Origin: a virus
DNA length: 39,430 nucleotides
IMG/VR virus record: IMGVR_UViG_3300035698_003640
Location: 1 to 39,430 of that record
Direction: 5' to 3' (one strand)
A model generated the notes under the pieces. It was not told where the DNA came from, did no database searches, and worked only from the letters and a program-made list of their open reading frames with translations. The position numbers and the translations under genes are program-made. Shown here piece by piece: positions 1 through 39,430 of this stretch. The stretch's first letter is position 1; each line of letters opens with the position of its first letter.

Positions 1-127
1 TAAATTATACGCTTGTAATGTGCTTTTAATAGAACTTCTGTTATAACAACATTTCCTTTATTTTCTTTTGATAAATATTTTTTTAATTGTTTTTCAACTA
101 ATTTATAAGTATCTTTACTTACTTCTA
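1..127. repeat. Terminal overlap repeat, left copy
   Basis: These bases are identical to 39304-39430. The contig therefore closes into a circle of about 39,303 bp. The length of 127 equals a common maximum k-mer of short-read assemblers, so I read it as assembly overlap of a circular or circularly permuted genome rather than as a proven biological terminal repeat. Confidence 0.95.
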
Positions 128-137
128 TTGTTTCCAT
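1..137 (-). CDS. Small basic hypothetical protein spanning the circle junction (45 aa)
   Basis: ATG at 137 opens a 45-residue frame starting METIEVSKDT and ending AHYKRII. The last base of its TAA stop lies at the circle junction (39303), so the gene is complete only on the circular molecule. It is rich in Lys and Val with a predicted helix-strand-helix character, perhaps a small DNA-binding or regulatory protein, but I recognise no family. It follows the annealing-protein gene by 3 nt and is probably translated in the same early operon. Confidence 0.65.
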   Translation of the reverse strand, partial: METIEVSKDTYKLVEKQLKKYLSKENKGNVVITEVLLKAHYKRII

Positions 138-140
138 ATA

Positions 141-635
141 TTAATTATTAAAATCTTCTAATATAACCTTAGCTCGTTCGTTTGTAATATCTTCTAACTT
201 TTTAATCCTTACTCCGCTTGTAGACTCTATAAGCTCTATGGCTTCTTTTTCGTTCTTAGCTCCTGCATTTCTTAGTGTTACCCTTAAAATGTTAATATAA
301 GATATAGCTTTCTTTTCTTCTCCTTCACCAAGCTCCTCAGCACTACACATTCCTATATTATTGTAGAACCTTAATGCTCTTGCTATTGCTCTTGTTTCAG
401 CCATTCTAATCTTGTGAGGTAATATCATTTTACCTACATTGTTATCATCAGCATCTCCTATCCCTTGATAAGTTCCTCTCTCTCCTTTAACAGTAGCCTG
501 TATTATTAAAGGTTCTGTATTTATTATCTTAGTGTATATTTCTTTGCCTCCGTTCTCGTGGAAAAGCGAGAGTAGTCCTTCAAATTTTATAAACTCCTTA
601 CCACTAATTGAAAGTATAAATTTCTTATCAATCAT
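141..635 (-). CDS. Putative ssDNA-annealing / recombination protein (Rad52-like guess)
   Basis: 164 aa. The central part reads GERGTYQGIGDADDNNVGKM, then a short AETRAIARALR helix and NIGMCSAEELG. The pattern of a strand pair followed by the AETRA-x-ARALR helix recurs in phage proteins of the Rad52/Erf/DUF1071 type that anneal single strands. I infer a role in phage recombination-dependent replication. The C-terminal 60 residues look like a small helical domain. It lies in the early minus operon with the SSB-like protein at 39067, a usual partner. An alternative is a conserved phage protein of unknown function; the family assignment rests on motif memory only. Confidence 0.5.
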   Translation of the reverse strand: MIDKKFILSISGKEFIKFEGLLSLFHENGGKEIYTKIINTEPLIIQATVKGERGTYQGIGDADDNNVGKMILPHKIRMAETRAIARALRFYNNIGMCSAEELGEGEEKKAISYINILRVTLRNAGAKNEKEAIELIESTSGVRIKKLEDITNERAKVILEDFNN

Positions 636-644
636 ATTTATATT

Positions 645-962
645 TTATTTAATAAGTTCTTGAGCTTGGTCTTGAGCATCCATCTTGGACATCTCTAATT
701 TTTCTTCTACACCTATATCTGTTAACATTATCTTAATCATCTTCTCGTTCTCATCTACAATATCTTCTATAAGTCTTGATGCCTGCCAAACATCAAAGTC
801 GTTTATCATATCATTTATTATTTCGTCTCTATTATCTACTAGCTTAGGGTATTTTTTATTTTGTTGTGGCATATCGTCATAGAAGTCTGTCCACTTAATA
901 TGGTGTAAGATATAGTATCTTTGGTTGTCTGACATTTTTTTCATATTTTTAAAATGGTACAT
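645..962 (-). CDS. Hypothetical early protein, acidic (105 aa)
   Basis: 105 aa, rich in Asp, Ile and Met, predicted mostly helical, without Cys motifs or membrane segments. It sits 9 nt upstream of the annealing-protein gene and overlaps the next upstream gene (949-1143) by 14 nt, so it is part of the same translationally packed early operon. If the frame begins at the second Met (MKKMSDNQRYY) the protein would be 99 aa. No family recognised. The overlapping plus-strand frame at 685-882 is a shadow. Confidence 0.65.
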   Translation of the reverse strand: MYHFKNMKKMSDNQRYYILHHIKWTDFYDDMPQQNKKYPKLVDNRDEIINDMINDFDVWQASRLIEDIVDENEKMIKIMLTDIGVEEKLEMSKMDAQDQAQELIK

Positions 963-1143
963 AGCTTAAATTATTTCCTTTACAATATTCTGGGTGTAGT
1001 GGACTTCCCTCGCTTGGGTCTGTTATCTCGCTTGGGTCTCCGTAGGTTAGTTGTTCAATGATGAATAACATTTTCTCATTCTCTATTTTCATTCTCTTTA
1101 GAGCATTGATATACTCTTGTCCTGCTTTTTCTAATTTGTTCAT
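949..1143 (-). CDS. Hypothetical first gene of the early minus operon (64 aa)
   Basis: 64 aa beginning MNKLEKAGQEYINALKRMK, with a helical, probably coiled-coil N-terminal half and a low-complexity middle in which TDPSEGSP follows a similar DPSE unit. It is the first gene behind the TTGACA-16-TATAAT promoter at 1172-1199, with a leader of about 20-25 nt. No Shine-Dalgarno is visible; the leader is A/T only. Function unknown. Confidence 0.6.
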   Translation of the reverse strand: MNKLEKAGQEYINALKRMKIENEKMLFIIEQLTYGDPSEITDPSEGSPLHPEYCKGNNLSYVPF

Positions 1144-1171
1144 ATAATTTATTTTAATACTTATAATTAGT

Positions 1172-1199
1172 ATTATACGCTAAACAGCCAATCTGTCAA
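1172..1199 (-). promoter_or_regulatory. Strong sigma70-type promoter for the early minus operon
   Basis: Reading leftward, TTGACA (1199-1194) is followed by a 16-nt spacer and TATAAT (1177-1172). Both boxes match consensus exactly. It faces the operon beginning at 1143 and lies just past the terminator hairpin at 1208-1229, so it starts fresh transcription through base 1 and, on the circle, into the 39-37 kb genes. Confidence 0.85.
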
Positions 1200-1207
1200 C
1201 ACCTAAA

Positions 1208-1229
1208 AAACCCCATAAAATAGGGGTTT
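1208..1229 (-). terminator. Rho-independent terminator after the 1258-1602 HNH gene
   Basis: AAACCCC (1208-1214) pairs with GGGGTTT (1223-1229) around an 8-nt A/T loop. On the minus strand the stem is followed by a run of six T. It insulates the HNH gene on its right from the promoter on its left. Confidence 0.8.
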
Positions 1230-1257
1230 AATTGATAGCACTTTTAAATTGTTAAAG

Positions 1258-1266
1258 TTATCCACA
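1258..1266 (+). promoter_or_regulatory. Isolated DnaA box (TTATCCACA)
   Basis: Perfect match to the consensus TTATNCACA, overlapping the stop codon of the 1258-1602 gene. Two further boxes with the same following GG lie at 2838 and 2874. A single box here may be incidental or part of a dispersed origin. Confidence 0.5.
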
Positions 1267-1602
1267 GGTTAAATCTTCTATAACTTTCTCATAATAAGGG
1301 ATACTTGTCTTTACTATCTCCTCTTTCTTAGACTTTAATCTGTTAAGCCATTCCTCACCTTTAACTTCATTTACCTTGTTATGTATTCTTGGGTCACCAT
1401 TATGATGCCTAAAATGATCCCCCACACAAATTGGTATTAAATTGTCCCAATCATATCTTAAAGCCGAAGCCATAGACTTTGGGTAGTAATGATGTAGGCA
1501 CGACATAGGCTTTCCACACACTAAACAATACTCGTATCTTCTTCTTCCCTCCTCCTGGAGTAATCTATCAGCTTTTTTTTGCAAACTTCTTTTCTTATTC
1601 AT
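1258..1602 (-). CDS. HNH / NinG-like endonuclease family protein
   Basis: 114 aa. A basic helical N-terminus is followed by CLVCGKP, LHHYYPKS, a WDNLIPIC strand and a FRHHNGDP segment. These are the elements of a Cys-containing HNH/NinG-like nuclease fold (Zn ligands from the Cys pairs, His-His as the metal-binding catalytic end). NinG-type proteins act in phage recombination; free HNH proteins can also be homing nucleases. ATG at 1602 lies exactly 6 nt after a TATAAT box (1614-1609) preceded by TGT, so the mRNA is probably leaderless. It is transcribed alone and stopped by the hairpin at 1208-1229. Confidence 0.7.
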   Translation of the reverse strand: MNKKRSLQKKADRLLQEEGRRRYEYCLVCGKPMSCLHHYYPKSMASALRYDWDNLIPICVGDHFRHHNGDPRIHNKVNEVKGEEWLNRLKSKKEEIVKTSIPYYEKVIEDLTCG

Positions 1603-1608
1603 ACTATA

Positions 1609-1614
1609 ATTATA
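1609..1614 (-). promoter_or_regulatory. Extended -10 box, leaderless promoter for the 1258-1602 HNH gene
   Basis: Minus-strand TGT-TATAAT followed by 6 nt and then ATG (1602). The normal start distance places +1 at or next to the A of ATG. No convincing -35 is seen. Confidence 0.6.
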
Positions 1615-1620
1615 ACATAT

Positions 1621-1630
1621 ATGGTATAAT
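1621..1630 (+). promoter_or_regulatory. Extended -10 promoter for the plus-strand small-gene block
   Basis: ATGGTATAAT (TATAAT at 1625-1630) carries the TGG extended -10. It is the same ATATGGTATAATAATAATA-type motif found at five places in the genome. It drives the gene run starting at 1675 with a 40-nt leader containing a GGGGG-type ribosome site. The -35 is weak. Confidence 0.6.
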
Positions 1631-1674
1631 AATAATAGTTAAGGAATGTTCTTTTAAAACTTTGGGGGTGAAAG

Positions 1675-2028
1675 ATGAAAGAGTACATTAGAGGTTTCAC
1701 AATTTTCGCATTAATTTTTATTTTGTTCTTAACATTTTTAACCATTAAACTTATAGGAGGGTTATATGGGAGACTTAATAAAAACCGCAATGGCGGCACT
1801 ACTATTAAAAACATATCTTCTGTTAATGGACTTCAACGAACTAAGAGCGGAGTTCTCCGATTGGAGAGAAAGAAAAAAAGAATTTCATTGCAGGGAATGT
1901 GGTTGCGTTATCGACAGAGGAACAGGCGTAATAATAAAAGGAACTGGTTATTACTACTGCCAAGAATGTATCAGAAAAAAGATATAAACAAACCATACAT
2001 GCCAACCTTTTTAAGAGGTCCAAAATGA
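1675..2028 (+). CDS. Small membrane-anchored protein, overprinted C-terminus
   Basis: ATG at 1675 has a good ribosome site (GGGGGTGAAAG). The frame gives one hydrophobic segment (about residues 5-28, IFALIFILFLTFL core) and then a very basic tail. The frame stays open for 117 codons and completely overlaps the zinc-ribbon gene at 1766-1987. The N-terminal third is convincing as a membrane peptide. The long Arg/Lys-rich remainder may just be the alternate frame of the next gene. Function unknown. Confidence 0.5.
   Translation: MKEYIRGFTIFALIFILFLTFLTIKLIGGLYGRLNKNRNGGTTIKNISSVNGLQRTKSGVLRLERKKKRISLQGMWLRYRQRNRRNNKRNWLLLLPRMYQKKDINKPYMPTFLRGPK
1766..1987 (+). CDS. Zinc-ribbon small protein (73 aa)
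   Basis: ATG follows AGGAGGGTTAT, a near-perfect Shine-Dalgarno. Residues about 42-68 hold CREC and CQEC pairs separated by a short hairpin, a typical four-Cys zinc ribbon. The N-terminal half is a hydrophobic helix (TAMAALLLKTYLLLMDF). It overlaps the membrane peptide frame at 1675 in another frame. Its neighbours are four more tiny zinc/HNH genes with equally strong ribosome sites. Likely a small regulator or anti-host factor; no specific family recognised. Confidence 0.7.
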   Translation: MGDLIKTAMAALLLKTYLLLMDFNELRAEFSDWRERKKEFHCRECGCVIDRGTGVIIKGTGYYYCQECIRKKI

Positions 2029-2198
2029 TGACCTGCGAATTGTGTGGTTGTGAAACAAACTGTATCTGGCACGAAATAACTGTAACTGGCGACTTAGTAA
2101 AAGTCTGCTATCAATGTAGACAAACCTATCAATGCAAAGGAGTAAAAAATGACTTACGGACTTTGCCCAGCGTGCAAGGAGATGAGGTATCTAACTAG
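2025..2198 (+). CDS. Zinc-finger micro-protein (57 aa)
   Basis: ATG at 2025 (or 2028) follows AAGAGG at an 8-nt distance. The frame begins MMTCELCGCETNC and contains a second pair CYQC, so four to six Cys can bind zinc. It runs to TAG at 2196-2198 and overlaps the start of the HNH gene at 2149 by 50 nt. The two short Cys clusters resemble treble-clef or zinc-ribbon knuckles. Function unknown. Confidence 0.6.
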   Translation: MMTCELCGCETNCIWHEITVTGDLVKVCYQCRQTYQCKGVKNDLRTLPSVQGDEVSN

Positions 2199-2448
2199 AC
2201 ACCATTTATTTCCCAAGCGATTCTTCCACAAACAGAAAAGACCACCGACACTATTCTTATGTAGAGAATGCCACAACGAACTTGAGAGGAGCATACCTTA
2301 TAATGAAAAACTTTATAAGAGGGACTATTTGCAAATTGCAAGAGCTTTCCTTATAAAGAAACAATCCCATATAGGAGGGGTAGAAAATGAACGCAATAGA
2401 AATGCAAATGATCGCACTTTTCGAAATGGAAGCAAAGCCAATCGCTAA
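2149..2448 (+). CDS. HNH-like endonuclease (99 aa)
   Basis: Start ATG follows CAAAGGAGTAAAAA. The protein opens with CPAC, then YLTRHHLFPKRFF, LFLCREC and HNELERSIP, which is the order Cys pair, His-His, Cys pair, H-N of an HNH nuclease. The tail after residue 80 overlaps the next gene (2387) and is Arg/Asn-rich. It could be a free-standing homing nuclease or a packaging-associated HNH; nothing in the neighbourhood decides. Confidence 0.7.
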   Translation: MTYGLCPACKEMRYLTRHHLFPKRFFHKQKRPPTLFLCRECHNELERSIPYNEKLYKRDYLQIARAFLIKKQSHIGGVENERNRNANDRTFRNGSKANR

Positions 2449-2596
2449 AAAATACAATCTTAAACTGGTGATTGACTGGAATGAAATAACTGTTAACTTT
2501 ATAACTTTAAAGGAGATGCCAAAAAAAGAACTGTTAATGTTTATGACAGAAATAACTGCGGTATTTCAAAAGTATCCAATTTTCCAACAAGCGTAA
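2387..2596 (+). CDS. Hypothetical small protein (69 aa)
   Basis: ATG at 2387 follows AGGAGGGGTAGAAA, a very strong ribosome site. 69 aa, alternating amphipathic helix, a beta strand pair (NLKLVIDWNEITVNFITL) and a final helix. There are no Cys and no membrane segment, unlike its neighbours. It overlaps the HNH frame by 62 nt and ends 10 nt before the next ATG. No family recognised. Confidence 0.65.
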   Translation: MNAIEMQMIALFEMEAKPIAKKYNLKLVIDWNEITVNFITLKEMPKKELLMFMTEITAVFQKYPIFQQA

Positions 2597-2606
2597 GGGG
2601 GAAGCA

Positions 2607-2768
2607 ATGGCAGTACAATGTTTAAACTGTGGGGGAATGATAACCGAAGAAAATGGATATTATAAATGTCCAACGTGCGGAGCTATATTTCACAAAGTAA
2701 TCTTTAAAAACAAAGAAGAAACTTCTGAGGAAAACCCCGAAGAAATCGACAACAGAGGATGTGCATAA
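2607..2768 (+). CDS. Zinc-ribbon protein with acidic tail (53 aa)
   Basis: ATG at 2607 is preceded by AAGGGGGAAGCA. The frame reads MAVQCLNCGG...YYKCPTCGAIFHK, a classic CxxC-x(12-13)-CxxC zinc ribbon, followed by an acidic tail EETSEENPEE. Stop TAA at 2766-2768. It is the last member of the plus-strand run of small zinc proteins. Such ribbons often contact RNA polymerase or nucleic acid, but the role here is not shown. Confidence 0.7.
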   Translation: MAVQCLNCGGMITEENGYYKCPTCGAIFHKVIFKNKEETSEENPEEIDNRGCA

Positions 2769-2837
2769 TCTGCACGGACTCTAAAAGGAGGCTTTTAACC
2801 AAGGTCTCCTTTAAATTCACAAAAAAATCACAAAAAG

Positions 2838-2882
2838 TTATCCACAGGCAATTTTCCATTTTTTAATAGTAAGTTATCCACA
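2838..2882 (+). other. Candidate replication origin: two DnaA boxes beside AT-rich DNA
   Basis: TTATCCACA occurs at 2838-2846 and 2874-2882, each followed by GG and each preceded by an AG, with starts 36 bp apart. The DNA between and after is A/T-rich. The 2769-3105 stretch has no gene; it holds these boxes, a promoter (2913-2940) and a structured RNA (2946-3080). Perfect tandem DnaA boxes in a non-coding stretch next to a CopG-like gene suggest an origin opened by host DnaA. Inference only. Confidence 0.55.
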
Positions 2883-2912
2883 GGCTCAAAATTTTCCCAT
2901 TTTTCTTGGTGT

Positions 2913-2940
2913 TTGTTTTTAAAAGAGACTATGCTATACT
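2913..2940 (+). promoter_or_regulatory. Promoter for the structured RNA and RHH gene
   Basis: TTGTTT (2913-2918), 16-nt spacer, TATGC-TATACT with TATACT at 2935-2940. The extended -10 TATGCTATACT is shared with the lysozyme-gene promoter at 35.3 kb. The predicted start near 2946-2948 coincides with the first base of the outer RNA stem. Confidence 0.7.
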
Positions 2941-2945
2941 TAATA

Positions 2946-3080
2946 TATAAGATGATCAAACGACAACCGACGGTGATGATTAAGAACCACAAGACCTAGA
3001 CTAAATTCTAGGAGTGGGAATAGGGATAAGAGAAAGAACAAACTTAATCACCAGAGGGAAGAAGTGAAGGGAGTCTTATA
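2946..3080 (+). ncRNA. Candidate structured RNA (about 135 nt)
   Basis: Nested complementary segments enclose the whole region. TATAAGA (2946-2952) pairs with TCTTATA (3074-3080). GGTGAT...TTAAG (2972-2984) pairs with CTTAATCACC (3043-3052) with a 3-nt bulge. CCAC (2987-2990) pairs with GTGG (3014-3017), and CCTAGA (2995-3000) with TCTAGG (3007-3012). The unpaired parts are strikingly purine-rich. It begins at the predicted transcription start and ends 25 nt before the RHH gene. It could be an independent RNA or a regulatory leader; no known family recognised. Confidence 0.55.
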
Positions 3081-3105
3081 GTATACTAATAGTTAACCAA
3101 TAAAT

Positions 3106-3246
3106 ATGAGAGATCAATTAACACTAATAAGAATAACGGAAAGCACTAAGAAAAGAATTAAAAAATTGGCGGACAAGAAAGGTCTGAAACAAGTAACTGT
3201 TTTGGAATACTTACTGAAAGGGGTAATACAAATAAAAGAACTCTAA
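3106..3246 (+). CDS. CopG-like ribbon-helix-helix DNA-binding protein (46 aa)
   Basis: ATG at 3106. A short strand QLTLIRI is followed by two helices (TESTKKRIKKLADKKG and QVTVLEYLLKGVIQI). A strand followed by two helices in about 45 residues is the ribbon-helix-helix fold of CopG/Arc/omega regulators, which bind DNA as dimers through the strand. Lying directly behind the DnaA boxes and structured RNA, it is a candidate copy-number or early-promoter repressor. No strong ribosome site is visible. Confidence 0.7.
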   Translation: MRDQLTLIRITESTKKRIKKLADKKGLKQVTVLEYLLKGVIQIKEL

Positions 3247-3263
3247 TTAGTAACATAAAATAT

Positions 3264-3578
3264 ATGGATTTGACTATGCAAAATCAAACCTATAATAAAC
3301 ACGCCAAGTTTAAATTCTCTAATCTGCCAGTAAGGGTTTATTGGATGGATATTTCAAGGAGAGAGGGTAAGGACAGGAAAGCCTTTTGTGAGAGGTGCGG
3401 TAGGGGAATGGGTAAAGACTACATTTACCAAGAGCTTATTAACTTTAAAGGTCATAAAATATGCCCTGATTGCCACGAAGATAAATTAAAAGGTTATAGA
3501 AACTACATAGACATCGAAGATTATAAAGAGGAAACAAAAAGACCAAGGGGGTATATTCCTGTAAATAATAGAATATGA
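3264..3578 (+). CDS. Zinc-binding hypothetical protein (104 aa)
   Basis: Contains CERCGRGM and CPDCHEDK pairs around residues 48-75, a four-Cys zinc finger with a helix between. The N-terminus is basic and aromatic; the C-terminus is charged. The start could be ATG 3264 or the in-frame ATG four codons later (MQNQTYN). It overlaps the next gene by 4 nt (ATGA), so the two are coupled. No family recognised. Confidence 0.7.
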   Translation: MDLTMQNQTYNKHAKFKFSNLPVRVYWMDISRREGKDRKAFCERCGRGMGKDYIYQELINFKGHKICPDCHEDKLKGYRNYIDIEDYKEETKRPRGYIPVNNRI

Positions 3579-3871
3579 GAGAACCAATTAAAATTAAGTT
3601 AAATAGATTTTTAGGCAATATATTAATGGATATAGAATGTTATTGTGATAAAAAGATATTTGAAAAAGGTAGTAATAAAATATTAAACAAGACAAAAGAC
3701 TGGGCTTGTGAAAACAGTAATATAAATTGGCAAATAAGATGTGATTATATTGAGGATTATTATGGTGAGCAATCACAAACAATAGAAAATATATCAGTAA
3801 AGTTATGGCAACAACTTACTTACAATGGAACTGGTAAGTTTAAAAAGTTTTATAAATATAAATTAAAATAA
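3575..3871 (+). CDS. Hypothetical protein (98 aa)
   Basis: 98 aa, Lys/Ile/Asn-rich, with three scattered Cys (CYC and C in WACENSN) and an aromatic C-terminus. It starts at the ATGA overlap with the previous gene and ends one base before the next ATG, so it belongs to the same small plus-strand operon. The AT-rich, Asn/Lys-rich coding is typical of this block. No recognisable domain. Confidence 0.65.
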   Translation: MREPIKIKLNRFLGNILMDIECYCDKKIFEKGSNKILNKTKDWACENSNINWQIRCDYIEDYYGEQSQTIENISVKLWQQLTYNGTGKFKKFYKYKLK

Positions 3872-3872
3872 T

Positions 3873-4211
3873 ATGGATTACTTTTTAACAATTACAGGGA
3901 AGTCCGCCATAGAGAGTGAGCTTAACCCTGAAAAAGAGATCAGCGTTGCTTTTAAAAGGCTAGGCATCTATAAGACAGAACTTACAGAAGATAGTATTAC
4001 TTATAAGGCAAAGAACTTAGATTACTTGACAATTATTGATGGAGATGATGTAATTAAGGGACAACCTAAAAAATCCTCACCCTCTCAAGTGTTAAGATTT
4101 AAGCTAAGAGATTTATGGGAGCAACAGTATATGGGAGATGGAGAGTTTGACACTTTCTATAATAAGAAGATGTCAGAGTATATTGACGAGGTTGATAAAA
4201 AACTAATTTAG
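3873..4211 (+). CDS. Hypothetical protein (112 aa)
   Basis: 112 aa, alternating strands and helices, including ESELNPEKEISVAFKRLG and a C-terminal basic helix pair (KLRDLWEQQYMGDGEFDTFYNKKM). It starts 1 nt after the stop of the previous gene and is followed 2 nt later by another ATG. It probably folds as a small alpha/beta domain. No family recognised. Confidence 0.65.
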   Translation: MDYFLTITGKSAIESELNPEKEISVAFKRLGIYKTELTEDSITYKAKNLDYLTIIDGDDVIKGQPKKSSPSQVLRFKLRDLWEQQYMGDGEFDTFYNKKMSEYIDEVDKKLI

Positions 4212-4213
4212 TT

Positions 4214-4399
4214 ATGTTAAATAAAAAAGAAATTAAATTATTAAAGTTATTAAAAAAAGCGAGGTTAGAACTTATTAATGATTTGGATAGAGAGCCATTA
4301 AAAGAAGAAGTTTTAACTTATATACAAAACGATGTTGACAAAAGTATAGAATCCACCCATATATGGAGGCTATATTTATATATATGGAATAATAATTGA
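4214..4399 (+). CDS. Hypothetical helical protein (61 aa)
   Basis: 61 aa, strongly helical and charged (NKKEIKLLKLLKKARLELINDLDREPLKEEVL), without Cys. It ends just before the promoter at 4428. The start ATG is 2 nt behind the preceding stop, so it is probably translated by coupled ribosomes. Function unknown. Confidence 0.6.
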   Translation: MLNKKEIKLLKLLKKARLELINDLDREPLKEEVLTYIQNDVDKSIESTHIWRLYLYIWNNN

Positions 4400-4427
4400 A
4401 AAAGTTTAATTATTAATTTTATCAGAT

Positions 4428-4455
4428 TTGACATTATTTTATATTTTGGTATAAT
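4428..4455 (+). promoter_or_regulatory. Consensus sigma70 promoter with extended -10
   Basis: TTGACA (4428-4433), 16-nt spacer, TTTTGG then TATAAT (4450-4455). Both hexamers match consensus exactly and the TG extended element is present, making this one of the strongest promoters in the window. It reads into a roughly 165-nt structured leader and then the small gene at 4625. Confidence 0.85.
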
Positions 4456-4459
4456 AATA

Positions 4460-4620
4460 ATAAGTTAGTGATCACATTATAGAAAGAGTTAGCACTCAGT
4501 TAATTGTTGAAGCAATTAATATAGACGAGTGCTTTCTCTCAGGCGTAAGACACTGTTTATCAGCGTTTAACAGTGTGCCACAGTAGAGTTACTATCAATA
4601 TCAATTATATTTAACTTAAA
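4460..4620 (+). ncRNA. Structured leader or small RNA between promoter and 4625 gene
   Basis: Several perfect stems follow the promoter. AGCACTC (4491-4497) pairs with GAGTGCT (4527-4533), enclosing TTAATTG (4500-4506) with CAATTAA (4513-4519). Then GGC plus ACACTGTT (4542-4557) pairs with AACAGTGT plus GCC (4569-4579). The last 40 nt before the gene are unstructured and A/T-rich. This is either a cis-regulatory leader or an abundant small RNA. No known riboswitch motif was recognised. Confidence 0.55.
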
Positions 4621-4624
4621 AACT

Positions 4625-4774
4625 ATGACAAAATGGATTTCAGTTCTTGATTATTCAAGAAAACACAATATTAATAGGTCTAAACTCTACTTTCAGATGT
4701 GGAGAGGGATAGCTAAGTTTGAGTGGAGAAAAAAAGAGATTATGAAGGAGTATTATCAAATTAAAGACGAATAA
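4625..4774 (+). CDS. Small HTH-like protein (49 aa)
   Basis: ATG at 4625; starts MTKWISVLDYSRKHNINRSKLYF. The first 35 residues read like the helix-turn-helix of excisionase/MerR-type micro-proteins (SVLDYSRKHNINRSKLY), followed by a basic helix (WRKKEIMKEYY). Stop TAA at 4772-4774 is directly followed by the HNH gene's ATG. It probably binds DNA and may control this promoter or act with the HNH protein. Confidence in the fold is modest. Confidence 0.55.
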   Translation: MTKWISVLDYSRKHNINRSKLYFQMWRGIAKFEWRKKEIMKEYYQIKDE

Positions 4775-4775
4775 A

Positions 4776-5195
4776 ATGCCAAAGTGTTTTTATTGTGGAG
4801 ATGACTCTAATACAAAAGACCACGTCATACCAGTAAGCTATTATTATAATGGTAAAAGAAGTGGTCGGCACTTAACCGCTATATACGGAAAAGAAAATTT
4901 AGTTGATTGTTGTAGAGAATGTAATTGTATAGCTTCTAATAAAGTATTTGATGATAGATATAAGAAAAAGGATCATATCCAAGAAAGGTTAAAAGAAAAG
5001 TACAAGAGAATAATAAATATGCCTTTTTGGTCTGATGAAGAAGTTAAGGAAATGGGGTATAAGTTCAGAAAGGAAATAAAAATACAGCAACTTGCTAGGA
5101 AGTGGATTTTAAACAGAATAGATTATCCTAATGAAATCTATCCGAATGTTTTATTAAATAGAGAACTGGCTAATTTTATAAATAACGAGTTATAG
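4776..5195 (+). CDS. HNH endonuclease (139 aa)
   Basis: Starts MPKCFYCGDD, then KDHVIPVSYY, NLVDCCRECN and a following Asn. This is the Cys-pair, DH, Cys-pair, N signature of the HNH/5-methylcytosine-type nucleases. The C-terminal 60 residues are helical and basic and may recognise DNA. It lies 1 nt after the HTH-like gene and ends at the convergent terminator at about 5200. Free-standing homing nuclease is the simplest reading. Confidence 0.75.
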   Translation: MPKCFYCGDDSNTKDHVIPVSYYYNGKRSGRHLTAIYGKENLVDCCRECNCIASNKVFDDRYKKKDHIQERLKEKYKRIINMPFWSDEEVKEMGYKFRKEIKIQQLARKWILNRIDYPNEIYPNVLLNRELANFINNEL

Positions 5196-5200
5196 CGAAA

Positions 5201-5227
5201 AACCCCCTTAATTAAAAGAGGGCTTTA
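5201..5227. terminator. Bidirectional terminator between convergent operons
   Basis: A CCCCCTT / AAGAGGG stem with one mismatch around AATTAA lies between the plus-strand HNH stop (5195) and the minus-strand late operon end (5241). A-rich on one side and T-rich on the other, it could stop both transcripts. Confidence 0.65.
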
Positions 5228-5240
5228 AACGAACGCTAGT

Positions 5241-8200
5241 CTATCTAATCTTACTTAGATTAACTTTTAAGTTCCTAGTTTTAAGATTTCCAGTATTTAC
5301 TTTCGTTTTTTTAATATTCAATTTATTCAAATTTACCTTGAACCCTTTAGTGGGTTTTTTTTCTTTCTCTGTATCAATGTAATATTCACTCCATCCCATT
5401 AATTGTTTAATACCTTTTTCATAATTTTCTCTGTAAAGACTTTCAATAATATCATAGGTATATTCAAGAGGTAATCCTGATAGACCAGTTCCAGCACTAC
5501 TGAGTGCGTCTAGGGCGGTATAAAATTCTTCACTTCCTATATCATTAAAGTCAAGGTTGTTCATTATCTTTAATATATCATCAGCTACATCTTGGATTGG
5601 TACTTCTGAATCCCAGATCCTCATTCCCAAGACGTGCCTAATCATACTGTCTACAACATCGCCAGCTATAAATAGACCATTAATACTTCCTAAAAGACCA
5701 GCTCTTAAATAATCTTTACGATCATCTTCATCCCAGCCACCTAAGTTAGAAACATATTGGAAGAAAATTGGCAAAAGAACGTGATATATAAACAAGGTTT
5801 TACTAACCTTCCTAAGATTTTTAGGAGTAAATCCATCCTTACGGAACATTGACTTAACTGCGTTTGCTTCTTTTTGTAGATAAGCTCTTTGAGATGACTT
5901 AAACATTGTAAACAATTTTGCAAAAGTTCCAGCTAGTTGTACATTAGATAACCTTGAAACATCGGCGGACTGTTGGGTTTCAGAAGCAAATTCTTCATAT
6001 TCACTAATAATATCATTAAGTTTAAATCCTTGTTTAAGACGACTTCTTCTCATAGACCAAGATCCTAAAAGGATAGCTCCCTTATCTCCAAGTTTTACAT
6101 TTATCATTAACTTATTAGCAAGGTTCTGTTTCTTCTTGTATCTTTCAAAGACTCCTTCACTTATAGCTTCTCTAATATCTCTCTCCATTCCTTCACCACG
6201 AGTTTTAATAAAGGCACTTTCATTACTTAAAGTTTTGTAGTTCTTTATGGGGTTTCTAACAAAATCTAATATTCCAATAGTAAGGTCTATCGGACCAATT
6301 TCTTCTAAATAAGCAAGAGTAGACACCAACTGTTTAACCGCTAGGGCGGGTTTGGCTGCTAAATTACCGATAACATAATTCTTTCTTAGGTTGTCTATCC
6401 ATCCAACTTTCAATGATGTTTTATTTCCGTTCTGGGCTATGTCTTGTAATTTCCTGTCTATTGCTTTCAAATAACTATCAGGCATTTCTTGTTTAACAGA
6501 ACTTCTTACTTTAGGATCGGTAAAGATAGAGTCTAGTTCTCTAATAGTTTCAGACCAAGCTATAAAATAGTTCATCTCTGAAAGATGTTTATCTAATGCT
6601 TTTAAACTACCCTGTTTTTCAATAGGATGTAGATTAGCTACACGGGAGAATAAAGATTTATTAGTTACTGCGGTTCTATAAAATGCTTCTTCTAAAAATT
6701 CAGTATTACCAGCTTCCTGTTTTACTCCCGATCTTCTGATAGGAGAATAGAACTCATTAAAGGGTAAGTTGACTCCATAGATATTAGAATAAACTTTATT
6801 CACTTCATTATATAATTGCTTATAATAATCTAATTGCCAGTTAGCAAAAGCCTTATCTTGCGGTGTCATTGCCTTCTCAATGGCTTCAAAGGTTTTTTCT
6901 GTATACCCGTTACCCTCTACAAAACTGTCTCTTAAACTAGGGTCTTGAATTTCCATCCATCTCTTTACTACTTCATCACGTGTCATCTGTATTCCATTTA
7001 TGTTCAGTATCTCTTTAGTAAGTTTAACGGTTTGTTTAAAAATGCTATTTGGACTGTTTTTTATACCATAGATCTTGGATATGTTTTCGTTAAAAGTTTC
7101 TATATATCTTACTTGAAGTTGTTTATATTTACTTTCATTCTTAACTACACTAAAGAAATCAGCCAAGTCTTTTTCTTTAACAGAAGTATTAAAGTCAAGC
7201 CCAGTCATCAATCCTCTCCAAGATAGAATGGTATTTTTTCCAACACCTTTAAGATATTGTTTAACATTTTCAATAGTTGTTTTTTTTCTTGGTTCACCTC
7301 TTAAACGGTTCTCCTCTATTCCTTTACCACCAGTTATTCTCTCTATTAAGAAGCCCTTTTTCCTGTCTAATTCTTCTTTGTTATTAAACTTTTTAAGAGC
7401 ATTATCCAGTTCACCTTTCTCTATAATTTTATTTACAATGTCAAGCAACTGTTGCTTTTCTTGGTTCGTTCCTGTAAGTAAAGATAATATTTTATTCTCC
7501 AATGCTATCTCTGCTGGCATTTTTTGTGCGTATTGTTTAAGGTTACTCTCTATTTTTTCTCTAGCTTGTTTTTGATTAAGCGTAATAAGGCTTCTAACTT
7601 TATCCAAAGACTCTTGAACCTCGGCTGTATATTTACCTTTTGGTTTTTTACCAGTTACTATTGTTTTCTTAGCAACCTTTTGTATCTTAGCAAGTAAAGT
7701 TCTGCCTTGACTTTCCTCTGCTAGGCGTTCTATATATGCCACTCCTTTAGCAAGGTTTTTTTTAGTTTTAGCATTTTTAACTTGGCTTAGTAATTTTCCT
7801 CTTTCTCTTAGTTCAAGATATTCTTTAGCGTAACTTATTAAATCTTTTTTAACCTCTTTAATATTTTCTTCTTTAGCTTTATATTTTTTAACAATATTAC
7901 TTATAGCTTCTTTCTTTTCTGCCCTAATTGTAATCCTTACTTTTTCAGCTCCTGATAATGCTCTAGGTTTTTTAACTCCTTTATCCCATAGTTGTTTAAG
8001 TTGGGATTTGGTTTTTATGTTTTCAGATTTAAATATAACTGTTTCTATTGCATCTCCACCCCTGTTTATTACTACACCATCATAGCCTAGTTCTTCTACG
8101 TGCGATGTAAATTGATTAACCTGTCCTCTTACTGGTCTGATAATTCCATTAGTTTCTTTTATTAAGGCATTTTCACTCATATTCAATAAATCAGCCATTT

Positions 8201-9812
8201 CTTTTACACTTTTTATTTTATTTATTTCAAAAAGATTATTAGAGGTTGGGTATGCTTCAATAACATTTTTAGCCAATCTTCCTTTTGGTGCAATTTCAGC
8301 AAATGCCTTTGTATTACCAAAATAAAAACCTCTACCGTACAAACCCTCATCTGTGGCTGAACCAATTTTGCTTTCATCAAAAACATCAAATTTTGCATTT
8401 GTTCCGTGATATAGTGGTTCACCTTTGTTATCAACAAACTCTTCAAAACTCTTACCTTCTGCTTTAGCTTTGGATATATCGTCTGATATTGAAGCTCTGT
8501 AATCAACAAAACCTTCTTGATTTTCAGCTATCTTTTTAAGTTGTTCTTTAAGTTCCTGTGAGGTTATTATTGTATTACCACCACCGAATAACATACCAGC
8601 TCCACCACCAGCTATTAAAGATTCCATTGTATTATCAAACAGTCCCCTATTCTGGTCTATCTCCATTAAGAAGGCGTTAAGAACTATCTCTTGAACAGCC
8701 TCAGTTGAACCCTCTGTTATTCCTTGCTTAGCCATTTCCTTAGCGACTCTTTTAAATATATTTTGAGTAAGTTTTTTACCAGCCTTAGTTCTATTAAGTA
8801 TCCTTCCTACTGGTAGATATTCTAATATACCATTTATATTACCAACATATTGGGAGATTCTATTTGCTTCAGTTGGACTTGCACCGTATCTTCTTGCTTC
8901 ATCATACGCAGCTCCACCTTCTAATTGTTTAGCAAAAGTAAAACCAGCGATAGCTCCGCCAGTTGGTCCAGCTGCTAATGTTCCTAAAACAGATGTCATT
9001 ATAGTCCCACCTATACTTGGTATTGCTCCACTTATAAGTCTTGCATAGTAAGATGGAGTTCCTTTATATTTTTCTGATTGTGGTTCTTGCCATTCAGGAT
9101 TCTGCATTATTACTTCTTTAAATCTATCGGAAATTCTTGCTCCTCTGTTTACTAATTCTCTACTATTTATAGTATAGCCTAAACTTTCCAAGCTACTACC
9201 TAAAGCGGATAGGTTATTAACTGTTGAAAATTTAATTGAGTCTACTATTTGACCTATTATATTAGGTTCTTTATATCCGTCTGGTAATTTTTCAGCTGAT
9301 CTTAATATTTTTCTTTGTCTTTTTTCCCACTCCTCTGTATAAAAAGATTTAGTTGCAAAAACATCTCTGGCTTTTCCTAGTTCTGAAACAGTTGGTAGAG
9401 TTGGTTTTTCTATTATCTTGTTCTCTTTAATACTAAAAACACCGCCTTCTGGTAAGGCTATTTCTCCAATTTTTTCACCCTTTCTAATAGAGGTTAAAGT
9501 GGTTTGTAGTGGTCCTTTTTTAACTATTATATCTTTCTGCATTTTATAGCCCTTTTCGTTGGCTATTCCCTCTCCGAAAACTTTATCCGCTGTCTTTACC
9601 TTCGGCTTATCCTCTGGTTTTTGTAGGTTCTCTGTAATTTTAGGAATAGTAGAAGCTGGGGTGGTCTCTGAAGTTCTTTCTTTTCTCGGAGCAATAAAGT
9701 TTGTACCTTGATTTATTTCTTCTTTTGAAAAGCCAAGATTGCTTTTATCTGTAAAAACATTCTTCTTTTTCTTTTTGGGCTTTCCGCCAAATGCACTAAA
9801 ATCTAAAGCCAT
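5241..9812 (-). CDS. Giant internal virion / ejected protein with ADP-ribosyltransferase-like domain
   Basis: 1523 aa, last gene of the late operon. A Lys-rich N-terminus is followed by a hydrophobic Gly/Ala stretch (about residues 260-300, possible membrane insertion). Around residues 463-600 comes LYHGTNAKFDVFD...GLYGRGFYFG and later ETVIFKSENIK, the H-Y-E layout of the ART (ADP-ribosyltransferase) folds found in phage polyvalent proteins. Long Lys/Glu coiled coils follow, and a hydrophobic region near residues 1345-1400. By position and size it resembles the large internal proteins that podoviruses inject with DNA. Role in host takeover is inferred. Confidence 0.75.
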   Translation of the reverse strand: MALDFSAFGGKPKKKKKNVFTDKSNLGFSKEEINQGTNFIAPRKERTSETTPASTIPKITENLQKPEDKPKVKTADKVFGEGIANEKGYKMQKDIIVKKGPLQTTLTSIRKGEKIGEIALPEGGVFSIKENKIIEKPTLPTVSELGKARDVFATKSFYTEEWEKRQRKILRSAEKLPDGYKEPNIIGQIVDSIKFSTVNNLSALGSSLESLGYTINSRELVNRGARISDRFKEVIMQNPEWQEPQSEKYKGTPSYYARLISGAIPSIGGTIMTSVLGTLAAGPTGGAIAGFTFAKQLEGGAAYDEARRYGASPTEANRISQYVGNINGILEYLPVGRILNRTKAGKKLTQNIFKRVAKEMAKQGITEGSTEAVQEIVLNAFLMEIDQNRGLFDNTMESLIAGGGAGMLFGGGNTIITSQELKEQLKKIAENQEGFVDYRASISDDISKAKAEGKSFEEFVDNKGEPLYHGTNAKFDVFDESKIGSATDEGLYGRGFYFGNTKAFAEIAPKGRLAKNVIEAYPTSNNLFEINKIKSVKEMADLLNMSENALIKETNGIIRPVRGQVNQFTSHVEELGYDGVVINRGGDAIETVIFKSENIKTKSQLKQLWDKGVKKPRALSGAEKVRITIRAEKKEAISNIVKKYKAKEENIKEVKKDLISYAKEYLELRERGKLLSQVKNAKTKKNLAKGVAYIERLAEESQGRTLLAKIQKVAKKTIVTGKKPKGKYTAEVQESLDKVRSLITLNQKQAREKIESNLKQYAQKMPAEIALENKILSLLTGTNQEKQQLLDIVNKIIEKGELDNALKKFNNKEELDRKKGFLIERITGGKGIEENRLRGEPRKKTTIENVKQYLKGVGKNTILSWRGLMTGLDFNTSVKEKDLADFFSVVKNESKYKQLQVRYIETFNENISKIYGIKNSPNSIFKQTVKLTKEILNINGIQMTRDEVVKRWMEIQDPSLRDSFVEGNGYTEKTFEAIEKAMTPQDKAFANWQLDYYKQLYNEVNKVYSNIYGVNLPFNEFYSPIRRSGVKQEAGNTEFLEEAFYRTAVTNKSLFSRVANLHPIEKQGSLKALDKHLSEMNYFIAWSETIRELDSIFTDPKVRSSVKQEMPDSYLKAIDRKLQDIAQNGNKTSLKVGWIDNLRKNYVIGNLAAKPALAVKQLVSTLAYLEEIGPIDLTIGILDFVRNPIKNYKTLSNESAFIKTRGEGMERDIREAISEGVFERYKKKQNLANKLMINVKLGDKGAILLGSWSMRRSRLKQGFKLNDIISEYEEFASETQQSADVSRLSNVQLAGTFAKLFTMFKSSQRAYLQKEANAVKSMFRKDGFTPKNLRKVSKTLFIYHVLLPIFFQYVSNLGGWDEDDRKDYLRAGLLGSINGLFIAGDVVDSMIRHVLGMRIWDSEVPIQDVADDILKIMNNLDFNDIGSEEFYTALDALSSAGTGLSGLPLEYTYDIIESLYRENYEKGIKQLMGWSEYYIDTEKEKKPTKGFKVNLNKLNIKKTKVNTGNLKTRNLKVNLSKIR

Positions 9813-9813
9813 A

Positions 9814-11532
9814 TTATTCTATTAATTTTTTAATGTAGTTTTTGATGTCAGCACTCCCTGTTTTAAAAGCACTAGAGACGCCAGCTTGATCAGCCATTTC
9901 TTTTAATTCTTTTTTTGTATAATCTTTTAGAAGTTCTGTGTAGATTTCATCAACTGTTTTTCCAGCTGTATTAAGGTCTCTGGCTATATCGTCAATGGTT
10001 TTAAAGATTCCCATTTCATCTGCTCTTTTAATTAATTGGTCTCTAATAGCTGCTGGGATTTTAGTAATATTAAAGTTGCCCTCATCATCTGTTGCACTAG
10101 ATATATATAATTGAACCTCGCTATCACTTAGTTCGTCTGGTTTTTGTGAAGCATTAATTATAGTTTCTATCTCTGTTTTACTTAACTTTAGCTCTTTATT
10201 ATTAACCTTTTTCAATAACTCTGACAAAAGTTCCTCAGGCGTTGCGTTAGGATTATCTGCTACAAACTGTTGAGCTACACCCCAGTCATCACCAGTAAGT
10301 CCACCAGCAGGATCATTACTTCCGCTAGTTGGTTTGTACATTGGCACAGTAATTCCCATTTCCATAGCTTCAGCTCTCGTTGTACCGAAAGGCACTCCAA
10401 GAGACTTAGACTCTGCTACACTTAAAAAATCTTCCTCTACTGCTTCATTTGGTCTTAGATAAATCTTTCCGTTAGCTGGGTCTTTAAAGAAGAACTGGTT
10501 AAATGTTGATGCCACAACACCAAATTCTTTAACTGCATTGTCATAAGCATCTCCGTCTAAATAAGTAAATCCTTCTAGTCTTAGGTTTCTTTCGTAATCA
10601 ATCTCTTGTTGGTATCTTTCCCTTTCTTCATCTTTCCATCCCTTTTGGACTTGTAAATAATCTAGTTTAAGAGTTTGTGCTTCATACCAGTCGTCTGCTG
10701 TTTCCTTTACAATTTCGTTTGCCCTCTTATAATTACCTTGAGCTATTTGAACATCAACTAAGGCGTTATTATAGCTCTGTTGAGTTATCATTAGGTCAAG
10801 TTTCTGTTCTCTTGATAATTTGTTTAATTCTCCCTGTCCATGAGATGCCAATAACGGCTTCCCTCTAATAATATCCTCCTCTTTAATATCTTCTATCTGT
10901 TGTGTTTGTATTTTAGTTCTAAGGTCGTTAGCAAGTGTTTCAGCTGTTGTTATTGCATCTGATTTTTCGTCTAGTCCTACTTCCTCTGCTGCATCTGACT
11001 TTACATCTGCTTTCCCAGTTAATAAACCTTGCATTGTTTCGTCAATCTGATCTATTATACTTTTAGGTTTTTCATCTTCTCCTTCGTCCAGCGTTTCAGT
11101 ATCTTCCATCGCATAATTTGGAGCTAAATCTCCTAATCCATATTTATCTACAAGACTTCTTACAGTAGATTTATCAGCCATTTCTACTACTTCTTCGGGT
11201 GTTGCGTTCCTTCCTTCTGTATATCTAAAAATTCCATCTAGGAAAGCCTTATTAGCCATTTTATCCATTACCCCTTCTTCAGCTAAAGAAGTTTCAATCT
11301 TTGTTTTTATTTCTTCTTTTTTATATACTGGTTGCTCTGGTTCTGTCATTTCTGGAGCTGTTACATCAGGGTTAATAACCGCTGGGTCTGTAACGATTGG
11401 TGTTGCGTTAGGGTCTGGTGCGGTCGTATCAGGGCTTGTTGTTTCCCAACCTTGATTTGACCAGTAAGTATCATAATCATTTTGTGGAACTAAATTTTTC
11501 GTTCCATTTTTCTGTATCTCTACATTTGCCAT
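9814..11532 (-). CDS. Probable internal virion protein (572 aa)
   Basis: 572 aa. Residues about 30-75 are a Pro/Thr/Asp linker (TTAPDPNATPIVTDP core). The rest is acidic and helical, with a coiled-coil stretch (residues about 265-330) and several repeats of short helix-turn units (ATPEELLSELLKK, KTVDEIYTELLKD) resembling SAP or HeH-like helical modules. It lies immediately upstream of the 1523-aa protein with a 1-nt gap. Likely part of the ejectosome or tail interior. Confidence 0.6.
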   Translation of the reverse strand: MANVEIQKNGTKNLVPQNDYDTYWSNQGWETTSPDTTAPDPNATPIVTDPAVINPDVTAPEMTEPEQPVYKKEEIKTKIETSLAEEGVMDKMANKAFLDGIFRYTEGRNATPEEVVEMADKSTVRSLVDKYGLGDLAPNYAMEDTETLDEGEDEKPKSIIDQIDETMQGLLTGKADVKSDAAEEVGLDEKSDAITTAETLANDLRTKIQTQQIEDIKEEDIIRGKPLLASHGQGELNKLSREQKLDLMITQQSYNNALVDVQIAQGNYKRANEIVKETADDWYEAQTLKLDYLQVQKGWKDEERERYQQEIDYERNLRLEGFTYLDGDAYDNAVKEFGVVASTFNQFFFKDPANGKIYLRPNEAVEEDFLSVAESKSLGVPFGTTRAEAMEMGITVPMYKPTSGSNDPAGGLTGDDWGVAQQFVADNPNATPEELLSELLKKVNNKELKLSKTEIETIINASQKPDELSDSEVQLYISSATDDEGNFNITKIPAAIRDQLIKRADEMGIFKTIDDIARDLNTAGKTVDEIYTELLKDYTKKELKEMADQAGVSSAFKTGSADIKNYIKKLIE

Positions 11533-11539
11533 ATTATTT

Positions 11540-11779
11540 TTAAGTTAAAGCACTATAAGACCAAGTTCCGTCAAGATAGACGTAGAGCCTGATAGTAGCA
11601 CCGTTTTTATATAAAACTATTTGTTCGTTAAATGTTTTTGGAGTGTATGTAGGGGCGGTATCAACTGCTTGTTTAATCTTAGACTCAATTATATTTTGAG
11701 TATTAAGATGTGCTAACTGTTGCTTATCGCTTATTCCTATTGGATTTTCTCCTTTTAATTTTGGTATTTTAATAGACAT
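11540..11779 (-). CDS. Hypothetical virion-associated protein (79 aa)
   Basis: 79 aa with a charged N-terminus and a C-terminal strand-rich end (TIRLYVYLDGTWSYSAL). It overlaps the end of the 634-aa tail gene by 11 nt and precedes the 572-aa gene by 7 nt. The C-terminal strand pattern is often seen in small phage tail decoration or fibre-tip proteins, but no family is certain. Confidence 0.6.
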   Translation of the reverse strand: MSIKIPKLKGENPIGISDKQQLAHLNTQNIIESKIKQAVDTAPTYTPKTFNEQIVLYKNGATIRLYVYLDGTWSYSALT

Positions 11780-13673
11780 TTATACTATTTACATCCAAGG
11801 GGTAATTTCCTTCCATTACTACCTCGATGAATAATTTATCTGAATAAAAGTTGTCGATTTCAAAGTTAAGCTCGTTTGGTATTTTATTATTAGTTACTGT
11901 TTCTTTTTTTGATAATTTTAAGTTTTGTAATATTATATTTTGAGTGTCCGTTATAGCCGTTGACAAAGCTGGGCTTACTGTAAGTTCTTCTGTAGACTCA
12001 CCAGCATTAGCCATTGCTGTTATATATGTCATTTCGCCAGATGAATCTTCATCAAGAATTAGCACTTTGCCACCTAGAGTGCCAGAAGTTGAAGCTCCCT
12101 GTGTATTATATAATTTAGTAGTTGTACTAGCTGAACTTATTTGAGCGTATTTATGTAAAGCATCTTTACCGTCTCCATAATTAACAGTTACATCTACGGT
12201 AGCATCTTGATTGAAATTGGCATCAACTTGTGGAGAAAGGTTTAATCCTATCATACTAATTTTCATTGGTTCGGGAAGTTTAACGTAATAAATAAAACTT
12301 GTTCTTTCAGCACCTTGGTCTAAATCTATTGCATTTATTGAATATTTACCATCAGTTATTTGCTGTGAAACATAAACTCTATTTTCATTAGTCATTGGAT
12401 ATATAGCAAGACTTTTCCCCCTATATCCATAATAATTTCCGCTCCCTATCATTGGTATATAGTTCCATCCACTTTCAGGATAATAAACTAAAGTACCAAC
12501 TCTTAATCTTTGATAATTTATACTATTACAACTTATTAATATTTTATCATCTAAAACACACATTGAATTTGGGTTTGTTGCTATGGTATAATCATATCCT
12601 CTCCCGATTGGATAAGACGATATTTTTTGGAGTTGATAACCGTCTGTAAAGTAAATAGTATTTCTAACTAAAACTACCCACCCAGTTTTGTATGCCTTAA
12701 TAGAACTAGGAAGCTCGTCTAATACTATTTCGTTTAACCAAAAATCACTATACCCATCCCATAGCATAAGTTTACCCCTATTTTTATATTCCCCTCCTAA
12801 TAATAATTTATCAGCATTAATATCCATACACATTCCTTGTGTATTATATGGAAGTTGTTTAAAATCCTCTATTAAAACATCGGTCTTGGTACTTTCCCAA
12901 GTTGTTTGGTCTACTGGCATTTGTCCTAGATAATTACCGTTTAATAAATAGTAGTAGTCTCCAAATAATACCATTGTTCTATGCCAAGAAATGGTAGATG
13001 CTTCTTGACCATAAAATTGATCAGAAGTTATGCTACCGAAATAATCAAAAGCATCGTCTACAAAAGCGTGAAATTCATCACCAATAGAGTTTTCAGTTCC
13101 AGCGGTGAAAACCATTGTATCGTTTGCTGATGTAGTAGTATCGAAACTAGCTATTTCGTATTCTTCTTTATTTTCAATATTATATATCTTGTCTCCCACA
13201 GCCAATCCTAAATCATCTTTCATATCTCTATTTTCATTATCCACTATCTGAGTTGTACTACTACCAGTTTTACAAGTTCCATACCAACCTATGCCTAGCG
13301 TATCAGCGTTTGTATAAAGTATATCTCCTTGAGTAGTTACTAGAATATCAGGATATGATGTTGCCGTTTGACCTGAGTCGTGTATTTCTCCCTGAGAAGT
13401 GCTTGGTGTAGATAAAGTATTCCACATAAATATTCTGCTAGAACCAAGCCCAACCATATATTTATTATCATCTCCTACTGCTATACCGTGGATTGCATTA
13501 ATATCTGCCAAATTAGTAAATCTTGTATCGTCAGAGTCAATTCGTGTATATGAATCGCCACTTCCGTTCATAACGCTTTGTCCGCCTATCTTTTTAGGAG
13601 CGCAACTCTCAGCCCAAACAATACCGTTATCTCCCATTCCTGCAAAATTGTCTATTGTTAATTTTGGTTTCAT
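11769..13673 (-). CDS. Tail hub / nozzle-like beta-rich protein (634 aa)
   Basis: 634 aa, overwhelmingly beta. It starts MKPKLTIDNFAGMGDNGIVW, then many short Gly/Asp-turn strands with repeating patterns such as NKYMVGLGSSRIFMW and DKILISC, consistent with a beta-propeller. The C-terminal 170 residues are sandwich-like. Position after the adaptor, receptor-binding and lysis genes suits the tail nozzle (tubular B / gp10-like) of short-tailed phages. It overlaps its neighbour by 11 nt. The fold call is by eye. Confidence 0.6.
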   Translation of the reverse strand: MKPKLTIDNFAGMGDNGIVWAESCAPKKIGGQSVMNGSGDSYTRIDSDDTRFTNLADINAIHGIAVGDDNKYMVGLGSSRIFMWNTLSTPSTSQGEIHDSGQTATSYPDILVTTQGDILYTNADTLGIGWYGTCKTGSSTTQIVDNENRDMKDDLGLAVGDKIYNIENKEEYEIASFDTTTSANDTMVFTAGTENSIGDEFHAFVDDAFDYFGSITSDQFYGQEASTISWHRTMVLFGDYYYLLNGNYLGQMPVDQTTWESTKTDVLIEDFKQLPYNTQGMCMDINADKLLLGGEYKNRGKLMLWDGYSDFWLNEIVLDELPSSIKAYKTGWVVLVRNTIYFTDGYQLQKISSYPIGRGYDYTIATNPNSMCVLDDKILISCNSINYQRLRVGTLVYYPESGWNYIPMIGSGNYYGYRGKSLAIYPMTNENRVYVSQQITDGKYSINAIDLDQGAERTSFIYYVKLPEPMKISMIGLNLSPQVDANFNQDATVDVTVNYGDGKDALHKYAQISSASTTTKLYNTQGASTSGTLGGKVLILDEDSSGEMTYITAMANAGESTEELTVSPALSTAITDTQNIILQNLKLSKKETVTNNKIPNELNFEIDNFYSDKLFIEVVMEGNYPLDVNSINVY

Positions 13674-13676
13674 ATT

Positions 13677-14378
13677 TTAACTTTTAAATGGAATATAACC
13701 TTTTAAATAATCATCTTTCTTGCAAAATCCCCATATAAGAAAGAATGCAGGATTAGTAACATCTTCAAAAGACCAGCCCCCATAAACTAGAGCATTAATA
13801 AATTCTGTATTATATACCTTTCTTATTAACCCTCTTTTATTTAATTGTCTGTGTAGCCAAGGGTTTTTAAACCTCATCTTAAATTCTGCAAACCAGTTCT
13901 GTTTTCTTCCGTATCTATGATAGGCACTAGACTTATCCCAATTCTTTTCAAAGAATGGAGCTGGGTCTATTGCTCCTTTAAATCCGTTATCTTTATTAAT
14001 AGTAGCACCGTTATAAATCTCCTTGAGTCCAAAATGTAAATGGCTTCCAGTTGTGTATTTACCAGTATTATCTCCTGTGGCTATTCTTTGTCCGCACTTT
14101 ACTTTATCTCCTCTTTTAACTTCACATTTTTGAAGATGATAATAAATAGTTTTAATGCCCTCTCCTCTAAGAGTGGAGCATATATAAATACCAACACCAC
14201 CTCCGCTATCCTTTCTGGCTCTAGTTACAACGCCATCGTGAGCAGCATAAACAGGGCAACCAGTATGAAGTTGAAAATCAATACCGTTATGTCCTTCTAA
14301 GCCAAGGGCTGTGTAAAAATCTACATAACTAACTCCAAAAGGTTGAGTTACTATAATGTCTTTTAAAGGTAATTCCAT
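13677..14378 (-). CDS. M23-family peptidoglycan endopeptidase
   Basis: 233 aa. HNGIDFQLHTGCPVYAAHDG carries the HxxxD zinc site and SHLHFGL the second HxH site of M23/LytM peptidases, with the usual strands between (GVGIYICS, IKTIYYHLQ). These enzymes cut peptide cross-bridges in the cell wall. The C-terminal 70 residues are a separate basic, aromatic segment. With no signal peptide it should act either as endolysin through the neighbouring holin-like proteins or from the virion. No Shine-Dalgarno is present (leader is ATAAATAT). Confidence 0.85.
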   Translation of the reverse strand: MELPLKDIIVTQPFGVSYVDFYTALGLEGHNGIDFQLHTGCPVYAAHDGVVTRARKDSGGGVGIYICSTLRGEGIKTIYYHLQKCEVKRGDKVKCGQRIATGDNTGKYTTGSHLHFGLKEIYNGATINKDNGFKGAIDPAPFFEKNWDKSSAYHRYGRKQNWFAEFKMRFKNPWLHRQLNKRGLIRKVYNTEFINALVYGGWSFEDVTNPAFFLIWGFCKKDDYLKGYIPFKS

Positions 14379-14380
14379 AT

Positions 14381-14515
14381 TTATTTGTTATTTTTAAATG
14401 TTTTTCTATCTCCCCACTCACTTTTTTTCCCTTTATTCCAGCTAGAAGTAGGTGTTAACCAACCCACGACTCTGGAATATACAGAACACTCTTGTCTATT
14501 TTTGTCTTTTGACAT
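14381..14515 (-). CDS. Stand-alone mini glycyl-radical-like protein (44 aa, NrdD C-terminus type)
   Basis: The frame from ATG 14515 to TAA 14381 reads MSKDKNRQECSVYSRVVGWL, then TPTSSWNKGKKSEWGDRKTF. The pattern CxVYSRVVGxxxPxxxWNxGKxxExxxR is that of the glycyl-radical C-terminus of some anaerobic ribonucleotide reductases (NrdD), in which the Gly of RVVG carries the radical. Here it is a free 44-residue protein with no NrdD body anywhere in the window. By analogy with YfiD/GrcA it may replace an oxygen-damaged glycyl-radical domain, or it may be a decoy. It overlaps the upstream gene by 20 nt. Confidence 0.65.
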   Translation of the reverse strand: MSKDKNRQECSVYSRVVGWLTPTSSWNKGKKSEWGDRKTFKNNK

Positions 14516-14696
14516 ATCTATTTAAATAATAATTAGCTTTTTCTAAATCTTCCAAACCGTTCTTAAATTTATATCTAGCTATATATTTTACTACATTAGC
14601 CAAGTGATAAGGTAAATCCCAGTCCTCTATAACATCTAATGGCTCGTATTTATATTGGTTATAGTGTTTTGGTTTTGTTATAATATTATATTTCAT
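14496..14696 (-). CDS. DUF3310-like small phage protein (66 aa)
   Basis: Reads HYNQYKYEPLDVIEDWDLPYHLANVVKYIARY...GLEDLEKANYYLNR. The HY-x-YEP-DVI start, the N-x-VKYI-R-KxK centre and the LEKAxxYL end are the hallmark of DUF3310 (nucleotide kinase-like SaV family) proteins common in phages. Biochemical role is unknown. It overlaps the metallophosphoesterase gene by 4 nt (ATGA type) and the glycyl-radical micro-gene by 20 nt. Confidence 0.8.
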   Translation of the reverse strand: MKYNIITKPKHYNQYKYEPLDVIEDWDLPYHLANVVKYIARYKFKNGLEDLEKANYYLNRYVKRQK

Positions 14697-15442
14697 CCTT
14701 TATAAAGTTTACCATTCCAAATACACACTCCGTCTATTATCGATGTTATATATAAATTAAAGTTTCCATTGTCTTGAAAATATCCGACTGAAAATCCTTG
14801 TACCCAGCTACTACTTTTGTTTTCAATGTAGGGCTGGTCTAATTGACAAGCACAAGGCATAGAATAGCCTGAATGAACTTTATTATTAGCCTTGGTATTG
14901 ACTGTTTTGACATCATAAGTGTGAAGATGTCCGTATAAAATTGATTTACCATATTCTCTGACGTGTCTTTCGGCGTGATTTTTACCATGAAATTCTCCGT
15001 GTGTTAAATAAAGTTTTCCTATCTTGTGGCACTCGTTATATCTTTTAAAACTTGCCTCTGGGAATAGGCGTTTAAGATTTATCTTCTCGACATAATCTTT
15101 GTGTTTATCTGGGTGGCATTTTTTTTCTATCCTGTATAAAAAATCTTCTACTCTCCTGCCATCGTGGTTTCCTAGTGTCCACAAGATGTTCCCTTTTGGA
15201 ACAAGTTTAATTAGTGGAAGGAAATAATCTTGTCTAAACCCCTCTATCTCTCTTAATGTTTCAAAGAACCCATCCTCGTGATCCGTTATTGAAAACTTTG
15301 AAATTCCGTCAGCATTGAAACAATCTCCTAAGAATACTAGATAATCAGGCTTTTCGTCTTTGAGTATTCTCTTAATGATCTCAAATACTTTTTTATCATA
15401 GAGTGGGTAATGCACGTCTGCGATAAATAATGCTTTTTTCAT
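14693..15442 (-). CDS. Calcineurin-like metallophosphoesterase
   Basis: 249 aa. FIADVHYP (DxH), FLGDCFN (GD), LGNHDGRR (GNHD), LTHGEFH and YGHLHTYD (GHxH) give all five metal-binding blocks of the calcineurin/MRE11-like phosphoesterases. Substrate cannot be read from sequence; phage members of this type are usually annotated as DNA or nucleotide phosphodiesterases. It is located among the lysis genes and ends in a 4-nt overlap with the DUF3310-like gene. C-terminal strands (VQGFSVGYFQDNG) may trim the active site. Confidence 0.85.
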   Translation of the reverse strand: MKKALFIADVHYPLYDKKVFEIIKRILKDEKPDYLVFLGDCFNADGISKFSITDHEDGFFETLREIEGFRQDYFLPLIKLVPKGNILWTLGNHDGRRVEDFLYRIEKKCHPDKHKDYVEKINLKRLFPEASFKRYNECHKIGKLYLTHGEFHGKNHAERHVREYGKSILYGHLHTYDVKTVNTKANNKVHSGYSMPCACQLDQPYIENKSSSWVQGFSVGYFQDNGNFNLYITSIIDGVCIWNGKLYKG

Positions 15443-15445
15443 AGT

Positions 15446-15646
15446 TTATTTTGTTAGTATAAAAACTATCAAACTCCCACATATAGTCATTAAACTTGAT
15501 ATTAGAACCATTAAAAACCAACTTGGTCTTGCTAAAAGTTTTTCTTTTATTTCTTTTACTTCCAAGCAAGTATCTTGTGCTAAATGATGCAATGTTTCAT
15601 ACCCTTGTTCTAGCAACGACACTCTTTCTTTTATGTCCTTTTCCAT
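15446..15646 (-). CDS. XhlA-like coiled-coil membrane protein
   Basis: 66 aa. The first 40 residues form an amphipathic helix (IKERVSLLEQGYETLHHLAQ), followed by one transmembrane helix (WFLMVLISSLMTICGSLIVFIL) and a Lys tail. This layout matches XhlA/hemolysin-type accessory lysis proteins that assist holins. It sits between a holin-like gene and the phosphoesterase. The leader has no Shine-Dalgarno. Confidence 0.65.
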   Translation of the reverse strand: MEKDIKERVSLLEQGYETLHHLAQDTCLEVKEIKEKLLARPSWFLMVLISSLMTICGSLIVFILTK

Positions 15647-15656
15647 AGTTATTTAG

Positions 15657-15845
15657 TTATAGTTTTCTATTAATCTTTGCTGATAATGTTATTCCAAGAA
15701 TAGCACCGAATAGAACTACGACCGCTTGGTCTTGTTCTGGACTTGTATTTATAATATTGAAAACCTTTAGCACAGCATATCCAGCTAAGAATACACTAAC
15801 AATATAAGTTTTCCTCCCCATTAATAGGTCTCTTAATTTTTCCAT
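15657..15845 (-). CDS. Holin-like membrane protein (62 aa)
   Basis: 62 aa with two hydrophobic segments (YIVSVFLAGYAVLKVF, about residues 14-29, and AVVVLFGAILGITLSA, about 41-56) and charged ends KLRDLLMGRK and KINRKL. This is the arrangement of small class II holins or phage r1t-like holins. It overlaps the LamG gene by 1 nt and is followed by the XhlA-like gene, together forming a lysis module with the M23 enzyme. Confidence 0.7.
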   Translation of the reverse strand: MEKLRDLLMGRKTYIVSVFLAGYAVLKVFNIINTSPEQDQAVVVLFGAILGITLSAKINRKL

Positions 15846-17272
15846 TATTTTTTATCTAAGTTAGTAAATGTTGTTGAGTTAACAGGCTCGTTAGTAAAGG
15901 CTGTTGAGTTAACTGCATCGTTAGTCCAGGGGCTTCCGTCATAATAAAAGGATATATCTTGCCCTGTTAGGGTGAACGCTCCGTAACCAGCTATCATTGA
16001 ATAAGACTTACCGAAGTTAACGTCTTGACCAGTAAGAACAAAACTTCCATAATCAGCCACTAATTTTCTAGTTGCTCTAAAGTTCACATCCTGACCTGTA
16101 AGAGCAAAGCTTCCATATTCGGCTATCATCCCATAGCCCATTTTAAAGTCTACGTCTTGACCTGTAAGAGTGAAACTTCCTTGTTCTGCTTCTATATATA
16201 ATCCTCTAAGTAGGTTTATATCCTGCCCTGTTAGTGTGAAAGAGCCTTGTTCGGCTATCATTGTGTATCCTACTGCACTCGCTGTATAAAAAGTGCTGAC
16301 ATCGCTTTGGTTATTGTATTCTGTGGCTATCCAATCTGATGATAATACTTCTTTTATTATACGAAACTCATCAATAATACCATCAAAGAACCTTTGTATA
16401 GGAGTTAAATCTCCTGCTCCTACAAGAAGGGCAGTAGCACTTGCTAAGCTTGCTGTTGTTGTATCTGTTACAGGAGTTGCATCACTTGAACTATCTAAAT
16501 ATACATAAAGTTTATCTTCACTAACATCTCTAACAAATGTGAATTTGTGCCACTCGCCATCATTTACGGCTGTTCCACCTGTAATTTCAGTATTAGTATT
16601 GTCTGCTTGTTCTATAGAGGATTCAATGTAATGATTATCACTTCTTACAGAAGACCTGTAGCCCTCTTGATTATCTCCAAGTGTTTTATCAAATAATGAT
16701 ATATCTCCTGCATCGCTAGTCTTAAACCAGATATCTATAGAAAAGCTATCTGTTGAATCAAAATTTATAGTATCATCTGTGGAAATACTTATATAGTCAT
16801 CAGTTCCATCAAAGTCAGTTGCACTTCCAATTTGTCCAACTGCTCCGCCTATTGATATACCACCTTGTCCACTTCCATCATTTCCATTAGAAGTTGAATC
16901 ATTTCCTCCACCATCGTGACTTGCAAGTTCATAATCACTCCAAACAGCCTCACTCCCATAAGTAGCGTCAGAAGCTGGTTCTGTTGAGCTTCCGTCTGCG
17001 TGTATCTGAACTACAGTATCACTTGAACTAGAAAGAGTGCCTGAGTATTTAACGTGTATCTCTCCTGTATCATCTGAGGTATCACAAGACACTACCTCTC
17101 TTGCGAGTTCGGTTGTGCCATCGCTTTTATATACTCTAATATCGCCACCACCATTAGTTACTGTATCCCAAAAACCAGCTGGTAAATCTGAAAGGTCTAT
17201 GTAAACAGGATAATCGGTTAAGTCTGCTGCGACTTTACCATTTTGAATTGTTATATTTGCTACGTGTGCCAT
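15845..17272 (-). CDS. Receptor-binding / surface protein: DUF2341-like and LamG domains plus repeats
   Basis: 475 aa. Residues about 15-130 resemble DUF2341 (YPVYIDLSDLPAGFW, AREVVSCDTSDDTGEIHVKY). Residues about 140-320 form a LamG/concanavalin-like sandwich (FSIDIWFKT, GEWHKFTFVRD, KLYVYLDSS, LLVGAGDL, FDGIIDEFRI). Residues about 335-455 hold five 23-24-aa repeats of the form A-x-YGSFxLTGQDVxF. LamG folds bind glycans, so it probably contacts the cell surface from the tail. The end repeats a motif VNSTAFTNEPVNSTTFTN. Confidence 0.75.
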   Translation of the reverse strand: MAHVANITIQNGKVAADLTDYPVYIDLSDLPAGFWDTVTNGGGDIRVYKSDGTTELAREVVSCDTSDDTGEIHVKYSGTLSSSSDTVVQIHADGSSTEPASDATYGSEAVWSDYELASHDGGGNDSTSNGNDGSGQGGISIGGAVGQIGSATDFDGTDDYISISTDDTINFDSTDSFSIDIWFKTSDAGDISLFDKTLGDNQEGYRSSVRSDNHYIESSIEQADNTNTEITGGTAVNDGEWHKFTFVRDVSEDKLYVYLDSSSDATPVTDTTTASLASATALLVGAGDLTPIQRFFDGIIDEFRIIKEVLSSDWIATEYNNQSDVSTFYTASAVGYTMIAEQGSFTLTGQDINLLRGLYIEAEQGSFTLTGQDVDFKMGYGMIAEYGSFALTGQDVNFRATRKLVADYGSFVLTGQDVNFGKSYSMIAGYGAFTLTGQDISFYYDGSPWTNDAVNSTAFTNEPVNSTTFTNLDKK

Positions 17273-17276
17273 TATT

Positions 17277-17690
17277 CTATGCTAATTGTAATACCCCATT
17301 TGCTGCACTAAAGTCTATTGTAAATGTTTCTCCACTTGCTAGTGTTATTTCACTACCGTAATCGTAAAAACCTATAAGCTCATCATTGGTAGCTGTGGCA
17401 TTATAGATAGCTATGTATCTGAAAGGTCCTACTGTTCCTGATGCTGTTAATACTAAATCTGTTAAAATTAATTTATAAGTTCCAGTTGTTTCAGTGGATG
17501 ATGTTGTTGTAATTGCTCTAGCTGAACAATTTGTATAAGCTATCTCTGTTAAATCAGCCAATACATCGTTTGTTGCTGCTGGAGCGTTTGCTGCTGCTGT
17601 TAGGGCTACGGTTAGAGTATCAGAACTCAAGTCGTGTTTCTTTTCAGCGACTGCCTCAACGAATGATTGAATTTTTGTGAATGTTGCCAT
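17277..17690 (-). CDS. Phage virion protein, all-beta (137 aa)
   Basis: 137 aa, begins MATFTKIQSFVEAVAEKKHDLS, followed by alternating strands with Thr/Ala-rich turns (LTVALTAAANAPAATNDVLADL, GPFRYIAIYNATATNDELIGFYDYG). This pattern is a familiar one in phage minor structural genes placed before LamG/DUF2341 proteins. Likely a tail decoration or fibre-base protein. Its 5' leader carries two perfect interlocking 8-bp stems (17714-17757), unusual in this otherwise gap-free operon. Confidence 0.65.
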   Translation of the reverse strand: MATFTKIQSFVEAVAEKKHDLSSDTLTVALTAAANAPAATNDVLADLTEIAYTNCSARAITTTSSTETTGTYKLILTDLVLTASGTVGPFRYIAIYNATATNDELIGFYDYGSEITLASGETFTIDFSAANGVLQLA

Positions 17691-17713
17691 TTTATTTATT
17701 GTTATTTATAATC

Positions 17714-17757
17714 TCCGAACCAGTTTGAGTTAGGCGGTTCGGACTACCCACTCAAAC
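17714..17757 (-). promoter_or_regulatory. Interlocking perfect 8-bp RNA stems upstream of the 137-aa gene
   Basis: On the minus strand GTTTGAGT (17757-17750) pairs with ACTCAAAC (17730-17723), and TCCGAACC (17743-17736) pairs with GGTTCGGA (17721-17714). The order a-b-a'-b' makes either a pseudoknot or two mutually exclusive hairpins. There is no U-run, so it is not a simple terminator. It ends 23 nt before the ATG at 17690. Confidence 0.7.
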
Positions 17758-17770
17758 AGGACTATGTTAA

Positions 17771-18496
17771 TTACTTATAGCTAATATAATTCCTCGTTAG
17801 CCTTTTAGCTTCCGTCTGATCCCTTCTTCCGTAAAACTTTGCCATTTCAAACTCCATTTCTTTCATATCTCTCTTAGTAGTTTCAGGGTTACCAGTCTGT
17901 TTAGCCTTCTCCCATTCGTAAGTTGGTCCTAATACTAAGTATTCGTGGAACAAGGAACTAAACCCTGGTCTTTTCGTTGTGTCATCATAATCAAACTCTA
18001 AAGGTGCTCTGTTAAACCATATCTTTAATCCGCCTGTACTAGCGTAGTTAGGGTTTGGGTATAAGTGCATTGAAGCTCCGTCAAAGTCAAAGAACTCTGG
18101 TGTGGCATCTGTTTTATATACCTCTCCCACTGCTCCTCCTATTTCCCTTAAATCTCTAGGGCGTAATCTCATCCAGTTACCTGAACTATCTTTAGCCTCT
18201 ACTCTTTCAATCTCTAGCCAGTCCTGTCCTGAACTTGGACTTGCCACTAAAAGTTTGTAATCTTCTTGGCTATCTACTATATCGGCTGTTGCGGTTGGTT
18301 GATTAGTTTGGTTAGTGTCATCCCATTTCCAAGTGCCATCGGCAGTTATTATTATCTGCGTGGCTTTCATATAATAGTTGTTCACCTTGCCAGTAATCTT
18401 TTTTAGAACATTACTGTCGTTAGCGACATCGTATCCTATGTTAAAACCTATTTGGTCTATTATTCCATCAAGGTTTGTGGCGTCTCTGTAAACCAT
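17771..18496 (-). CDS. Head-tail adaptor (P22 gp4 / tail tubular A-like)
   Basis: 241 aa. A helical N-terminus is followed by a beta section (WKWDDTNQTNQPTATADIV, DYKLLVASP, WLEIERVEAKD) and by FDFDGASMHLYPNPNYASTGGLKIWFNRAP. It ends with long helices (LVLGPTYEWEKAKQTGNPETTKRDM). The LYPxPxYxxxGxLKIWFxR stretch is characteristic of phage portal-adaptor proteins that seat under the portal and receive the tail. This supports a short-tailed particle. The next gene is separated by the structured RNA leader. Confidence 0.7.
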   Translation of the reverse strand: MVYRDATNLDGIIDQIGFNIGYDVANDSNVLKKITGKVNNYYMKATQIIITADGTWKWDDTNQTNQPTATADIVDSQEDYKLLVASPSSGQDWLEIERVEAKDSSGNWMRLRPRDLREIGGAVGEVYKTDATPEFFDFDGASMHLYPNPNYASTGGLKIWFNRAPLEFDYDDTTKRPGFSSLFHEYLVLGPTYEWEKAKQTGNPETTKRDMKEMEFEMAKFYGRRDQTEAKRLTRNYISYK

Positions 18497-18498
18497 AT

Positions 18499-18927
18499 TT
18501 ATTTTTTAATTATTATATTCGCTATAAAGTTTATTCCCTCTTTATATGTCTTTATTAATTCCATCTGTTTTATCTCTTTGCATATACCTTCTATTCTTTG
18601 TTCGTTCCATAGAGAGTAGTGGCAAATGTAATATGCTTCCAATGTGTCTGCGTGTGGAGCTATTAAAGTTACCTTTGCTCCGTTCTTACAAACTCTTACT
18701 ATTTCTAAAATTAGGTTAATTATATCTTTAACCTCTATATGTTCTATAAAATGTGATGTGTGTAGTTCTGAAACTGAATCGTTAGGTAATGGTATTCCGT
18801 GGTTAATATCCCACACAATCTCTTGACCAAAATCTTGCCAATCCATACTCACAAAACCATCTATTTTAAACTCTCCACACCCTATATCTAGTTTTATATT
18901 GTCTCCTAAGTTTGATAATCTTCTCAT
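18499..18927 (-). CDS. Class I SAM-dependent methyltransferase (142 aa)
   Basis: 142 aa. KLDIGCGEFKIDGFVSMDW is the SAM-binding motif I (DxGCG) plus the acidic strand 2. SELHTSHFIEHIEV and VCKNGAKVTLIAPH are the later methyltransferase strands; the SxFIEHI segment is common in the Methyltransf_11-like group. At 142 aa it is short. It is the last gene of the surface-chemistry block, overlaps the asparagine-synthase-like gene by 4 nt, and probably methylates a sugar or small metabolite. Substrate unknown. Confidence 0.75.
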   Translation of the reverse strand: MRRLSNLGDNIKLDIGCGEFKIDGFVSMDWQDFGQEIVWDINHGIPLPNDSVSELHTSHFIEHIEVKDIINLILEIVRVCKNGAKVTLIAPHADTLEAYYICHYSLWNEQRIEGICKEIKQMELIKTYKEGINFIANIIIKK

Positions 18928-19715
18928 ATTTCTACGCTAAATCCTATCTTAATCCCTTCTTTAAATGGAAAGTTATTTGTTTTTAAATAATGTCGTAATG
19001 GAGCTTTATAGTGTTTATTCTTTAGCTCTGGTGTTAGCCATAGGAACTCCTGAACTAAGTCTATATCTAAATATGGGTATCTGCTTTCTGTATCAAAGAC
19101 TTTGTTGATCTCATCTTCTTTCATCATATAAGAATAATTACAACCATCTTTAAAGTTATACCATTCCTTTAACTTTTCAGGGAAAATTCCTTTTAACTCA
19201 GACTGAAATTGGTATTGAGCATAATCACTTAGTATCTCATCAGCTCCTTGCCCTGATAAACAGACAGTTCCATTATCTTCTTTACCTAACTTTGCAATAG
19301 TACCCACTCCCTTAGCTCCACCGTCATCAAGTATTCTCATATCAGTTACCTTGCCTTCGTACTTGATTGTGTATCTTTTGTTGTTTATCTTATCTTTTAA
19401 TATCTTCCACACTTCATCTTGGGGGGTAAAGTATTCGTAGTTTACTAACTTTTCTCTTTCTTTTAAAATAGCTTGGTTTTCTAAGCCTTTAAATATATAG
19501 GCTTTAAAAGGTATCCCTAGTTTTAATAATGCACAGGCAATAGCTCCACTATCATAACCACTAGACATTCCTAGGAAGCAATTAGGTTCTGCTCTCTTTG
19601 CGATAGCTTTCTCAAAGGATTTAACCCAATCGTCATAGGTTGTTTTGTGCTGGTTATCAAAATCAAAGGTATGGTTTTGAAAATCGTTTAATTCTTTGCT
19701 TTTAAATTTATCCAT
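18924..19715 (-). CDS. Asparagine-synthase-like amidotransferase, synthetase domain only
   Basis: 263 aa. CFLGMSSGYDSGAIACALL holds the PP-loop SxGxDS that binds and adenylates ATP, and CLSGQGADEILSDY is the SGxGADE block of asparagine synthetase B. The N-terminal glutaminase domain is missing (about 45 residues precede the PP-loop), so ammonia or another nucleophile must be the donor. Such stand-alone copies occur in glycan or peptide-modifying clusters. It overlaps both neighbours (8 and 4 nt), consistent with coupled translation inside the block. Confidence 0.8.
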   Translation of the reverse strand: MDKFKSKELNDFQNHTFDFDNQHKTTYDDWVKSFEKAIAKRAEPNCFLGMSSGYDSGAIACALLKLGIPFKAYIFKGLENQAILKEREKLVNYEYFTPQDEVWKILKDKINNKRYTIKYEGKVTDMRILDDGGAKGVGTIAKLGKEDNGTVCLSGQGADEILSDYAQYQFQSELKGIFPEKLKEWYNFKDGCNYSYMMKEDEINKVFDTESRYPYLDIDLVQEFLWLTPELKNKHYKAPLRHYLKTNNFPFKEGIKIGFSVEI

Positions 19716-20589
19716 TGTTTTTTATTCTTTGTTTCCAATCTAGATTTGTGTCGTTTTTTAATCCCCAATATTTCACACATAAGTTTCTATATTCTTCAGC
19801 TCTTTTAATAATATTAAACTTGTAGTAGTCTACATCTCTTAAATATTCTAATCTGGCTTTCTTTTCTATGAAATTAACCATATCTTCCTTTGTTTTGGCT
19901 ACTGGTAAGCCACATAGCCACGCTGTTACTGTTTTATTGTTTGTTTTATATACTCCATTAGTAGGTAATAAAGCAAAATCACAGTTGTTAATGTCGTCAT
20001 AGTAAGTATTTACATCCCATTTAATAAACTCATCTCCTTTTTTATTATCTCTTTGGGCTATAATCCTTAGCTTTAATCCATTTTCTTTTAAAACATCTAG
20101 GTATTCATCTAAAAGAACAAAGTTCTCAATATATCCAAACCATACTACCCATTCAGCCTTATCTTTGTGCCATTTCTTCCTTCTATTTGTTAAATCGTGT
20201 CCATCTCCTATTACATATACTGTGGTTTTCAAGCCATCTTCTATTATTTTATCTTTTAAACTTTGACTAGCTACCGTTACAACATCAACTTCTTGTGCAA
20301 ATCTTAATACGTCTGCATTTTCTAACCAAGTATAGTCGCATATATCATATATTGCCAAACCATTCAATATTGACTGCTCTCTATGCCTTTCTAACCCTTC
20401 AAAGTCTATCTGGTGGAATATAATTGTAAAATAATTAGTGTCATATCGGTAAAGCTCTATATCTTCGCTACAATCTGCTATCATCTTCGCTCTTATTCTG
20501 TCTGATGCACAATCCTTTTCTCCTGTAATAATTTCTCTGGTCTTAATACCTATGTTAAATTCTCTTATGGGTAGTTGCAAGTTCGACAT
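19708..20589 (-). CDS. Glycosyltransferase, GT-B-like (293 aa)
   Basis: 293 aa. Features resembling GT-B enzymes are VDVVTVASQSLKDKI (end of the first Rossmann half), TVYVIGDGHDL (linker), WVVWFGYIENFVLL (start of the donor domain), LRIIAQRD and FALLPTNGVYKTNNKTVTAWLCGLPVAKT (the donor-site helix found in GT4-like proteins). The expected Glu of the EX7E motif is not obvious, so it may be divergent or bind a different donor. It overlaps the radical SAM gene by 25 nt. Confidence 0.6.
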   Translation of the reverse strand: MSNLQLPIREFNIGIKTREIITGEKDCASDRIRAKMIADCSEDIELYRYDTNYFTIIFHQIDFEGLERHREQSILNGLAIYDICDYTWLENADVLRFAQEVDVVTVASQSLKDKIIEDGLKTTVYVIGDGHDLTNRRKKWHKDKAEWVVWFGYIENFVLLDEYLDVLKENGLKLRIIAQRDNKKGDEFIKWDVNTYYDDINNCDFALLPTNGVYKTNNKTVTAWLCGLPVAKTKEDMVNFIEKKARLEYLRDVDYYKFNIIKRAEEYRNLCVKYWGLKNDTNLDWKQRIKNNG

Positions 20590-21257
20590 AATTTCAATTC
20601 GTGTCTTTTATTATTGCTCAACTTATATCTATATTCTTTATAAACATCTCCGTTCCATATCTGCTCTAGTGTTTCATCATTCACATCCCCCATTACAACC
20701 TCAAACTTATAATCACTACAACATAGAATTGATTGACCGAAAGCATTTATATACATCTGGGTAAAAGGTCTTTCACAATATCCACTAACCTCCCCATCTC
20801 CTATGTCTATGTTTCCCCCCCTATTATTATAATCGTAATCATAATTAACCATATCAATGGCATTAATACCTGGGTATCCAGAATATTTATCATATATCTT
20901 TTGTGTATAACAACTAACATTTGAATAGCTTAGTCCTTCCTCTATAAAGCCAAGTATCTCTCCTGGGTTAGTTAATGTTCCATTAGTGCTTATATTAATA
21001 GTTGCTTTTGGTAGTTTCTTACTAGCTAGTCTAACAAACTCTCTCAATCTTTCATCTAGAAAAGGCTCGTTCATTAAGTAAAGACTTACCCTGCCATCAA
21101 AACCATCTAGGTCTTTAAGTATCTTATTAAACAACTTCTTAGACATTAACTTCTTCGGCTGTGTCATCTTACTCAAAGGACACATAGGGCATTTAAGATT
21201 ACACCCTGTTCTTGTTTGTATTTGTATACTTTTAAACATAGTATTTTTCATATCCAT
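20565..21257 (-). CDS. Radical SAM / SPASM-domain protein
   Basis: 230 aa. TGCNLKCPMCP is the CxxxCxxC site for the 4Fe-4S cluster that cleaves SAM to a radical. It is followed by the beta-barrel pattern (GRVSLYLMNEPFLDERL, ATINISTNGTL). The C-terminus CERPFTQMYINAFGQSILCC...LKLCRTCNYP is a SPASM region holding extra clusters. Related enzymes modify peptides, sugars or tRNA. In this block, between two glycosyltransferase genes, a radical step on a sugar or on a virion peptide is plausible. It overlaps both neighbours. Confidence 0.85.
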   Translation of the reverse strand: MDMKNTMFKSIQIQTRTGCNLKCPMCPLSKMTQPKKLMSKKLFNKILKDLDGFDGRVSLYLMNEPFLDERLREFVRLASKKLPKATINISTNGTLTNPGEILGFIEEGLSYSNVSCYTQKIYDKYSGYPGINAIDMVNYDYDYNNRGGNIDIGDGEVSGYCERPFTQMYINAFGQSILCCSDYKFEVVMGDVNDETLEQIWNGDVYKEYRYKLSNNKRHELKLCRTCNYP

Positions 21258-21900
21258 TTTGTCGTCTTACTTTATGTTCCTCATAATTAAATAAAGGACT
21301 ATATCTAGCGTTAGCTTCTATTGCTTTATAGTTAGGGAAACAATAGGCAAAACTTAGTTGGTCTCTGCTTGAACCCCTACATATTTCATCCCACCATTTC
21401 TCGCTACACTTTATTATTTCAGGAGTGTGTCGTCTTACTATTATTCCACATTCAGCCATACCATTATTCTCTGGGTATCCAGCTTTTCTATATCTAGCCA
21501 TCTGTGCATCTACTAACCTGGGATCGTCTAATTGGCACTCTTTGACTATCTCTGCTTCCTCGTATATACAATCTCTTTCAAAATGCTCACATACTGCTAT
21601 ATCAGCGTCTTTGAGCCACAATTCTACTAATTCTTCTGGGCTTACATTTAAACTTATATTAGCGTCTAGCCAAATACTTATATCTGTATCAACATATTTA
21701 TGTGGTAAAACCTTATGTATTTTAGCGTTTCTTCTAGGTTCTTCAAACTCATCACAACATTTTCTAACTTCCCACAAAGATGATTCTTCTTCTCTGTCTA
21801 GGAAGGCTACATAAGAGCTATCATCTCCTGGAAAATCCTCTCTTAACTCATCCATTCCCTTGGAGACTGCTGTTATTACTGTAATTTTGTCTGAAACCAT
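21232..21900 (-). CDS. DUF616-like glycosyltransferase (GT-A type)
   Basis: 222 aa. ITVITAVSKGMDELREDFP opens the nucleotide-binding fold. FEEPRRNAKIHKVLPHKYV and DISIWLDANISL (DxN/DxD-like metal-binding strand) follow, then MAECGIIVRRHTPEII and SRDQLSFAYCF. These blocks match the DUF616/TOD1-like glycosyltransferases. It would add a sugar to an unknown acceptor. It overlaps the sulfotransferase-like gene by 25 nt and the radical SAM gene by 26 nt. Confidence 0.75.
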   Translation of the reverse strand: MVSDKITVITAVSKGMDELREDFPGDDSSYVAFLDREEESSLWEVRKCCDEFEEPRRNAKIHKVLPHKYVDTDISIWLDANISLNVSPEELVELWLKDADIAVCEHFERDCIYEEAEIVKECQLDDPRLVDAQMARYRKAGYPENNGMAECGIIVRRHTPEIIKCSEKWWDEICRGSSRDQLSFAYCFPNYKAIEANARYSPLFNYEEHKVRRQNGYEKYYV

Positions 21901-22355
21901 TTAAACTTTCTATTAGACACCCATAGGGGGTGTGTTCTTAATGACTCGTATTCTACCTCTAAATAATTAATATATTTTGCTTGTAGTTTGGCGTAATCGT
22001 AAGTTGTATTTATTATATCGTATGGAAAGTTGTAGTTAAATTCTTCATCAGAACTATCCCAATCTAATTTTACCTGAGACATAAATATGTCATCTCTATC
22101 TCTTTTAACAAATACTACTAATACATCTTCTCTGTGTAAGTGGTGGACTATTGAGCTCATTGTTGGTGCGTGTATCACTTTAGGCTCTCCTTTAAATAGT
22201 TCTGTAAACTTAAACAAGTCGTAAGTTTCAAATTCAACTTCATCTGTATATTTATGTCCTGTATCTTCTGAAAAACATTTCGCACATATTCTAGTTCCTG
22301 CCCTCTGGCAACCTGTAACTACAATGTATTTATAATGTTTGTATGTTTTAAACAT
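21876..22355 (-). CDS. Sulfotransferase-like P-loop protein (159 aa)
   Basis: 159 aa. IVVTGCQRAGTRICAKCF is placed like the 5'-phosphosulfate loop of sulfotransferases (a P-loop variant G-x-x-RAGT), and VLVVFVKRDRDDIFMSQ resembles their 3'-phosphate-binding strand (RDxRD...S). It is shorter than typical enzymes (250 aa or more), lacking the C-terminal cap. It could transfer sulfate from PAPS to a glycan, or be another small P-loop kinase. It overlaps the hypothetical gene upstream by 8 nt. Confidence 0.55.
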   Translation of the reverse strand: MFKTYKHYKYIVVTGCQRAGTRICAKCFSEDTGHKYTDEVEFETYDLFKFTELFKGEPKVIHAPTMSSIVHHLHREDVLVVFVKRDRDDIFMSQVKLDWDSSDEEFNYNFPYDIINTTYDYAKLQAKYINYLEVEYESLRTHPLWVSNRKFKWFQTKLQ

Positions 22356-22737
22356 CTTTACAACCTGTATACATTAAAGGTTCTTTCCATACACCTACTT
22401 TATTCTTTCTATCTTCTCTCATCTTTTCCCTTACTTTGGCTAAATCTCCGTAGTTATCGTCAAAGAAATTCATTATTGTAACCTGTACTTCATTATCTGT
22501 TAATGCGTCCATTTCACCAGAGTAATCAAATTCTTCCATCTCATATTGCTTCAGTAAAACTTTATCTAATATTTTAGCTCCTTTATCCTTATATCTTTGG
22601 ACTTCAAACTGTAATTTCTTATGTTTTTTATCAGCATCAACTAAAACCTGATGTATGTCTTTAATTCTCTCATTAACGCCTTTAACCTTCTTTAATACAC
22701 CAACTAATTCTTTTGAGTTAACTGTTATTTTTTTCAT
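22348..22737 (-). CDS. Hypothetical coiled-coil protein (129 aa)
   Basis: 129 aa. Residues about 5-60 form a Lys/Val heptad-rich coiled coil (ELVGVLKKVKGVNERIKDI). The C-terminus is an acidic helical region ending in DNYGDLAKVREKMREDRK. No enzyme motif. It lies between the GT4-type glycosyltransferase and the sulfotransferase-like gene, overlapping both (20 and 8 nt), so it may be a partner or scaffold of those enzymes. Unrecognised. Confidence 0.6.
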   Translation of the reverse strand: MKKITVNSKELVGVLKKVKGVNERIKDIHQVLVDADKKHKKLQFEVQRYKDKGAKILDKVLLKQYEMEEFDYSGEMDALTDNEVQVTIMNFFDDNYGDLAKVREKMREDRKNKVGVWKEPLMYTGCKDV

Positions 22738-23791
22738 ATAATGATTTATAAGCGTCAGCCCATAAGTGAGCCTTGTCTTCTATATTAAAGTTTTTTAATG
22801 TATACTCTCTGGCGTTTTTAGCCATTTTCTCTCTAAGTTCCTTATTATTTATAAGGTTATCCACCTCTTTTCCCCAGTTTTTGTTATCTTTTATTAATAC
22901 TCCGCAATTTTGAGGTATACCCTCATAAGGACCGTTATCGAATGACTGCATTATACAGGCTGTATCACACATACTAGCCTCTAAAAACTTTATATTACTT
23001 TTACATCTATTAAAATAATTGTCCTTACGGGGTATTAACATTATGTCAAGTCGTGCCTCATTTAATTTGGTTGGATAATCTGATATATCACACCATTGAA
23101 AATGCTCTATATCTAAGCTATCCCAGAAAGCGTAATCATCTTTAAATATTTTAGTAACTTTCTTGTTTTCCTCTCTATGTTTCTTATCTCCTAGTCCAAA
23201 CATAAACAGTTGAACGTCATCTCTCTTATCTAGCTTTCTTAGTAATGGTTTTATATGTTCATAGTCATACTCCATTGACACAGAGCCAACTAATCCTATT
23301 CTAACTTTATTTGTTTCGTTCTTTAATGGCTTCTCCCAATCGAAAGGGTCAATACAATTAGGCAGTATAACGACATTATCATTATATTTAGAGTACTCAT
23401 CTTTTAATGTTTTAGTAGTAACAGTAGCCATATCAGCTATCTTTAAGAAACGATCAATATTCTTCTCTCTTTTCTTTAGGCTTACTTCAACTGCGTCTGG
23501 GGTAAATCTAGCTAGTGGGTGATAATCTATTTTAAAAGTATCATCTCCGTCTACAACTATCTTTTTACCCTTAGCTTTAAGTATCTTAGCAAGGTTATAA
23601 TAAGACTGTTCCTCTGGTCTGTGGAATACTATTACATCAGAGTAGTCCATATCATCCATAATCTTCTGGTATTCGTCTAGCTCTCCACCTACTGATTGTC
23701 TATCAGAGTTAAAACCGTTATGAAAGGCTGGTAACATCAATCTCACATAGCAACAACCTTTATAATTGTTAGAAACCATATATACCATCAT
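22718..23791 (-). CDS. GT4-type glycosyltransferase
   Basis: 357 aa, two Rossmann halves. N-terminal: YMVSNNYKGCCYVRLMLPAF, DYSDVIVFHRPEEQSYYNLA, KIVVDGDDTF. C-terminal: VRIGLVGSVSMEYDYEHIKPLL, VQLFMFGLGD, LDIMLIPRKDNYFNRCKSNIKFLEA with the EA-x-x acceptor-side Glu, and a final NIEDKAHLWADAY helix. This is the glycosyl transferase group 1 / GT4 layout. It starts at an ATGA overlap with the 39-aa gene, so it is translated together with the head genes. Confidence 0.8.
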   Translation of the reverse strand: MMVYMVSNNYKGCCYVRLMLPAFHNGFNSDRQSVGGELDEYQKIMDDMDYSDVIVFHRPEEQSYYNLAKILKAKGKKIVVDGDDTFKIDYHPLARFTPDAVEVSLKKREKNIDRFLKIADMATVTTKTLKDEYSKYNDNVVILPNCIDPFDWEKPLKNETNKVRIGLVGSVSMEYDYEHIKPLLRKLDKRDDVQLFMFGLGDKKHREENKKVTKIFKDDYAFWDSLDIEHFQWCDISDYPTKLNEARLDIMLIPRKDNYFNRCKSNIKFLEASMCDTACIMQSFDNGPYEGIPQNCGVLIKDNKNWGKEVDNLINNKELREKMAKNAREYTLKNFNIEDKAHLWADAYKSLYEKNNS

Positions 23792-23907
23792 ATGTATTTT
23801 TTTATTCTTTGTTTAGGTGGATTATCCTTTAGCTTATTAGCCTGTCTCTGTTCTTCAAGTTGCTCCCAGGTTAAATCCAGCTCATAGCTTTCATCTTTCT
23901 TTTCCAT
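23788..23907 (-). CDS. Small hypothetical protein (39 aa)
   Basis: ATG at 23907 to TGA 23790-23788; reads MEKKDESYELDLTWEQLEEQ and ends KQRIKKYI. Charged and helical. The start shares a base with the stop of the gene at 23907-24101 (TAATG), and its stop overlaps the next ATG (ATGA), making a tightly coupled chain between the capsid gene and the glycosyltransferase. Unknown function. Confidence 0.6.
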   Translation of the reverse strand: MEKKDESYELDLTWEQLEEQRQANKLKDNPPKQRIKKYI

Positions 23908-24101
23908 TACATTGTATAGGTTAGATTACAAGTGTTCTTTGGTAAGCTGTTATTTATTCTAGCTTTTACACCAAAGAAATTCTCTTTTTCAATGTTCTCG
24001 TCTAATGGTAACTCGTCAAAGTTATACTCAATTACTGCATTTTGTATCTTTTTTCCTAGTTCCACTTTCTCGTTAATTTGTTCTAAATTTGTTTTTTTCA
24101 T
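23907..24101 (-). CDS. Small hypothetical protein downstream of the capsid gene (64 aa)
   Basis: 64 aa, helical N-terminus (KKTNLEQINEKVELGKKIQNAVIEYNF) followed by GVKARINNSLPKNTCNLTY. It lies 58 nt after the capsid gene, separated by a G/C-rich stem. Could be a head decoration or head-completion peptide by position only. Confidence 0.55.
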   Translation of the reverse strand: MKKTNLEQINEKVELGKKIQNAVIEYNFDELPLDENIEKENFFGVKARINNSLPKNTCNLTYTM

Positions 24102-24112
24102 ATTATTTCCAA

Positions 24113-24140
24113 ACCTTTCCCCCTATAAAAGAGGGAAGGA
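24113..24140 (-). terminator. Stem-loop between capsid gene and downstream genes
   Basis: On the minus strand CCTTCCCTC is followed by an A/T loop and GGGGGAAAGG, an imperfect stem with no clean U-run (UUUGG follows). It may act as a partial terminator or as an mRNA-stabilising 3' end that gives more capsid mRNA than downstream mRNA. Weak call. Confidence 0.4.
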
Positions 24141-24159
24141 ACAATAAGTTAATAATTGT

Positions 24160-24830
24160 TTATTCAGCAGTCTTAATCCATACTCCTGAAGTATCTCTGT
24201 TCTCAGCTACACCATATCGCATAAATGCGGTTGTGATATAGGCCAAGTATTGAGGTACATAGTTGGTTTGTACTTTCAAACCTGTGTTAGCGTGAACGAT
24301 AGCGTCTTTGTGAGCTAAACAGTTCGCACCTGAACCACCACTAGCTGCGTCAGTTATTCTTGAACTTACGAATACAGGGATACCGTATAGGCTTCCAATC
24401 AGTCCCTTCAATACTGGGTCTGCTCCGTTAGTGTTCTGAAGTAAAGTGAATTTGTCTAGTGCCATTACATCTGTGTAAGCAGCTCTAGGACTGAAGAAAA
24501 ATGCTCTACCATCTTCAGGTACATCTGCGTCAGCTAAGTATTTAATAGCAGCTAAGATGTTTGAATCTGCAACTCCAGCAGCTGATGTTCCAACTGTATT
24601 TGCGAAACTAATGAATAATGTAATTATTGCATCTTCATAAGCTTCTGCAACTCTGTTAGCAGCGTTCTTTGCTTGTCTATCAATATAACCGTAAGACTGT
24701 TTGATTATATCACTATCCATATCTTCGATAGCGAATGAACATTCAGTTTTAGTTGTTACAGTTAAAGTGATGTTTGTGTCTGTGTTTGCGTTACGTTTTG
24801 TTATCGAGGCTTTTTTAATTACCACATCTT
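24160..24830 (-). CDS. Major capsid protein, 3' exon
   Basis: About 221 codons beginning near VIKKASITKRNANTDTNITL and ending GVWIKTAE. The segment holds CSFAIEDMDSDI, RQAKNAANRVAEAYEDAI (spine-helix-like), DGRAFFFSPRAAYTDVM, LIGSLYGIPVFVSSRI and LAHKDAIVHA, the classic pattern of small HK97-fold capsid proteins. The 5' exon is at 25650-25886; the intron with its HNH gene lies between. Combined length is about 295-300 aa, usual for a T7-size head. The apparent GTG at 24825 is not a true start. Exact splice point lies between 24823 and 24830. Confidence 0.85.
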
Positions 24831-24971
24831 ATAGTTTCCTATAAGTCCAGACTATATCACCCCTTTCGGGTCGGGCACTCGTGGAGTTTGCATCACTGTT
24901 CTAGTGGTATAACTCTAGTCGTTGAACCTTCTACCTATCCCTAGATAGCTTGGCTGCTGATTGTCCTCGTC

Positions 24972-25601
24972 TTATTCGTTAGGAGTTTCCAGCAATTCAC
25001 CCAATTTTTTCTTTTGTCGCTTGTGTACTTCTTTATGGCATTTTTTACAAAGTGTTTTTCCATTATCAATTTGATAAAAAACATCATCGTGTACATTTAG
25101 CTTTTTAAAAGTTTCTTTATATTCCTCGACCATTAATGCTAAAGATTTTTTATGATGAACGTGTAAGTTTATAGAACCTCCACATTCTTGACATTTAAAA
25201 TTATCTCTTTCTAATACTTTTAAGCGCCATTTCTCATAATCTGATTGCATTCTTATTGGCTTTGTTATTCTCCCGGTATGTCCTTTATAGTTCCAGTGGT
25301 TTAATCCTCTATTATTTTTACCTCTATAAATTGCAGAACATTTAATTGAACAAAATTTGTTTCTATTTCTTTCTTTTTTACCTCTTTGTCCTCTTTTAAA
25401 TTTTCTCCCACAATTCTTACAAGTAAATTCCTTTATTCCTCCTATATAGTTTGGATTATTCTCACCTTTCCATCTTCTTTTCTTTTCTTCTGAATAACAA
25501 TCTTGGCTACAAAATAACTTTTTACTTCTACATTGGCTTGGCGGTCTATTTATTGTTTTACCGCATATTGAGCATTCCATATAAATCTTTTTATAAGTCA
25601 T
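24972..25601 (-). CDS. Intron-encoded HNH homing endonuclease
   Basis: 209 aa. Three Cys-pair modules, CSICGKT...FCSQDC, FTCKNCGRK...FCSIKC and FKCQECGG...LCKKC, precede or frame the HNH site LHVHHKKS...DNGKTLCKKCHKEVH. The first two look like DNA-binding zinc knuckles. It lies wholly inside the group I intron. ATG 25601 is exactly 6 nt after TATAAT with an upstream TATGC, so it has its own leaderless promoter. Stop is just before the intron core. It should cut an intron-less capsid allele to spread the intron. Confidence 0.9.
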   Translation of the reverse strand: MTYKKIYMECSICGKTINRPPSQCRSKKLFCSQDCYSEEKKRRWKGENNPNYIGGIKEFTCKNCGRKFKRGQRGKKERNRNKFCSIKCSAIYRGKNNRGLNHWNYKGHTGRITKPIRMQSDYEKWRLKVLERDNFKCQECGGSINLHVHHKKSLALMVEEYKETFKKLNVHDDVFYQIDNGKTLCKKCHKEVHKRQKKKLGELLETPNE

Positions 25602-25607
25602 ACTCTT

Positions 25608-25613
25608 ATTATA
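25608..25613 (-). promoter_or_regulatory. Intron-internal extended -10 promoter for the HNH gene
   Basis: TATGC-TATAAT then 6 nt then ATG (25601). The 11-nt extended -10 differs by one base from those at 2931-2940 and 35.29 kb (TATACT there). It lets the endonuclease be made before or apart from the late capsid transcript. Confidence 0.65.
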
Positions 25614-25649
25614 GCATACTCGCCTAGTAAAAGTTACAAAAGCCGCTAA

Positions 25650-25886
25650 TTAGCTAACGGTTACAGGACTAGCAGTTGATTTAGTGTGTGCTGTCATTGA
25701 TGTGATGTTTGGTACGTATACAATATCACCACCACCCATTATATCAGAAGATAAGTCGGTGAAAAAATTAGCTGTTACAAGGTTTGCCCTGTAATAGTCG
25801 TTCATTTTCTCTCCCCAAATTTCTGGTATAAGGTTGTCAAGGGTAGTAGTGGTCATAGTACTGGTTGGGTATGCTCCAGTAGCCAT
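25650..25886 (-). CDS. Major capsid protein, 5' exon
   Basis: Starts MATGAYPTSTMTTTTLDNLI, then PEIWGEKMNDYYRANLVTANFF and GGGDIVYVPNITSMTAHTKS, the normal N-arm and E-loop beginning of an HK97-like capsid protein. The frame runs into a stop (TAA) at the intron's first bases, after SPVTVS. Coding continues at about 24830 after splicing. The leader has no Shine-Dalgarno. Promoter activity probably comes from 26488 and from the terS promoter. Confidence 0.85.
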   Translation of the reverse strand: MATGAYPTSTMTTTTLDNLIPEIWGEKMNDYYRANLVTANFFTDLSSDIMGGGDIVYVPNITSMTAHTKSTASPVTVS

Positions 25887-25910
25887 AGTGTTTTAAAGAA
25901 CTTTTAATGT

Positions 25911-26459
25911 CTATCTCTTGATTACAACATTCTTCAATCTTTCCTCTGCGAATGCTCTATGCTCTGCCTCGGTCATATTGGAGATGGTTTTCTCTCTTGG
26001 TGCTTTTGTGCCACCAGATGAAGCTGGTAAACTATTCTTTTTTAGTTGCTCACCTTTTCTGGTTTTGTCTAATTTGTTCTGAACATAATCATCATTGAAA
26101 GCGTCTGATAAAGAAACATTTTCGTTTCTAGCAAACTGCTCAACTATTTTAAATTCATCTAAATTAACACCCTGAGCGAAAAGCCATTGTTGTTCAACAG
26201 TTACAGCATTAGGTTCTTGGTTAGTTTTTTTATTAGGTTCTTCTTGACGTTTTTTCTCACTTCTTCCAGCAATAGCTTTATACTTTAGGGCTTCTGCTTT
26301 CCAATCAGTCTCGTCTTGACTAACTTCTTCTTCTTCCTGAGTTTCTTCTTGAGTCTCCTCATCTTGAGTCTCCTCTTGAATTTCCTCGTTGTTTTCATTG
26401 TTTTCCATAGGTTTTGTCCTAGTTATTCGCTTGGATCGGTAAGCGTAGCCCGTTATCAT
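25911..26459 (-). CDS. Capsid scaffolding protein
   Basis: 182 aa as opened at 26459; the better start is the inner Met at about 26408 (MENNENNEEIQEETQDEETQ), which has AGGA nearby. The protein is extremely acidic with EE/QE runs, then helical coiled coil (WKAEALKYKAIAGR) and a basic C-terminal helix (AFAEERLKNVVIKR). Acidic N-half plus basic C-helix directly before the capsid gene is typical of phage scaffolds. The extra 17 residues before Met would be basic and unlike the rest. Confidence 0.75.
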   Translation of the reverse strand: MITGYAYRSKRITRTKPMENNENNEEIQEETQDEETQEETQEEEEVSQDETDWKAEALKYKAIAGRSEKKRQEEPNKKTNQEPNAVTVEQQWLFAQGVNLDEFKIVEQFARNENVSLSDAFNDDYVQNKLDKTRKGEQLKKNSLPASSGGTKAPREKTISNMTEAEHRAFAEERLKNVVIKR

Positions 26460-26477
26460 TTTTACAAGGTTTTGTCC
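26409..26477 (-). repeat. Duplicated AGGACAAAACCT leader element with hairpin between
   Basis: AGGTTTTGTCCT occurs on the plus strand at 26409-26420 and again at 26466-26477, 57 bp apart. Read on the minus strand each copy gives AGGACAAAACCT just upstream of a possible ATG. Between them CGCTT and AAGCG can form a 5-bp hairpin. This may be a regulatory leader giving alternative scaffold starts. Confidence 0.5.
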
Positions 26478-26487
26478 TGTTACTTAT

Positions 26488-26498
26488 ATTATACCATA
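26488..26498 (-). promoter_or_regulatory. Extended -10 promoter before scaffold and capsid genes
   Basis: Minus strand CCAATATGG-TATAAT (TATAAT at 26493-26488). The 15-nt string CCAATATGGTATAAT is identical to that before terS (34113). It would add an independent start for scaffold and capsid mRNA within the late operon. The -35 is weak. Confidence 0.6.
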
Positions 26499-26506
26499 TT
26501 GGCTTT

Positions 26507-26605
26507 TTATTTCTTACGAATTGCCCCTCTCTTGTTCTTTCTTGGTTGTCTTTGTGGCATTTTTGGTCTGCCAATCTTAAATAATTCTTTTAATTTAAAA
26601 CGCAT
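26507..26605 (-). CDS. Basic micro-protein (32 aa)
   Basis: ATG 26605 to TAA 26507; reads MRFKLKELFKIGRPKMPQRQ and ends KNKRGAIRKK. 14 of 32 residues are Lys or Arg. It could bind nucleic acid or the acidic scaffold. It overlaps the membrane micro-protein upstream by 11 nt. No homolog recognised; supported by the unbroken overlap chain of small frames here. Confidence 0.45.
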   Translation of the reverse strand: MRFKLKELFKIGRPKMPQRQPRKNKRGAIRKK

Positions 26606-26711
26606 AGTTTACTATTAGCTTACCTGTGAAATAGGCAAGACTATAAATTATTAATAAGGTTACTATCAAGCATCCGAAACCATCATCACTATTTTGACTT
26701 TGATTGTACAT
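26595..26711 (-). CDS. Single-pass membrane micro-protein (38 aa)
   Basis: ATG 26711 to TAA 26595; MYNQSQNSDDGFGCLIVTLL followed by IIYSLAYFTGKLIVNYAF. One hydrophobic helix of about 20 residues. It overlaps the end of the coiled-coil gene by 23 nt in another frame and the next micro-gene by 11 nt. Possible spanin or superinfection protein, or just a small envelope peptide; unproven. Confidence 0.45.
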   Translation of the reverse strand: MYNQSQNSDDGFGCLIVTLLIIYSLAYFTGKLIVNYAF

Positions 26712-26862
26712 CTTTATTATTATTAGTTTCTCCTTCTGCTCTCTTTTGAAGTTCTAAACCTACTTGTTGGTATTGTTGTTGTAGTTGCTTTGATTGTTGG
26801 TCAATATCAAAGAGCATTGATTTCAACTCCATAATACCCATTTTTGTAATATCATTTCCCAT
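26689..26862 (-). CDS. Small coiled-coil virion-assembly protein (57 aa)
   Basis: ATG 26862 to TAG 26689. MGNDITKMGIMELKSMLFDI leads into a Gln-rich coiled coil (DQQSKQLQQQYQQVGLELQK), then a polar tail. Between fibre and scaffold genes, such short Gln-rich coiled coils occur in many phages as head-assembly helpers. Starts 11 nt behind the previous stop, leader ATAAAAAAT. Confidence 0.6.
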   Translation of the reverse strand: MGNDITKMGIMELKSMLFDIDQQSKQLQQQYQQVGLELQKRAEGETNNNKDVQSKSK

Positions 26863-26872
26863 ATTTTTTATA

Positions 26873-28657
26873 TTATTTAGTTAACTTTTGTCTTGAACCT
26901 ATAGTGTCTATTTGGTAATGAATCCCGACCGTTGCTAGCAAAGCATCTCCAGCGTATTCATCTGCTGAGGCTGTTATTCTTTCTATTGTGAATAAAAACT
27001 GCTCTCCCATACTTATATTTGTTCCTGTTATAGCCACAAACTCCGATAGTTTAAATTCATACTGTGTATCAAAATCAGTTTCAATTACTATTGTTGTTGG
27101 GGCGTCTAATGTTTGACCACTAGCTCCACAAGTATAAGTAAGTTGCCACTTAACTTTATCTGTTCCAGTCGGCGCTGTTATCCCTTGCCAGTGAACATGG
27201 AACTCTATGTCAGTTCCCTCTTTGTAATCGTGTTGAATTTCAAACGAGCCGTGAACTTTTTCTCCAGGAGCAAACGCCAATGTTTCTATTCCAGTATCTG
27301 CACCTGCTTCATCTACAAAACTATCTGTATCTGGTTGAGAAGATGCTGGTTTTGATAATTGAGCTGCACCTAAATTAGTGTCTTTGTAAACAACTTCTGC
27401 AAGTTCTAATGTCTTTTCAGTTCCACAGTCTACTATTAAATCACTCGGAGCAATAGCTCCTGTGTCAATTATGAAATCAGTTCCGTTATAGTATTGTTCT
27501 ACATCTTTTAGTGTTCCGAATAATAGTTTGTCGCTATCAGTTGTTAGAAATATATTACCTGAAACTTGTGCCTTTTCTGTTGGACTATCTGTTCCTATAC
27601 CTACTCTTTCATTGATTCCGTCAATAGTTAATACTCTAGTAGCCTTTGCAAAGAACCCCATCTTATCAGTATTGTTATCGTACTGTATCATACCCTCATA
27701 TTGTTTAGCACTATCACCTAAAGCTATTCCTGCAATCGCAGTTGTGTCTTGCGTATAGAAAGTCATAAACGCATTACCAGTCGCTGCTTTAATATGTAAA
27801 TGATAATTTGGGTCTGTTGCTCCTAATCCTAAACCTAGCTTAGTATCTCCAGCAACACTTGTAATTAAGTTCAATACTTTAGTAGGAGTGAAAGTGTTGC
27901 CATCTGTTAGTCCGTTATCTTCACTAATATAAAACTCGCCATCTTTAAAATTAAAATTACAAGCCTGCGTTGATGTTGCTCTCCACGCACCAGCGTCTCT
28001 ATCATAATAAGCTCCAGCACTTATAACTCCGATATTGTCAGAAGTTCCAGTTAAATACATTCCTCCATTTGCATCTGTACTAGAAGATAAATGCAAAACT
28101 CCGTCAGTCGCATTTCCTTGGACATGAACTTGACTGTCTGGACTATCTGTTCCTATACCTACATTTCCAGTGCTTTCTTGTATTGTTACCAATTTAACAC
28201 TTGAATGGTCACGAATAAACATATCGTCATTCTCTCCAATATTGAAAAAAATATCTGTATTGGATTTAAAATAAAGAAAACTGTTTTTAGCTTCAAAAAA
28301 CATTCCTCTATCTGCTGAAAATTCTCCGTTTCTATTATCACCAACAAGTATATTGAAAGAATCTGTCCCTTCTGCTGATTTTCTAGTAACTATTATTGAG
28401 TTCCCATTACTTGCATTGTCTATAGTTTCGTTAGCAAAAAACTCTACATTACCAGTAACATCATTAAAATTCATAGTTCCAGCAACGTCTAAAGTTGCAG
28501 TTGGTATTTTTCCTATACCTACTCTCTTATTAACATCATCCCAAAACATTTCAGAAGTTTCTGTGTAAGTCCATTTACCTAAAGTAGCATCCCAAAAAGA
28601 CATCTGTCCTTGGGTAGTTCCTCGGTTTAGTCTTGGGTCTCTTTTTATATCTATCAT
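26873..28657 (-). CDS. Tail fibre-like protein with VGIGT repeats (594 aa)
   Basis: 594 aa. It opens MIDIKRDPRLNRGTTQGQMS, then short beta units such as KRVGIGKIPTATLDVAGTM, NVGIGTDSPDSQVHVQGN and ERVGIGTDSPTEKAQVSGN. VGIGT-x-x-P-x-x-x-L-x-V-x-G is the signature repeat of trimeric phage fibres. The C-terminal 190 residues are a distinct beta-sandwich (HGSFEIQHDYKEGTDIEFHVHWQG, MGEQFLFTIERI) likely forming the tip. No S74 self-cleaving domain. It overlaps the upstream gene by 4 nt. The location between portal and scaffold is unusual for a fibre. Confidence 0.75.
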   Translation of the reverse strand: MIDIKRDPRLNRGTTQGQMSFWDATLGKWTYTETSEMFWDDVNKRVGIGKIPTATLDVAGTMNFNDVTGNVEFFANETIDNASNGNSIIVTRKSAEGTDSFNILVGDNRNGEFSADRGMFFEAKNSFLYFKSNTDIFFNIGENDDMFIRDHSSVKLVTIQESTGNVGIGTDSPDSQVHVQGNATDGVLHLSSSTDANGGMYLTGTSDNIGVISAGAYYDRDAGAWRATSTQACNFNFKDGEFYISEDNGLTDGNTFTPTKVLNLITSVAGDTKLGLGLGATDPNYHLHIKAATGNAFMTFYTQDTTAIAGIALGDSAKQYEGMIQYDNNTDKMGFFAKATRVLTIDGINERVGIGTDSPTEKAQVSGNIFLTTDSDKLLFGTLKDVEQYYNGTDFIIDTGAIAPSDLIVDCGTEKTLELAEVVYKDTNLGAAQLSKPASSQPDTDSFVDEAGADTGIETLAFAPGEKVHGSFEIQHDYKEGTDIEFHVHWQGITAPTGTDKVKWQLTYTCGASGQTLDAPTTIVIETDFDTQYEFKLSEFVAITGTNISMGEQFLFTIERITASADEYAGDALLATVGIHYQIDTIGSRQKLTK

Positions 28658-29625
28658 AGTAAAACTCCTATATTTATATTTTGACTAGCTGAATCGCTTA
28701 TAGCGTATAAAGCATTAGTAGTATCATCATAGCCGATAACTATCTCATCTCCACTCTCAAGCCTAACAAAGTCATTAGTTCCATCTGATTTAACACCAGT
28801 CTTACCTATATAGATAATACCTGTGTTAGCTGTGTTAGCTCTTATTCTTATGCTTTCAGGAGTGCCAGTAATTGCTATCTCTACCTCCGTAACTCCAACA
28901 GCGACGTTCCCTAAGCCCTCTAAGTCGTTAGCTTGTTGCAGATCACTAATATTGTTAATAGCTTCTATAACACCACTAGAGTTTGAACCATTAACAAAGG
29001 CTTGGCTCATCTTATCTACTTGGTCGTCAGGCAATATGGTTTTAACTCTACTATCCTCTATTAAGTTAGGGTCTAGGTTAACATCCATTACCTCTGGGAA
29101 GACTACATTGTAATCCTTTTCCAGTATCTTTTTTAATACATCAACAGCATCTTTGTTCTCTAAAGTGGTTGCAATATCACTTAGTATCATTGTGTAGTCG
29201 GTCATCTCCTGCCCCATTACAGCTTTTTCTATCCTATCCAATCCTTTAAGTAAGTCTTTCTTCTCTCTTGAGCCTTTAAAAGCTGATGCTAACTGTCCTA
29301 AGTCGTTTTTAACCACGACTGTCTTATCAAACTTCTTAACTTCTTGCTTTAAAGTTTCTATAATACCCTGTAATCCTGCCTTTAAATCGCCTGTTATAGC
29401 TTCTGGGTTCTTTATAGACACGCTTTCGGCTACTTCTTGCTCTTTAATAGCCTGTTCTATGCTGTTTAGTTGTTTTAATACACCATTTCCCTGCGTATTA
29501 ATCGCTTTAGTTGTTTCTTTGGTGTTAGTAGTTATACCGTCAGTTATCTTCTTGTTTGTTTTTTCGCCATCTTTCCTGAGTATTGATAAGAAATCAGCTA
29601 AGGCTTCTCTTATACCTTTAATCAT
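28654..29625 (-). CDS. Helical virion protein with C-terminal beta domain (323 aa)
   Basis: 323 aa. Residues 1-150 are long amphipathic helices with Thr/Lys/Asn repeats (TKKITDGITTNTKETTKAIN). The C-terminal 100 residues are beta: NVAVGVTEVEIAITGTPESIRIRANTANTGIIYIG, then ESGDEIVIGYDDTTNALYAIS, a sandwich often seen at the end of phage structural proteins. It overlaps the VGIGT fibre gene by 4 nt, suggesting a fibre-base or fibre-attachment role. No firm family. Confidence 0.6.
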   Translation of the reverse strand: MIKGIREALADFLSILRKDGEKTNKKITDGITTNTKETTKAINTQGNGVLKQLNSIEQAIKEQEVAESVSIKNPEAITGDLKAGLQGIIETLKQEVKKFDKTVVVKNDLGQLASAFKGSREKKDLLKGLDRIEKAVMGQEMTDYTMILSDIATTLENKDAVDVLKKILEKDYNVVFPEVMDVNLDPNLIEDSRVKTILPDDQVDKMSQAFVNGSNSSGVIEAINNISDLQQANDLEGLGNVAVGVTEVEIAITGTPESIRIRANTANTGIIYIGKTGVKSDGTNDFVRLESGDEIVIGYDDTTNALYAISDSASQNINIGVLL

Positions 29626-29626
29626 A

Positions 29627-29998
29627 TTATGTTGTTGTTAAATTATTATAACACCTCTCAATTAACCCTGAGTCAGAGCCTTGAAACATCTCTCTTTTTA
29701 AAAAGTTTACTAATACTCTTGGCATACCATCTACTAATACAGAATAGGGAACATCACCACTTGATATACCTTGCTCATACATTTCATGTACGTGTATTCC
29801 TCGCCACTTCTTACCCTCTATTAATGCGTGGAAACCATCTATTTTTCTTCTTGACTTATCAATTTTATCTTTATGCAATCCCTTCTCCGAATTTTCAAGA
29901 AACATCTCTATATCATTATTAGTAATCTCAATATGTTTAAAGCAAATAGGTATAAAATACTTTATCGTTTCTATATCGTTACTTTGCTTTTCTGTCAT
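29627..29998 (-). CDS. Hypothetical protein (123 aa)
   Basis: 123 aa, helical N-half (IETIKYFIPICFKHIEITNNDIEMF) and a mixed C-half with GKKWRGIHVHEMYEQGIS and LVDGMPRVLVNFLK. Between portal-associated and fibre genes, 1 nt from each neighbour. No recognised motif; the HVH pair is suggestive but not enough to call metal binding. Confidence 0.6.
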   Translation of the reverse strand: MTEKQSNDIETIKYFIPICFKHIEITNNDIEMFLENSEKGLHKDKIDKSRRKIDGFHALIEGKKWRGIHVHEMYEQGISSGDVPYSVLVDGMPRVLVNFLKREMFQGSDSGLIERCYNNLTTT

Positions 29999-29999
29999 A

Positions 30000-30233
30000 T
30001 TATTTATAGCTTATTTGTTTGTTAGTAAGCTCCCCTGAGTTCTTTATCTTATTTAGGAGGACTTGAATATGCTTAACAGCGTCTCTCTTTCCAAGACTAA
30101 CTATCTTGTATTCCTTAGCATCTAGGCTCTCATCTATCTCCTCATTCTTTAGATCGGTGATAGTTTGCTGTATTATCTTTTCGGCTTCTTTCCAACCCCT
30201 AGTGTCTAATAATGGTTTGATATAATTTGTCAT
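30000..30233 (-). CDS. Hypothetical protein after the portal gene (77 aa)
   Basis: 77 aa, mostly helical and charged (GWKEAEKIIQQTITDLKNEEIDE; AVKHIQVLLNKIKNSGE). It shares one base with the portal stop (TAATG). Possibly a portal-associated or head-closure peptide; no family recognised. Confidence 0.6.
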   Translation of the reverse strand: MTNYIKPLLDTRGWKEAEKIIQQTITDLKNEEIDESLDAKEYKIVSLGKRDAVKHIQVLLNKIKNSGELTNKQISYK

Positions 30234-31957
30234 TATTCTTCGTCCGCCATTTGTAATAACTTATCTTCCTTTGGAGCTTCAGGAGCTTGTTTGTTTTGAG
30301 GTTGTTGTAGTTCTGCCTGTTCCTGAGGTGTTAATCTAAATGGTGGTATATTATTATTTGATAATTTCTGTTTGAATAAAGGAGTGTTAACTACTGCTGG
30401 TTGAGCTATCATATACTCTAGAGCTGAATCAATAGCAGCGTTCTGTACATTCTTGTCTACACTCTCTCCAGTTGGGTTCATCTTAATACCATACTTGAAG
30501 TCAAAGAAGTTCTTACCTATTTTCTCTATTCTCCTATTTCTCTCTAAGTCTTTCTTAGCTTGAGTAATCCTTTGTATTATATCTTCTTCAAAGGCTACCT
30601 TGCCGTCTTTAGCTCTCTCTATCATATAGTCTTGGACCACTAGGTCTAACATCTTCTCGTCAAACATTCTAATATCCATTTCATCTTCCGACATTTCAAT
30701 TATATCTTCCTTATTAAATCCCTTAACTAGTGAAGGCAATATCTGTTCTTGTAGTATAAATCCCATCTTCTCTCCAATAGCAGTCTTTAAGTAACTAAAG
30801 GTTGACTTAGCGGCTCTAGCTGAAACTGCCAAACTTCTAAATGGTATACCTGAGGGGGGTGTCTCACCTGAAATGCTTTCATTGATATAGCATAACTCAT
30901 CAGCTTTTCTCTCTATCCTTTCAAGTTGTGCTAAGAAGGTCTGTATAAATCTATTATCTATACCAATCTGTTGCATATCTTGGCTATTGATAATCTGTCC
31001 ACTCACAGCTGACTGTAACATATTTCCGTTAGTGTTTGGGTCGGCTGTTCTAAGTAGCAATAAGGAAGCAATAGCGTTGCTCTCAGCGTTTTGGTTAACT
31101 AGGGTGTTCATTTGTTCTTGTAGTCCGAACAATCTCTCTGGTATACCTAGCCCTAACCATCTACCTTTAACTCTTTCACCGTGGAAGTCGTAGTAAGGGA
31201 ACTCGGTTGGCTTTCCGTTCTTAACTGGTATTTCATCTTCGGCTAGTATAACTTCCTTATCTCCTGCTCCTACACCGATAAAGTGCATATATTTAGCATC
31301 TTCGTATTCTTCTGGTTTATATTCTCCCCATCTCTCCCATACCTCATATTTATCATCTTCTGTTTCGGCTGTGTTATCTTCACTATCCCTTGCTTGGTCA
31401 GCTCTCTCTATAACCTCATCAACCTTATCTGGGTATTTACTTCTAATCTCACTCTCTGTTAAGTAGTGCATTTCAATAACAGGACTATCTATAATATTTT
31501 TAACAGTTGGGTCTAGGTATAGGTTTCTAATATCTACTTCCTCTATTCCTACCTCTCCATTGTCTTTATATATCTTCTTCCATACAGAAGTCCCATAAGT
31601 TGCTATTGAATTTGAAACGTCATCTAGGGTTAAGGCTAATCTATCTTCTTTAGCCCATTGTTTAAATCTAACATTTAATATCCAGGCCTGATAATAGTTA
31701 GTGTCTCCAATGCCTGTAACAACAAAGTCTTTAGTATTCATATCAACGGACTTGCCGTATAAAGGTATTCTCTGATTGGGTAAGTTCCAAAACAAGGCGT
31801 TAGGATCAGGACAATCCCAAAACTTATCACCTATATACTTGTTTATTCTCCTGATAGTATGAAATTGAGAGAAATTATATCCCTCAGTTAACATTACTGG
31901 TCTGTTTTTAAAATTTAAAACCTCTTGGCTTATTACTTCGCTTATTACTTTTGGCAT
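30233..31957 (-). CDS. Portal protein
   Basis: 574 aa. Elements typical of podovirus portals in order: FKQWAKEDRLALTLDDVSNSIATYGTSVWKKIYKD (early stem), NLYLDPTVKNIIDSPVIEMHY, EFPYYDFHGERVKGRWLGLGIPERL, the long helix LQEQMNTLVNQNAESNAIAS, RSLAVSARAAKSTFSYLK and MGFILQEQILP. The C-terminus is Gln/Pro-rich. A dodecamer at one capsid vertex, it receives the terminase. Follows TerL and a 100-aa protein in the usual order. Confidence 0.9.
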   Translation of the reverse strand: MPKVISEVISQEVLNFKNRPVMLTEGYNFSQFHTIRRINKYIGDKFWDCPDPNALFWNLPNQRIPLYGKSVDMNTKDFVVTGIGDTNYYQAWILNVRFKQWAKEDRLALTLDDVSNSIATYGTSVWKKIYKDNGEVGIEEVDIRNLYLDPTVKNIIDSPVIEMHYLTESEIRSKYPDKVDEVIERADQARDSEDNTAETEDDKYEVWERWGEYKPEEYEDAKYMHFIGVGAGDKEVILAEDEIPVKNGKPTEFPYYDFHGERVKGRWLGLGIPERLFGLQEQMNTLVNQNAESNAIASLLLLRTADPNTNGNMLQSAVSGQIINSQDMQQIGIDNRFIQTFLAQLERIERKADELCYINESISGETPPSGIPFRSLAVSARAAKSTFSYLKTAIGEKMGFILQEQILPSLVKGFNKEDIIEMSEDEMDIRMFDEKMLDLVVQDYMIERAKDGKVAFEEDIIQRITQAKKDLERNRRIEKIGKNFFDFKYGIKMNPTGESVDKNVQNAAIDSALEYMIAQPAVVNTPLFKQKLSNNNIPPFRLTPQEQAELQQPQNKQAPEAPKEDKLLQMADEE

Positions 31958-31990
31958 AATTTGTTACCGAACTTTTATTTAAAATTTAAT

Positions 31991-32293
31991 TTATTGTTTC
32001 AATTTGTAACGACAAGCTTCCCATAGAGCGTCTACTAATTCTTGTTCTACTTTAGTATGTTTTCCGTCTTTGAGTCCAACTCCATAAACTATCCCTCTTT
32101 TATCTTTATTACAAACTATTTCCTCTAAATCATCCCCTAGATATTCTATCATTTGACCGATTGAAAAAGGAAATCCTTCTTTTATATAAAATGGAAACCA
32201 TTTGTCTTTTTCTAGCCCCGCTGACTTTACCAATAATATTTTTTCTTTATCACTTATCTCATCCCATTGTTCTTTTGTTATGGTTTGTTTCAT
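31991..32293 (-). CDS. Hypothetical protein between terminase and portal (100 aa)
   Basis: 100 aa: ITKEQWDEISDKEKILLVKS, a FPFYIKEGFPFSIGQMIEYLG segment, and VEQELVDALWEACRYKL. This N-terminal ITxEQWDE plus FTIGQMIEFLG pattern is common in small phage proteins of unknown function. It overlaps the terminase stop by 1 nt. Compact alpha/beta, no catalytic motif. Confidence 0.65.
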   Translation of the reverse strand: MKQTITKEQWDEISDKEKILLVKSAGLEKDKWFPFYIKEGFPFSIGQMIEYLGDDLEEIVCNKDKRGIVYGVGLKDGKHTKVEQELVDALWEACRYKLKQ

Positions 32294-33621
32294 TATTTAA
32301 AATTTAATTTATTACTATTATTAAAATTCTGATTGTATACTGGCGTTGCTATTAGGTCGAACATCATCCTTATCATCAATGTATCTAAGTAGTCTGGACT
32401 TCTTCCTATGTTCTCTTTAATCTCATCCTTTGGTATCAGCTTTAGCTTACCGTCCTTGTCAGCATCCTTCCTTTTAAGCTGTCCTAATTCTTCTTCAATA
32501 CACTCTCTCATCTCACTATCTATCTTGGCACTAATCCTCATTTTCCTTTCCTCTATAATACTGGCTAACATATATCCGCATTGATCCTTTAGTGAGGCAT
32601 AGTTCTCTCTAGGCGTGGCAAATAGTATCGTTCCATTCCTTACTATCTTAGTTTTCTTAGCATCGGGGTTCTCTAGGGCACTACTATTAGCTATAAATCC
32701 TCTAGCTCCGTGTAAGTTGTCTAACAATCCTCCACCTACTCCAACCTCATCTATTCCTACGTGGCTCATTGGTATTCTTTCTTGTCTTACCCACTCCTTA
32801 ACCTCCGTGGTAGTTACATCAATCCCTTGCTTATTCCTTTTCTCTATCCTGTAACAATCATAGCCCTTCCAAAATTTAAAGATAAGACTATCCTTTCCAA
32901 ACCTAGCTACATCTATTGTTAAGTATTTAGTGTTATTTTCCTCCAAGGTGTTAGTGAACAAATCCTGTATAGCATCGTAAGTTAGTAGAGCGTTATCGTC
33001 ATCGTCATACTCCCAGTTACCGTGCTTTAATCTCTGCTTAGTTGAATAGTCTGTTATATCAGATAAGGCTTCTTCATATTCTTTAGCTGTAAAAGGGTTA
33101 TCTTTATATAAACTCTGTATAAAGGCATATTTATCTTCTAATATACCCTTCTTCCAAGGCTTATAAAATACTCTATATAACCAGTTCTTATTAGGATTAC
33201 AGGTTAAAAGCATCTTAGGTGTTATGTTTAGCTCCTTGTTTAAGTGCCTTCCTATTCTACTCTTTAATACATCAAAGGCTTTAAACTTTACCTCAGCAAC
33301 CTCCTCTATGAATCCACCAGTATATTCTAGCGACCCAAGTCTTTCATACATTTCATCGGTAGGCTTATAAGCAAGATCAAGCAAGTCAATTCTACTACCA
33401 TTTTTAAACTCTATATAATTATATTGTCCGTTAAGTTTCCAATCCTCTTTAGGTATATCGTGGTACTTACATACTTTAGTGAAGCTTACATAAGAACTAG
33501 CCATTAACCTCTTTAACTCATTCCTACCCATAAACCATTTAGTTCCAGGGTATATATAACAATTAGTCAGTAACCATTCACAGGCTAACCAAGTCTTTCC
33601 TCCACCAGCTTTTTTTATCAC
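32293..33621 (-). CDS. terL: Terminase large subunit, main part (split at Walker A)
   Basis: 442 codons from GTG 33621. AGGGKTW is the second half of Walker A. GGFIEEVAE is Walker B plus the catalytic Glu, LLTCNPNKNW is the coupling motif, and YLTIDVARFGKDS with IGIDEVGVGGGL are the nuclease acidic residues. The first 32 residues, up to FGGGA, are encoded just upstream in another frame (33618-33716). Removing 14 nt (33610-33623) fuses them as FGGGAGGGKTW, a perfect P-loop. As it stands the protein must come from re-initiation at the GTGA overlap, recoding, or an assembly or mutational defect. Confidence 0.85.
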   Translation of the reverse strand: MIKKAGGGKTWLACEWLLTNCYIYPGTKWFMGRNELKRLMASSYVSFTKVCKYHDIPKEDWKLNGQYNYIEFKNGSRIDLLDLAYKPTDEMYERLGSLEYTGGFIEEVAEVKFKAFDVLKSRIGRHLNKELNITPKMLLTCNPNKNWLYRVFYKPWKKGILEDKYAFIQSLYKDNPFTAKEYEEALSDITDYSTKQRLKHGNWEYDDDDNALLTYDAIQDLFTNTLEENNTKYLTIDVARFGKDSLIFKFWKGYDCYRIEKRNKQGIDVTTTEVKEWVRQERIPMSHVGIDEVGVGGGLLDNLHGARGFIANSSALENPDAKKTKIVRNGTILFATPRENYASLKDQCGYMLASIIEERKMRISAKIDSEMRECIEEELGQLKRKDADKDGKLKLIPKDEIKENIGRSPDYLDTLMIRMMFDLIATPVYNQNFNNSNKLNFK

Positions 33622-33716
33622 GCACCCCCTCCGAACAGCAAATATTTTACAGTATCATCCTGTAATTTCATCCAAGCTTCTTCTTGTTTCAGAGTTGGTT
33701 TAATATTTACTTCCAT
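33618..33716 (-). CDS. terL: Terminase large subunit, N-terminal fragment (32 aa)
   Basis: ATG 33716 to TGA 33620-33618. Reads MEVNIKPTLKQEEAWMKLQD, then DTVKYLLFGGGA and stop. EAW and YLLFGGGA are what precedes the GxxxxGKT loop of many terminases, so this is the real start of terL. The stop overlaps GTG of the main part as GTGA. A 12-bp inverted repeat (33620-33631 and 33718-33729) brackets this fragment, and its 3' arm covers the break. Confidence 0.75.
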   Translation of the reverse strand: MEVNIKPTLKQEEAWMKLQDDTVKYLLFGGGA

Positions 33717-33729
33717 AGAGGGGGCGCGT
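33620..33729. repeat. 12-bp inverted repeat bracketing the terL N-terminal fragment
   Basis: ACGCACCCCCTC (33620-33631) and GAGGGGGCGCGT (33718-33729) are complementary in 11 of 12 positions, and the odd one is a G-U pair in RNA. The arms are separated by 86 nt. In the mRNA the 5' arm lies directly before ATG 33716 and the 3' arm ends exactly at the codon before the in-frame stop. Confidence 0.8.
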
Positions 33730-33764
33730 TTAAGACTTTAAAGAATCGTGTTCTTCTTTAGCCG

Positions 33765-34106
33765 TTAGTTTTTAATATCTTTTTCGTTTTTAATAAAATT
33801 AAACCCAGTTATCTTCTCATTTTCGCTTGTTATATCTAGGCTATTGCCAAATTCCTTTTTCCTTTTCTTTTCTATATACCACTTAGCTGTATTAACATCT
33901 TTTAAGTTCTCATTTATAGTATTAAAAGCCTTTAAAACAGTAGTTTCTCTTAGTTTGTTACATTTATCTTCAAAGGCAGGATTTTCTTTACACCATTGAT
34001 AATAGGTTTTTCTGCTAATATCAGCGAAAGCACAAGCCGAAGTAACATCAGCTCCAAAAGCAAATGCCTCTTTTAGTAGGGTAACATTATCTTTATCAAT
34101 CTTCAT
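33765..34106 (-). CDS. terS: Terminase small subunit
   Basis: 113 aa. NVTLLKEAFAFGADVTSACAFADISRKTYYQWCKENPAFEDKCNKLRE is a helix-turn-helix of the phBC6A51/terS type, followed by an oligomerisation helix (VLKAFNTINENLKDVNTAKWYIEKK). It is directly upstream of terL. ATG 34106 lies exactly 6 nt after TATAAT (34118-34113), so this first gene of the 29-kb late operon is probably leaderless. Confidence 0.8.
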   Translation of the reverse strand: MKIDKDNVTLLKEAFAFGADVTSACAFADISRKTYYQWCKENPAFEDKCNKLRETTVLKAFNTINENLKDVNTAKWYIEKKRKKEFGNSLDITSENEKITGFNFIKNEKDIKN

Positions 34107-34112
34107 ATTATC

Positions 34113-34127
34113 ATTATACCATATTGG
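34113..34127 (-). promoter_or_regulatory. Late-operon promoter (leaderless) before terS
   Basis: Minus strand CCAATATGG-TATAAT, then 6 nt, then ATG of terS. The 15-nt core is identical to that before the scaffold gene at 26488. The weak -35 suggests reliance on the extended -10 or on a phage or host activator. Confidence 0.65.
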
Positions 34128-34130
34128 GTA

Positions 34131-35267
34131 TTATTTTCTTACTAATTTGGTCATTATTTCTTTTATCACATTAACAGTAACGGCATTTCCACACATCTTA
34201 TATCTCTGGGTATCTGATGTTTTTACTCTATATCCTTCTGATCTATATAATTCGTCCCAATCAATTTCATCTTCTTTTAGTTTATTTTTCTCTTTAATTG
34301 ATAAATATCCTTCTTTAGTCCAATCATCAGGGAAGCCTTGTAGTCTTTCACATTCTTTTGGGGTTAGTCTTCTGATTTTAGTTTCTCCTTTTATAAATGG
34401 CTGTCTATTGCCGCCTTGCATAGTGTTTAGCGTTGGACTTATTCCTTCTTCTGAATAAAGCCTGTCATTGGAATGCTTTGGTTGATTTAGTTGTTTAATA
34501 TAAGTTCCGTCAGTCGGTTGCTTTCCATATAGAGCTATAATTGTTCCAGAATTTTCGCCCTTCCCATTCCCATTATTCTTTGAGTAGCTTTGTCCGATAG
34601 GAAATACTTCTGGTCTACTTGTTCCTCTAAGATGTCCGACAATGAACACTCGCTCCCTGTTTTGGGGGACACCGAAATTTTTGCTGTTAAGCACTTGCCA
34701 TTGACAGTCATACCCCAATTCATCAAGCGTGGAGATGGTGGTATAAAACGTACGTCCTTTGTCGTGAGATAGAAGCCCTTTGACGTTTTCAAGGAGTAAA
34801 AGGCGTGGTTGTTTTTCCCTAGCAATCCTTGCGATTTCAAAAAAGAGTGTCCCTCGTGTGTCTTGAAACCCCCCACGTTTTCCTGCGATTGAGAAAGACT
34901 GACAAGGAAATCCACCAACGAGCATTTCAAAATCTGGTAAGCGTTTTGCATTAATTTTTGTGATGTCTCCATAGTTTTTGTGGTTAAATTGTTTGTTATA
35001 GACTTGGATGGCGTACTTGTCGATTTCTGAGTAACCAACACATAGTGGTCTTTCGTTAATGATGTTGTTATTGCATTTACTAGCTGGTCTTTTCTTGGTA
35101 CTAATTTCTTCCCCCTCCTTGGACTGAAATCTCTGTCCTTCGTCTCCCTGCGTATTTTCTTCGCCTCCTCTGTCCTCACTTCTGTTAGCATTACAAAGTT
35201 CTTCATAGGCTTGTTGTATTCCCAGTTCAAATCCTCCTATCCCTGAAAATAATGATAAATATTTCAT
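34131..35267 (-). CDS. C5-cytosine DNA methyltransferase (Dcm type)
   Basis: 378 aa with all main motifs: FSGIGGFELG (I, SAM), VGGFPCQSFS (IV, catalytic Cys), LLENVKGLL (VI), VPQNRERVFIVG (VIII), RRLTPKECERLQGFPDDWT (IX region) and QRYKMCGNAVTVNVI (X). The TRD is short. About 50 hydrophilic residues (about 23-75, SEDRGGEENTQGDEGQRF core) are inserted between motifs I and II, unlike a typical enzyme. It modifies phage DNA to C5-methylcytosine, probably to escape host restriction. It lies upstream of terS on the same strand, 24 nt away. Confidence 0.9.
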   Translation of the reverse strand: MKYLSLFSGIGGFELGIQQAYEELCNANRSEDRGGEENTQGDEGQRFQSKEGEEISTKKRPASKCNNNIINERPLCVGYSEIDKYAIQVYNKQFNHKNYGDITKINAKRLPDFEMLVGGFPCQSFSIAGKRGGFQDTRGTLFFEIARIAREKQPRLLLLENVKGLLSHDKGRTFYTTISTLDELGYDCQWQVLNSKNFGVPQNRERVFIVGHLRGTSRPEVFPIGQSYSKNNGNGKGENSGTIIALYGKQPTDGTYIKQLNQPKHSNDRLYSEEGISPTLNTMQGGNRQPFIKGETKIRRLTPKECERLQGFPDDWTKEGYLSIKEKNKLKEDEIDWDELYRSEGYRVKTSDTQRYKMCGNAVTVNVIKEIMTKLVRK

Positions 35268-35274
35268 TGACTTT

Positions 35275-35302
35275 TAGTGTTAGTATGCTATACTATGTGT
35301 AT
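35275..35302 (+). promoter_or_regulatory. Promoter for the lysozyme-like gene
   Basis: TTGACT, 16-nt spacer, extended -10 TATGC-TATACT. The -35 is one base from consensus. The 11-nt extended -10 is the same as at 2931-2940. It reads right into the plus-strand gene at 35321. Confidence 0.75.
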
Positions 35303-35320
35303 AACTATTAATATAAAATT

Positions 35321-35770
35321 ATGCAAATCAACATCATCGCAATCACATTCGTAGTAGCCTCTATGGTTATAGGAGCTAACTCATTCGTTCCTTATTATCC
35401 TATGGCTGAAATTACACCAAGCGTTTCGGTTGTCCAAGTGGTCGAAACTCAAACAACCGAGCTTAGCGTTCCAGAGCAAATCTCTGAAATAGCCAACGAA
35501 AAGGGCTTTAAGTGGACAGATTATTTGATTCGTTTAGCTTTTTGCGAGTCTAGGTTTAAAACTGATGCTAGGAATGACAATGGTTATTACGGAACTGATA
35601 GAGGTTTATTTCAAATAAACGACTTCTTCCATCCTGAAGTATCTACTGCGTGTGCTGATGATCTAAAGTGTGCGACTGAATGGACAATGTGGCGTATAAA
35701 TAGTGGGTATCAACACGAATGGGCTTGTAACAAAATTATTGTTAACAAGACCCTTGCCGAACTAAATTAA
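35321..35770 (+). CDS. Exported lysozyme-like / transglycosylase protein
   Basis: 149 aa. The N-terminus MQINIIAITFVVASMVIGAN is a signal peptide or membrane anchor. After a Thr/Val-rich linker comes LIRLAFCESRFKTDA (catalytic Glu in CESRF), YGTDRGLFQINDFFHP and CATEWTMWRINSGYQHEWACN, the fold markers of the SLT/lysozyme-like superfamily (E, GLFQIN, late Trp). It cuts glycan strands of peptidoglycan after export. It is the only plus-strand gene between 5.2 and 39 kb, with its own promoter, so it is controlled apart from the late operon. It could help entry, exit, or superinfection control. Confidence 0.85.
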   Translation: MQINIIAITFVVASMVIGANSFVPYYPMAEITPSVSVVQVVETQTTELSVPEQISEIANEKGFKWTDYLIRLAFCESRFKTDARNDNGYYGTDRGLFQINDFFHPEVSTACADDLKCATEWTMWRINSGYQHEWACNKIIVNKTLAELN

Positions 35771-35909
35771 TATCAACCATATCATCTAAGTTCTCTGGAT
35801 AAGAATCAGAAACAATAAGAGCCTCTTTGGAGTAATAGTCTTTACAACTATCACACCAATAGGCTTTTTTCTTTTTAGTTACCTTGTTGTAGCAAATTGG
35901 ACAATTCAT
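35742..35909 (-). CDS. Zinc-ribbon micro-protein (55 aa)
   Basis: ATG 35909 to TAA 35742: MNCPICYNKVTKKKKAYWCD, then SCKDYYSKEAL. CPIC...WCDSC is a four-Cys zinc ribbon. Its end is antisense to the last 29 nt of the lysozyme gene (convergent). Its start overlaps the methyltransferase stop by 4 nt, so it is co-translated with that gene. Confidence 0.65.
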   Translation of the reverse strand: MNCPICYNKVTKKKKAYWCDSCKDYYSKEALIVSDSYPENLDDMVDINLVRQGSC

Positions 35910-37213
35910 ATATCTAAATTATTATAAGCGTTTATTCTAGCTTCTGCTATTTTGCAATATTCTTCTTCTCTCTCTATTCCTATAAAGTTAAAGCCTTCTA
36001 GTTTAGCACCTATTCCAGTTGAGCCACTTCCCATATAAGGGTCAAGACAAATCCCGTCTTTAGGAGTTATTAGTCTTATTAAATATCTCATCAACTTTAA
36101 TGGTTTTACTGTGCTGTGATTATTCTTATTTTCTAGTTCTTCGCAACCTTTATTCCTTTCTGCCTTTGAAGCCTTGGCTGTATAAAAAAATCTTTGTGTA
36201 TCTTCAGGAAACCCCTCTACTACTTCATCACTTCCGTCTAAAATTATATTACTAGGGAAACGACCAGTTGGTTGTTTATATTCGCCATTCCCTTGCGGAA
36301 TTGAAAAACTTGTAGCATTTCTTTTGTCTGACTTCTTAGAAAATTCACCACCATTTAGATTATCTTGTGTAGGGACACGAGATTTATCAATATTTATACC
36401 GCCCGTTCCGTGTTTTAATACATTACTAGCTATTGTCTTTTCTTCTAAAGGTTTACGACATAAAGTCCAAATTTCTGTGCTGGGTTTTAACGCTGTGCCA
36501 AAGCCTCTGTTCCTTCGTATCGTTTGTGCAAACTGTTGCTCGGAAATAACATTAGATTCTCTATCCTGTTGTCCTGTGGGTCGTGGTTGATGTGATGTAT
36601 TACCTCCACTCTCTTCAATATTCTCCCCAGATGTTGCGCCATTATCAATCTGTGTTCCATTATGTAATTGTCCTTCCTTGCCATCTCCTGATACTTCTTT
36701 GGACATCTCACATACTTTATTGATTTGTAATTTCCCTTCTTTCTCCAATAAGTTACTCCACCTTTCCACGCTGGATTCTTTTCCATCTTCATCCCCTTCG
36801 CTGGGCATTTCTTCCCCAATCCGTTTGCTGAGTATTTTATTAGATTCTTTGCTCTCTCTATCCCGTTGCACTTGTAACTGCAAAAGTTCTGCTTCATTAT
36901 CTTTATATATATCTTTCTTTTTAGAAATTTCTTCTTGCAAGTTTGACACTCCACTTCCTTCCACTTTGTTAAATCTTTTGGCATATTCTTTTTTTAATGA
37001 TTTTTCTATATTATGTGATTTTGGAAATCCTGAGCCAAAATGCCAGAATATTAAATCTCTTATTTCAAATCCAGCGTCTTCAAGGTTTACTGCCATCCTG
37101 TGTTGAGTTCTAGTTCCACAAGCTATTAGAGCGTGTCCTCCTGGCTTTAATACTCTTAAACATTCTTGCCATACTTCTATTTGAGGAACATCATAATCCC
37201 ACTTCTTACCCAT
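35906..37213 (-). CDS. DNA methyltransferase (N4/N6, beta-type), C-terminal part containing a nested HNH
   Basis: 435 codons. FMGKKWDYDVPQIEVWQECLRVLKPGG follows the DPPY motif in intact enzymes (the F precedes Met 37213). HFGSGFPKSHNIEKSLKKEY and GFGTALKPSTEIWTLCRKPL flank the nested region, and HSTVKPLKLMRYLIRL with DPYMGSGSTGIGAKLEGFNFIGIE give motifs X and I. This is the beta arrangement (IV first, I last). About residues 77-242 are filled by the alternate frame of an HNH gene (36487-36984). The N-terminal DPPY fragment is encoded upstream (37227-37331) and is separated by a stop. Modifies A (N6) or C (N4); the base is not decidable. Confidence 0.85.
   Translation of the reverse strand: MGKKWDYDVPQIEVWQECLRVLKPGGHALIACGTRTQHRMAVNLEDAGFEIRDLIFWHFGSGFPKSHNIEKSLKKEYAKRFNKVEGSGVSNLQEEISKKKDIYKDNEAELLQLQVQRDRESKESNKILSKRIGEEMPSEGDEDGKESSVERWSNLLEKEGKLQINKVCEMSKEVSGDGKEGQLHNGTQIDNGATSGENIEESGGNTSHQPRPTGQQDRESNVISEQQFAQTIRRNRGFGTALKPSTEIWTLCRKPLEEKTIASNVLKHGTGGINIDKSRVPTQDNLNGGEFSKKSDKRNATSFSIPQGNGEYKQPTGRFPSNIILDGSDEVVEGFPEDTQRFFYTAKASKAERNKGCEELENKNNHSTVKPLKLMRYLIRLITPKDGICLDPYMGSGSTGIGAKLEGFNFIGIEREEEYCKIAEARINAYNNLDI
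36487..36984 (-). CDS. HNH endonuclease nested in another frame of the methyltransferase
   Basis: 165 aa: WKEVECQTCKKKFLKRK and NFCSYKCNG (zinc knuckles), NPAWKGGVTYWRK (NUMOD-like), then HRLIMAQHL, VEVIHHINHDPQDNRIENLML and NSLHKR. The HH...N...N...H layout is an HNH_3 nuclease. It lies fully inside the methyltransferase frame, offset by +1, and the methyltransferase frame has no stop across all 166 codons. It ends exactly at the start of the conserved GFGTALKP block. Homing endonuclease without intron or intein is the likely reading. Confidence 0.9.
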   Translation of the reverse strand: MPKDLTKWKEVECQTCKKKFLKRKIYIKIMKQNFCSYKCNGIERAKNLIKYSANGLGKKCPAKGMKMEKNPAWKGGVTYWRKKGNYKSIKYVRCPKKYQEMARKDNYIMEHRLIMAQHLGRILKRVEVIHHINHDPQDNRIENLMLFPSNSLHKRYEGTEALAQR

Positions 37214-37226
37214 AAAGGATATTCCG

Positions 37227-37331
37227 CTAATATGGAGGATCGCTCACGATGGAGTCAACACTATTTGTTTCAAGTGTTCTCAATACATCGAGGCAATCCC
37301 CCAGAATGATATTATTTTGTAAATCTTCCAT
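37227..37331 (-). CDS. Methyltransferase N-terminal fragment ending at DPPY (34 aa)
   Basis: ATG 37331 to TAG 37229-37227: MEDLQNNIILGDCLDVLRTL, then ETNSVDSIVSDPPY and stop. GDCL and DPPY (motif IV, catalytic) belong to a beta-type adenine/cytosine-N4 methyltransferase. Coding resumes 1 nt later in a shifted frame (GISFMGKKW). Deleting one T (giving DPPYSGISFM) or the 4 nt TAGC (giving DPPYGISFM) repairs the gene. It overlaps the HNH gene end by 20 nt. Base composition seems higher in G+C than its surroundings, suggesting an imported segment. Confidence 0.75.
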   Translation of the reverse strand: MEDLQNNIILGDCLDVLRTLETNSVDSIVSDPPY

Positions 37332-37713
37332 TTTTATTTCTCTTTAATTTATTTATTCTATTCTTATTTTGTGGTAACAACCAACCGTGTTTAGCATTTT
37401 CTGAATTAGTAACCATTTCTAAATTTTCCAACCTATTGTCATCTTTTATTCCGTTTTTATGATTAACTTGTGGCTTATCTAAAAAATCCCTTAAAAACTT
37501 CATCGCTATTACTCTATGTAATCTATAAGGTTTTCTTCCGTCTTTATGTTTTGATATACTCGTATATAATCTAGCCTTTAAATACCCCTTATAGTCTTTT
37601 GTAAACTTAACAAACTTACCAGATATTATATTAAAAACCGTTCCGTCTTTATTTATCTTATAGCGTTCTTCTAGCTTTTTAAGTTCTATTAGGCAATCAC
37701 CGTTTATTATCAT
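37312..37713 (-). CDS. HNH endonuclease fused behind a methyltransferase start
   Basis: Start is ATG 37713 (ATGA overlap with the upstream stop), not the frame's first codon at 37752. The first 16 residues MIINGDCLIELKKLEE are the opening of a beta-type DNA methyltransferase. The reading frame then continues straight into RYKINKDGTVFNI...GYLKARLY, YRLHRVIAMKFL, VNHKNGIKDDNRLENLEMVTNSENAKHGW, a full HNH_3 endonuclease (NUMOD4-like N-part, H-N-H core). It ends at 37312 inside the start of the next fragment. It looks like an HNH gene that jumped into the methyltransferase just before its DPPY. Confidence 0.85.
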   Translation of the reverse strand: MIINGDCLIELKKLEERYKINKDGTVFNIISGKFVKFTKDYKGYLKARLYTSISKHKDGRKPYRLHRVIAMKFLRDFLDKPQVNHKNGIKDDNRLENLEMVTNSENAKHGWLLPQNKNRINKLKRNKNGRFTK

Positions 37714-37844
37714 ATTGTAATTGTTAATGTTAATGTTGCTGCCGCTATCCAATAGATCCCTCTTCTAACATCTCCACAAGAAAAGTAAACTAAGGAAGCA
37801 CATAGATCTAATACCATTAAAATTATTGGGAAAAGTTTAGTCAT
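37710..37844 (-). CDS. Two-helix membrane micro-protein (44 aa)
   Basis: ATG 37844 to TGA 37710: MTKLFPIILMVLDLCASLVY, then FSCGDVRRGIYWIAAATLTL. Two hydrophobic segments around a charged GDVRRG turn. It ends in ATGA, shared with the methyltransferase/HNH start. Translated from the promoter at 37916 behind a hairpin leader. Could be a holin-like or immunity peptide; no family. Confidence 0.6.
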   Translation of the reverse strand: MTKLFPIILMVLDLCASLVYFSCGDVRRGIYWIAAATLTLTITI

Positions 37845-37861
37845 ATATTTAAGAGAAGGGA

Positions 37862-37887
37862 GGAGAAGTGCCGAAGCAGGGTTCTCC
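37862..37887 (-). promoter_or_regulatory. Leader hairpin with C(UUCG)G tetraloop
   Basis: Minus strand GGAGAA-CCC-TGC-TTCG-GCA-C-TTCTCC: an outer 6-bp stem, a 3/1 internal loop, and a TGC/GCA stem closed by the very stable UUCG loop. It sits in the leader between the promoter (37916) and ATG 37844. No U-run follows (CTCCCTTC), so it is more likely a stabiliser or protein site than a terminator. Confidence 0.6.
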
Positions 37888-37915
37888 CATTACTCACTTC
37901 ATCTTCTCTGTTATT

Positions 37916-37926
37916 ATTATACCATA
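37916..37926 (-). promoter_or_regulatory. Extended -10 promoter for the methyltransferase/HNH region
   Basis: Minus strand ATATGG-TATAATAATAATA (TATAAT at 37921-37916), the same motif as at 1621 and 4445. It drives the micro-protein at 37844 and the methyltransferase locus. The -35 is poor. Confidence 0.6.
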
Positions 37927-37955
37927 TTTAGTTTTCATATATTAAAAAAGAGACC

Positions 37956-38192
37956 CTAATCGCAAAATATTTCCTGAATGAACTGGACTAATTTGTCGTG
38001 GTCTCTCTTGATTATATAGTATTTTGATGTTTCAAACTTCTTATCAATACAATCTAAACATTTATCAAAGTCTTTTATATTTCTCATCTTCATTAACTCT
38101 TTCTTTCTCATCTTGCAAAGATAGTAAAAGAAGAAAATAACCAATTCCTTGTCCGTTAGTTTATCAAGTATTTTTATAGCATAGGGATTCAT
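37956..38192 (-). CDS. Hypothetical basic protein (78 aa), leaderless start
   Basis: The frame opens upstream, but the first eight codons (YFWYSVV region) are the promoter itself. The real start is ATG 38192: MNPYAIKILDKLTDKELVIF. Helical, Lys-rich, with CLDC (possible metal or disulfide). ATG lies exactly 6 nt behind TATAGT. Function unknown; possibly a regulator next to the HTH gene. Confidence 0.65.
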   Translation of the reverse strand: MNPYAIKILDKLTDKELVIFFFYYLCKMRKKELMKMRNIKDFDKCLDCIDKKFETSKYYIIKRDHDKLVQFIQEIFCD

Positions 38193-38198
38193 AACTAC

Positions 38199-38227
38199 AC
38201 TATACCAAAAATACAATATTGCGTCAA
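38199..38227 (-). promoter_or_regulatory. Promoter with leaderless start at 38192
   Basis: TTGACG (38227-38222), 17-nt spacer ending TTTTTGG, TATAGT (38204-38199), 6 nt, ATG. Good match to sigma70 with extended TGG. Confidence 0.75.
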
Positions 38228-38415
38228 ATCTGCGGAATTAATACTTTTGTTAATTTATTCCAAGTATTTTCACTTACAATGTGTTTACCATTTTTAGAAT
38301 TTATAAGATAGATATAATTTACATTAGCTAATCGTGCCAAAGTGCTATATTCCTTTATACCTGCCTTTATCATTAATTTTTCAAGGTCTTTAATGACCAC
38401 TTGTGCTACTTTCAT
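38224..38415 (-). CDS. Small helix-turn-helix (XRE-like) regulator (63 aa)
   Basis: Start ATG 38415 is fixed by an ATGA overlap with the upstream membrane gene. The sequence is MKVAQVVIKDLEKLMIKAGI, then KEYSTLARLANVNYIYLINSKNGKHIVSENTWNKLTKVL. The order helix, T-x-ARLANVN turn, recognition helix and VSENTWNKL matches Cro/CI-type HTH domains. Likely controls early promoters. The first-ATG frame from 38439 would add eight residues but overlaps the neighbour more deeply. Confidence 0.7.
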   Translation of the reverse strand: MKVAQVVIKDLEKLMIKAGIKEYSTLARLANVNYIYLINSKNGKHIVSENTWNKLTKVLIPQI

Positions 38416-38564
38416 AATCCTATCCAATAACCTAAACAAAACATAAATGTTGCCCAGATTATTATTGTTATTAATTTATAAGTCCTCTCTTGTTTGAATT
38501 TCTTTTGATAGAACTCTCCATATTGCTCTTTAAGAGAATTGTATCCTTGTCTAAATGTTTTCAT
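38412..38564 (-). CDS. Membrane micro-protein (50 aa)
   Basis: ATG 38564 to TGA 38412. MKTFRQGYNSLKEQYGEFYQ, a charged helix, then KLITIIIWATFMFCLGYWIG, one transmembrane helix. Upstream leader ATAAATATAT without Shine-Dalgarno. Coupled to the HTH gene by ATGA. Function unknown. Confidence 0.6.
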   Translation of the reverse strand: MKTFRQGYNSLKEQYGEFYQKKFKQERTYKLITIIIWATFMFCLGYWIGL

Positions 38565-38591
38565 ATATATTTATTTATTAGCTTTAAATAA

Positions 38592-38714
38592 TCATAAGCA
38601 GTTGTAACTGCTTTGTATCGCAAAATTAATTAACCAAGAACCAATTGAAATTGTAATAATCATTATAACTATATAAACAATTACTGAAATTGCTAAAATT
38701 ATAAACTCTCTCAT
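38592..38714 (-). CDS. Membrane micro-protein (40 aa)
   Basis: ATG 38714 to TGA 38592: MREFIILAISVIVYIVIMII, then TISIGSWLINFAIQSSYNCL. Almost entirely one long hydrophobic helix. The same ATAAATATAT leader precedes this ATG and the one at 38564. Confidence 0.55.
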   Translation of the reverse strand: MREFIILAISVIVYIVIMIITISIGSWLINFAIQSSYNCL

Positions 38715-38720
38715 ATATAT

Positions 38721-38822
38721 TTATTTATTAGTTAAATTTTGTTTTTTCCAATATTCATAACATTTATTACAATAACAATAAACTATAACAGGCTGGTGCG
38801 GTCTTTTATCTTTTTTCTTCAT
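38721..38822 (-). CDS. Zinc-binding micro-protein (33 aa)
   Basis: ATG 38822 to TAA 38721: MKKKDKRPHQPVIVYCYCNK, then CYEYWKKQNLTNK. CYC-NKC can bind one zinc. It overlaps the preceding gene by 17 nt. Basic N-terminus suggests nucleic acid binding. Confidence 0.5.
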   Translation of the reverse strand: MKKKDKRPHQPVIVYCYCNKCYEYWKKQNLTNK

Positions 38823-38970
38823 AATACTTTCTAATTAGTTTATAAATTCCCCACTTTGTTTTTACTATCTCTCCACCATCTTCTGTTGCTACTAGATAAC
38901 CAATAGAGGTTTTGATTATCTCTATATCCACCTCTCGATTTAATTCGTTGTATTGGTCGTTATTTATCAT
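38806..38970 (-). CDS. Hypothetical protein (54 aa)
   Basis: I choose ATG 38970 (MINNDQYNELNREVDIEIIK) rather than the non-ATG start at 39021. 54 aa with a strand pair GYLVATEDGGEIVKTKWG and a basic C-terminal helix. No family. Part of the early operon. Confidence 0.55.
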   Translation of the reverse strand: MINNDQYNELNREVDIEIIKTSIGYLVATEDGGEIVKTKWGIYKLIRKYYEEKR

Positions 38971-39066
38971 AAATATATACCAAGAATGGCTAGAGATGAT
39001 AATGTTTTTGAGCCAGGGCAAAGATGTTGTAAATCCACTACCAAGCTCTAGCCTATCCCCAGTAAA

Positions 39067-39285
39067 TTAAAATGGTATATTATCAACTTCTACATCTTTA
39101 ATCTCAATTCCATTTCCATTAGGTTTTTTCATTTCAAATATTTGATAAGTTTCAGATCGGTCGTTTAACTCTAAAATCTGATTTCCATTGTCAAATTGTG
39201 TGATTACTCCGACTTGTAACCATTGTGTCTTTTCCTCGTTGTTTAATGTGTACTTTTTTGGTCTCACTACGTTAAACTTTTTCAT
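39067..39285 (-). CDS. SSB-like protein with acidic C-terminal tip
   Basis: 72 aa: MKKFNVVRPKKYTLNNEEKT, QWLQVGVITQF, GNQILELNDRS, YQIFEMK, and a final VEVDNIPF. The N-part reads as a short OB-like set of strands. The ending acidic-D-N-I-P-F copies the tip by which bacterial SSB binds partner proteins. It probably coats or directs single-stranded phage DNA together with the annealing protein at 141-635, from which it is separated only by the junction gene. Confidence 0.6.
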   Translation of the reverse strand: MKKFNVVRPKKYTLNNEEKTQWLQVGVITQFDNGNQILELNDRSETYQIFEMKKPNGNGIEIKDVEVDNIPF

Positions 39286-39302
39286 TTGTTTTATATTATT
39301 AA

Positions 39303-39430
39303 TTAAATTATACGCTTGTAATGTGCTTTTAATAGAACTTCTGTTATAACAACATTTCCTTTATTTTCTTTTGATAAATATTTTTTTAATTGTTTTTCAA
39401 CTAATTTATAAGTATCTTTACTTACTTCTA
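39303..39430 (-). CDS. Repeat copy of the junction-spanning 45-aa gene (5' end cut by the window)
   Basis: This is the same gene as at 1-137, seen again in the right-hand overlap copy. The stop codon (39303-39305) is present, but the ATG and first codons lie beyond the window end. It should not be counted as a second gene. Confidence 0.65.
   Translation of the reverse strand, partial: EVSKDTYKLVEKQLKKYLSKENKGNVVITEVLLKAHYKRII
39304..39430. repeat. Terminal overlap repeat, right copy
   Basis: Second copy of the first 127 bases, with no mismatch seen. A minus-strand gene reads through the junction, which supports true circularity: its stop codon uses base 39303 plus bases 1-2. Confidence 0.95.

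Follow-up and report, generated by a model that had tools for sequence, protein, structure and literature searches.

A candidate translational bypass site in the Walker A motif of a phage terminase gene, read as part of a mobile homing cassette

A terminase gene divided within its P-loop

The window, i.e. the whole stretch of 39,430 nt analysed here (IMG/VR record IMGVR_UViG_3300035698_003640), encodes on its minus strand, at 32293–33716, a phage terminase large subunit (TerL) in two reading frames, as indicated by a match to the Terminase_3 profile (Table 1). The first ORF, whose 32 codons run from an ATG at 33716 and end with TTC GGA GGG GGT GCG TGA, translates as MEVNIKPTLKQEEAWMKLQDDTVKYLLFGGGA followed by the stop. 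Past this stop (33620–33618) the strand reads TAAAAAAA and then GCT GGT GGA GGA AAG ACT TGG, and the second frame, which reads (V)IKKAGGGKTWLACEWLL onwards and is open as far as 32293, matches Terminase_3. That is, the protein is broken inside the Walker A motif, with FGGGA before the stop and GGGKTW after it. The GCT codon lies 14 nt past the GCG codon, both specify Ala, and joining the frames at these putative landing and take-off codons gives FGGGAGGGKTW, the 14 nt to be removed being 33610–33623 or, equivalently, 33607–33620. The initial annotation had described both the cut within Walker A by 14 nt containing a stop and the motif obtained by deleting 33610–33623, and the two frames confirm it on both points; moreover, L002, which among the intact relatives is the closest (78% identity), reads FGGGAGGGKSW without an insert. 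The second piece is conserved, with a dN/dS of 0.06 between the window and L002 (ratios were computed for five pairs, in most of which synonymous sites are saturated).

Table 1. Positions of the terL features and their neighbours in the window
Feature	Position	Strand	Basis
terL second piece, resuming at GGT: GGGKTW... to stop	32293..33606	-	Terminase_3
Putative landing codon GCT (Ala)	33607..33609	-	sequence; role inferred
Coding gap TGATAAAAAAA, stop codon first	33610..33620	-	sequence
terL first piece, 32 codons to FGGGA, then TGA	33618..33716	-	sequence
Putative take-off codon GCG (Ala)	33621..33623	-	sequence; role inferred
Hairpin 3′ arm, P-loop codons GGAGGGGGTGCGT, ending with the take-off codon and the first stop base	33620..33632	-	
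Hairpin 5′ arm, C-tract CGCGCCCCCTCT just before the terL ATG	33717..33728	-	pairing/folding
Predicted RNA hairpin, whole, around the first piece	33620..33729	-	fold z -5.5
terS–terL spacer, reading TAKEEHDSLKS and a stop	33729..33764	-	partly by eye
Probable terminase small subunit (terS), upstream neighbour	33765..34106	-	Sf6_terminase, E 5e-5, under curated cut-off

Stop-containing inserts recur at one site

Pattern scans of IMG/VR, at first requiring a stop and later admitting any insert of 1–31 nt, together with a reciprocal search, brought the number of distinct phages with a short, stop-containing insert in the P-loop to about 28, spread over several TerL subfamilies. There are two large sets of interrupted terL genes, one window-like, with the inserts TAGTA, TAGCT, TAGCC, TGACA, TAAGCG and TGATAAAAAAAGCT, and the other (hereafter the second group) with a TerL starting MELSIKQTT and the inserts GGTTGA, GGTTGAAG and GGCTAACCAA; interrupted genes outside both sets are L015, L028, L030, L035, L037, L038, L055, L070, L088 and L172. 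The initial annotation had proposed looking for the same 14 nt in related contigs. The exact insert with its downstream flank occurs in no second contig of IMG/VR, but inserts of other lengths do occur at the same place, e.g. TAGCT in the next relative of the window (L033, 71%), and the relatives thus include interrupted as well as intact genes, not the intact ones alone that the annotation had envisaged as an argument against it. Among TerL-like matches, stop-free inserts are single extra codons only, while inserts of other lengths have a stop immediately or within two codons, i.e. at, or no more than two codons from, the place of the window's stop. Since the inserts recur at one place and are repeated across metagenomes (for several relatives they are identical in independent ones), both chance and assembly error fail as explanations.

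The implied hops measure 5, 6, 8, 9, 10, 14, 16 and 41 nt, lengths that are 0, 1 and 2 modulo 3, so that every frame relation is represented at a single protein site and no single frameshift can account for them. A tree built from 66 TerL sequences requires no fewer than 17 switches between the intact and interrupted states, with close sisters differing; some of these switches may stem from recombination close to the 5′ end of terL. All seven named phages with a similar TerL that were inspected are intact at the P-loop site. A scan of GTDB genomes returned mostly unrelated Gly-rich matches, the real cases being a Clostridia MAG (L172) and Nostoc linckia z4 (L179), and no additional interrupted terL was detected in 300 genomes of the L172 family.

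Ala or Gly directly precedes the stop in 26 of the 28 cases, the exceptions being L070 and L037, and take-off and landing codons specify the same amino acid in 20 of 28, with six further near-cognate pairs. By type, 11 of the approximately 28 cases are Gly to Gly (all GGY to GGY), nine Ala to Ala, six Ala to a near-cognate codon (GTA, ACA or TCC), and two are odd. The match for Gly take-offs is partly forced because the P-loop motif is Gly-rich. After an Ala take-off the protein places no constraint on the landing codon, and 9/15 nevertheless land on an Ala codon (binomial p 5e-8 against 1/16). L070 and L037 fit the matched-codon scheme poorly. In L070, near 3081, an insert TCGTA moves the stop by one codon, with no matched landing codon; in Nostoc linckia z4 (L179/L037) the TerL P-loop insert is 21 nt long, its stop lies two codons past the last Ala, a GIY-YIG gene adjoins terL and the codons break the matched-hop rule. 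A prfB-like Shine–Dalgarno spacing was also weighed; many of the genes, but not all, have GGG at −9 to −7 from the stop, and we therefore do not offer it as the main signal.

Hairpins and adjoining homing endonucleases

The terL start of the window is preceded by a C-tract that is predicted to pair with the P-loop codons (Table 1), the hairpin reaching z −7.6 on a slightly different segment. More generally, the hairpins that accompany the inserts have as their 3′ arm the G-rich P-loop strand up to the take-off codon. In nine loci of the window-like set a C-tract lies shortly upstream of the terL start (CCCCC in eight, CCCC in L033) and pairs with a P-loop G-tract whose end is, or adjoins, the take-off codon, whereas none of 41 intact genes of the same family has CCCCC in the 135 nt that precede the P-loop. 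The flanks of the C-tract change together with synonymous third positions of the P-loop codons, GGA occurring with CCCCCTC, GGT with CCCCAC or CCCCCAC, and GGC with CCCCCGC; L027 is an exception to this pattern. In a covariation test on nine related loci, with the UTR blocks cut by hand on the C-tract, pairing of each P-loop with its own 5′ UTR scored 221 against 181 ± 9.9 for swapped partners (p ≤ 5e-5), and 10 cells were changed on both arms versus 3.0 in shuffles (0/500). Folding is also more stable in interrupted than in intact loci (z scores, Mann–Whitney p 5e-11). Many intact controls have some predicted pairing of the P-loop strand, the difference lying in folding strength and covariation, and in some interrupted members (L030, L070, L055 and L015) the upstream region forms no clear helix with the P-loop.

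An HNH_3 or related ORF lies directly upstream of terL in L023, L026, L027, L028, L031, L036 and its group, and L172, a GIY-YIG ORF occupies this position in L037, and broken HNH remnants are found upstream of terL in L022 and L025. By Pfam scan, an endonuclease or its remnant is directly upstream of 12 of 27 interrupted genes but of only 2 of 113 intact ones, where the upstream ORF is HNH (p 1.7e-8). In the reciprocal direction, all 16 of the closest endonuclease relatives (about 10 distinct phages, six of them new) adjoin a terL whose P-loop carries an insert with a stop, and the loci newly found in this way are likewise predicted to fold into hairpins with the P-loop strand as part of the 3′ arm. 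Within the second group, L036, L077, L082 and L095 share endonucleases that are 97–99% identical and early terL codons that are 100% identical, while terS is 68–81% identical and terL just past the landing codon mostly 74–83%. Judged from these identities, the profile is a homing footprint with the landing codon as its right edge. Such block transfer of the cassette into different backgrounds was seen in this group and not for the window, where no endonuclease gene stands upstream of terL. The window has only a possible remnant there, the peptide encoded by the terS–terL spacer, which may derive from the C-terminus of a lost HNH endonuclease, although the resemblance is suggestive only. In L042 and L053 the same spacer has a stretch that by eye resembles a tRNA 3′ end (GGTTCAAATCCTGCCCTGACTGCA), and in L038 a 68-aa ORF without a Pfam match directly precedes the interrupted terL.

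A proposed ribosome hop and its alternatives

We consider it probable (about 0.84) that the 14 nt serve as a site of programmed translational bypassing in a mobile homing cassette resembling T4 mobA/gene 60. The ribosome would read as far as GCG, with TGA in the A site, and the peptidyl-tRNA-Ala would release the mRNA. The hairpin between the 5′ UTR C-tract and the P-loop G-tract, acting as a zipper-like motor, would re-form behind the ribosome and draw the mRNA out in the 5′ direction, so that the tRNA could re-pair at GCT, 14 nt on, and translation resume at GGT to give TerL with an uninterrupted FGGGAGGGKTW. The cassette would comprise the insert and, between terS and terL, a gene for an HNH or GIY-YIG endonuclease. 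The endonuclease probably cuts the conserved P-loop DNA, and the insert would hide this putative cleavage site in carriers and shield their own DNA, bypassing making it tolerable. The window would have lost the endonuclease while keeping the bypass and hairpin. Bypassing with matched Ala codons was the first reading of the initial annotation, and the relatives support it at the sequence level through hairpin covariation and the conservation of both pieces; the hairpin, the homing endonucleases that adjoin terL in relatives and the likeness to T4 mobA/gene 60 were not part of that account.

Among the alternatives, the least improbable is termination and re-initiation, in which the GTG overlapping the TGA (GTGA) would start a second polypeptide and TerL would consist of two chains. 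In the window this GTG does lie in the frame of the second piece and has GGAGG 6 nt before it. Yet in 18 of the 28 interrupted genes the downstream frame contains no ATG, GTG or TTG between the previous stop and the P-loop, the split would fall in the P-loop itself, and matched landing codons would be left unexplained, so that this option of the initial annotation has lost ground. Hardly better placed, and in our view marginally less probable, is a −1 frameshift by the ribosome on the run of G residues that precedes the stop (A GGG GGT); such a shift would lengthen the P-loop by a few residues. In the window's group codon 2 is commonly GGG, and the 5-, 8-, 14- and 41-nt inserts all stand in the −1 relation; those of 6, 9, 10 and 16 nt require other frames, several downstream frames meet a stop inside the gap or at its border, and the window product, FGGG-CVIKK-AGGGKT, would have broken P-loop spacing. 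That the segment is removed from the RNA or is a degenerate intron is very improbable, even though the capsid gene of the window phage does harbour a group I intron: inserts of 5–16 nt without a common sequence are too short for known self-splicing introns, and the terL region has no Rfam match at gathering thresholds, in a search that also missed the capsid intron. The lost-intron alternative raised at first is weakened by this result, no group I intron having been found in the terL region. Least credible of all is a broken gene or a sequencing artefact, which would agree with the occurrence of the exact 14 nt and flank in no other contig but not with the identical inserts of several relatives in independent metagenomes or the restriction of stop-free inserts to single codons, the idea of a dying gene failing, moreover, because both terL pieces remain open and under constraint.

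To our knowledge, efficient programmed bypassing in bacteria has a single well-studied example, T4 gene 60, which with the HNH endonuclease mobA serves as our model. Other bypass cases are the yeast mitochondrial inserts and a putative one in a Streptomyces phage terminase. The 50-nt insert of gene 60 has been proposed to protect from homing cleavage (PMC5009743, PMC3014915), and its 5′ stem loop to zip up behind the ribosome (PMC5009743), a structure that the hairpin of the window's group matches. The terL family differs from gene 60 in its P-loop site, its much shorter gaps and its many members, and in that the 5′ arm of the hairpin can lie in the 5′ UTR, so that the whole first piece is enclosed. 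The terminase of Streptomyces phage phiHau3 was proposed as a bypassing case in a 2016 review (PMC5009743), and we read its junction in the P-loop as GGC|TTACTCC|GGT, i.e. Gly to Gly. It is thus like the terL family in gene, P-loop junction and codon pair, but has UUA rather than a stop in the A site, no endonuclease annotated directly upstream and a second frame break further on; in this locus (L320, 2329–3995) the frame changes again near the stretch VVLNETHHW. Synthetic hops of +5 and +6 in E. coli, and hops there over a stop between matched codons, are attributed to Weiss et al. 1987 as cited in PMC5009743; as described there, these were laboratory constructs, whereas the terL inserts are natural. 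The same review knew of no natural in-frame stop-hop at the time (PMC5009743). Mycobacteriophage TerL inteins show a homing element targeting the conserved P-loop (PMC5050341), but these are long, act by protein splicing and have another insertion point. Literature searches, which lay mostly outside subscription journals, retrieved neither a prior report of a terL bypass family nor a paper since 2017 joining translational bypassing, homing endonucleases and phages.

Somewhat less firmly than for the window, we think it likely that short terminase P-loop bypasses in general are widespread mobile elements, in which homing endonucleases aimed at the P-loop, the packaging ATPase's most conserved motif, would bring their own resistance insert, and stop-hops of 5 to about 40 nt, driven by the hairpin, would make it harmless in any frame. 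If this is true, bacteria and their viruses would here have a first large family of natural ribosome hops. With about 28 such sites, natural, short, diverse and built on one simple plan, the rules of hopping could be compared between sites and tested in small constructs. The family would also show how an essential motor can harbour selfish DNA at its ATP-binding site while the host phage survives. Gene finders are likely to call such terminases truncated or missing.

Elsewhere in the window, a group I intron (RF00028, 24828–25078, E 5.7e-16), missed by the whole-window search at gathering thresholds, divides a likely major capsid gene on the minus strand (24160–25886); an HNH-like ORF at 24972–25601 accompanies it. 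The terL insert is similar to bases close to the 3′ end of this intron (GTAATTAAAAAAGC), but with two mismatches the similarity is at chance level and was discounted. Further HNH-like ORFs were recognized by eye at 1258–1602, 2149–2448, 36487–36984 and 37312–37752, and the window phage therefore seems rich in homing-type nucleases.
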